From Flavobacteriaceae bacterium (GTDB lineage Bacteria; Bacteroidota; Bacteroidia; Flavobacteriales; Flavobacteriaceae): 44,799 nt of DNA. Both the position numbers and the translations under genes were made by a program. The first letter of the stretch is position 1, and each line of letters starts with the position of its first letter. Where the stretch lies: assembly GCA_027081505.1 (NCBI GenBank), contig JALWKK010000072.1, positions 1 to 44,799 on the forward strand, given 5' to 3'. Below the pieces are notes generated by a model. That model had not been told where the DNA came from. It did not search any database and saw only the letters and a program-made list of their open reading frames with translations. Below are positions 1 through 44,799 of this stretch, piece after piece.

Positions 1-23
1 ATCTGCCGAAGGCAGGTAGGTAG

Positions 24-1528
24 GTGTCAATCCTTGTGGAATTCGGAGGTGGGTTGAAAGGAAGAATTACCAATCCAATACACAAGCGCAATACCGTGTC
101 AATCCTTGTGGAATTCGGAGGTGGGTTTAATTAATTCGGAATTAAGAGCCTGCCTGCCTATCTGCCGAAGGCAGGTAGGTAGGTGTCAATCCTTGTGGAA
201 TTCGGAGGTGGGTTGAAAAACTCAATAGCCTGCCCGAACATACCTTTAGGTATGGGCGGGTGGAATTCGGAGGTGGGTTGAAAGATTATTCTATTGAAAG
301 TATAAGACGGCTCAATTCAGTGTCAATCCTTGTGGAATTCGGAGGTGGGTTGAAAGCAATCTTTGGAACCATTCACTTAGGTCTAAAATATGGTGTCAAT
401 CCTTGTGGAATTCGGAGGTGGGTTGAAAGTAAAGATGATAAAAGAAATACAAACAGCCTTTAATGAGTGTCAATCCTTGTGGAATTCGGAGGTGGGTTGA
501 AAGATAAAATATGCTAATAATAGAAGACTTAACCAAAGGTGTCAATCCTTGTGGAATTCGGAGGTGGGTTGAAAGACAATGGAAAATTTAATCGAAACTT
601 TAAGAAGTAAAAGTGTCAATCCTTGTGGAATTCGGAGGTGGGTTGAAAGTTATGTATAACCATAATAAGCTTAAAGCCGAATTATCGTGTCAATCCTTGT
701 GGAATTCGGAGGTGGGTTGAAAGTACGCCGGTGCACCCGAAGATCTGCCATCTTTTGAGTGTCAATCCTTGTGGAATTCGGAGGTGGGTTGAAAGCCCAA
801 ACCCACTACGTTAAAAAAAAGATTAAAAGACAGTGTCAATCCTTGTGGAATTCGGAGGTGGGTTGAAAGGCAGGTGGTACGGATTTGCTTGAAATATTAG
901 AAAGGTGTCAATCCTTGTGGAATTCGGAGGTGGGTTGAAAGAGTTCTGAAAAATCTCATAGGAAGTTTCATTCTATTTGTGTCAATCCTTGTGGAATTCG
1001 GAGGTGGGTTGAAAGTGCTTACTACTCGGTTATAATTTAGAAATTGCAAGTGTGTCAATCCTTGTGGAATTCGGAGGTGGGTTGAAAGAGCGGTTTGTTT
1101 TCAAAATCGGGTGAGATGTATAAGCAGTGTCAATCCTTGTGGAATTCGGAGGTGGGTTGAAAGAAACACAACTATTGATTTTGTTAACCCTATTGTTAAG
1201 TGTCAATCCTTGTGGAATTCGGAGGTGGGTTGAAAGTTGGGAGATTTATTGGACGAAAGTATAGTACTCCAGTGTCAATCCTTGTGGAATTCGGAGGTGG
1301 GTTGAAAGAGTAATGCTGTCGAGTTTGGAGACTACATCAACGGGTGTCAATCCTTGTGGAATTCGGAGGTGGGTTGAAAGAGTTTAAAGCTTCTAATGAA
1401 TTAATTGAAGTTCTGAAAGTGTCAATCCTTGTGGAATTCGGAGGTGGGTTGAAAGATTACCGCTCCGATTGGTGTTGCAATAAATGCCATTGTGTCAATC
1501 CTTGTGGAATTCGGAGGTGGGTTGAAAG
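24..1528 (-). CRISPR. Type III-A associated CRISPR array, about 21 repeat units; plus-strand repeat GTGTCAATCCTTGTGGAATTCGGAGGTGGGTTGAAAG (37 nt), spacers 35-38 nt; inferred transcription on the minus strand
   Basis: Repeats start at 24, 96 (3' end degenerate), 183 (last base changed), 248 (5' 13 nt replaced), 320, 393, 467, 539, 613, 687, 759, 833, 905, 979, 1052, 1127, 1200, 1272, 1344, 1419, 1492; adjacent to cas2/cas1. Strand is inferred (see findings). Confidence 0.98.
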
Positions 1529-1642
1529 AGCAAATTGTAAATAACTCACATAAAAACAATAACTTACACTATGTTTTTTTGACATCAAAATCAAGATGTC
1601 AAAGAACTTTCGGGACTTTTGTGTATTCAAAAATAACTAAAA
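1529..1642 (-). promoter_or_regulatory. Putative CRISPR leader between the array and the cas2 3' end
   Basis: AT-rich, non-coding 114 bp; contains the perfect inverted repeat TTTGACATC-N8-GATGTCAAA (1578-1586/1595-1603); eroded repeats lie at the opposite end of the array. Confidence 0.55.
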
Positions 1643-1948
1643 TCAGATAAACAAAACTACTTTTTTGCTAAAAATAAGATCTATATCTATTTTCTTTTTT
1701 TTAGAACCTTGGTTAAAAACCACTATTTTTTCTATTACCGCTTCCGGAATAGGTAAAATAATTATCCTGTCGTTTTTATCCAACAGCTTTGCCGATACTG
1801 TTTTTATTTTTGTTACGGCTTCTTTTGTGGTTTTTCCGGCAAAAACAGAGTATTGTACGCGGTAAAACCCCGATGTTTTTAACAAATCTATTAGCCTGTT
1901 TCTTTTTTTGTTATCGCTAATATCGTATGTTATTAAGTAATTCTGCAT
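1643..1948 (-). CDS. cas2: CRISPR-associated endonuclease Cas2
   Basis: MQNYLITYDISDNKKRNRLIDLL...YRVQYSVF: Cas2 fold with YDISD; adjacent to and overlapping cas1 and next to the array. Start could also be 1954. Confidence 0.95.
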   Translation of the reverse strand: MQNYLITYDISDNKKRNRLIDLLKTSGFYRVQYSVFAGKTTKEAVTKIKTVSAKLLDKNDRIIILPIPEAVIEKIVVFNQGSKKKKIDIDLIFSKKVVLFI

Positions 1949-2918
1949 ATTCAAAATTTTTAATGTGGGTTGCTAATTGGTAACAGTCTAACTGTATGTG
2001 TGTCATAGGTGTTCTTTTTTTTCGGTTTCGCAGTATTTTCTTTTTATGCAAATAATCTAAAAAAAGTGTGGTTAATTTTTTTTTATATTTTTTTGTAAGC
2101 CTGTCTTTTTGGTCTAAAAAAGCCAGCGTTTTTGTTTTTTCTTTTTTAAAAAACAATAATACAATATGCTCTGCCCAAACCCTGTATGGCTCTATTAGGT
2201 CGTAGGTTAGTGTTGTTTTGCCGTGCCTGTCGGTGTGCATAATGCCGCAAAAAGGGTCTAAACCGGCAATAATTAAGCATTTTGTAATTTGCCTGTATAA
2301 AATACCGTAACAATAGTTTAAACAAATGTTTACCGGATTGGTTGCGTTTTTGTAATCTCTTTTTTCGGGTTTTACCTTTTTGTTAAACAGTAAAAAGTAA
2401 AACTTAAAAAAAAATTTTGATGCTTGTGCTTCTAAGATTCTTATTTTTTGAAAAATTACTGCCGGTTTATTATCGTTACTTAACCGTAGGGTTTCTTTTA
2501 ATTGTTTTGTTTGTAACCGGATAGTTTTTTTGATTGTTGTAATATCGGTGCTGTTTTTATATTTTACCGATAGTAATTTTTCTCTGTTGCTTATTTTTTC
2601 TTCAATAAGGTTTACAACATACGCTAAACTTAAGTTTGATAAACAAAACAAATTTTGTTTTTTTCTAATGGTACTAATAGAGCTGTAATTGGGCGACCAT
2701 AAAATGGCTTCAATGGCGATAGACGACTCTATAAATAACGGAGCGCCTGTTTCAATAAGGGCTACCATAGCCTTGGTGCTTATTCTTGCATTGGCGGTAA
2801 TATGTAATGCGGTAATATGAAGCAATGGTATTTCTTTTTTTTCTTCTTCCGTTTCACAAATTAATACTCCTTTAGAAAAAGATATTTGTGTACCCGGATT
2901 TGTAATGTATATGTGCAT
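1917..2918 (-). CDS. cas1: CRISPR-associated endonuclease Cas1
   Basis: 333 aa; MHIYITNPGTQISFSKGVLICE...; Cas1-like N-terminal beta domain, C-terminal GLDPFCGIMHTDRHGKTTLTYDLIEPYR motif. Confidence 0.96.
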   Translation of the reverse strand: MHIYITNPGTQISFSKGVLICETEEEKKEIPLLHITALHITANARISTKAMVALIETGAPLFIESSIAIEAILWSPNYSSISTIRKKQNLFCLSNLSLAYVVNLIEEKISNREKLLSVKYKNSTDITTIKKTIRLQTKQLKETLRLSNDNKPAVIFQKIRILEAQASKFFFKFYFLLFNKKVKPEKRDYKNATNPVNICLNYCYGILYRQITKCLIIAGLDPFCGIMHTDRHGKTTLTYDLIEPYRVWAEHIVLLFFKKEKTKTLAFLDQKDRLTKKYKKKLTTLFLDYLHKKKILRNRKKRTPMTHIQLDCYQLATHIKNFEYAELLNNIRY

Positions 2919-2975
2919 TTTATTTTATTTTTAAAAATTAATTTATTATATTTATCCGCCTGAAAACAATATGTC

Positions 2976-3695
2976 TTGAATAAAACACCTTATTTAACGC
3001 TTTATTTTAAACAAAACTTGGCGCCTTATGAGGTGCCGTTGTTGCGTTCGGCTATTCTAAAAGCGGTGCAAAAACAGCATGTATTGTATCACAATCATAA
3101 AGGCGGTATGTTTCGTCAAGATTATCCGCTAATACAATATAAAAGCATTAAAGGAAAAGCCGCCGTAATTTATCTGTCCGACGGTGTAGAAGCAATACCG
3201 TTACTGTTTAACGCAACCGATAAAATTATTTGTTTGCCCAAATACAACAAAGATATTAATTTATCGGTTGAAACAATTGTTTCAAAAAATTATAGGCTTA
3301 TCCCGTCTCAAGAGGCATTGTTTTTTTATAAAATAAGAAATTGGATGCCCTTACATAACGAGCATTATGTAAAATATCACCAAATAGAAGAACCAAACGA
3401 CAAACTCGCTTTTTTAAAACAACATCTAATTAAAAATATGATTACTTTTATGAAAGGAGTGGGTGCATATCCTTGCAGTAATATTGCCGTTGATGCTTTT
3501 GAAATAAAAAAAGAAAAGTGGATATCGTTTAAAGGAATAAAATTTAAAGCCTTTGATGTGTTTTTTAGCACCAATGCTTTTTTACCTCCTCATATAGGCT
3601 TGGGTAAAGGAGCTGCACATAATTACGGAGTAATTATACCGGTAAAAAAACAGATACAACAACAAGTAAAATTACAACTGAACAATGAAGAATAA
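2976..3695 (+). CDS. cas6: CRISPR-associated endoribonuclease Cas6
   Basis: 239 aa; C-terminal glycine-rich PPHIGLGKGAAHNYGVIIPV typical of Cas6 RAMPs; first gene of the csm operon; TTG start in the ORF track. Confidence 0.85.
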   Translation: MNKTPYLTLYFKQNLAPYEVPLLRSAILKAVQKQHVLYHNHKGGMFRQDYPLIQYKSIKGKAAVIYLSDGVEAIPLLFNATDKIICLPKYNKDINLSVETIVSKNYRLIPSQEALFFYKIRNWMPLHNEHYVKYHQIEEPNDKLAFLKQHLIKNMITFMKGVGAYPCSNIAVDAFEIKKEKWISFKGIKFKAFDVFFSTNAFLPPHIGLGKGAAHNYGVIIPVKKQIQQQVKLQLNNEE

Positions 3696-6246
3696 AATAT
3701 ATTTGGCTGGATTGCTGCACGATATCGGAAAGTTTTGGCAACGCGCCGATGTATATGAAAAGGATAAAGGATGGCAACAACTCGATAAAAATACCTTTAC
3801 GGAAAGCACTTTTTGTAAACAATACAAAGGAGTGTATTACTATAAGCACGTATTATGGACGGCACAATTTATAGAGCGGGTTTTAAACATAAACGAACGC
3901 TTTATAAAAACCGAAGCAAAAGAAACACCCGAAAGCCTAATACAATTAGCCGCCAAGCACCACGCTCCCAACTCGCCCTTGCAAAACATTATTGCCTGTG
4001 CCGACCACCTGTCCAGCGGTATGGACCGTAACAACGACAAACTTACACAAGATGCCCTGAAAGAAAACGACGACATTGGCGATTGGATAAACACCCCACT
4101 GTTTTCCATATTTGAAAAGATAGGTATGCCGTTGGAAGAATACCAACAGCGCAACAAGTTTAGATTTCCGGCAGAAATTCTTGATGTAGAAAAAATTATG
4201 CCCGTTAAAAAAGATAGCGGCTATGAGATGAAAGCAAAATATGAAGAGCTGTGGGCTAAATTTGAAGCAGAAGTTCAAAAATTAGCCGAAAAATCCGATA
4301 ATATCATCAAGAACAAAGCATTTTCAGACACCTTGTTGTATGTGATGCAAAAATATACCGTTTATGTGCCGGCAAGCACACAAAATTATCCCGATGTATC
4401 GTTATTTGACCACAGTAAAACAGTTGCTGCTTTTGCAGTTTGTTTATACGATTATTTAAAAGAAAATAAGCAACTTAACGATTTTAAATACCGTTACGCT
4501 TCGTTTAAGGACAGTACCGACAAACCGTTCTTACTCTTCGGTGCCGATTTAAGCGGAATACAAAACTACATTTACAACATTGTGTCAAAAAACGCAGCCA
4601 AAAACCTAAAAGGACGCTCGTTTTATCTACACTTGGTAACCACCACCGTTATTAAAAAAATACTCGACGAACTCGATTTATACGAAGCCAACGTAATATA
4701 CAATTCCGGTGGCGGATTTTTTATGCTTTTGCCAAACACCCGATTTGTAAAAGATAATTTAGTACGCGTAAAAAAAGAAATAGACGAAGAATTTGTAAAC
4801 AAATTTTACGGCGAATTGTATTTGGCTACGGCTCATACTCCCGTATCTTACTCACAAATTTTTAATAACGGCTTAAACGAGGTTTGGGAAGCAATATTTA
4901 CAGCATTGGGCAACGATAAAAACCAACGATTTAAAAACTACATAAAGGATAACTACACCACAACCTTTACACCTTTCGGCGAAGCCGGAGAAATAAAAAC
5001 CGATGCCGTAACCGGTATGCCATTACCGGAAGGAAAAGGCGTAAAAACCGATGTAGGAATTGTAGATAAAACAACCAAAGACCAGATAGAAATTGGTAAA
5101 TGGTTAAAAAAAACCCAATATTGGTACATATTTAAAGGCAAGTGGAGTAAAAAAGAAAAAAATGCCTTTCAATTTTTGGAATACACCCACGTTTTATCTG
5201 AAAAATCCGACATTCGAATAGATTTTGAAGGCGTAAAACAACTAAAAATAAATGAGGTAGAAAATTTTATCGATGAAAAAGTAAAACATTCCGCTCAAGG
5301 CTTTGAATTTTACGGCGGAAACACCTATCCGGCTGACGAAAACAACAATCCCAAGCCCTATGACCGACTCACCAAAGGCGAATACAACAAACTGGCAGTA
5401 GTGCGAATGGACGTAGATAACCTTGGCTACATTTTTAAAAACGGTTTTTTACTCAAAGACCGCACGTTGAGTCGCTACTCGCAATTAAGTCGGAATTTGG
5501 ATTTGTTTTTTAAAGGATATTTAACCAAAATATGGGAAAACAACGAATTGTATCAAAAACATACGGTTATCGTATATGCCGGTGGCGACGATTTGTTTCT
5601 CTTGGGCGATTGGCAAGTGGTTATGAATTATGCCCGTAGAATCCGAAACGATTTCAGACAATACGTTTGTCAAAATCCATTCCTTACACTCTCGGGCGGC
5701 ATTATCATTACACCACCCAAATATCCCGTACTTACGCAAGCCGAAAAGTGCGAAAAAGAAGAAAAAACCGGAAAAAGCTATGCGTGGAGAACAAAAACCG
5801 TAGCTTATTTGGATAATGACGGAAATAAACTGCCGGAAGTAAAAAAACAAAAAGATGCACTTGGATTATTTAATACCTCATTGGCGTGGGAAGTAGAATA
5901 TAAAATGATTGAAGACAAAGCAAATGAACTGAAAGAAAAAATCGATAAAGAAAAACTACCCAAAGCACTCCTGCAAAAAATAATGACCTACTACGAAATG
6001 TCGGGGCTTGAAAAAAAAGGAAAATTTACCAACAAACGCATAATTTGGCTAATGGCATACGACTTTGGACGAATGAAACAACGCCACAAAGACGAAAAAG
6101 AGTTTTTGGAAAACCTTTTGCTTGACGGTATAGAAAACAAGTGGGAGCGAACCCAACATGATGAAAAAAAATACCACAGCCTAAAATTATATGCCTTAGC
6201 CGCACGCTTGGCAGAACTGAAAATACGAGACAAAAAACAACAATAA
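3685..6246 (+). CDS. cas10: Type III-A CRISPR-associated protein Cas10/Csm1 (HD + GGDD cyclase)
   Basis: 853 aa; LAGLLHDIGKFWQRAD (HD), VIVYAGGDDLFLLGDW (GGDD palm domain). Confidence 0.97.
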   Translation: MKNKIYLAGLLHDIGKFWQRADVYEKDKGWQQLDKNTFTESTFCKQYKGVYYYKHVLWTAQFIERVLNINERFIKTEAKETPESLIQLAAKHHAPNSPLQNIIACADHLSSGMDRNNDKLTQDALKENDDIGDWINTPLFSIFEKIGMPLEEYQQRNKFRFPAEILDVEKIMPVKKDSGYEMKAKYEELWAKFEAEVQKLAEKSDNIIKNKAFSDTLLYVMQKYTVYVPASTQNYPDVSLFDHSKTVAAFAVCLYDYLKENKQLNDFKYRYASFKDSTDKPFLLFGADLSGIQNYIYNIVSKNAAKNLKGRSFYLHLVTTTVIKKILDELDLYEANVIYNSGGGFFMLLPNTRFVKDNLVRVKKEIDEEFVNKFYGELYLATAHTPVSYSQIFNNGLNEVWEAIFTALGNDKNQRFKNYIKDNYTTTFTPFGEAGEIKTDAVTGMPLPEGKGVKTDVGIVDKTTKDQIEIGKWLKKTQYWYIFKGKWSKKEKNAFQFLEYTHVLSEKSDIRIDFEGVKQLKINEVENFIDEKVKHSAQGFEFYGGNTYPADENNNPKPYDRLTKGEYNKLAVVRMDVDNLGYIFKNGFLLKDRTLSRYSQLSRNLDLFFKGYLTKIWENNELYQKHTVIVYAGGDDLFLLGDWQVVMNYARRIRNDFRQYVCQNPFLTLSGGIIITPPKYPVLTQAEKCEKEEKTGKSYAWRTKTVAYLDNDGNKLPEVKKQKDALGLFNTSLAWEVEYKMIEDKANELKEKIDKEKLPKALLQKIMTYYEMSGLEKKGKFTNKRIIWLMAYDFGRMKQRHKDEKEFLENLLLDGIENKWERTQHDEKKYHSLKLYALAARLAELKIRDKKQQ

Positions 6247-6275
6247 AATTATTTAACTTTTTAAAATGATGAATT

Positions 6276-6722
6276 ATGAGCTATAATCAACAATACCAAC
6301 AAAGAAGAAGCAATCGGCACCATAACAATCGAGATAACATAAACCTACCTGAGTTTAACCAAAAATGGATAATCGAAGGTGCAGACGAGCAAATGGTAGA
6401 ATTTTGTGATAAATTGGGGGAAGTGCTTAAAGATAAAGATATTTCATCATCGCAACTTCGAAATATTTACGGTGAAATTATGCGTATAAAACAGAAAGGG
6501 TACGAAAAATGCAAAACCGATTTTGTTTTATTAAAACCCAAAGTGGCTTACAATGGTAGTCGTTTACAAAAAGATTGGCAAAAGAAATTTTTTAAAAATA
6601 ATTTTATAAATAAAGTATTTAATCCGGCTACCGATGCTGTTAAAGATAACCAAACCTTTAACCATTTTCAAAAATTCTTTGAAGCCGTATTGGCTTATCA
6701 TAAATACCACGGAGCCAAATAA
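6276..6722 (+). CDS. csm2: Type III-A CRISPR-associated protein Csm2 (small subunit)
   Basis: 148 aa, between cas10 and csm3; LRNIYGEIMRIKQ... and KFFEAVLAYHKYHGAK C-terminal helix typical of Csm2. Confidence 0.88.
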   Translation: MSYNQQYQQRRSNRHHNNRDNINLPEFNQKWIIEGADEQMVEFCDKLGEVLKDKDISSSQLRNIYGEIMRIKQKGYEKCKTDFVLLKPKVAYNGSRLQKDWQKKFFKNNFINKVFNPATDAVKDNQTFNHFQKFFEAVLAYHKYHGAK

Positions 6723-6754
6723 TTTTTTTTTAATAAAACTCAAAATTTACAATT

Positions 6755-7453
6755 ATGGAAAAACTACAACAAAAAATAATAATAAAAGGAAAAATAAAAG
6801 CATTAACCGGCATGCATATAGGCGGAACAAACCAACAAATGGGTATCGGCGGACCCGATAATTTGGTTATTAGAAATCCGTTGTCGCAAAAACCCATTAT
6901 TCCCGGCTCATCGCTTAAAGGAAAAATGCGAGCATTGTTGGAGCTTAGTATGGGAAAGTACGGTAAAGACGGCGGTGTGGGTAATGATGAAGACATAACA
7001 AAACTGTTTGGAAAAAGCGGTGGCGATAACAATTCACACGCTTCCCGGCTGTTGGTTAGAGATGCCGAAATGCATATCGAAAACGAAGAAGATTGGAACG
7101 ATACCGATATGCTCTATACCGAAGCCAAAACCGAAGTGGTTATCAACCGGTTAACATCAAAAGCAACACCACGCACATTTGAACGCGTGCCTGCCGGAGC
7201 AAAATTTAAATTTGAAATGGTGGTAAATGTAGTATGCGAAGACAATGAAGTCAATGAAAAAGCTAAAGAATTATGCGAACTCCTGGCGCAAGGAATAAAA
7301 TTGGTGCAAGACGATGCACTGGGTGGTCATGGCTCAAGGGGCTACGGACAAATTAAATTTAAAATAGAAAACCTAACCACCAAAGGATGGATAAATGACA
7401 AATGGGAAAACCAAGAAACAGATAACGAGATTAAGGCGTATTTCGAAAATTAA
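6755..7453 (+). CDS. csm3: Type III-A RAMP Csm3 (backbone, target RNase)
   Basis: ALTGMHIGGTNQQMGIGGPDNLVIRNPLSQKPIIPGSSLKGKMRALLE; GGHGSRGYGQIKF glycine-rich loop. Confidence 0.96.
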   Translation: MEKLQQKIIIKGKIKALTGMHIGGTNQQMGIGGPDNLVIRNPLSQKPIIPGSSLKGKMRALLELSMGKYGKDGGVGNDEDITKLFGKSGGDNNSHASRLLVRDAEMHIENEEDWNDTDMLYTEAKTEVVINRLTSKATPRTFERVPAGAKFKFEMVVNVVCEDNEVNEKAKELCELLAQGIKLVQDDALGGHGSRGYGQIKFKIENLTTKGWINDKWENQETDNEIKAYFEN

Positions 7454-7462
7454 TTCATTAAA

Positions 7463-8521
7463 ATGAAACTAAACATTGTAAAACTTTCGTTTAAACAAGC
7501 CGTTGCCTTAACCGGAAGACGATCCGGAAATTTTATCGAAGAAGTAAATACCATTGCTTCCGATACTATTAAAGCGGCTTTGGTATCTTGTTTAAGCATA
7601 AATGAAGAAAAGCTCTTAGAATTAAACCAAAATCTTATTGTCTCGTCGGCTTATCCTTTTTTAAACCATATCCTGTTTTTTCCAAAACCTTATTTACCGC
7701 ACCCTTTTAAGAAAGCCGAAACAAATCCGGCACATCAAAAAAACATCAAAAAAATTCGGTTTATCGATCAAAAATTGTTTGAAGCGTATATCCAAGCTCG
7801 CCACGAAATAGACTTGTACGCGCAAGAACAGTTGGATAATTATAAATTTTTAATATCCGAAGCCAACAAGGAATTTATAAATAACATTCGCCAAAAAGAC
7901 CAATCGTTTAAAGTATTGATTTCCGAAACCGAAGAACACGTAACCTTGGGCGTATCTCCCTATTTTGAAACGGAAAAAGGCGATCCGTTTTATGTTAGTC
8001 GCACTTTTTTTCACGATAGCAAAGAAATATATACCGGGCTTTGGTTTGCCTATTTTTTAAAAGATGAAAAAAGCAATACGGTTTTTAAACAAGCTCTACA
8101 ACAACTCTCGCTCTCGGGTTTGGGTGCCTACACAACCTACGGTAACGGACTGTTTGAGTATGAGCACACCCAAACCGAGATTACCCTGCCACAAGACGCA
8201 ACACATCTGTTAACCTTGTCAAAATACATACCCACCGAAGAAGAGATAAACAACCATATATTGGAAAAAGGCAATTACAACATTTTAATAAGAAACGGAT
8301 ACATTGCCGGTGCCAAGAACGAAAGCAAACGCCACTGGCAAAAAAAACAAGTATGGATGATAAACGAAGGAGCCGTGTTTGAATCCGACACACTTGAAGG
8401 CAAAAACCTTGAAGTTGCCGAAGTCAAAGAAGCAAATAAAACAGAACACCGTGTTTACCGCGACGGCAGACCCTTTGCCATACCTTGCAAAATACCCGAA
8501 AACAATGCAAACAATGAATAA
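7463..8521 (+). CDS. csm4: Type III-A RAMP Csm4
   Basis: 352 aa; SLSGLGAYTTYGNGLFEY glycine-rich region; position between csm3 and csm5. Confidence 0.92.
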   Translation: MKLNIVKLSFKQAVALTGRRSGNFIEEVNTIASDTIKAALVSCLSINEEKLLELNQNLIVSSAYPFLNHILFFPKPYLPHPFKKAETNPAHQKNIKKIRFIDQKLFEAYIQARHEIDLYAQEQLDNYKFLISEANKEFINNIRQKDQSFKVLISETEEHVTLGVSPYFETEKGDPFYVSRTFFHDSKEIYTGLWFAYFLKDEKSNTVFKQALQQLSLSGLGAYTTYGNGLFEYEHTQTEITLPQDATHLLTLSKYIPTEEEINNHILEKGNYNILIRNGYIAGAKNESKRHWQKKQVWMINEGAVFESDTLEGKNLEVAEVKEANKTEHRVYRDGRPFAIPCKIPENNANNE

Positions 8522-9638
8522 AAAAATAAACAGCCGTACCATCGTTTTTAAAGCCGAAACCGTATCACCTGTTCATATAGGAAGTGGCGAAACCTTGCAA
8601 GAAGGTGTCGATTTTTTTACAGGTGATAATAAAATTGGTAAAGTGGACCCGAAAAAAATACTAAACGTAATCGGCGAAGACAAAATACAATGGTGGACTG
8701 GCAAAATTGAAAACGGCGAAAGCATTTGGAACGACTTGAAAAACAATTACCGTGTAGCATTGGAAGGTGTGTGCAAAGAAATTTTACCCAACAAAACCGG
8801 AACAGTAAAAAAACAACTAAAAGAACAATTTAGAAACCAATATACAAAAAACCCGGTATTGCCCGGAAGTAGTATAAAAGGAGCGTTAAGAACGGCTATT
8901 GTTTCACCTGAAATTATCAAGAAATACAAAAACAAACAAGAAAATTTTCGAGCTGTTACATTCAAGGACAGACAAGAGAAAATAAAATTTCAAAAAGAAG
9001 ATAAGTTATTCGGTGATTTACTAAAAATTAATACAAAGCAAAATTTTAATCCGCAAAACGACATCTTCAAATTTATAAAAATAGCCGATGCCGAAATACC
9101 CAAAGAAAACCTCTCGGTAAGTATGTTTCAAACATTAAATATGAATAGAAATGATGAATGGCAAATAAAAAATCAATTATCCACATTGGTAGAAGTAGTC
9201 GATGCCGCATTTGAAATAAAAATGGTGATTGATGAACGCTTTTTTGAATATAACCGGCTGGGAATTAAAAATAAAGAGGATATAATCAAACGAATAAATG
9301 AACATACTCTGTGTATTGCAAAACAGGAGTTTAAGGCGTTTAAAGGTGATTTAGATGATGGGTATATCGATGAAAATATTGGGGAAACCATTATAAAACA
9401 ATACAAAAAAATTGTTGATATATGCCAAAGCGAAAATGTGGCGGTGTTTCGTATGAGTAGCGGCAGCGGTTGGGATTATATGACCGGCGGTTGGCTCAAA
9501 GAAATTACTTCCGATAATGAATGGAATAAAATAAAAAAACTGCTTGCTCGTAGAGGTTATGAAGACTTTTCATACCCTAAAACCCGTCGTTTGTTACACG
9601 ACTACCGCTTACCCGGATTTGTGAAAATCGAGTTTTAA
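8505..9638 (+). CDS. csm5: Type III-A RAMP Csm5
   Basis: TVSPVHIGSGETLQEGVDFF..., NPVLPGSSIKGALRTAIVSPEI; start reset from 8379 to ATG 8505 (or 8514) at the end of csm4. Confidence 0.93.
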   Translation: MQTMNKKINSRTIVFKAETVSPVHIGSGETLQEGVDFFTGDNKIGKVDPKKILNVIGEDKIQWWTGKIENGESIWNDLKNNYRVALEGVCKEILPNKTGTVKKQLKEQFRNQYTKNPVLPGSSIKGALRTAIVSPEIIKKYKNKQENFRAVTFKDRQEKIKFQKEDKLFGDLLKINTKQNFNPQNDIFKFIKIADAEIPKENLSVSMFQTLNMNRNDEWQIKNQLSTLVEVVDAAFEIKMVIDERFFEYNRLGIKNKEDIIKRINEHTLCIAKQEFKAFKGDLDDGYIDENIGETIIKQYKKIVDICQSENVAVFRMSSGSGWDYMTGGWLKEITSDNEWNKIKKLLARRGYEDFSYPKTRRLLHDYRLPGFVKIEF

Positions 9639-9657
9639 AGTTTAATGATTACCAACT

Positions 9658-11055
9658 ATGAAAATTTTATTCAACAACATAGGAAACAGGCATTTAAGAT
9701 ACACCTTTGCCGGAATCGACAAACAAGGAAATCCGGTTGAGAAAAATCTTTACAACGAAAAATTTGAATTTAAAACGGTAACCTTGCAATTATTGGAAAA
9801 TTTTGAGCAAGAAAAATATAAAATTCAAATTGAAATTTTAAAGAAGTACCTTGGCGAAAAAAATAAAATCGATTATCCGGACAGAATTATTTTATTTGGC
9901 ACCGACCAAGAAAAAACAGCCCAAGAACAGAAACACACTAATCAAGATACTTATTGGACGGCTTTGATAGTAAAAAATATCATCGAAGAAAAATATAAAA
10001 TTCCGGTTGAGGTAATTAAAATTGAGCGAAACCCATCAGACGAGAATGATTTAATACCCGTTTATCAATCATTATTTAAGCAAATCAAGAACAACTATTC
10101 GCAATCGGAATGGGTATTTCTTGATGCAGGCGGCACACCGCAACAAAAATTGGTTTGCAAACTGTTAATGCCCGAAATACATAGCAATACAAAAATTGAG
10201 TATATTTCTAATGTGGAAGGAGTTGATAAAAACGATTTACGAGAGAAAAACACGGAGGAATTAGAAAAAATTTTTATTAAAAAAAATGTTAAGGAATTGA
10301 TAAAAAACTATCATTATGCTTCGGCTTATCAATTACTGTGTAAAGTAGAACAGAAAAATCCGGCTTTACCGTTTATTAAATTGGGAAAATTACGAAAACA
10401 AAATGTTTGGAAAGATATAGCTGGAGAATTTGATAAGCCAAATCGAAAAAACAAAATGCTGGTTGATTTTATCGATAAAATACCACCGATAAATTTACAA
10501 GACTTAGAAGAAAATTTGGATAAACTTGATTATTATGTTTACGGGGAATTTTTAGCAAGAGCAGCACTTTATCTTGAAAATAATGATAATAACAATTTCA
10601 TCTTACAGTTTCAACAATCGTTAGAGCATCTTTTAATTGCTTTTATTCATAAATACGCTCAAGAAACCGGAAATACCATAAAAAAAGATTTTGACGGAGT
10701 AGGGGAATTTTTAAAAGCAGAATTTCAAATTGAAACCAATGCGGTTAGTACACAGTTGGAAGCGGTAATAAAAATTACCGAAGAAGAAAATTTACACACG
10801 GTAAAACAACTCCTTGAATTGTATGCAACGATTAATAATTCTTATCACCGACATATTAAACAGAAAGGAGTAGAAAATAAGAATTCTATTCAAGGACTTG
10901 ATAGGTTACGCAATAAAATAGCGCATAGCTCAAAATACATCGAAAAAATACCCAAAAACATCTTAGATGCTTTTAATAAAATAACTCAATTAACTCGTTT
11001 GGATAAATGCACTTATGCTAATCTAAATGGTAAAATAACGGATTTGTTGTATTAA
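9658..11055 (+). CDS. csm6: Csm6-type CARF-HEPN ribonuclease (cyclic oligoadenylate effector)
   Basis: 465 aa; N-terminal WVFLDAGGTPQQKLVCKLL (CARF motif), C-terminal LDRLRNKIAHSSKYI (HEPN R-x4-H); last gene of the csm operon. Confidence 0.88.
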   Translation: MKILFNNIGNRHLRYTFAGIDKQGNPVEKNLYNEKFEFKTVTLQLLENFEQEKYKIQIEILKKYLGEKNKIDYPDRIILFGTDQEKTAQEQKHTNQDTYWTALIVKNIIEEKYKIPVEVIKIERNPSDENDLIPVYQSLFKQIKNNYSQSEWVFLDAGGTPQQKLVCKLLMPEIHSNTKIEYISNVEGVDKNDLREKNTEELEKIFIKKNVKELIKNYHYASAYQLLCKVEQKNPALPFIKLGKLRKQNVWKDIAGEFDKPNRKNKMLVDFIDKIPPINLQDLEENLDKLDYYVYGEFLARAALYLENNDNNNFILQFQQSLEHLLIAFIHKYAQETGNTIKKDFDGVGEFLKAEFQIETNAVSTQLEAVIKITEEENLHTVKQLLELYATINNSYHRHIKQKGVENKNSIQGLDRLRNKIAHSSKYIEKIPKNILDAFNKITQLTRLDKCTYANLNGKITDLLY

Positions 11056-11401
11056 TTATATTGGTGAAAATATGTAATACCGAAACAATAAAACATTTTT
11101 ATCATTCATAGATATCAACTTCAATTTTAACCTAATTATCAGATATCTGAAATAAGAAAATTTAATTTTTGGACTTAATCCTGAAAGTGCCAAAATAGCG
11201 GCTCTTTTTTTGTTTGTAAAATAAGTTAACCCGTATTATTCATATAAACAACGAAGTGAATTATATGAATCTGCTATGGACAAAGAGGGAGATTCGGGAA
11301 ACTCCGACTTAGAAATACCCCAAATTTGGGTGTTTTCAAAATACACAAATTTGTTGGCAGTACTTAGTCGTTTAAAAATTCCGTGAATTTTTCGGGTTAA
11401 G

Positions 11402-11785
11402 TTACTGTTGCATATTCTTTGCTTCAATACTTAACGTAGCATGAGGAACTAATTTTAACCGTTCTTTATTGATTAACCTTTTTGTTACTCGACAAATTCC
11501 ATAGGTTTTATTCTCAATTCTGATGAGTGCATTTTTTAAATCACGAATAAATTTTTCTTGACGAATAGCCAGTTGTGATGCTGTTTCTTTACTCATTACT
11601 TGACTTCCTTCATCAAAAGCTTTAAAGGTAGGAGAAGTATCATCGGTGCCATTATTTTGGTCGTTTCGGTAAGCACTTTCTATGAGTTCTAATTGTCGTT
11701 GAGCTTGTTCTATTTTTTCATTGATAATTTGTTTGAATTCTTCTAGCTCTTCATCACTGTATCGTACTTTGGGTTCTTGTGTCAT
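11402..11785 (-). CDS. DksA/TraR-family C4-type zinc-finger-like regulator (zinc site degenerate)
   Basis: YSDEELEEFKQIINEKIEQAQRQL...IENKTYGICRVTKRLINKERLKLVPHATLSIEAK; immediately downstream of ileS on the same strand. Confidence 0.9.
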   Translation of the reverse strand: MTQEPKVRYSDEELEEFKQIINEKIEQAQRQLELIESAYRNDQNNGTDDTSPTFKAFDEGSQVMSKETASQLAIRQEKFIRDLKNALIRIENKTYGICRVTKRLINKERLKLVPHATLSIEAKNMQQ

Positions 11786-11789
11786 GATT

Positions 11790-14700
11790 CTATTTTTTAA
11801 TCAATAATTTTGTTTTAATATCATCAAAAGCAATTTCTGTTCCATTATTAACGCGGTCTGCAAATGTTATTGATTTAGAAAGTGTTTCTCTTTTAATGTA
11901 ATCTTCATTTTTGATAACTGCTTTTTTTAGTTTTTCATTTTCTTGGATGGTTATATCAATTCTGTCGGTAACTTCAAATCCCGATTCCTTTCTTAAATTT
12001 TGAATGCGATTAACCAATTCTCTTGCTATACCTTCATTTAGTAATTCGGGATTAAGCGTGATATCCAAAGCAACGGTAATATCGCTATTTCCGGCTACTA
12101 ACCAGCCTTCGATATCTTGTGGTCTTATTATAACGTCATCCAAGCACAATTTAGTACTTTTTTGGTTTATTTCAATGTCTATTTCGCCTTTTTTTTCTAA
12201 TTTCTTTATTTTTTCTTGGTCAAATTCTGAAATAAGTTGCGCAACGGCTTTCATTTCTTTTCCGAAACGAGGTCCTAATTTTTTAAAATCGGGTTTTATT
12301 TGCTTTACTAAAATACCCGAATCTTCATCTATTAAATCTATTTCTTTTACATTCACTTCCGATTTGATAAGATTTGCCACAGATATTATTTCTTTTCGTT
12401 GGTCTTCATCTAAAACCGGAATCATAATTTTTTGCAACGGCTGTCTTACTTTGATTTTTTCTTTTTGTCGCAAGGATAAAACTAACGAAGTAATTGTTTG
12501 TGCTTTCTGCATTTTGTGCTCGAGAGTAGTGTCTATAAATCTATCATCTGCTTGTGGAAAATCACTAAGGTGAACCGAATTAAAAGGTTCTTTATGAGTA
12601 ACCTCATTTAAATCTTTGTATAGTCTATCCATAAAGAACGGAGCAACAGGTGCGCTTAATTTTGCAATTGTTACCAAGCAGGTGTATAAAGTTTGATAAG
12701 CCGAAAGTTTATCTGTTCCCATAGATTGTTTCCAATAGCGTCGTCTGCTTAAACGCACATACCAATTACTCAAGTTTTCTTGAACAAAATAAGAAATGGC
12801 TCTTGTGGCTTTGGTAGGTTCGTAGTCGGTATAGTAATCATCTACTTTTTTAGTAAGTGTATGAAGTTCTGAAAGTATCCATCTGTCAATTTCGGGTCTT
12901 TCGGTTAAAGGTATATCTTCTTCGGAGTAAGTAAAATTATCTAAATTGGCATATAGGCTAAAAAAACTATAGGTATTATACAATGTTCCGAAAAACTTGT
13001 TTCTAACCTCTCCTATTCCGTTGCTGTCAAATTTTAGGTTGTCCCAAGGGTTTGCATTACTTATCATATACCATCGTGTAGCATCGGGTCCGTATTTTTT
13101 TAATGTTTCAAACGGATCGACTGCGTTTCCTAATCGTTTGGACATTTTTTGTCCGTTTTTATCCAAAACCAATCCGTTAGAAACCACATTTTTATAAGCT
13201 ACATCATCAAAAACCATGGTAGCTATGGCGTGTAGTGTATAAAACCAACCTCGCGTTTGGTCAACCCCTTCGGCAATAAAATCGGCTTTTCGCCAAGTTT
13301 GCTCAACTTTGTCTTTGTTTTCGAAAGGATAGTGCCATTGTGCATAGGGCATGCTACCGCTATCGAACCATACGTCTATTAAATCGGCTTCTCTTTTCAT
13401 AGGTTTTCCGCTGTCGGAAACCAAGATAATTGTATCTACAATGTTTTTGTGCAGGTCTACGGTTTGGTAATTTTCTTCAGAAAAATCTCCTACTATAAAA
13501 TCCTTAAAAATATCTTCTTTCAACAAACCGGCTTCTACGGATTTTTGCATTTCGGTCTTTAGTTCTTCTACCGATCCTATAATTTTTTCTTCGTTTCCGT
13601 CTTCGGTTCGCCAAATCGGGAGTGGAATTCCCCAAAATCGGGAGCGAGAAAGGTTCCAATCATTTGCATTTGCGAGCCAATTTCCAAAACGTCCTTCTCC
13701 TGTGGCTTTTGGTTTCCAGTTTATGGTTTTATTAAGTTTATACATTCTGTCTTTAAACGCTGTTACTTTAATAAACCAAGAATCTAAAGGATAGTATAAA
13801 ACGGGTTTGTCGGTTCGCCAACAATTGGGATAACTGTGGGTATATTTTTCGACTTTAAAAGCTTTGTTTTCGGTTTTTAATTTAATGGCAATTTCTACAT
13901 CTACCGATTTTTCGGGAGCAGTACCTTCATCGTAATATTCGTTTTTTACATATTTGCCGGCAAACTCACCCATTTCGGGTCTAAATTTTCCGTGTAAATC
14001 TACCAGCGGAACAGCTTTACCGTTTTGGTCTAAGACCAACATAGGAGGAACCGGAGGTTTTGCCAGCTGCGCTACCTTAAAATCGTCTGCACCAAACGTT
14101 GGTGCGGTATGTACAATACCGGTGCCGTCTTCGGTTGTTACAAAATCTCCCGCAATTACTCTAAAAGCATTTTCGGGATTTTGAAAAGGTAAAGCATAGG
14201 GTAATAGTTGCTCGTAACGGCTTTCTAATAATTCGCTACCTTTAAATGCTTCACCTGTTAAATACGGTATTTTTTTATCTTCTTTATTGTAGGATTTTAA
14301 TTCTTCTTCGGTGTTAACGGCTTTAAACTTCCCTGAAAAAACTTTTTCAACCAAGTCTTTTGCCAAAATCACTTGAATGGGTTTAAATGTGTATTGATTA
14401 TAGGTTTTTACCAACACATAATCTATTTTTTTTCCTACGGTTAATGCTGTATTTGAAGGTAATGTCCAAGGGGTGGTTGTCCAAGCAAGAAAATAGATAT
14501 CTCCTTCGGTATTATTAAGAAAATTAGGTAGGGTTTCTTTTTGGGCTTTAAATTGGGCGACAACCGTTGTGTCTGTAACGTCTTGGTAGGTTCCGGGTTG
14601 ATTTAACTCGTGCGAACTAAGACCTGTTCCGGCTTTTGGCGAATAGGGTTGTATGGTGTATCCTTTATAAAGCAAGCCTTTATTGTAAATTTGTTTTAAA

Positions 14701-15191
14701 AGCCACCAAACCGTTTCCATATATTTGGGCTTGTAGGTAATGTAGGGGTTTTCCATATCTACCCAATAGCCATACTCTTCGGTAAGTTTGTTCCAGACGT
14801 CGGTGTATCGCATCACTGCTTTTTTGCACGCAGCATTATAGTCTTCAACGCTTATTTTTTTTCCGATGTCTTCTTTAGTGATTCCCAACTCTTTTTCAAC
14901 ACCCAACTCTATGGGCAAGCCGTGTGTATCCCACCCGGCTTTTCGTTCTACTCGAAATCCTTTTTGGGTTTTATACCTGCAAAAAATATCTTTTATTGAA
15001 CGTGCCATTACGTGATGAATACCGGGAAGTCCGTTGGCTGAAGGAGGACCTTCAAAAAAAATGAACGGTTTATTTACGTTGCGGGTTTCAACACTTTTTT
15101 TAAAAATGTCTTCAGACTTCCAAAAATTTAATACTTCTTCGGCTAATTTAGGAAGGTTTAATACCTTGTATTCATTAAATTTAGCATTCAT
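11790..15191 (-). CDS. ileS: Isoleucine--tRNA ligase
   Basis: 1133 aa; PSANGLPGIHHVMARSIKD (HIGH region), KMSKRLGNAVDP (KMSKS). Confidence 0.99.
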   Translation of the reverse strand: MNAKFNEYKVLNLPKLAEEVLNFWKSEDIFKKSVETRNVNKPFIFFEGPPSANGLPGIHHVMARSIKDIFCRYKTQKGFRVERKAGWDTHGLPIELGVEKELGITKEDIGKKISVEDYNAACKKAVMRYTDVWNKLTEEYGYWVDMENPYITYKPKYMETVWWLLKQIYNKGLLYKGYTIQPYSPKAGTGLSSHELNQPGTYQDVTDTTVVAQFKAQKETLPNFLNNTEGDIYFLAWTTTPWTLPSNTALTVGKKIDYVLVKTYNQYTFKPIQVILAKDLVEKVFSGKFKAVNTEEELKSYNKEDKKIPYLTGEAFKGSELLESRYEQLLPYALPFQNPENAFRVIAGDFVTTEDGTGIVHTAPTFGADDFKVAQLAKPPVPPMLVLDQNGKAVPLVDLHGKFRPEMGEFAGKYVKNEYYDEGTAPEKSVDVEIAIKLKTENKAFKVEKYTHSYPNCWRTDKPVLYYPLDSWFIKVTAFKDRMYKLNKTINWKPKATGEGRFGNWLANANDWNLSRSRFWGIPLPIWRTEDGNEEKIIGSVEELKTEMQKSVEAGLLKEDIFKDFIVGDFSEENYQTVDLHKNIVDTIILVSDSGKPMKREADLIDVWFDSGSMPYAQWHYPFENKDKVEQTWRKADFIAEGVDQTRGWFYTLHAIATMVFDDVAYKNVVSNGLVLDKNGQKMSKRLGNAVDPFETLKKYGPDATRWYMISNANPWDNLKFDSNGIGEVRNKFFGTLYNTYSFFSLYANLDNFTYSEEDIPLTERPEIDRWILSELHTLTKKVDDYYTDYEPTKATRAISYFVQENLSNWYVRLSRRRYWKQSMGTDKLSAYQTLYTCLVTIAKLSAPVAPFFMDRLYKDLNEVTHKEPFNSVHLSDFPQADDRFIDTTLEHKMQKAQTITSLVLSLRQKEKIKVRQPLQKIMIPVLDEDQRKEIISVANLIKSEVNVKEIDLIDEDSGILVKQIKPDFKKLGPRFGKEMKAVAQLISEFDQEKIKKLEKKGEIDIEINQKSTKLCLDDVIIRPQDIEGWLVAGNSDITVALDITLNPELLNEGIARELVNRIQNLRKESGFEVTDRIDITIQENEKLKKAVIKNEDYIKRETLSKSITFADRVNNGTEIAFDDIKTKLLIKK

Positions 15192-15365
15192 ATCAAAGCT
15201 ACGGTTAAATAAGGGAGCAAAAGTAAGTATTTTTTATAAAAAATTGAGCATCATTTTATGCTTAAAAATTAATGCTAAAAATTTGAATATTAGTGCAAAA
15301 AACAGCCTTCAAATTAATCTCTGATTATGCATTTATTAACACGTAAATTTTATTTTTTTTAATAA

Positions 15366-15695
15366 GACGGAATAGCTTTGGCTAAGCTTCAAAAAAAACA
15401 AAGTCTAAAATACTGCTTAGGGATTTATGCTCATACCGAAGCTTTTGAAGTTATATAAGACAATCTGTTTGAAAATAGATGCCTCGTTGCCCGTTCTTTT
15501 GATTTTAGTCATGATTTTAAAAACTTCGTATTAGGCAATGATTTTGAAGAGTTAGGGAGTAGTTATAAGCTACAATTACAACCTGATGTTTATGCAGAGC
15601 AAAGCCCGTTAGAATTTGGTGGTTATTTTCAAATTAATCCATTTAACAAATTGTTGTGCGGCACTCAAAAACAGAACGGCAAGACAGGAAATTAG
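15366..15695 (+). pseudogene. Relict ORF of unknown family with an in-frame stop (TAA at 15456)
   Basis: Continuous frame DGIALAKLQKKQSLKYCLGIYAHTEAFEVI*DNLFENRCLVARSFDFSHDFKNFVLGNDFEELGSSYKLQLQPDVYAEQSPLEFGGYFQINPFNKLLCGTQKQNGKTGN*. Confidence 0.5.
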
Positions 15696-15729
15696 CAAAA
15701 CTTTTATTTTTTGCAAGTTTTGCTAATTT
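15689..15729. repeat. 15-bp perfect inverted repeat AAATTAGCAAAACTT-N11-AAGTTTTGCTAATTT
   Basis: Left arm 15689-15703, right arm 15715-15729, 11-nt loop TTATTTTTTGC; directly upstream of the ATPase gene. Confidence 0.95.
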
Positions 15730-15743
15730 TTGTTGTATATTTG
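15711..15743 (+). promoter_or_regulatory. Putative Bacteroidota promoter (TTG-N22-TAnnTTTG) for the DUF4143 ATPase
   Basis: TTG 15711-15713 and TATATTTG 15736-15743, a few bases before ATG 15749. Confidence 0.45.
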
Positions 15744-15748
15744 TTATT

Positions 15749-16978
15749 ATGATAGAAAAGAAGATTAGAAGAAAATATTATCTTGATAAGCTATTTTCGT
15801 ATAAAGACAAGGATATAATAAAGGTTGTAACAGGTTTGCGTCGCTCGGGTAAATCAACTCTTTTGCAAATATTCAGAGATGATTTATTAAAAGAAAAAGT
15901 ATCCGATGTGCAAATACAATTTTATAATTTTGAATTGCCCGAAAATTTTCTAAATAAGTCTTGGGATAAACTCTATTTTGAAATAAAGGAAAAACTGCAA
16001 CCGGAGAAAATGAATTACATTTTTCTTGATGAAATTCAAAATATTACTCATTTTGAAAAATTGGTTGACGGACTTTACGCCACAGAAAATACTGATATTT
16101 ATATTACAGGGTCTAACGCTAACTTATTATCAAGTGAGTTGGCAACTTTATTAAGCGGAAGATATATTGAAATTTCAATATTACCTTTTTCATTTTCTGA
16201 ATATCTGCAAGGCAGAAATATAGACACAAACAATAAATACTTAAATTATGAAGCCCTGTTTTATGATTATGTAAATGAAACCTCATTGCCAAAAGGTGTT
16301 GATTTGAGAAAAGAAGGTTATGATAAAATCTACGAATATCTTGAAGCATTATACAAGACAATTATAGAGAAAGATATAACACAGAGACATAAAATTTATA
16401 ATAAAAGAGCATTTGGTAATCTTGTTAAATTTTTAGCAAACAATATTGGAAATAAAGTTTCACCAAGCAGTATTTCAAAAGCATTGAAAGCAGACAACCA
16501 AAATATTCATCATAACACAATTGAAAAATTCATAGAATATCTTGTTGAAAGTTTTGTGTTTTATAGAGTTAATCGCTTTGATATAAAAGGGAAAAAACAA
16601 CTTGCGACTTTGGAAAAATATTATATAGTAGATGTTGGTTTACTAAATGTATTAGTTGGTAGAGAAAGAACATCTGATAGAGGTCATATTCTTGAAAGTA
16701 TTGTATATCTTGAATTGTTAAGAAGAGGTTATAAAGTATGGACAGGTCGTTTACGAAATACAGAGGTGGATTTTACCGTAAAAAACCGGAATGGAGAAAT
16801 TGAATATTATCAAGTCTCTTGGGATGTATCAAATGAAGAAACTGAAAAAAGAGAATTTACCCCATTAGAAACAATAAAAGATAATTATCCTAAATTTTTA
16901 TTAACAAAGGATACTTTTACTCAAAACAGAAATGGAATAATCCACAAAAATGTATTTGAATGGCTGTTAGAAAAATAA
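15749..16978 (+). CDS. AAA_14/DUF4143-family ATP-binding protein
   Basis: VVTGLRRSGKSTLLQIF (Walker A), YIFLDEIQNI (Walker B), C-terminal TEVDFTVKNRNGEIEYYQVS (DUF4143, PD-(D/E)XK-like). Start reset from 15656 to ATG 15749. Confidence 0.9.
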   Translation: MIEKKIRRKYYLDKLFSYKDKDIIKVVTGLRRSGKSTLLQIFRDDLLKEKVSDVQIQFYNFELPENFLNKSWDKLYFEIKEKLQPEKMNYIFLDEIQNITHFEKLVDGLYATENTDIYITGSNANLLSSELATLLSGRYIEISILPFSFSEYLQGRNIDTNNKYLNYEALFYDYVNETSLPKGVDLRKEGYDKIYEYLEALYKTIIEKDITQRHKIYNKRAFGNLVKFLANNIGNKVSPSSISKALKADNQNIHHNTIEKFIEYLVESFVFYRVNRFDIKGKKQLATLEKYYIVDVGLLNVLVGRERTSDRGHILESIVYLELLRRGYKVWTGRLRNTEVDFTVKNRNGEIEYYQVSWDVSNEETEKREFTPLETIKDNYPKFLLTKDTFTQNRNGIIHKNVFEWLLEK

Positions 16979-17256
16979 AATAGATGTAAAAAGAGCGACC
17001 ACCAATAATACATATAAAGCATTGGGTAATAAGTAATTAAATTAAAAGTTAAGTGCTATAAAACACCCAACGACTTATACACTCACCGTTTTATTACGTA
17101 CAAAATGAGGAACGATAACCAACGCATATGAAGGTTTACCTAATTTAAGATAGCGTTAAGTTTAAGAAATCGGCTTTAGGTTTGGAATAAATCGAAAACA
17201 GCTTAATCCAACCTTATTAAATACATTTTTTGTTAAAATTCGAGCTATTTCCGGTT

Positions 17257-17290
17257 TTGATGTGGGAAAATGATATTTTTTGTATATTTG
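17257..17290 (+). promoter_or_regulatory. Putative Bacteroidota promoter (TTG-N23-TAnnTTTG)
   Basis: TTG 17257-17259 and TATATTTG 17283-17290 upstream of ORF 17317. Confidence 0.4.
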
Positions 17291-17316
17291 GGAATAAAAA
17301 TTAACTCCCTAAAAAA

Positions 17317-17850
17317 ATGAATACAAATATTAACGAGGTGTGGAAGCCATACCGAAGAGAGCATTGGAAAAAAGAGTTACATCTGGAAGTGTCTAATTTT
17401 GGAAACATTTACCAGGATATGAAAAATGTAAAAGGGAAACCAATAAAAGTGTATACATTAACGGGTTACGATGTTTTTACTATTCCTAAAAAGAACGGAA
17501 AAAACGATTTGCTTTACATACACCGAATGGTTGCCGAATTGTTTTTGGAAAACGATCCGGAAAGACCGTATGTAATTCATAAAGACTTTAATAAAAAGAA
17601 CAATCATGTTAGCAACTTAAAGTTTGTAAATAAAAAAGAGTTGTTTGCACATAATAAAAACAACCCGTTAAAGCAAAAGCCCTCTTATTCAAAATTAAGT
17701 GATGCGAAGGTAAAATTATTAAAAAGAAGAATTTTTGACCCCAACCGAAAAACTCGCCTGCGTCTTATAGCCAAACAATTTGGTATTTCCGAAATGCAGT
17801 TATACCGAATTAAACGAGGCGAAAATTGGGGACATATAACCGATTGGTAA
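17317..17850 (+). CDS. Free-standing NUMOD4/HNH-like endonuclease-type protein with C-terminal HTH
   Basis: VIHKDFNKKNNHVSNLKFV resembles the HNH motif of NUMOD4-HNH proteins; C-terminal LIAKQFGISEMQLYRIKRGENWGHI resembles an HTH. Confidence 0.7.
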   Translation: MNTNINEVWKPYRREHWKKELHLEVSNFGNIYQDMKNVKGKPIKVYTLTGYDVFTIPKKNGKNDLLYIHRMVAELFLENDPERPYVIHKDFNKKNNHVSNLKFVNKKELFAHNKNNPLKQKPSYSKLSDAKVKLLKRRIFDPNRKTRLRLIAKQFGISEMQLYRIKRGENWGHITDW

Positions 17851-18207
17851 ATGGAAAAAAAGTGTCCTGAATGCGGGAGAAAAATTATAGGCAGAGCCGA
17901 TAAAAAGTTTTGCAACGACGGTTGCAGAAATGCTTATAATAATTCGCTTAACAAGGACACTAAAAACCTCTTAAGAACCATTAATAACAGGTTACGAAAA
18001 AATTACCGAATATTAGAATCGCAAAACCCGACAGGAAAAACCAAAATAACTAAAGCCAAGTTGTTGCAGTTGGGTTTTGATTTTAGTTATTTTACCTCAA
18101 TTTATACTACCAAAGCCGGCGCAATGTATTATTATGTCTACGATCAAGGATATTTGCCGTTAGACAACGGATTTTACTTATTGGTAAAAAGAGAATCAAA
18201 CGGTTAG
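17851..18207 (+). CDS. Small zinc-ribbon protein (DUF2116-like)
   Basis: CPECGRKIIGRADKKFCNDGCRNAYNN: CxxC...CxxxC at the N-terminus; ATG directly follows the upstream stop. Confidence 0.65.
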   Translation: MEKKCPECGRKIIGRADKKFCNDGCRNAYNNSLNKDTKNLLRTINNRLRKNYRILESQNPTGKTKITKAKLLQLGFDFSYFTSIYTTKAGAMYYYVYDQGYLPLDNGFYLLVKRESNG

Positions 18208-18212
18208 CTTTT

Positions 18213-20294
18213 TTATTCCGTAATTTTCATCTCGTCTATTAACCGGTCTGCTCCTGCATATTTATCAATAATAAACAGTACATAGCGGATGTCCACCATA
18301 ATGTTTCTGCAAATTTCCGGATCGTAATATATGTCGCTCATAGTGCCTTCCCAAACGCGGTCAAAATTAAGACCTATTAAATTTCCGTTTGCATCAATAG
18401 CGGGACTTCCGGAGTTTCCGCCTGTAGTATGATTTGTTCCTAAAAAGCAAACCGGCATTTTTCCATTCTCATCGGCATACTTTCCATAATTTTTTGAAGC
18501 ATATAGGTCTTGTAATTTTTGAGGAACATCAAATTCATAATCGCCGGGAATGTATTTTTCCATCACACCTTCAAGATATGTTACCGGATGATAAAGAACT
18601 CCGTCTTTAGGAGCATAGCCTTTTACCTGCCCGTAAGTAACTCTAAGTGTACTGTTAGCATCAGGGAAATATCGCTCATTTGGCATTATTTCCATTTGTG
18701 CCTTGATATACAATTTTTGAAGATTATTTATTTTGTCGTTTAATGTAAAAAACATCGGATTTATACTCCGGTATAGCTCTTCAAAATAGGGTTTTGCGTA
18801 TTGATATGCAGCATCGTTATTAATTTTTGAAATAATTTCTTGAGGTGTTCCGGTAAGTATTTGTGATGTATTTTTAAAAGAAGTAAATCCGGTTTTATCG
18901 TAAATGGAAGCATCTGCATTTTTTGTATAAAGTGGCATAATGGCATTAAAAACTCCTTTGTCCACTTGGGCATTGTAGTTTTTAAATATTTTTTTTGCGC
19001 GGGATAAAACTTTTTCTTTTTCTTTATTAAAAACAGCTTCTCCTCGATAGTAAGCTTCTTCAAGTTTTCGAAGATTATACATAAGTTGCATCAACTCGTT
19101 GTTTCTAACAAAGACTTCTAAAAAATTAGACCGTTTTACGGCAAAGGGTTCAATTTCTTTATACAATTTATCAAATTGAGTTAGCAGGTTGCCGTATTTT
19201 TCAAAAAGCCCTTTTTTATTTACTTTTTTAAGAAACATTTTTTCAAAATCTTTCTTTTTGGCGATAGCATTTGTTTTTTTCAAACCCAGATTTTCACCTA
19301 TCCATTTTTTCCAATAATTTGCTATTCTGGCTTGTTTTGATGCGTATTGAATACGTATTTTATCATCTTCTTTCATCGCTTTGTCAATAACTTGCAAGGC
19401 TGCTTCACGAATAGCAATATTACTTGGGTTAATTTTTTGAGTGATTTGCTCTACGGCTACTGCCGGAAGGTATTCGTTGGTTTTTCCCGGAAACCCGAAC
19501 ACCAACGTAAAATCGCCTTCTTTTATTCCTTTTATGGAAATTGGCAAAAAATGTTTCGGCTTAAAAGGCACGTTATCAAAACTGTATTTTGCAGGCTTAT
19601 TATCTTTTGAAGCATAAATACGAAAAATCGAAAAATCGCCGGTATGTCTTGGCCAAACCCAATTGTCTGTATCGCTACCAAACTTACCTATACTTGCCGG
19701 CGGCGCTCCTACCAATCTAATATCTTCATATCGTTCGTAAACAAATAAAAAATACCGGTTTCCTTTATAGAATGCTTTTATCTTGGTTTTTTGCCAAACT
19801 TCTTTTTTAGTTGCTTTTTCTACAGCATTGCTGTTTGAATTTATTTTAGATTGTTTTATTCTTTCGGGCATTGCATCACTAACTCCAAGCAAAACTTGTT
19901 CGGTTACATCTTCTATCCGAACGATAAAATCTACATACAACCCTTCGTTTGGAAGTTCATCTGCATAACTTTTTGCCCAAAAACCATTTTTAATATAATC
20001 GTTTTCGAGAGTTGAATGCGATTGTATCTGACTAAAACCGCAATGATGATTGGTAAGCAACAATCCCTTAGGCGAAATTACCTCTGCGGTACATCCTCCG
20101 TTAAAATGAACAATGGCATCTTTTAAAGAAGAAGTATTAACATCATAAATATCTTTGGCAGTAAGGTTACTACCCAGTTGCTTCATTTCTTGTTCGTTCA
20201 TTCCCTTAAGAAGGGACGGAATCCACATTCCACCTTGTTGTGCAACTGCAGTGAGACCAAAAAATAATACAAATAAAAAAGTAACGCTTTTCAT
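18213..20294 (-). CDS. S46 family serine peptidase (DPP7/DPP11-like)
   Basis: Signal peptide MKSVTFLFVLFFGLTAVAQQGGMWIPSLL; TAEVISPKGLLLTNHHCGFSQIQ; LGTNHTTGGNSGSPAIDANGNLIGLNFD. Confidence 0.95.
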   Translation of the reverse strand: MKSVTFLFVLFFGLTAVAQQGGMWIPSLLKGMNEQEMKQLGSNLTAKDIYDVNTSSLKDAIVHFNGGCTAEVISPKGLLLTNHHCGFSQIQSHSTLENDYIKNGFWAKSYADELPNEGLYVDFIVRIEDVTEQVLLGVSDAMPERIKQSKINSNSNAVEKATKKEVWQKTKIKAFYKGNRYFLFVYERYEDIRLVGAPPASIGKFGSDTDNWVWPRHTGDFSIFRIYASKDNKPAKYSFDNVPFKPKHFLPISIKGIKEGDFTLVFGFPGKTNEYLPAVAVEQITQKINPSNIAIREAALQVIDKAMKEDDKIRIQYASKQARIANYWKKWIGENLGLKKTNAIAKKKDFEKMFLKKVNKKGLFEKYGNLLTQFDKLYKEIEPFAVKRSNFLEVFVRNNELMQLMYNLRKLEEAYYRGEAVFNKEKEKVLSRAKKIFKNYNAQVDKGVFNAIMPLYTKNADASIYDKTGFTSFKNTSQILTGTPQEIISKINNDAAYQYAKPYFEELYRSINPMFFTLNDKINNLQKLYIKAQMEIMPNERYFPDANSTLRVTYGQVKGYAPKDGVLYHPVTYLEGVMEKYIPGDYEFDVPQKLQDLYASKNYGKYADENGKMPVCFLGTNHTTGGNSGSPAIDANGNLIGLNFDRVWEGTMSDIYYDPEICRNIMVDIRYVLFIIDKYAGADRLIDEMKITE

Positions 20295-20321
20295 GTGAGA
20301 TAATTTCAATAATTTTACGGT

Positions 20322-21107
20322 ATGCAAGATACGTTAACCTTAGCTTTGGTACAAGCAGATTTACTTTGGGAAAATCCCGAAGCAAACCGAGACGCTTTAT
20401 CAAAAAAAATTGTTGCTCTCTTTTCTGAAAATCAAAAAACAGATATGATTGTTTTACCCGAAATGTTCACTACAGGTTTTTCGATGAAAGCCAAAAGCCT
20501 AGCTGAAGACGAAGACGGAAAAACCTTAAATTGGATGCAAGAAATAGCCAAAAAGTATCAAACGTCCATCACCGGAAGCTTTATTGTAAAAGACGGTGAA
20601 GATTATTTTAACAGGCTGTTTTTTGTTTTTCCCGACCAAAGTTTTAAAACCTACGACAAACGCCATGCATTTACACTCGCAGGAGAAGATAAAGTGTATA
20701 AAAAAGGTACAAAACGACTGTTTGTACACTGTAAAGGTTGGAAGATTTGCCCGTTAATTTGTTACGATTTGCGATTTCCGGTTTGGGCTAGAAACACCAA
20801 CGATTATGATGTTTTGCTATTTGTTGCCAATTGGCCCGAAAGAAGAATCAGTGCCTGGGATGCACTTTTAAGAGCCAGAGCTATTGAAAATATGTGTTAC
20901 GCCGTAGGCGTAAATCGGGTTGGTAAAGATGAAAATGGTATTGTTTATACCGGACATTCGTCGGTTTATGATGTCTTGGGCGAACGATTATTTTTTTCTG
21001 AAAAAGAAGAAACAACAGTTGTTACACTTGAAAAAAATCACATTACAAAACTTCGAAAAAAGTTAGGCTTCTTAAACGATCGAGACAGCTTTGTGATTGA
21101 AGATTGA
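20322..21107 (+). CDS. Nitrilase-superfamily amidohydrolase (omega-amidase YafV-like)
   Basis: DMIVLPEMFTTGFSM (Glu), YDKRHAFTLAGEDKVYKKG (Lys), CPLICYDLRFPVWARN (Cys). Confidence 0.93.
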   Translation: MQDTLTLALVQADLLWENPEANRDALSKKIVALFSENQKTDMIVLPEMFTTGFSMKAKSLAEDEDGKTLNWMQEIAKKYQTSITGSFIVKDGEDYFNRLFFVFPDQSFKTYDKRHAFTLAGEDKVYKKGTKRLFVHCKGWKICPLICYDLRFPVWARNTNDYDVLLFVANWPERRISAWDALLRARAIENMCYAVGVNRVGKDENGIVYTGHSSVYDVLGERLFFSEKEETTVVTLEKNHITKLRKKLGFLNDRDSFVIED

Positions 21108-21133
21108 GGATTTATAAATGGTGATTGGTAATT

Positions 21134-21213
21134 GGTATTCGAGCCTGTCTGCCATATGCAGATAAATATACCAACAGGTAGGTTTTCAACTTGTTGAAAG
21201 TATCGAGAATACC
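21134..21213. repeat. Composite palindromic element with nested inverted repeats
   Basis: GGTATTC (21134-21140)/GAATACC (21207-21213); CCTGT/ACAGG; TCTGC/GCAGA; TTTCAAC-TT-GTTGAAA (21184-21199). Confidence 0.65.
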
Positions 21214-21290
21214 ACAATTGAAGATTTATTAGATTGGTGATTGATGATTGATGAATTATGATTTTTCAACTCACACCAGACACCTCACCT

Positions 21291-21348
21291 ACTGCCCACT
21301 GAAGACTGCCAACTGAAAACTGCCCACTGCCTACTGAAAACTGCCTAC
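21291..21348. repeat. Degenerate short tandem repeat, CTGCCNACTGAARA-type units
   Basis: CTGCCCACTGAAGA CTGCCAACTGAAAA CTGCCCACTGC CTACTGAAAA CTGCCTAC read directly. Confidence 0.8.
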
Positions 21349-21354
21349 AAAAAA

Positions 21355-21969
21355 CTAAAACAGCCCATGTAACTCGGCGTCAATACGGTTAATAATCTCG
21401 CCAAGATGTTCGGGATTTTCTACAAAATCGAGTTTATCTACATCTACAATTAACAAATTTCCTTTGTCGTAGTCGTGAATCCACGCTTCGTAGCGTTCGT
21501 TTAAACGGCTTAGGTAATCGATGCTTATGGAGTTTTCGTATTCACGTCCTCGTTTATGAATTTGTTTTACCAAATTTTCAATCGAGCTTCTTAAGTAAAT
21601 AAGTAAATCGGGTGGTTGGGTTACGCTTTCCATTAAATCAAAAAGCGATCGGTAGTTTTTATAATCACGATTGGTCATTAAGCCCATTGCGTGAAGGTTG
21701 GGAGCAAAAATAAAAGCGTCTTCATATATGGTCCTGTCCTGAATAACGGTTTTTTTTTGTTCTCTAATATCGAGTATTTGTCTAAACCTACTGTTTAAAA
21801 AATAAACCTGAAGATTAAACGACCAACGTTCCATTTGGTTATAAAAATCATCGAGATACGGATTGTCTTCGACATCTTCATACTGTGCAATCCACTTATA
21901 ATGCTTGGCTAACATTCTGGTTAGTGTGGTTTTTCCCGCTCCTATGTTTCCGGCTATGGCTATGTGCAT
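21355..21969 (-). CDS. Deoxynucleoside kinase family protein
   Basis: MHIAIAGNIGAGKTTLTRMLAKHY (P-loop), QDRTIYEDAFIFA, RSSIENLVKQIHKRGREYE. Confidence 0.95.
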   Translation of the reverse strand: MHIAIAGNIGAGKTTLTRMLAKHYKWIAQYEDVEDNPYLDDFYNQMERWSFNLQVYFLNSRFRQILDIREQKKTVIQDRTIYEDAFIFAPNLHAMGLMTNRDYKNYRSLFDLMESVTQPPDLLIYLRSSIENLVKQIHKRGREYENSISIDYLSRLNERYEAWIHDYDKGNLLIVDVDKLDFVENPEHLGEIINRIDAELHGLF

Positions 21970-21977
21970 AAGGTGAT

Positions 21978-22748
21978 TTAGTTTGGATATTTTATTGAAA
22001 ATGTATGTGTTTTTTTTCCGTCATAAATATACAGGAATTCTTCAAAAAGTTGCAAGTCTTTTATGGTAATTTCGGGTATCGGTATTTTTATGGGTTGAAT
22101 GTCTTCTTGAGTTATATAGAATAGTTTGTTGTTCTTTACGCCTATAAGGTTTTGTTTGTAAAGTACTATTTTAGAAAATCCGGAAACGGGAAAGCTAAAT
22201 AAAATACTTCCGTACGTGTTTACAACAATTAATTTATCGGTAAAAAGCAAATAACAATAATTAAAATCGCTGGTTTGATAAATTAAGTTTTCGTCAAAAT
22301 AAGGTGAGATAAAAACAAATTGTTTGCTACGGTAATTGTATAAAAATAATTGTTGGGCAATTTCATTATATACCCAAATCATATTATTTCCGGTGTTTGT
22401 AACGCTTCGTGCAAAAACACTATCCGGAAGATTATTAAGGTTTATGCGTTCTATCTCGTTCAAGGTATTATCTACAAAAACAACGGTATTGGTTTCTTGG
22501 TAAAACAAAAGGATTTTTAACGGATTTATAATGTCTGCTCGAGTGAGTTTTCCCAGTGAATAATCGTTAAAGGTAAACTCTTTGTTGCCTTCTAGTTTAT
22601 AAAAAACATTGTCTTTGATAAAATAGGTGTTACGATATGCATCTTTGCCAACAAAAACATCGGCTTGAAGTGCCGTAGAATCTACAAATGTGAGTTGCTG
22701 ACCCCAACACAAAACAGAAAATAACAGTATAAACAAGTGTTTTATCAT
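21978..22748 (-). CDS. Exported hypothetical protein (beta-propeller-like, Flavobacteriia type)
   Basis: Signal peptide MIKHLFILLFSVLCWGQ; repetitive beta-rich sequence; downstream overlap spacing with the kinase gene. Confidence 0.6.
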   Translation of the reverse strand: MIKHLFILLFSVLCWGQQLTFVDSTALQADVFVGKDAYRNTYFIKDNVFYKLEGNKEFTFNDYSLGKLTRADIINPLKILLFYQETNTVVFVDNTLNEIERINLNNLPDSVFARSVTNTGNNMIWVYNEIAQQLFLYNYRSKQFVFISPYFDENLIYQTSDFNYCYLLFTDKLIVVNTYGSILFSFPVSGFSKIVLYKQNLIGVKNNKLFYITQEDIQPIKIPIPEITIKDLQLFEEFLYIYDGKKTHTFSIKYPN

Positions 22749-22899
22749 AAAGAGGCAAGGTAGTAAATTATTTTATAACATTACAAATTCTTTAAAGTTG
22801 TAAAAGAAAGCTATAAGTTAATAAGTGCAGCGCTTCATTAAAAAATGAAGGGATAATTACATAAAACAATAAATTGTATATCTTAATCGTTTTAAACAT

Positions 22900-23349
22900 A
22901 TGCTACTAAAACTAACATTCTTTTGTCTATTGTCTTTAAGTGTTTTTTCACAAAAAAAGAAACCTATTTTTGATTATAACATCATTATTAATAAAAATAA
23001 ATCAATTGAAGAAGACAAAGCCTACACATTAATTGTAATTTCCTCACCATTTTGCGGTTTTTGCAGAGTAGCATTAAAAAAACTCCACACACTAAAAGAC
23101 AATAAAAATCTAAACATAATTATTTATTCTTTTAGTGGAGAAGCAAATAATAATAAGTTTTACCAAGATACGCCATACTTTGATACCTTTGTGTTTATAG
23201 ACGCTGAGAAAGACCCAAATCAATATTTCGACAAATTGTTTCTCCCGAGATTCTATTTATACAACAAAACCGATTTGGTATGGAAAAAGAAAGGATACTA
23301 TAAAGATATCGCCTCAAAAATAGAAAGAAGAATTAAAAGAGGAATCTAA
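22900..23349 (+). CDS. Exported thioredoxin-like protein
   Basis: Signal peptide and YTLIVISSPFCGFCRVALKKLHTL (CxxC). Confidence 0.75.
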   Translation: MLLKLTFFCLLSLSVFSQKKKPIFDYNIIINKNKSIEEDKAYTLIVISSPFCGFCRVALKKLHTLKDNKNLNIIIYSFSGEANNNKFYQDTPYFDTFVFIDAEKDPNQYFDKLFLPRFYLYNKTDLVWKKKGYYKDIASKIERRIKRGI

Positions 23350-23457
23350 ATATCTGTATTTCCAATAATTTTTTGTAACTTGCTATCGTTCAGCATAATA
23401 CTTTTAGTTGTAATCCTTGTTACAGGCTACAACAAATGTATGCTATACTTTTGAGAT

Positions 23458-23556
23458 GTGAAAGTAAACAAATTTTTGAAAATAGCTATGGTATGTTTAC
23501 TATGCATTGGTATTATTACTATAACTGTACTAGTGATTAAAAAATTACTAACTTAA
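23458..23556 (+). CDS. Putative small single-TM peptide (GTG start, 32 aa)
   Basis: VKVNKFLKIAMVCLLCIGIITITVLVIKKLLT*, 11 bp upstream of the DUF2892 gene. Confidence 0.3.
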   Translation: MKVNKFLKIAMVCLLCIGIITITVLVIKKLLT

Positions 23557-23567
23557 AATTATATATT

Positions 23568-23774
23568 ATGAAAAAAAACATGGGCGGTGCAGACCGCATT
23601 ATTCGATTAATTATAGCTGCTGTTATTGGCTATCTATATTACAATGGCACTATTGCCGGAACTTTAGGGTATGTATTACTGGCAGTTGCCGCAATATTTA
23701 CCTTAACAGCACTTATTAGTTCTTGTCCTTTATACTCCATTATTGGAATAAACACCTGCAAAGTAAAAAGTTAA
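23568..23774 (+). CDS. DUF2892-family (YgaP-type) membrane protein
   Basis: MKKNMGGADRIIRLIIAAVIGYLYYNG...LISSCPLYSIIGINTC. Confidence 0.9.
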   Translation: MKKNMGGADRIIRLIIAAVIGYLYYNGTIAGTLGYVLLAVAAIFTLTALISSCPLYSIIGINTCKVKS

Positions 23775-23802
23775 TACTTATTTCAATTTAGTTATTATTC
23801 CC

Positions 23803-23832
23803 AAGAAAATCGTCCTAGTTGGCGATTTTCTT
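23803..23832 (+). terminator. Stem-loop terminator-like
   Basis: AAGAAAATCG (23803-23812) / CGATTTTCTT (23823-23832), after the DUF2892 ORF. Confidence 0.7.
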
Positions 23833-23889
23833 AGTTATATACATTCCTTACTAATTTCTTCTTGCAACAACGCATCCTATTAGGTACAT

Positions 23890-25371
23890 TTGCTCGAAAC
23901 AATCGCATCCTTGAGCGTATTTAAAAAACTCTTTAAGCAAACCTTTATCTATGGTCTTGCCACGGTACTTCCCAGAGCATTAGGGATTGTATTAGTGCCT
24001 CTTTACACCAGTGTGCTGGGTAGAGAACAATATGGTGTGTATGCTTCTATTATGGCATTTCTTATTTTAGGAAATGTACTGCTTTCCTACGGAATGGAGA
24101 CTGCTTTTTTTCGGTTTATTAATAAAAAAGAATTTGATAAAAAACAAGTACAAGCAACAGCTTTAACTTCAATAACAAGTACTACGTTACTCTTTTTGGC
24201 TGTAACACTTCCCTTTAAAAACCAAATAGCAAACACCTTGGATTTTAACCCTGTTTTTGTTACGTACGGGCTACTCATATTAGCCTTAGACGCTTTTGCG
24301 ATTATTCCGTTTGTATGGTTTCGCGCCAACGAAAAACCTACGCAATATGCTTTTATTAAAATCTTTAATGTTTGTATAAACTTAGGATTCAATTTGTTTT
24401 TCTTTTTATTACTTCCAAAGCTTGCTGTGGATAATTCCAACAGTTTTTGGAGCGATATTTATTTTGAAGAAAACAAAGTTGCTTACGTATTTATTGCCAA
24501 TCTTATCGCCAGTATCATTACCTTATTGATTTTGTTACCGCTTTACCAAAAAATCGGGTTTGCATTTAACCTGCCTATATTTAAAAAAATGCTTCGGTAT
24601 GCGTTTCCTGTTCTTATTGCGGGAATTGCTTTTTCGATTAACGAAGCTTTTGATAAAATCTTACTTAAATACATGCTTCCATCAAACATTGCCGAAGCCG
24701 AAGTAGGAGTCTATGCAGCCTGTTACAAACTCGGTGTTTTTATGACCCTTTTTGCAACAGCATTTCGGTTGGGTATAGAACCTTTCTTTTTTAACCATGC
24801 CAAAGAACAAAACGCCCAACAAACCTATGCTACCATAACTCGCTATTATGTAGTTTTGGGTAGTTTAATTTTACTAACTGTTGTTGTGTACATCGATATT
24901 TTAAAACGCATATTAATTCCCAATCAAGCCTATTGGAGTGCATTAAGCATCGTACCTATTATTTTGTTGGCAAATTTGTGTTTGGGTATTTATCATAATC
25001 TTTCGGTGTGGTATAAAGTAACCGACCGCACTAAATATGGTGCTTATATTTCGGTACTGGGAGCCATTGTTACATTGGTTTTAAATGTGGTATTAATTCC
25101 GGTTATAAGTTACGTAGGTTCTGCTATTGCTACCTTAGCAGCCTATAGTAGTATGATGGTGGTGTCGTATTTTTTAGGAAAAAAACACTATCGTGTGCCG
25201 TATGATATCAAAAAAATTGGCGGTTACATATTACTTTCGGTACTATTGGCTTCTTTTTCATTTTATATTTTTGAAAGTGATATTTGGATAGGCACCGGTT
25301 TTTTATTCCTATATATTGCGCTTATATTTGTTTCGGAAAAAAAACAATTAAAAAAAATCATTAAATTATAA
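23890..25371 (+). CDS. Polysaccharide flippase / oligosaccharide transporter (Wzx/MATE-like)
   Basis: FIYGLATVLPRALGIVLVPLYTSVLGREQYGVYASI with about 12-14 hydrophobic segments; TTG start. Confidence 0.9.
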   Translation: MLETIASLSVFKKLFKQTFIYGLATVLPRALGIVLVPLYTSVLGREQYGVYASIMAFLILGNVLLSYGMETAFFRFINKKEFDKKQVQATALTSITSTTLLFLAVTLPFKNQIANTLDFNPVFVTYGLLILALDAFAIIPFVWFRANEKPTQYAFIKIFNVCINLGFNLFFFLLLPKLAVDNSNSFWSDIYFEENKVAYVFIANLIASIITLLILLPLYQKIGFAFNLPIFKKMLRYAFPVLIAGIAFSINEAFDKILLKYMLPSNIAEAEVGVYAACYKLGVFMTLFATAFRLGIEPFFFNHAKEQNAQQTYATITRYYVVLGSLILLTVVVYIDILKRILIPNQAYWSALSIVPIILLANLCLGIYHNLSVWYKVTDRTKYGAYISVLGAIVTLVLNVVLIPVISYVGSAIATLAAYSSMMVVSYFLGKKHYRVPYDIKKIGGYILLSVLLASFSFYIFESDIWIGTGFLFLYIALIFVSEKKQLKKIIKL

Positions 25372-25806
25372 ATGAAGATAAAAATAATAAACAAATCGCG
25401 TCACAAGTTACCTCATTATGAAACACTTGCTTCGGCAGGAATGGATTTGCGGGCAAATTTAGACAACCCCGTTGTTTTAAAACCGCTGGAAAGAGCCATA
25501 ATAAAAACCGGTTTGTTTATAGAGTTACCCGTGGGTATAGAAGCACAAGTACGCCCGCGAAGCGGACTGGCTGCAAAAAAAGGAATAACCGTTTTAAACG
25601 CTCCCGGCACTATAGATGCCGATTATCGAGGAGAAATTGGCGTGATTTTGGTAAACCTATCTAACGAAGATTTTACTATTGAAGATGGCGAACGCATTGC
25701 CCAACTCATCATTGCCAAACACGAACGTGCGCAATGGGAAGAGGTAAGTGTATTATCGGAAACCGATAGAGGTGCCGGAGGGTTTGGAAGTACGGGAGTG
25801 AAGTAA
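25372..25806 (+). CDS. dut: dUTP diphosphatase
   Basis: [57 protein letters not shown]. Confidence 0.98.
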
Positions 25807-25858
25807 AAAATTAAACAACAATAACATAGTTCTATGATACTTTAATCGGAAAAAAATT

Positions 25859-26875
25859 ATGAAAATAATCGTCCCAATGGCAGGTCGTGGTTCACGTCTT
25901 CGCCCGCATACATTAACCATCCCGAAACCACTTATTCCGGTAGCAGGAAAACCCATTGTACATCAATTGGTAACCGAAATAGCCCAATTGCTTAACGAAC
26001 CCATAGAAGAGATTGCTTTTATACTGGGCGACCCGGCTTGGTTTGGTGATGAGGTAGTAGAAAAACTAAAAGAATTAGCCGTATCATTAGGTGCAAAACC
26101 CAGTATTTACCGGCAACTTAATCCCTTAGGAACCGGTCATGCCATTATGTGTGCTAAAGAATCACTGCAAGGACCTGCCGTTATCGCCTATGCAGACACA
26201 CTCATAAAAGCAACTTTTAACTTAGACAAAACAGCCGATGCCGTAATTTGGACAAAAAAAGTAAAAAACCCCGAAGCCTACGGCGTAGTAAAACTTAACG
26301 AAAACCAAGAAATCATCGAGCTGGTAGAAAAACCGCAAAAATTTGTTAGCAACCAAGCCGTTATAGGGATTTATTATTTTAAAGACGTTGGCGTGCTAAA
26401 AAACGAATTGCAATATGTGTTGGACAACAACATTATAAACGGAGGCGAATACCAAATTAACGATGGCATTAAACGCATGATGGCAAACGGAAAACTCTTT
26501 AAAACAGGCGCCGTTGACGAATGGATGGACTGCGGAAACAAAGACGTTACCGTAGAAACCAACACCAAAATGCTCCAATTTTTGCAACAGGATAAGAAAA
26601 CGCTAATCTCCGATACCGTTACACTGGAAAACGCTACTATTATAGAACCTTGCTTTATCGATGAAGAAGTAATTATAAAAAACAGTACGGTAGGTCCTTA
26701 TGTTTCGGTGGGAAAAGGCACAATAATTGAGGATAGTAACGTTAAAGAAAGTATCATTCAATCACATTCAACTATAAAAAACGCCAAATTTAACAAGGCA
26801 ATGATAGGAAACCATGTTATTTTTGACGGTAATTTCACAAATATTAGCTTAGGAGATTACAGCCAATTAAAATAA
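25859..26875 (+). CDS. Sugar-1-phosphate nucleotidyltransferase
   Basis: MKIIVPMAGRGSRLRPHTLTIPKPLIPVAGKPIVHQL; C-terminal hexapeptide-like repeats. Confidence 0.95.
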   Translation: MKIIVPMAGRGSRLRPHTLTIPKPLIPVAGKPIVHQLVTEIAQLLNEPIEEIAFILGDPAWFGDEVVEKLKELAVSLGAKPSIYRQLNPLGTGHAIMCAKESLQGPAVIAYADTLIKATFNLDKTADAVIWTKKVKNPEAYGVVKLNENQEIIELVEKPQKFVSNQAVIGIYYFKDVGVLKNELQYVLDNNIINGGEYQINDGIKRMMANGKLFKTGAVDEWMDCGNKDVTVETNTKMLQFLQQDKKTLISDTVTLENATIIEPCFIDEEVIIKNSTVGPYVSVGKGTIIEDSNVKESIIQSHSTIKNAKFNKAMIGNHVIFDGNFTNISLGDYSQLK

Positions 26876-26878
26876 CTA

Positions 26879-28255
26879 TTGAAAGCAATAACACACATAT
26901 CTGTTTTTAGCATCTTTTTAGCAATGTTGCTTCCGTTACAGAGCATCGCACAAAAAGACACCCAAACCCTTCTTGAAGATGATTTGGGAAACGTAACCGA
27001 TGTGTTTCAAGAAAACTTTTTTGAAGCCTTAAAACAACGCGCCATCGAAAATTACGAGTTGGCATTGGTTGCCTTAAAAAAAGCTGAAAAAGGAACTCGA
27101 AAGGATCCCGAAAACCAAGCGGTAATAAATTTTGAAAAAGCTAAAAATTACGTAAAACTAAGGCGCTATGACGATGCCGAAGAATTTTACTTAAAAACCA
27201 TCGAGACCGTTGGCGAAAAACCCGATATCCTTATTTCATTGTATGATTTATATTCGTTGCAACGTAACTATGATAAGGCTATTGAGCTTGTAAAAAAAAT
27301 AATACCTCACAATTCACATTATAAAGAAGAACTTGCCGGTTTGTACGTTAGAACCAAACAATACGAAAAAGCTCTCACACTGTTGGACGAATTAGACAAA
27401 AAGCGGGGCGAAAGTCAATATAGAAACGCCTTACGAAGGCAAATTTACCGAGCTTCCGGAAACAAAAAAGAAGAAATAGACAAGCTGGTTGCCAAAATAA
27501 ACAGCAAACCCAAAAACGAACAAGAATACCTTAATCTCATTTACCTTTACAGCGAACAGGGAAACACAAAAAAAGCCTTTGAAACGGCTAAAGAATTACA
27601 CTCAAAACTTCCCTCATCTGAAAAAGTCCACCTGGCATTGTACAAATTTTATTTAACTGAAGGTTCTGTAGAAAAGGCGGTTGCTTCTATTAAAGTAATT
27701 GCTCGTTCGCAACAAATAGAGAGTCAAAATAAATATCAAATTTTAGACGATTTTTTGGCATTTATCACTACCCGAACACAATATCAAAAATACTTAGAAC
27801 AGGTAGTTGAATGGTTTGCACAACAAGATAATAACGGAACTTTTTATTTTCAGTTGGGAAAATTCTTTTTAGAAAAAGACAAAGAAAAGGCATTAACTTA
27901 CTTTGAAAAAGGGTTGAAAAACGATAGTGATAACTATAAATTAGTAAAACAAACCCTTCGGTTGCAATTAGACCTAAACCAATTTGAAAAAGCTAAAAAT
28001 CTTAGTGATAGAAGCCTAGAGGTTTTTCCTTCGCAACCCGAATTATACTTGCTAAACGGAAAAGCAAACAATAAACTTCAACAATGGGACGACGCCATAG
28101 AAAGCCTCGAAACAGGATTGGATTTTTTGTTGGATAACCCTAAAATCGAGATTCAATTTTACAACCAACTTATCGAAGCCTATTCAAAAAAAGGAAATAT
28201 TAAAAAAGCAAAACAATTTCGTCAAAAAATAGAATCTTTACCGGTCGAAAATTAA
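26879..28255 (+). CDS. Tetratricopeptide-repeat protein with signal peptide
   Basis: Multiple TPR-like repeats; TTG start; operonic position. Confidence 0.88.
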   Translation: MKAITHISVFSIFLAMLLPLQSIAQKDTQTLLEDDLGNVTDVFQENFFEALKQRAIENYELALVALKKAEKGTRKDPENQAVINFEKAKNYVKLRRYDDAEEFYLKTIETVGEKPDILISLYDLYSLQRNYDKAIELVKKIIPHNSHYKEELAGLYVRTKQYEKALTLLDELDKKRGESQYRNALRRQIYRASGNKKEEIDKLVAKINSKPKNEQEYLNLIYLYSEQGNTKKAFETAKELHSKLPSSEKVHLALYKFYLTEGSVEKAVASIKVIARSQQIESQNKYQILDDFLAFITTRTQYQKYLEQVVEWFAQQDNNGTFYFQLGKFFLEKDKEKALTYFEKGLKNDSDNYKLVKQTLRLQLDLNQFEKAKNLSDRSLEVFPSQPELYLLNGKANNKLQQWDDAIESLETGLDFLLDNPKIEIQFYNQLIEAYSKKGNIKKAKQFRQKIESLPVEN

Positions 28256-28258
28256 CCT

Positions 28259-29053
28259 ATGGCAAAAAACCGCCTATTACCATACCGCCTTTTTTTTCTC
28301 TTGAGCATAACCATTACGGCATCCTCTTGTAAAGGAACCAAAGCCATAACCGGAAGTTCTATGCCTAGCAAACATCTAAGCACCAAACAGCTTATACAGG
28401 CTCATAGTAGTGCAACCCCACAATTTAAAACCCTTGCCGCTCGTTTACAAGTAAAATACGAAGACCCGAAAAGCAGTAAAAGCATTACGGTAAGCCTGAG
28501 GATGGAAAAAGATAAAAACATTTGGATAAAAGCTTCTATTTTAGGTGTAACTTTGGCAAAAGTGCTCATTACACCGGACAGAGTAAGCTATTACGAAACC
28601 CTTTCAAATACTTATTTTGATGGTGATTTTACACTAATAAGCAATTGGCTTGGCACCGAAATAGATTTTAAACAAGCACAAAACATATTGTTAGGACAAT
28701 CTATCTTTTCGTTAGATACCAATTATACCCTTAGTGTTTTTAATAACAAATACAAATTAGAACCGCAAAAGCAACCGGATAATTTTATTTATTCTATCTT
28801 ATTAAATCCCGATACTTTTACCGTAAACTACGAGTCGCTTAGCCAACCGTACGACAATCGATTATTAACCGTTTTTTACGGAAATTATACAAAAATAAAC
28901 AACAGTTATTATCCTTCAAAAATACATATAACAAGTACCGAAAACGAAGAAAAAACCAATATTAACCTAACCTATAAAAAAATAGATGTAAATGCACCGG
29001 TACGATTTCCGTTTACTATCCCTAACGGTTATAAAGAAATAATTTTAGATTAA
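28259..29053 (+). CDS. DUF4292-family lipoprotein
   Basis: Lipobox ITASSCKGTK; KNIWIKASILGVTLAKVLITPDRVSYYETLSNTYFDGD. Confidence 0.85.
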   Translation: MAKNRLLPYRLFFLLSITITASSCKGTKAITGSSMPSKHLSTKQLIQAHSSATPQFKTLAARLQVKYEDPKSSKSITVSLRMEKDKNIWIKASILGVTLAKVLITPDRVSYYETLSNTYFDGDFTLISNWLGTEIDFKQAQNILLGQSIFSLDTNYTLSVFNNKYKLEPQKQPDNFIYSILLNPDTFTVNYESLSQPYDNRLLTVFYGNYTKINNSYYPSKIHITSTENEEKTNINLTYKKIDVNAPVRFPFTIPNGYKEIILD

Positions 29054-30280
29054 ATGAAAGGGTTTATACCATATCTGTTTTTGTTTTTTTTGTTTTTAGG
29101 AAGCAATTTTGCTTTTGCACAGCCCTCTAAGCAGAAACAACTTGAAGAAAAAAGACAACTTATTTTAAAGCAAATAAAAAAAATAAACTCCTTACTTTTT
29201 AAAACTAAAAAAGAAGAAAAAAATGTTCTTTCTCAAGTTGAAGATTTAGACACCCGGATTGATGCAATGGAACGGCTCATTAAGATTACCAACCAACAAG
29301 CCAATTTACTCACCCGAAAAATTAACGACAATCAATCGAAAATCACATTATTACGAAAAGAATTAAAACAACTTAAAGAAGACTACGCCTCTATGATTGT
29401 AAAGTCGTACAAAAACAAATCGCAACAAAGCAGGATTATGTTTTTGTTATCTTCTGAAGATTTTCTGCAAGCCTACAAACGGTTTCAGTATATGAAACAA
29501 TACACAAAATATCGTAAAAAACAAGGGATTGAAATTCAGGAAAAAACCGAAGAATTACAGCAATTAAACACCCGATTGGCTAGTCAAAAAAAAGAAAAAC
29601 AAAAACTAATTAAAGAAAACCGTACTGCCAAAGCCAACTTGTTAAAAGAAAAACAACAACAAAAAGAGTTGATTGCATCATTACGAAAAGACGAAACTAA
29701 ATTTGCAAAACAAATACGAGCCAAACAACGCGAAGCTGCAAAAATAGACAAACAGATTGATGCCTTAATTGCTGCTGCCATTGCTGCTTCTAACAAAAAG
29801 TCCGGTAAATCCGGAAGTACAAAAGCTACTTCCTTTGCACTTACCGCCGAGGCAAAGGCGCTTGCTACAAATTTTACAAATAACAAAGGAAAATTACCTT
29901 GGCCCCTAAAAACAGGCGTTGTTGTAAAACGATTTGGAACAACCCGTCATCCACAATTACCCAATGTTACAACGTATTGCAGCGGAGTAGAAATTGCCAC
30001 CGATAAAAATGCACAAGCAAGGGCTGTTTTTGATGGCGAAGTGATGCAAATACAAAAACTAAAAGGTGCCAACAAAGCAGTTTTTATACAACACGGTAAT
30101 TATATTACCGTTTATAGTAATTTAACCGGTGTCACCGTACAAAAAGGAGACAAAATTAAAACGAAGCAAGTATTGGGTACTGTATCTACGAATCCCCTAA
30201 CTCATAAAACCATTTTAAAATTCTTAATTTATAAAAACGCCACAAAATTAAATCCTGCCGATTGGATTTACCGAATGTAA
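29054..30280 (+). CDS. EnvC-like murein hydrolase activator (coiled coil + M23-type domain)
   Basis: N-terminal coiled coil, C-terminal LPWPLKTGVVVKRFGTTRHPQLPNVTTYCSGVEIAT. Confidence 0.92.
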   Translation: MKGFIPYLFLFFLFLGSNFAFAQPSKQKQLEEKRQLILKQIKKINSLLFKTKKEEKNVLSQVEDLDTRIDAMERLIKITNQQANLLTRKINDNQSKITLLRKELKQLKEDYASMIVKSYKNKSQQSRIMFLLSSEDFLQAYKRFQYMKQYTKYRKKQGIEIQEKTEELQQLNTRLASQKKEKQKLIKENRTAKANLLKEKQQQKELIASLRKDETKFAKQIRAKQREAAKIDKQIDALIAAAIAASNKKSGKSGSTKATSFALTAEAKALATNFTNNKGKLPWPLKTGVVVKRFGTTRHPQLPNVTTYCSGVEIATDKNAQARAVFDGEVMQIQKLKGANKAVFIQHGNYITVYSNLTGVTVQKGDKIKTKQVLGTVSTNPLTHKTILKFLIYKNATKLNPADWIYRM

Positions 30281-30432
30281 GTTGTTATGTACAAGAGGTA
30301 GAAGAAAAGTTTGATTACTTCCCCGGAAACCATACGGGCAATCATAAAATAGGGCAAATATGCCTATTAATTTTGGTAATAGTATTTTAGGTAATGGTGC
30401 CAGTTTTGTTTTTTTATAGTCTGTAAGTACTA

Positions 30433-30639
30433 TTATCCGCAACAACTTTCCCCGTTATCTTTTATTCCCAACTTACGTAAAATATCTTCCATTAAGCACC
30501 ATTTGGTAAACGAAGATTGAAGCAAATTAGCTCCAACAAATAGCGTAAACCACAACCAATTCGGGTTTATATAAATTCCTAATAAGACACTTATAATAAT
30601 GAAAATTCCGGCAATTGCTTTAATATATCTGTTAATCAT
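30433..30639 (-). CDS. DUF2892-family membrane protein
   Basis: MINRYIKAIAGIFIIISVLLG...FTKWCLMEDILRKLGI. Confidence 0.8.
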   Translation of the reverse strand: MINRYIKAIAGIFIIISVLLGIYINPNWLWFTLFVGANLLQSSFTKWCLMEDILRKLGIKDNGESCCG

Positions 30640-30654
30640 AATTCTGTTTTTTTT

Positions 30655-30960
30655 TTAAATAAATCGCTCAATAGGTAGCACCACCGCTTTAATGGGGTTG
30701 TTGGTTTCCATTTGGGCATTAAAATTTTCTAATAAAGTAAAAAGTTTGTCTATTTTATCTTTTTCGGTAAAAGAAAACAGCATAATAGAATCTGTTCCGG
30801 TTCGTTCTGCGGCAAACCAATTGGAAGAAGACAGTAAAGCCGGAGCTTTTTTATATCCTTCAATATCCGATTCACTAAAATTACGAATATCGGCTTCTTT
30901 AAACAACTTCATAATATCGTCATGAAATTGTTCTACTGCGGTTACAATAACTAGTTTCAT
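30655..30960 (-). CDS. PII-like small protein of the RND efflux operon
   Basis: MKLVIVTAVEQFHDDIMKLFKEADIRNFSESDIEGYK; small alpha/beta fold downstream of the RND gene. Start set to MKLVIV. Confidence 0.65.
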   Translation of the reverse strand: MKLVIVTAVEQFHDDIMKLFKEADIRNFSESDIEGYKKAPALLSSSNWFAAERTGTDSIMLFSFTEKDKIDKLFTLLENFNAQMETNNPIKAVVLPIERFI

Positions 30961-30970
30961 ATCACTTGTT

Positions 30971-33900
30971 TTATTTATAATTTTTTCTTTCAATTAAATA
31001 ATATACCAAGGGAACTACCAATAAGGTTAATACCGTAGAGGCAATGGTACCTCCCATTAACGAAATTGCCAATCCTTGAAAAATAGGGTCAAATAAAATA
31101 ACAAACGCTCCTATTACCACTGTTCCGGCGGTTAATAAAATGGGGGTTGTACGTACCGCTCCTGCTTCAATCACGGCTTGTTTTAGAGGTATTCCGTCTG
31201 CCAAACGCAGGTTTACAAAATCAATAAGTAAAACCGAATTTCTTACCATAATACCCGCCAAGGCAATCATACCAATAAACGATGTTGCAGTAAAAAAGGC
31301 ATCTAGCATCCAGTGTCCTAAAATAATTCCTACCATAGAAAGCGGTATGGCAACCATCATTACAACGGGAGCTTTAAAGTTTTGAAACCAACCTACAATT
31401 AAAATGTAAATAATAACAATTACCCCTAAAAATGCCATTCCCAAATCTCTAAAAACCTCTAAGGTAATTTGCCATTCTCCATCCCATTTAATGGTATAAT
31501 CGTCTTCAAATTCGGGTTGTTTTGCATATAATTCATTAAGTTTATATCCTTTAGGAAGTTTTACTTCTTGTAGCTTTTTATCCATTCCTAAAATAGCATA
31601 GGCGGGACTTTCTAATTTTCCTGCCATATCTGCCGTAACATACACCACGCGTTTTTGGTTTTTTCTGAATATACTTTTAGCTCGTGTATGTTGTTTTATT
31701 TCGACCAAATCGGAAACCGAAACCATAGTACCTTGTTGCGATTTAACTTTAAGGTTTGCTATATCCTGAATGGTAGATTTTTCTTTTTCGTCCAGGGTTA
31801 ATACAATCCCTACCTGCTCCGATGCCGATTCTTTATACAAATTTGTTACTGCCCGGTTTGCCATTGCCATATTAAGGGTATAAACAATTTGCTGTGGCGC
31901 AACACCGTAAAGCATTGCTTTTTCTTTATCTACAACAAGTTCGTATTCTACTTGATCATCTTCTACCATCCAATCTACATCTACCACATCGGGTGTTATT
32001 TTTAATATGTTTTGTATTTGATTTGCTACATCTATTTGTGTATCGTAGTTAGGACCGTAAATTTCGGCAACAATGGTAGAAAGAACCGGAGGTCCCGGCG
32101 GAACTTCAATAATTTTAACGTTGGCATTGTATTTTTCGGCTATTTTCTGAATCTCGGGACGTACCATTTTGGCTATATCATGACTTTGCTCGCTCCGGTC
32201 ATGTTTGTCGGTTAGATTTGCTTGTATATCTGCTACATTGCTTCCGCTTCGTAAATCATAATGACGCACCAACCCATTAAATGTAATGGGAGATGCCGTA
32301 CCCACATAGCTTTGGTAATTTACAATTTCGGGAAGCGTGGCAAGGTATTGCGAAATTTCTTTTGTAACTACCGCTGTGCGTTCTAATGTAGTACCTTCCG
32401 GCATATCTATTACTACTTGAAATTCGTTTTTATTATCAAAAGGAAGCATTTTTACCGCTACACTTTTAGTAAAAAACAAACTCATAGAACCCAGTAACAA
32501 GAGTACAGTGATACCCAAAAACAACCATCGTTTTTTAGGATTTTCAATTAAAGGTCTTTCAAGTCGCTCGTAGATTTTATATATGAAGGTATCCTCCATA
32601 TTTTTATGCTCTTTAGGCTCTTTTCCTTTTTTGTCTTTTTCACGTAAGAAAATATACCCCAAATACGGTGTAATGGTCAACGCCACAAAAAGCGAAAGTA
32701 TCATTGCTATAGAAGCACCTATGGGCATAGGAGCCATATACGGACCCATTAACCCTGAAACAAACGCCATTGGCAATACCGAAGCAATTACCGTAAAGGT
32801 TGCCAAAATGGTTGGGTTCCCCACTTCGTTAATAGCATATAATGCTGCTTGTTTAAAAGGCAAGCGTTTCATTTTAAAATGCCGGTGCATATTCTCGGCA
32901 ATAATAATGGAGTCGTCCACTACAATACCCGTTACAAATACCAAGGCAAAAAGCGTAATACGGTTTAAGGTGTAATCCAGCATATAATAGCTTAGCAACG
33001 TTAAGGCAAACGTAATGGGTACCGATAAAAAAACGACCAAACCGCCACGCCAACCCATTGCAAGCATAACAACTAACGTAACCGCAATTATAGAACCAAT
33101 GAGGTGTATTAATAACTCCGATACTTTTTGCGAAGCCGTTTCGCCGTAATTTCGGGTAACCTCAACGTGTACATCGTCGGGCAATAAGGTTGTTTTTAAA
33201 TGTGCTATTTTGTTTATTATAATTTCAGAAACTTTCATCGCGTCTGCACCCTTTCGTTTTGCTACCGAAATAGTAACGGCAGGATATTCTCCTCTAAAAG
33301 TTTCTTTTTTAGGGCTGGCTGCTCCAAACCCTAACGCTACATACTCTCTAGGTAACTCAGGACCATCAACAACCGCAGCAATTTGTTTTAAATAAACGGG
33401 CTGGTTTTGTTGTACACCTACCACCAGGTTTTCTACATCTTGAGCGGTTTTTAAAAATCTTCCGGTAGTAACCAAAAATTCAGAGTCGTTTTTATTAAAA
33501 CTTCCGGCACTGAGTTGCTGGTTATTGGCTTTAATCATTTCAGCAACCGAAAGAAAATCAACGCCACTTGCCGCCATTTTATCCTTGTCTAATATAACCC
33601 GTAATTGCCGATTTCTTCCTCCGATTTTTTTAGTAATCGATACATCGGTTACTTTTTCAATTTCGTTGGTAAGTTCATTGGCAATTTGTTTTAATTGGTA
33701 ATCGTCATAATTTTTACTCCAAAGGGTAAGTCCCAACACCGGAACATCGTCAATAGCACGTGTTTTTACTAACGGAAACGTGACACCTTGCGGCATAATA
33801 TCCATGTGTTTGTTTATCTCGTTATACAGTTTTACAAACGAGCGTTCTATGTCTTCACCTACATAAAATTGTACAATTACCATCCCTTGTTCTTTCATCG

Positions 33901-34165
33901 AGGTTGAGTACACATACTCTACCCCCGGTATGTTAGAAATAAGTTTTTCCAAAGGTTTTATCACTCTCGATTCAACTTCGGTTGGGCTGGCTCCGGGATA
34001 ACCCACAAAAATATCTGCCATAGGCACATCTATCTGCGGTTCTTCCTCTCTGGGAATTAAAAACGAACTATACACACCTATGACCATAAAAACAATCATA
34101 AGTAATACTGTAAGTTTAGAATCTATAAATCCTTTGGCTATTTTTCCTGCTAATCCTTCTTTCAT
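30971..34165 (-). CDS. RND efflux transporter permease (AcrB/HAE1-like)
   Basis: 1064 aa; PRDEEPQID-like N-terminus (PREEEPQIDVPMADIFVGYPGASPTEVE), GIVVDDSIIIAENMHRH. Confidence 0.97.
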   Translation of the reverse strand: MKEGLAGKIAKGFIDSKLTVLLMIVFMVIGVYSSFLIPREEEPQIDVPMADIFVGYPGASPTEVESRVIKPLEKLISNIPGVEYVYSTSMKEQGMVIVQFYVGEDIERSFVKLYNEINKHMDIMPQGVTFPLVKTRAIDDVPVLGLTLWSKNYDDYQLKQIANELTNEIEKVTDVSITKKIGGRNRQLRVILDKDKMAASGVDFLSVAEMIKANNQQLSAGSFNKNDSEFLVTTGRFLKTAQDVENLVVGVQQNQPVYLKQIAAVVDGPELPREYVALGFGAASPKKETFRGEYPAVTISVAKRKGADAMKVSEIIINKIAHLKTTLLPDDVHVEVTRNYGETASQKVSELLIHLIGSIIAVTLVVMLAMGWRGGLVVFLSVPITFALTLLSYYMLDYTLNRITLFALVFVTGIVVDDSIIIAENMHRHFKMKRLPFKQAALYAINEVGNPTILATFTVIASVLPMAFVSGLMGPYMAPMPIGASIAMILSLFVALTITPYLGYIFLREKDKKGKEPKEHKNMEDTFIYKIYERLERPLIENPKKRWLFLGITVLLLLGSMSLFFTKSVAVKMLPFDNKNEFQVVIDMPEGTTLERTAVVTKEISQYLATLPEIVNYQSYVGTASPITFNGLVRHYDLRSGSNVADIQANLTDKHDRSEQSHDIAKMVRPEIQKIAEKYNANVKIIEVPPGPPVLSTIVAEIYGPNYDTQIDVANQIQNILKITPDVVDVDWMVEDDQVEYELVVDKEKAMLYGVAPQQIVYTLNMAMANRAVTNLYKESASEQVGIVLTLDEKEKSTIQDIANLKVKSQQGTMVSVSDLVEIKQHTRAKSIFRKNQKRVVYVTADMAGKLESPAYAILGMDKKLQEVKLPKGYKLNELYAKQPEFEDDYTIKWDGEWQITLEVFRDLGMAFLGVIVIIYILIVGWFQNFKAPVVMMVAIPLSMVGIILGHWMLDAFFTATSFIGMIALAGIMVRNSVLLIDFVNLRLADGIPLKQAVIEAGAVRTTPILLTAGTVVIGAFVILFDPIFQGLAISLMGGTIASTVLTLLVVPLVYYLIERKNYK

Positions 34166-34179
34166 CTGTTTTGTATTTT

Positions 34180-34246
34180 GGGCGTTCGAGCGGGCTTTCC
34201 GTTATATCTCCGGCAAGCCGGAGGATGTCACTTCAATCCCTAACGC
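34180..34246. repeat. Palindromic dispersed-type element GGGCGTT...CTCCGGCAAGCCGGAG...TAACGC
   Basis: Terminal GCGTT/AACGC and inner perfect palindrome 34208-34223. Confidence 0.7.
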
Positions 34247-34256
34247 ATTATTTTTT

Positions 34257-35342
34257 TTATTGTATGGTTACTTTTGCTCCGTTAAATAATTTTCCGTTGG
34301 CTTTAACTATGTACTTTTCATCGGCATTAAGCCCCGAAAGTACTTCTACTTTATCGCCAAAATTTCTACCCAAACGCAACCAGCGCAATATGGCTGTGTT
34401 GTTTTGGCTTACCGTATAAACTCCAGTTAACTCACCATTATGTACTAATGCTTCTGTTGAAACCAATACCATTGGGGAAGTGGTATTGGTTTTTTCAACA
34501 GGAAACTGCACCGTTGCATACATACCTGAAAGTATGGGGACATTGGTTTCATTAAGTACAATCTTTACTAAATATTGACCGCCTGTGTTTTGTGCAGAAG
34601 TACTTACTTCGGTAACTTCGCCTGCAATGGTTTTGTTTAGGGACTTAACCAAAACAGCTACTTTAGTTCCGGTTTTAATTTTTGAAATTTCACTTTCGGG
34701 AACCATTGCCGTTACTTGAAACAGTTTAGGTGTTTCTACAGACAAAAGAGGCATTCCCGGATTTGCCATATCGCCTACTTTTATAAATTTATTGGTAACT
34801 ATGCCATTAAAGGGAGCTCTAATATTAACATAAGCAAATTGAGCTTGGATTTCGTTTTTCATTTGTTTGGCAGCTTCCAATCGAGCTTTTGCCATGGTAT
34901 AATGTGCGGTAATATCATCCATTTCTTTTTGTGACGCACTTCCGTCTGCAAATAGGTTTTTAAATCTGGTGTAATCTTTTTCGGCATTGTTAAAAGCTGC
35001 AGTAGCTTCGGTTATTGAGGCATTTACTTGAGCTAATTTTGCTTGTAAATCGCTGTTATTTATAGCTATAAGCAATTGTCCTTTATTAACTTTGTCGCCT
35101 ACTTTTACATATATTTTTTTTACAAAACCCATCATACGGGTACTCAAATTGGCACTATTAGCTGCTTCTATTTTCCCGCTTGCTGTAATAAACGGATTGT
35201 TATTTTCATCGTTAATAGTATTTAAGGTTACCGTAACGGCAGGGTTATTGTTTGTTACCGTGGTTTTTTCTTTTTTGTTGCCGCAACTTATTACGATTAA
35301 GGATAGTAAAAAAACGGCAAGAGTTGTGTATCTGCTTTTCAT
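34257..35342 (-). CDS. RND efflux periplasmic adaptor (MFP/HlyD family)
   Basis: Lipobox VISCGNKKEK; GFVKKIYVKVGDKVNKGQLLIAI; operon with RND and TolC. Confidence 0.95.
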   Translation of the reverse strand: MKSRYTTLAVFLLSLIVISCGNKKEKTTVTNNNPAVTVTLNTINDENNNPFITASGKIEAANSANLSTRMMGFVKKIYVKVGDKVNKGQLLIAINNSDLQAKLAQVNASITEATAAFNNAEKDYTRFKNLFADGSASQKEMDDITAHYTMAKARLEAAKQMKNEIQAQFAYVNIRAPFNGIVTNKFIKVGDMANPGMPLLSVETPKLFQVTAMVPESEISKIKTGTKVAVLVKSLNKTIAGEVTEVSTSAQNTGGQYLVKIVLNETNVPILSGMYATVQFPVEKTNTTSPMVLVSTEALVHNGELTGVYTVSQNNTAILRWLRLGRNFGDKVEVLSGLNADEKYIVKANGKLFNGAKVTIQ

Positions 35343-35352
35343 AGTTTTAAAT

Positions 35353-36666
35353 TTATTCTTTGGTTAAAAATTGTACATATGCCAAGGCATAATTGTATTG
35401 AAACAGTGATTGGTAATATTCTAATTGTTTTTGAGCATATTGCGTTTCAGCCATAAGTAAATCGGATGTTTTTTCTAATCCTTCTTTAAAACGGTTGGTT
35501 CTAATTCGTAACGATTCTTTAGATTGTTCCAGAGCCAACTGTGTGAGCGAAACACTGTTTTTTGCATCTTGTAACATCCGGTTGGCTTTGTTCAATTCCA
35601 AATTGCTTTTTGACACATATTGTTCGTATTCATAGGTTGCTTTTTGGTATTGTGCATTGCTTTTTTGCATTTTCCCAAATCGCTTACCTCCTTTAAACAA
35701 ATCCCAACTTAATTGAGCTCCCACTAAATAGCCATTGGCATCTGCTTGAAAAATTTTATCGTCGTACAGCTCATAACTTCCAAAGGCATTTAAACGAGGA
35801 AGAAAGCTCATTTTATCGGCTTTATTCATTTTTTTATACGCTTCAGATGCCAGTTGCATCGCCATAATATCTGCCCTGTTTTCGGGTACGGTTTCAGCTG
35901 TATTTATCTTTTCTTCCATCAAGGTCAATTCTTCTTTGGGTTGCAAAAGCGTTCCTTGAGGTTCATTCATTAAAAAGAGAAGATAATCGGAAGCATTTCG
36001 CATGCCGCTTTTAGCTTGTTGCAATTGGTTTTTTACTTCGGTTACTCGTACCTCTACAGATAATACATCGGCTTTTTGAAGAAACCCCTGTTTAAAACTA
36101 TCGTTTGCTAATTTTTTATTGGCTTGTGCCGCTTTAAGTGCTTTTTCTAAAACCTCTACCGCTTTATTTGCCAATTGTAGTTGCATAAAAGCTTTTTCTA
36201 CCTCAAAAGTTAAATATTCTTGAGTGCGTTGTACTTGTAGTTGGGTTGCTTGCATTTTAGTATTTGCAGCTTTTCGCTGGTACAAGCCATCAACGTTAAT
36301 AAGAGGTTGTTGAATTTCAATTTTAGTAGCAAAATTGGTTACGGCATCCGGATTGTTTAATAGGCTGGGGTCAAAATCGGATGGTGTTAAAATTTCTTGA
36401 TTGAGTTTGGAACCGAAAGCCATTAAAGGGTTTGTGGTACTAATACCTGTGTACGAAGTTTTAATACTAGGCAAAAAAACGGCTCGTGATTGTTTAAAAT
36501 CCGCTTGGGAAACTTTAAACGCTTGTTCCGATATTTTGAGGCTTGTATTAGCTTCTAAAACTTTAGATAAAACCTCGCTTTTGGATATGGGTTTTGTTTC
36601 TTGTGCAAAAAATGCAACGCTTAAAAGACTAAAACTTATAAGTATGCTTATTTTTTTTATTTTCAT
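35353..36666 (-). CDS. TolC-family outer membrane efflux protein
   Basis: Signal peptide, long coiled-coil sequence, first gene of the RND operon. Confidence 0.93.
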   Translation of the reverse strand: MKIKKISILISFSLLSVAFFAQETKPISKSEVLSKVLEANTSLKISEQAFKVSQADFKQSRAVFLPSIKTSYTGISTTNPLMAFGSKLNQEILTPSDFDPSLLNNPDAVTNFATKIEIQQPLINVDGLYQRKAANTKMQATQLQVQRTQEYLTFEVEKAFMQLQLANKAVEVLEKALKAAQANKKLANDSFKQGFLQKADVLSVEVRVTEVKNQLQQAKSGMRNASDYLLFLMNEPQGTLLQPKEELTLMEEKINTAETVPENRADIMAMQLASEAYKKMNKADKMSFLPRLNAFGSYELYDDKIFQADANGYLVGAQLSWDLFKGGKRFGKMQKSNAQYQKATYEYEQYVSKSNLELNKANRMLQDAKNSVSLTQLALEQSKESLRIRTNRFKEGLEKTSDLLMAETQYAQKQLEYYQSLFQYNYALAYVQFLTKE

Positions 36667-36959
36667 TTTGTAACAAATTATTTTGTGCAAAAATAACTTG
36701 ACTACAACGAGTGTACGGTAACTTTAGATACATGGGTTGGTTACATTTGTTACATTTAATTTTTTAAAAATATTTTAGAATGGTTAAAGCCGTTACAGAA
36801 TGAAAATAGTTCAATGAGAGAACTTGAAATTGAACTATATTGAATTCGTATTCGGTATTAGGCTTCTTTCCTTTAAAAAAGCATTGTATCTACTTGTTTT
36901 ACAATAAATACGTATAAACACGTATAGGAATTTATATAATTTTATTTGACTTTTACACT

Positions 36960-37091
36960 ATGAAAAATGACATTCTTTTGAGAGAAGAGAGATTAAAAGA
37001 AAACAAAGCAAGCAAAATAATATTTATTATTATGGCTGTTGCAGTTGTTTCGGTTATAATCTTAAACCTCATTAACTTTATAATGTTTTAA
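36960..37091 (+). CDS. Putative small membrane protein (43 aa)
   Basis: MKNDILLREERLKENKASKIIFIIMAVAVVSVIILNLINFIMF*; followed by a terminator-like stem-loop. Confidence 0.4.
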   Translation: MKNDILLREERLKENKASKIIFIIMAVAVVSVIILNLINFIMF

Positions 37092-37117
37092 TACATTACT
37101 GACTAACTATGTAAAAT

Positions 37118-37149
37118 GACCCTAGCCTTTTGTCGGTTGGGGTTTTTTA
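37118..37149 (+). terminator. Rho-independent terminator-like hairpin
   Basis: ACCCTAGCC-TTTTGTC-GGTTGGGGTTTTTT. Confidence 0.65.
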
Positions 37150-37265
37150 TTACTACAGTTTTTGTTGTTTTCTCGTAGCAAGTTATTAATTAAATTTCTT
37201 TTTCGAAGAATTTGCTTCATCCTCTCTGAATACCTTACTTTTGTACCTGATATTAAACTCTGTTT

Positions 37266-38321
37266 ATGATTGAAGATAAAAACCCTTCCAGAACTAGTAT
37301 TTCAGAATTAGGAGAATTCGGGCTTATTGAGCACCTTACCAAAAACATAAAAATTACTCAAAAAACTACTGTAAAAGGCATTGGTGACGATGCTGCCGTT
37401 TTAAGCTGTGATGCAAAAGAGCAATTGGTTGTAACCACCGACTTATTGGTAGAAAAGATTCATTTTGATTTAAGCTATATGCCATTAAAACACTTGGGAT
37501 ATAAAGCGGTTGTTGTAAACCTTTCAGATGTGTATGCAATGAATGCAAAAGCAACACAAATAACGGTTTCTTTGGCGGTTTCAAACCGGTTTCCTGTAGA
37601 AGCTCTAGACGAACTTTATGCCGGAATAAAAACCGCTGCCAAGATATATAATGTCGATATTGTGGGAGGCGACACAACCTCTTCGGTTTCAGGATTATTA
37701 ATAAGTGTAACGGCATTGGGAAGCGCTTCAAAAAAAGAAATTGTTTATAGAAACGGAGCTAAAGAAAACGATTTATTGGTTGTAACCGGAGATTTGGGTG
37801 CCGCTTATCTGGGTCTTCAGGTTCTTGAACGCGAGAAAAAAGTGTTTGAGGTAAACCCGAAGTCACAACCCGATTTAGCCCCTTATACCTATTTGATAGA
37901 GCGACAACTAAAACCCGAAGCACGTAAAGATATTCCGCCTTTACTTAAAGAATTAGACGTTTTACCTACCGCTATGATTGATATTAGCGACGGATTGTCT
38001 TCAGAAATCATTCATCTCTGCAAACAATCGAAAGTGGGTTGTAATTTATATGAAGACAAAATACCACTTGACCCGCAAGTAATCTCTACTTGTGAAGAAT
38101 TTAATATAGACAGTACAACCATTGCTTTAAACGGAGGCGAAGACTACGAATTGCTGTTTACGGTAAAACAAGAAGATTTTCCTAAAATTAAAGGAAACCC
38201 TAATCTTTCGATAATCGGTCATATTACGGCAGAAAAAGAAGGTGTTCATCTTATAACCCGAGCCAATACAAAAATCCCGCTTATTGCAAGAGGGTGGAAC
38301 GCGGTAAAAGAAAAAGAATAA
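37266..38321 (+). CDS. thiL: Thiamine-monophosphate kinase
   Basis: ELGEFGLIEHLT, GIGDDAAVLS, TTDLLVEKIHFDL, VGGDTTSS, MIDISDGLSSE. Confidence 0.96.
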   Translation: MIEDKNPSRTSISELGEFGLIEHLTKNIKITQKTTVKGIGDDAAVLSCDAKEQLVVTTDLLVEKIHFDLSYMPLKHLGYKAVVVNLSDVYAMNAKATQITVSLAVSNRFPVEALDELYAGIKTAAKIYNVDIVGGDTTSSVSGLLISVTALGSASKKEIVYRNGAKENDLLVVTGDLGAAYLGLQVLEREKKVFEVNPKSQPDLAPYTYLIERQLKPEARKDIPPLLKELDVLPTAMIDISDGLSSEIIHLCKQSKVGCNLYEDKIPLDPQVISTCEEFNIDSTTIALNGGEDYELLFTVKQEDFPKIKGNPNLSIIGHITAEKEGVHLITRANTKIPLIARGWNAVKEKE

Positions 38322-38506
38322 CGGTAAGACAATTACTTTTTTTGAATGTTTTTTTAAAAAAAAGATTGTTTAGTTACCGATACCGAGTGAGTTTTACAAT
38401 TGCCTCACACCCATCTGTCGCAAATTTTTGCTTACATCGTTGACAAGGATATTCGGTAGCGGTTTAATAGTTTATTGTTTTGCGCTTTATTTTATTCCCA
38501 AATTAT

Positions 38507-38764
38507 TTACACAATATTTGTCTCATTGGTATATCGGGAAGTTTTTCTTTTTATTTTTTTCTTTATAAAAGATTGTAGTACTTGATGTGCTTTTCGCTGT
38601 TTATCGGTTATATCCTCTAATTTACCTTTTAAATTGCTCGCTACTTCTTTTCCGCAACGAACACATCGATACTCCTTAATTTGATTTGTTATTTTATGCG
38701 TTACAACATACTTGTGTCCAAGCGAATTACAAAATAACCCGAAAATTGAAAAATTAGGTTTCAT
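38507..38764 (-). CDS. Small putative zinc-ribbon protein
   Basis: 85 aa; FCNSLGHKYVVTHKITNQIKEYRCVRCGKEV. Confidence 0.55.
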   Translation of the reverse strand: MKPNFSIFGLFCNSLGHKYVVTHKITNQIKEYRCVRCGKEVASNLKGKLEDITDKQRKAHQVLQSFIKKKIKRKTSRYTNETNIV

Positions 38765-38832
38765 AATTAATTAGGGGTGCTTAGATTAAGACATCAAATT
38801 TAAAAAATATATTTTAATTTATCGATTAAATG

Positions 38833-39594
38833 TTACAAAATATTGATTAAGTGTAATTTTTTAACAATTTCATTATAATTTTCAATCATTCCCATATGTC
38901 CGCCTGTTAAAGTTATTAGTTTCATATTCGTTATTTTCGCCAAATTAGAAGCTACCGAAAAAGGAATTAACGGGTCCTGTTTCCCGGCAATAAAAAATTT
39001 AGGAACGGTTAAGTGTTTGGCTATTTCGGTTCGGTCTTTTCTAACTTTCATTCCGTTAAGAGCCGCTGTAATTCCGCACAAAGGAAACAATTTAGCTTCA
39101 GTTTTAAGTTGCGATATTTCGGAAGAAAATAATTTTCCGGATGAAGGAAGAAACAAATTATTTATCGCCATCGAAACATATTTTTCTTTATTTAAGGTTG
39201 CCAAATAAATTGCCTGTTCTCTTTGTTTTTTTCTTTCGGGAGAATCTGATAGTGTACCGGAGTTTAGCAAAATAATCGATTGTAATTTATCCGGAAATAA
39301 TTCGGCAAAAGCCAAGGCAACATAGCCGCCCATAGAATGACCTATTAGAGTAGCCTTTTTAATTTTTGCTTCATCCAAAACATCTTTTATCACTTTTGCT
39401 AACAACTCCATCGAATGAATTTCTGTCAAGCAAGAACTTTTACCAAAACCCGGAAAATCAATACAAATCACCTTGTTTTTTTTCGCCAAAAAAGGCACTA
39501 ACTTACTCCACATGGTACTGCTTTCTAAAAACCCGTGTAACAAAACAACTGCTTTCCCTTTCCCTGATAGGGTATAATGTATGTTTTTATCCAT
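38833..39594 (-). CDS. Alpha/beta-fold hydrolase
   Basis: VVLLHGFLESSTMW, LIGHSMGGYVAL, GGHMGMIEN; start set to MDKNIHYTLSGKG. Confidence 0.94.
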   Translation of the reverse strand: MDKNIHYTLSGKGKAVVLLHGFLESSTMWSKLVPFLAKKNKVICIDFPGFGKSSCLTEIHSMELLAKVIKDVLDEAKIKKATLIGHSMGGYVALAFAELFPDKLQSIILLNSGTLSDSPERKKQREQAIYLATLNKEKYVSMAINNLFLPSSGKLFSSEISQLKTEAKLFPLCGITAALNGMKVRKDRTEIAKHLTVPKFFIAGKQDPLIPFSVASNLAKITNMKLITLTGGHMGMIENYNEIVKKLHLINIL

Positions 39595-39755
39595 AAATAC
39601 AAAAATAATAGTATTTTTATCAAGAATATGACAAAACGACATTTATAAAATTTGGCAATACTTTTGTTAATTTTTAACCAATTGTTAACAAGAAAACTAT
39701 CGTTAAAATTGCATCTTTGCCAGCCTTATAAATTTAAGATTAAAATCAAATAAAA

Positions 39756-40760
39756 ATGGAACAAACAAACCCAACATTAGATATTTCTGCTTTAAATGAA
39801 AAAATAGAGCGCGAAAGTGCTTTTATTGACATTCTTACAATGGAAATGAATAAGGTAATCGTAGGACAAAAACACATGATAGAACGATTGCTAATAGGTC
39901 TTCTCGGAAGAGGGCATATCTTGTTAGAAGGTGTTCCCGGTTTGGCAAAAACTTTAGCAATAAACACCTTGGCAAAAGCTGTTCACGGTGATTTTAGTCG
40001 CGTACAATTTACCCCCGATTTACTCCCTGCAGATGTAATAGGAACACTAATTTATAACATTAAAGAAAATGATTTTAGCATTAAAAAAGGACCCATATTT
40101 GCCAACTTTGTATTGGCAGATGAGATTAACCGTGCTCCGGCAAAGGTACAATCGGCACTTCTAGAGGCAATGCAAGAAAAACAAGTGACCATTGGAGATG
40201 AAACCTTTACGCTGCCAAAACCTTTCTTGGTAATGGCAACACAAAACCCTATCGAACAAGAAGGAACCTACCCGCTTCCCGAAGCACAAGTAGATCGTTT
40301 TATGTTAAAAACCGTAATTGATTACCCTAAAAAAGATGAAGAACAACACATTATAAGACAAAATTTGATGGGTGATTATGAGCAAATAAACCCCGTAGTC
40401 TCCTTAGAGCAAATATTAAAAGCACAACAAGCAGTGCGTGAAGTTTATATGGATGAAAAAATAGAAAAATACATCCTCGATATTATTTTTGCTACCCGTA
40501 CACCCGAAAAATACAACCTACAAGAAATAAAACCTCTTATTAATTTTGGAGCCTCGCCCCGTGGTAGTATTAATCTTGCTATGGCATCTAAATGTTTTGC
40601 TTTTATTAAAAGACGCGGTTATGTGGTACCCGAAGATGTTCGTGCAGTAATACATGATGTGCTTCGTCACAGAATAGGGATTACCTACGAAGCCGAAGCC
40701 GAAAATATCACCTCGGAAGACATCATTAATAAAATTGTAAATGTAATTGAAGTACCGTAA
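39756..40760 (+). CDS. MoxR-family AAA+ ATPase
   Basis: LLEGVPGLAKTLAINTLAKAV, LADEINRAPAKVQSALLEAMQEKQVTIG. Confidence 0.97.
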   Translation: MEQTNPTLDISALNEKIERESAFIDILTMEMNKVIVGQKHMIERLLIGLLGRGHILLEGVPGLAKTLAINTLAKAVHGDFSRVQFTPDLLPADVIGTLIYNIKENDFSIKKGPIFANFVLADEINRAPAKVQSALLEAMQEKQVTIGDETFTLPKPFLVMATQNPIEQEGTYPLPEAQVDRFMLKTVIDYPKKDEEQHIIRQNLMGDYEQINPVVSLEQILKAQQAVREVYMDEKIEKYILDIIFATRTPEKYNLQEIKPLINFGASPRGSINLAMASKCFAFIKRRGYVVPEDVRAVIHDVLRHRIGITYEAEAENITSEDIINKIVNVIEVP

Positions 40761-40821
40761 ACACGATTTTTGAATTTTTGATAATAGCATTTTATATTTT
40801 ACAAGGTGTGAAAAAAGAATA

Positions 40822-41691
40822 ATGAATACCAAGGAGTTACTAAAAAAAGTACGAAAAATAGAAATAAAAACACGAAGGTTAAGCGACCACGTGTTTGGTG
40901 GTGAGTACCATAGTACTTTTAAAGGAAGAGGTATGACCTTTAGCGAAGTTCGTCAATACCAATTTGGAGATGATGTTAGAAACATAGACTGGAATGTAAC
41001 CGCCCGCTATAACGAACCTTATATAAAAGTTTTTGAAGAAGAACGCGAACTTACATTGATGCTTATGATAGATGTAAGTGGTTCTGAATCTTTTGGAACC
41101 GCAACGCAATTTAAAAACGAAATCATTACCGAAATAGCGGCAACCCTAGCATTTTCGGCATTACAAAACAACGATAAAATTGGCGTTATACTTTTTTCAG
41201 ACCAAATCGAACTTTACATCCCTCCTAAAAAAGGACGCTCCCACGTGTTACGAATTATTAGAGAATTACTTGAATTTTCACCCGAAAGCAAAAAAACCAA
41301 TATTGCCGAAGCGCTTAAGTTTTTTACCAATGTAACCAAGAAAAAAGCAATTGTATTTGTGCTTTCTGACTTTATGGACAGTAACTATAAAGACACCTTA
41401 AAAATCGTTGCAAAAAAACATGACGTTACCGGAATACGAATATTCGATATAAATGAAGAAGTTATCCCAAATATAGGAATGGTAGAAATGCAAGACCAAG
41501 AAACAGGTGAATTGTTTTTGGTTAATACGGCATCTAAAAAAGTTAGGAAAAACTATTCAGAAAATTATAACCATCAAGTTGCCTATTTTGCCGATGCTTT
41601 TAGAAAAAGCGGCGCAGGCGCATTAAGTTGCCGAACCGACCAAAGTTACGTAAAACAACTATTAGGGTATTTTAAAACAAGAGGAAGATAG
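40822..41691 (+). CDS. DUF58 domain-containing protein
   Basis: VFGGEYHSTFKGRGMTFSEVRQYQFGDDVRNIDWNVTARYNEPYIKVFEEERELTLMLMIDVSGS. Confidence 0.96.
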   Translation: MNTKELLKKVRKIEIKTRRLSDHVFGGEYHSTFKGRGMTFSEVRQYQFGDDVRNIDWNVTARYNEPYIKVFEEERELTLMLMIDVSGSESFGTATQFKNEIITEIAATLAFSALQNNDKIGVILFSDQIELYIPPKKGRSHVLRIIRELLEFSPESKKTNIAEALKFFTNVTKKKAIVFVLSDFMDSNYKDTLKIVAKKHDVTGIRIFDINEEVIPNIGMVEMQDQETGELFLVNTASKKVRKNYSENYNHQVAYFADAFRKSGAGALSCRTDQSYVKQLLGYFKTRGR

Positions 41692-41715
41692 ATTTTGAGA
41701 CCGGAGAAGATAGCT

Positions 41716-43356
41716 ATGAGATTACTACAAAAAAATACACCATTTAAACAACTTAGCGTTTATTTCGCTATCGCTTTTTTATTTGTTTCAAACAGTGCTC
41801 TTTCGCAAGTAACTTCAGCGATAGACACCACTACTATTAAAATAGGCGAAGAAATAAAATACGCCATTCAAGTTCAAGCAGACACTACCGCTCAAGTGTT
41901 TTTTCCCGCAGGACAAACCTTTAAACCGCTTGAAGTAATAGAAAGTTACAAAACCGACACCCTTTTTAACAACGATAAAATAACCCTAATAAAAAAATAC
42001 GGGCTTACCCAATTTGATTCCGGTCACTACACCATTCCGGCGCAACGAGTGGTAATTAATAACAAACCCTACGATACCGATTCGGTTTTAGTTGAAGTAC
42101 AAGATGTATTGGTAGATACTACCAAACAAAAAATGTTTGATATTAAACCTTTTATAGAAATACCAAAACCCCCGACAGATTTTACAAAATGGTTATATTG
42201 GTTGCTTCCAATATTAGCAATTATCGGGTTGCTTGTTTTGCTATTAATTAGAAGAAAAAAGATAAAAGAAGAAGCAAAAAAACAACTTCCACCTTACGAA
42301 GAAGCCATAACCGCACTTCAAGAATTAGACAACTCTTCCCTATTGCAAGAACACAAAGCAAAAGAGTATTACTCTGCTTTAACCGAAATTGTAAAACGCT
42401 ACATCGATAAAGAAATAGACGATAGCGCATTAGAAAGCACAACAAACGAACTAATACAACGACTAAAACTTCTTAAAGATGCGGGGCGTTTTAATTTCAA
42501 CACAACAACTCTAAAAAAATTGGAAGCCATTTTAAAACGTGCCGATTTGGTAAAATTTGCCAAAATGCAAGAAGACGAAGGGCAAGCAAAAGTAGATAGA
42601 ACTGTGGTTGAAGAAGTGATAAACGAAACCAAAGAGGCAATCCCCGAACCTACCGAAGAAGAACTGTTCCAAAACCAACAATATCTCGAAGAACAACGCA
42701 AAAAACGTCGTAGGAAGCGAAAACGTATTGCTTTTGTATCGGCAATTTCAATACTTTTAGTTTTGTCAATTGTTGTTGTTTCAATTTACGGCGTTAGTGG
42801 CGTAAAAGCTATTATCACCGGAAACACACCAAAAGCATTACTTGAAAAGCATTGGATAAAAAGCGAATACGGAAATCCGGCGATTATCATAGAAACACCC
42901 GAAGTACTCATTAGAAAAGTGCTTCCGGACACATTACAAAATAAAACTCCACAAGCACAAGTATTTCAATACGGAACTATTTTTGAAAAATTTTGGATTA
43001 CCGTTAGTACCATTTCGCTACCGCAAGGAACCGAAATAGATTTATCACAAGCACTCGAACAAGGATTGCAAACCTTAGAAAATTACGGTGCCATAAATAT
43101 GGTCGTGAAACAAGAAGAATTTAAAACCGAAAAAGGAATAGAAGGATTAAAAGGCTATGGAGAATTTAATTTGAAAAACAAAAAAGGAAAAATACTAAAA
43201 ACACCTTTAAAATACGAAACCCTCTTGTTTAAGCAAGAAGGCGGATTACAAAATGTCTTACTTGTTTATAAAAAAGACGATGCCGATGCCGAACGAATTA
43301 AACAAAGAATTATCCGTTCTGTCGAATTAGAAATAACCAAAACAAAGCAAGAGTAA
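41716..43356 (+). CDS. BatD-like / DUF4381-like membrane protein of the Bat cluster
   Basis: Signal peptide, beta-rich N-terminus, TM, helical LPPYEEAITALQELDNSSLLQEHKAKEYYSALTEIVKRYID; between DUF58 and BatA genes. Confidence 0.8.
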   Translation: MRLLQKNTPFKQLSVYFAIAFLFVSNSALSQVTSAIDTTTIKIGEEIKYAIQVQADTTAQVFFPAGQTFKPLEVIESYKTDTLFNNDKITLIKKYGLTQFDSGHYTIPAQRVVINNKPYDTDSVLVEVQDVLVDTTKQKMFDIKPFIEIPKPPTDFTKWLYWLLPILAIIGLLVLLLIRRKKIKEEAKKQLPPYEEAITALQELDNSSLLQEHKAKEYYSALTEIVKRYIDKEIDDSALESTTNELIQRLKLLKDAGRFNFNTTTLKKLEAILKRADLVKFAKMQEDEGQAKVDRTVVEEVINETKEAIPEPTEEELFQNQQYLEEQRKKRRRKRKRIAFVSAISILLVLSIVVVSIYGVSGVKAIITGNTPKALLEKHWIKSEYGNPAIIIETPEVLIRKVLPDTLQNKTPQAQVFQYGTIFEKFWITVSTISLPQGTEIDLSQALEQGLQTLENYGAINMVVKQEEFKTEKGIEGLKGYGEFNLKNKKGKILKTPLKYETLLFKQEGGLQNVLLVYKKDDADAERIKQRIIRSVELEITKTKQE

Positions 43357-44361
43357 ATGACACGAACATTTGAATTTGTAAACCCCGAGTTTTTCTGGTT
43401 GCTACTACTGCTTCCGGTAGTGGTGGTATGGTATTTCTTAAAGTACAAAAAACAAACGGCAGAATTAAAAATATCCAACATACAAGGGTTTAAATCCAAC
43501 GCCAATTGGCTGGCAAAATTCAGGCATTTGCTGTTCGTGTTACGACTACTGGCAATAACGTTAATTATCGTTGCTATGGCGCGTCCGCGAAATGTAGATG
43601 AATCTACTAAAGTTGTTAAAACCAAAGGTATCGATATTGTTATTGCCATAGATGTTTCGGCAAGTATGCTGGCAAGAGATTTGAAGCCCAACCGGCTTGA
43701 AGCATTAAAAAAAGTAGCGGCACGATTTATAAATGCACGACCTAACGACCGGATAGGGCTGGTAGAATATGCAGGAGAAAGCTACACCCGAACCCCACTT
43801 ACCAGCGACAAATCAATTGTTTTAAAATCGCTTAACCAAGTAAAATACAATACGATTATCGAAGGAGGAACCGCAATAGGAATGGGATTGGCAACTGCCG
43901 TAAACAGACTAAAAGACAGCAAAGCAAAAAGCAAAATTATAATCTTACTAACCGACGGTGTAAACAACAGTGGTTTTATTGACCCGAAAATAGCCAGCGA
44001 ATTAGCAGCCGAATTCAAAATAAAAGTATATACCATAGGAATAGGGACAAACGGCAACGCACTATCCCCGGTAGCTATTAGACCGGACGGGAGTTTTGTT
44101 TACGATTACGCTCCGGTAGAAATAGATGTAAAATTACTTAAAGAAATAGCTAATACCACAGGAGGAAAGTATTTTAGAGCAACCAGTAATAGTAAACTAT
44201 CCGAAATTTATGACGAAATAAACAAATTGGAAAAAACAGATATTGAAGAGTTTAAATATAAAAGTTATGACGAAAAATACAGACCATTAGTGCTTCTGGC
44301 ATTTGGATTGTTGCTGTTGGAAGCATTTTTGCGTCATACTTTTTTTAAGAGTTTTATATAG
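43357..44361 (+). CDS. batA: BatA-like VWA-domain membrane protein
   Basis: FVNPEFFWLLLLLPVVVVWYFLKYKK; GIDIVIAIDVSASMLARDLKPNRLEALK (MIDAS). Confidence 0.94.
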   Translation: MTRTFEFVNPEFFWLLLLLPVVVVWYFLKYKKQTAELKISNIQGFKSNANWLAKFRHLLFVLRLLAITLIIVAMARPRNVDESTKVVKTKGIDIVIAIDVSASMLARDLKPNRLEALKKVAARFINARPNDRIGLVEYAGESYTRTPLTSDKSIVLKSLNQVKYNTIIEGGTAIGMGLATAVNRLKDSKAKSKIIILLTDGVNNSGFIDPKIASELAAEFKIKVYTIGIGTNGNALSPVAIRPDGSFVYDYAPVEIDVKLLKEIANTTGGKYFRATSNSKLSEIYDEINKLEKTDIEEFKYKSYDEKYRPLVLLAFGLLLLEAFLRHTFFKSFI

Positions 44362-44396
44362 TAAAAAGATAGCATTGCTAAAAAATTAATGTTGAT

Positions 44397-44799
44397 ATGT
44401 ATCAATTAGAACAAACAAAATATTTTTACCTCTTGTTCACCTTTTTGGTGTTGGCATTGCTGTTGTTATGGCTTGTTATATGGAAGAAAAGTGCCCAAAA
44501 ACGCTTTGCAAACCCTCAATTATTAAAAAAATTAAGCCCAAATAAATCTATTTTTAAAACCGTCTTAAAGTTTATTATCCTTTCTCTGTCTTTAGCTTTG
44601 TTAAGTGTTGCTCTGGTAAACCCCAAAATAGGCACTAAAATAGAAAACGTAAAACGAAGCGGCGTAGATGTAGTCTTTGCAATCGATGTGTCTAAAAGTA
44701 TGCTTGCCGAAGACATCGCACCCAATCGGATAGAAAAAGCCAAACAACTGGTAAACCAAATTATTAACACCCTGGCTGGAGATCGAATAGGAATTATAG
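44397..44799 (+). CDS. batB: BatB-like VWA-domain membrane protein (truncated by window end)
   Basis: MYQLEQTKYFYLLFTFLVLALLLLWLVIWKK...GVDVVFAIDVSKSMLAEDIAPNRIEKAKQ; no stop before 44799. Confidence 0.88.
   Translation, partial: MYQLEQTKYFYLLFTFLVLALLLLWLVIWKKSAQKRFANPQLLKKLSPNKSIFKTVLKFIILSLSLALLSVALVNPKIGTKIENVKRSGVDVVFAIDVSKSMLAEDIAPNRIEKAKQLVNQIINTLAGDRIGII

Follow-up and report, generated by a model that had tools for sequence, protein, structure and literature searches.

Guide orientations that allow pairing with mRNA are an expected property of CRISPR systems that see RNA. A survey by Vink et al. (2021) found 65% coding-strand targeting for type III systems, together with a template-strand bias for type II (PMC8482600). 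In the type III systems of Thermus that lack a reverse transcriptase (RT), acquisition is unbiased and draws on both strands, and the bias arises through survival of the cells that have functional spacers (PMC7515739). The type III coding-strand bias is thus already published, and the locus described here is a strong, controlled example of it from the Bacteroidota, in an under-described group.

The type III-A locus

The DNA analysed here (the window; 44,799 nucleotides) is contig C72 of a 2.12-Mb assembly of 112 contigs that is 78.8% complete, and base 1 of the window is the contig edge. It contains a complete type III-A (Csm) CRISPR-Cas locus of the ordinary kind from a Flavobacteriaceae-like bacterium, free of RT, with a Cas10/Csm1 gene and a Csm2-Csm5 operon, and with cas6, cas1, cas2 and an array adjoining:

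24..1528, minus strand: type III-A CRISPR array; 21 repeats and 20 spacers; crRNA-sense repeat CTTTCAACCCACCTCCGAATTCCACAAGGATTGACAC
24..284, minus strand: trailer end of the array; degenerate repeats at 96-132, 183-219 and 248-284, element-bearing spacers at 133-182 and 220-247
1529..1642, minus strand: leader, between the array and cas2; holds TTTGACATCTTGATTTTGATGTCAAA within a 36-nt block that is identical in the same-genus genome G005
1643..1954, minus strand: cas2 (TIGR01573; PF09827)
1917..2918, minus strand: cas1; no RT domain
2976..3695, plus strand: cas6; Cas6b N and C domains
3685..6246, plus strand: cas10/csm1 (TIGR02578, 605 bits); HD and GGDD present
6276..9638, plus strand: csm2, csm3, csm4 and csm5; Csm2, 3, 4 and 5 each above cut-off
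9658..11055, plus strand: csm6-like gene; weak Pfam match, G005 orthologue in the same place

The cas1 and cas2 genes overlap, with no gene between them. The earlier note on this DNA was correct that Cas1 has no fused RT; moreover, RVT_1 had no match in the assembled genome (79% complete, a distant RT being possible), and no second Cas1 was found there, so that the product of 1917-2918 is the sole Cas1 of the assembly. The csm6-like product matches the Csm6 6H domain at E 3.8e-4, which is under the gathering score, and has a syntenic orthologue in G005. The orthologous locus of G005 has the same architecture, a Cas10 that is 89% identical and a near-identical repeat, and that genome also has a second, distant type III contig.

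Two further observations concern neighbouring genes and other systems. In G005, minus-strand genes to the left of the array (contig C136; L049 6360-6960) resemble a toxin-antitoxin pair, as judged by eye. In the window's own genome, contig C51 breaks off after the start of a cas9-like gene (18091-18542, end of L284; MKRVLGLDLGTNSIGWALVEIN), and from this start the host probably has a type II system as well.

Direction of transcription

The 37-nt repeat GTGTCAATCCTTGTGGAATTCGGAGGTGGGTTGAAAG is present in 21 copies at 24-1528, of which 18 are perfect; the three altered copies, with 3, 1 and 9 mismatches, are all at the left end. Eighteen spacers are ordinary (35-38 nt), and the two at the left end carry a palindromic element. 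Altered repeats at the left only are what a leader-distal end would show. At the other end, the 114 nt between the array and cas2 are conserved in G005; this conservation takes in the leader-repeat junction ATTTGCTC and the 36-nt identical block, within which lies an inverted repeat (TTTGACATC...GATGTCAAA). Among related type III arrays of the Bacteroidota, repeats end at the 3′ side in TTAAGAC, TTACGAC, TTGAGAC or similar, and the window repeat agrees with these ends once it is reverse-complemented (...GGATTGACAC). Taken together, the altered repeats at the left, the conserved leader at the right and the repeat ends of the relatives bear out the earlier proposal of minus-strand crRNAs with the 5′ handle ATTGACAC, and minus-strand transcription of the array is a well-supported prediction.

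The opposite direction would produce the handle GTTGAAAG and crRNAs that are mostly sense and unable to pair with mRNA. The plus-strand repeat does terminate in a plausible handle of this sequence, and a scan of the leader detected no sigma-70-like promoter, although the scan used the E. coli consensus only and Bacteroidota promoters fall outside it. Plus-strand transcription is nevertheless extremely improbable, because it would place the altered repeats and the conserved, cas2-adjoining leader at the wrong ends and would leave a type III array largely non-functional. It also runs against the relatives: with these oriented by repeat end, three or more mismatches occur in the last repeat, on the TTAAGAC side, of 13 arrays and in the first repeat of no array.

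The palindromic elements interrupt the trailer end of the array at window positions 133-262. One of them, CCCGAACATACCTTTAGGTATGGGCGGG, has one copy in the array and six tandem copies (with at most three mismatches) at the end of contig C54 of the same genome (53040-53342; L009 3041-3343). Two of the intervals in that tandem hold AATTCGGAG(G/A)TGGGTTGAAAAACTCAATAG, a match to the 3′ half of the CRISPR repeat. The C54 tandem is a hybrid of array repeat and palindrome, and contigs break at both the C54 and the array sites.

Strand bias of the spacers

The earlier note had argued that the spacers are sense-coding on the plus strand from a stop-free frame in each of the 18 ordinary spacers, from six listed peptides, and from a hand count of about 55% purines. 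All of these are present in the sequence, with purines measured at 54.8%, but the minus strand is open in 17 of the 18 spacers. Stops number 44 on the plus strand and 39 on the minus, and open frames 30 and 28; a purine excess is seen in 12 spacers against 6 below half (P 0.24). Some open frame occurs in 85% of random 36-mers of 33% GC and in 94% of 36-mers antisense to coding sequence. Stop-free frames and purine content were thus rejected as strand markers, the two strands being alike, and they hold almost no strand information.

The case for a bias rests instead on codon statistics and on related arrays. The score of each spacer was the codon-usage log-likelihood of the plus strand less that of the minus strand, with the three frames summed and the model drawn from the genes of the locus itself; of true sense fragments of host genes, 87% receive a positive score. 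By this measure 15 of the 18 window spacers favour the plus strand (binomial P 0.0075, Wilcoxon P 0.004, sign-flip P 0.0016). The excess persists against dinucleotide-shuffled spacers (P 0.019), and so the signal is not one of purine skew alone. A preference for reading-frame phase, suggested by 12 of 18 window spacers in frame 0, was rejected, since the pooled set is distributed 75/78/78.

For comparison, a Cas10 alignment scan of 84,980 species genomes yielded 80 loci, and from these and G005 we drew 30 arrays with 470 distinct spacers, mostly Bacteroidota III-A-like and oriented by repeat end alone. (Orientation by repeat start was wrong for two arrays, L116 and L130, both clearly reversed in score.) The crRNA scores as antisense to coding sequence for 344 of the 470 spacers (P 2e-24; excess over dinucleotide shuffles, P 3e-16), the mean score is positive in all 30 arrays, and a mixture estimate puts the antisense fraction at 0.845 (0.795-0.89; array bootstrap 0.79-0.91). 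Twenty consistently oriented type II arrays, from genomes of the same order, served as the negative control and yielded 221 of 481 spacers, a fraction of 0.475 (0.415-0.535) and 10 of 20 arrays. Because the type II arrays are flat, the signal is not a product of the codon method.

Within the related arrays no effect of spacer age was found: the bias does not change between leader and trailer (rho 0.002), and the first leader-proximal spacers are already biased (0.875, n=30). It also varies little with the acquisition module, being 0.87 in loci with CAPP, 0.84 in those with neither RT nor CAPP, and 0.845 where no cas1 was seen in the locus; the single RT-Cas1 array gave 0.985 (n=11). In eight related type III loci from Bacteroidota, the gene for CAPP (CRISPR-associated primase-polymerase), which is BT4734-like, is located between the two genes cas1 and cas2 or immediately ahead of cas2, and an RT was rejected as the identity of the gene between the relatives' cas1 and cas2:

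L082 18343-19356: CAPP-like gene; others in L086, L091, L094, L095, L117, L125 and L126

Homologues of the spacer targets

No exact or near protospacers were found in phage records, plasmid records or genomes of the genus. Patterns degenerate at third positions, searched in IMG/VR, led to two target families, while those for the spacers starting at 357, 724, 796, 1089 and 1309 had no matches. The spacers concerned, with a third that is tentative, are:

870..904, plus strand: spacer, plus sense (AGGTDLLEILE); gene of ~155 aa in siphophages of IMG/VR, flanked by terminase and tape measure
1456..1491, minus strand: leader-proximal spacer, minus sense (MAFIATPIGAVI); phage tape-measure genes, best match 31/36 nt, 14 contigs
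796..832, plus strand: tentative plus-sense spacer (PKPTTLKKRLKD); phage C5-cytosine methyltransferase gene (PKPFNLTKRLKD)

Spacer 870-904 is identical at 30/35 nt to its homologue in L175 and at 29/35 in L177, and the phage gene encodes GGTDLLEILE; the flank at the phage site is unlike the repeat of the array (2/8). Spacer 1456-1491, which adjoins the leader and is thus the newest, points the other way. Its 14 matches of 'ITAPIGVAINAI' were rejected as plus-sense because a long ORF (up to 1081 aa, with the motif AFIATPIGAVI) runs opposite to the plus strand of the spacer, and in L177 this ORF encodes a tape-measure protein (PHROG 3336, E 1.7e-17). The claim that each of the 18 spacers is plus-sense accordingly fails for this spacer, the plus strand of which is antisense to the phage gene. 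The 'peptide' of the newest spacer is an antisense frame of the tape-measure gene, an illustration of how peptide-like frames in single spacers mislead. Both target genes have the same direction in L177, so that spacers 870-904 and 1456-1491 are in opposite orientations within one gene cluster. For spacer 796-832, the peptide score only equals the best shuffled control. The earlier note's check for an even split of protospacers between strands therefore stands at two clear homologues, one each way, and one tentative plus-sense case.

The phages L177, L175, L169/L176 and L181 belong to a siphophage family of IMG/VR in which the terminases and the tail modules are related, and which has homologues of two or three spacers. 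The family of L177 and L175 is a candidate predator of the host.

With spacer 1456-1491 corrected by its homologue, 14 of the 18 window spacers favour the plus strand (two-sided P 0.03, one-sided 0.015), which matches the rate of the related arrays. The earlier proposal, that the spacers are sense on the plus strand and the minus-strand crRNAs antisense to mRNA, is thus upheld by codon statistics for most of the spacers but not for all: about 80-85% of the array is antisense to phage genes, and it includes some passengers in the wrong orientation, spacer 1456-1491 among them.

Origin of the bias

A likely scenario starts with leftward transcription of the array from the leader at 1529-1642. 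Cas6 would cut the repeats, and in the resulting crRNAs the handle AUUGACAC would be joined to the complement of a plus-strand spacer. Phage DNA is probably taken up by Cas1-Cas2 without regard to its orientation, and most of the spacers that cells retain would be those with a crRNA able to pair with phage mRNA, as only these activate Csm/Cas10/Csm6. Such retention would lead to an array that is ~80-85% antisense to phage genes. Of the two causes offered by the earlier note, selection suffices, and an acquisition preference has no positive evidence of its own from this array. We consider it likely that this is an RT-free III-A locus with minus-strand transcription, random acquisition followed by selection, and mostly antisense spacers; for the bias itself, random acquisition and then selection at the level of the effector is the best explanation.

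It might be argued that the window array has no real bias at all, that chance accounts for the open frames of 18 short spacers and that the plus trend is noise or purine skew. The similar stop and open-frame counts on the two strands, the non-significant purine test and the 1:1 result for the two clear protospacer homologues are what this would predict, as is the score of G005, where 4 of 8 spacers show no bias, although eight spacers are uninformative. It is very unlikely, however, given a codon test (P 0.0016) whose signal exceeds dinucleotide composition, a skew in the same direction in 30 of 30 related arrays, and a flat type II control. Another scenario is that the bias is made at acquisition, with Cas1-Cas2 or an associated factor favouring the transcript-antisense orientation without an RT, for example through transcription-coupled single-stranded DNA. 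The presence of the bias in the first leader-proximal spacers and its flatness along arrays would fit, as would transcription-correlated RT-free acquisition in S. epidermidis, described in a review (PMC9048733), but a flat profile is no guide to whether selection or biased acquisition is at work. Similarly, the comparable level in RT-free loci with different acquisition modules could be read in its favour, yet likeness across dissimilar modules speaks for the effector that they share and not for the module. Because the newest spacer of the window array is on the wrong strand, and because RT-free type III of Thermus takes both strands in the absence of selection (PMC7515739), we think a bias made at acquisition unlikely. 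The broader version, in which RT-free III-A loci of Bacteroidota set the transcript-antisense orientation at acquisition through Cas1-Cas2 or a host mechanism, at ~85% regardless of RT or CAPP, is decidedly unlikely.

Comparison with known systems

Unlike RT-Cas1 type III systems, which acquire from RNA, the window has no RT fused to Cas1, nor is one seen in the 79%-complete genome. The CAPP type III loci of Bacteroidetes (PMC8211822) are related Bacteroidota loci, and eight of our relatives have the CAPP-like gene; the window locus differs in having nothing between cas1 and cas2. A further parallel is Thermus thermophilus (Artamonova et al. 2020; PMC7515739), which likewise combines an RT-free Cas1 with a strong strand bias among retained spacers, and in which spacers acquired later, next to the leader, can be passengers that give no protection. 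Acquisition in Thermus was followed in laboratory experiments, whereas the arrays here are natural ones of another phylum and were only read.

As in the type III systems of Vink et al. (PMC8482600), the crRNAs here can pair with transcripts, type III being the strongest of the types in this respect and type II not behaving so. Their mean of 65% comes from mapped protospacers, whereas the value of ~85% here comes from a codon test without protospacers. Such a test can be used to orient arrays and to detect RNA-targeting when no protospacer is known. Together with the type II control, it extends the rule of retaining mRNA-complementary spacers to Bacteroidota III-A loci without an RT, at a level of ~85% that is above the published mean.
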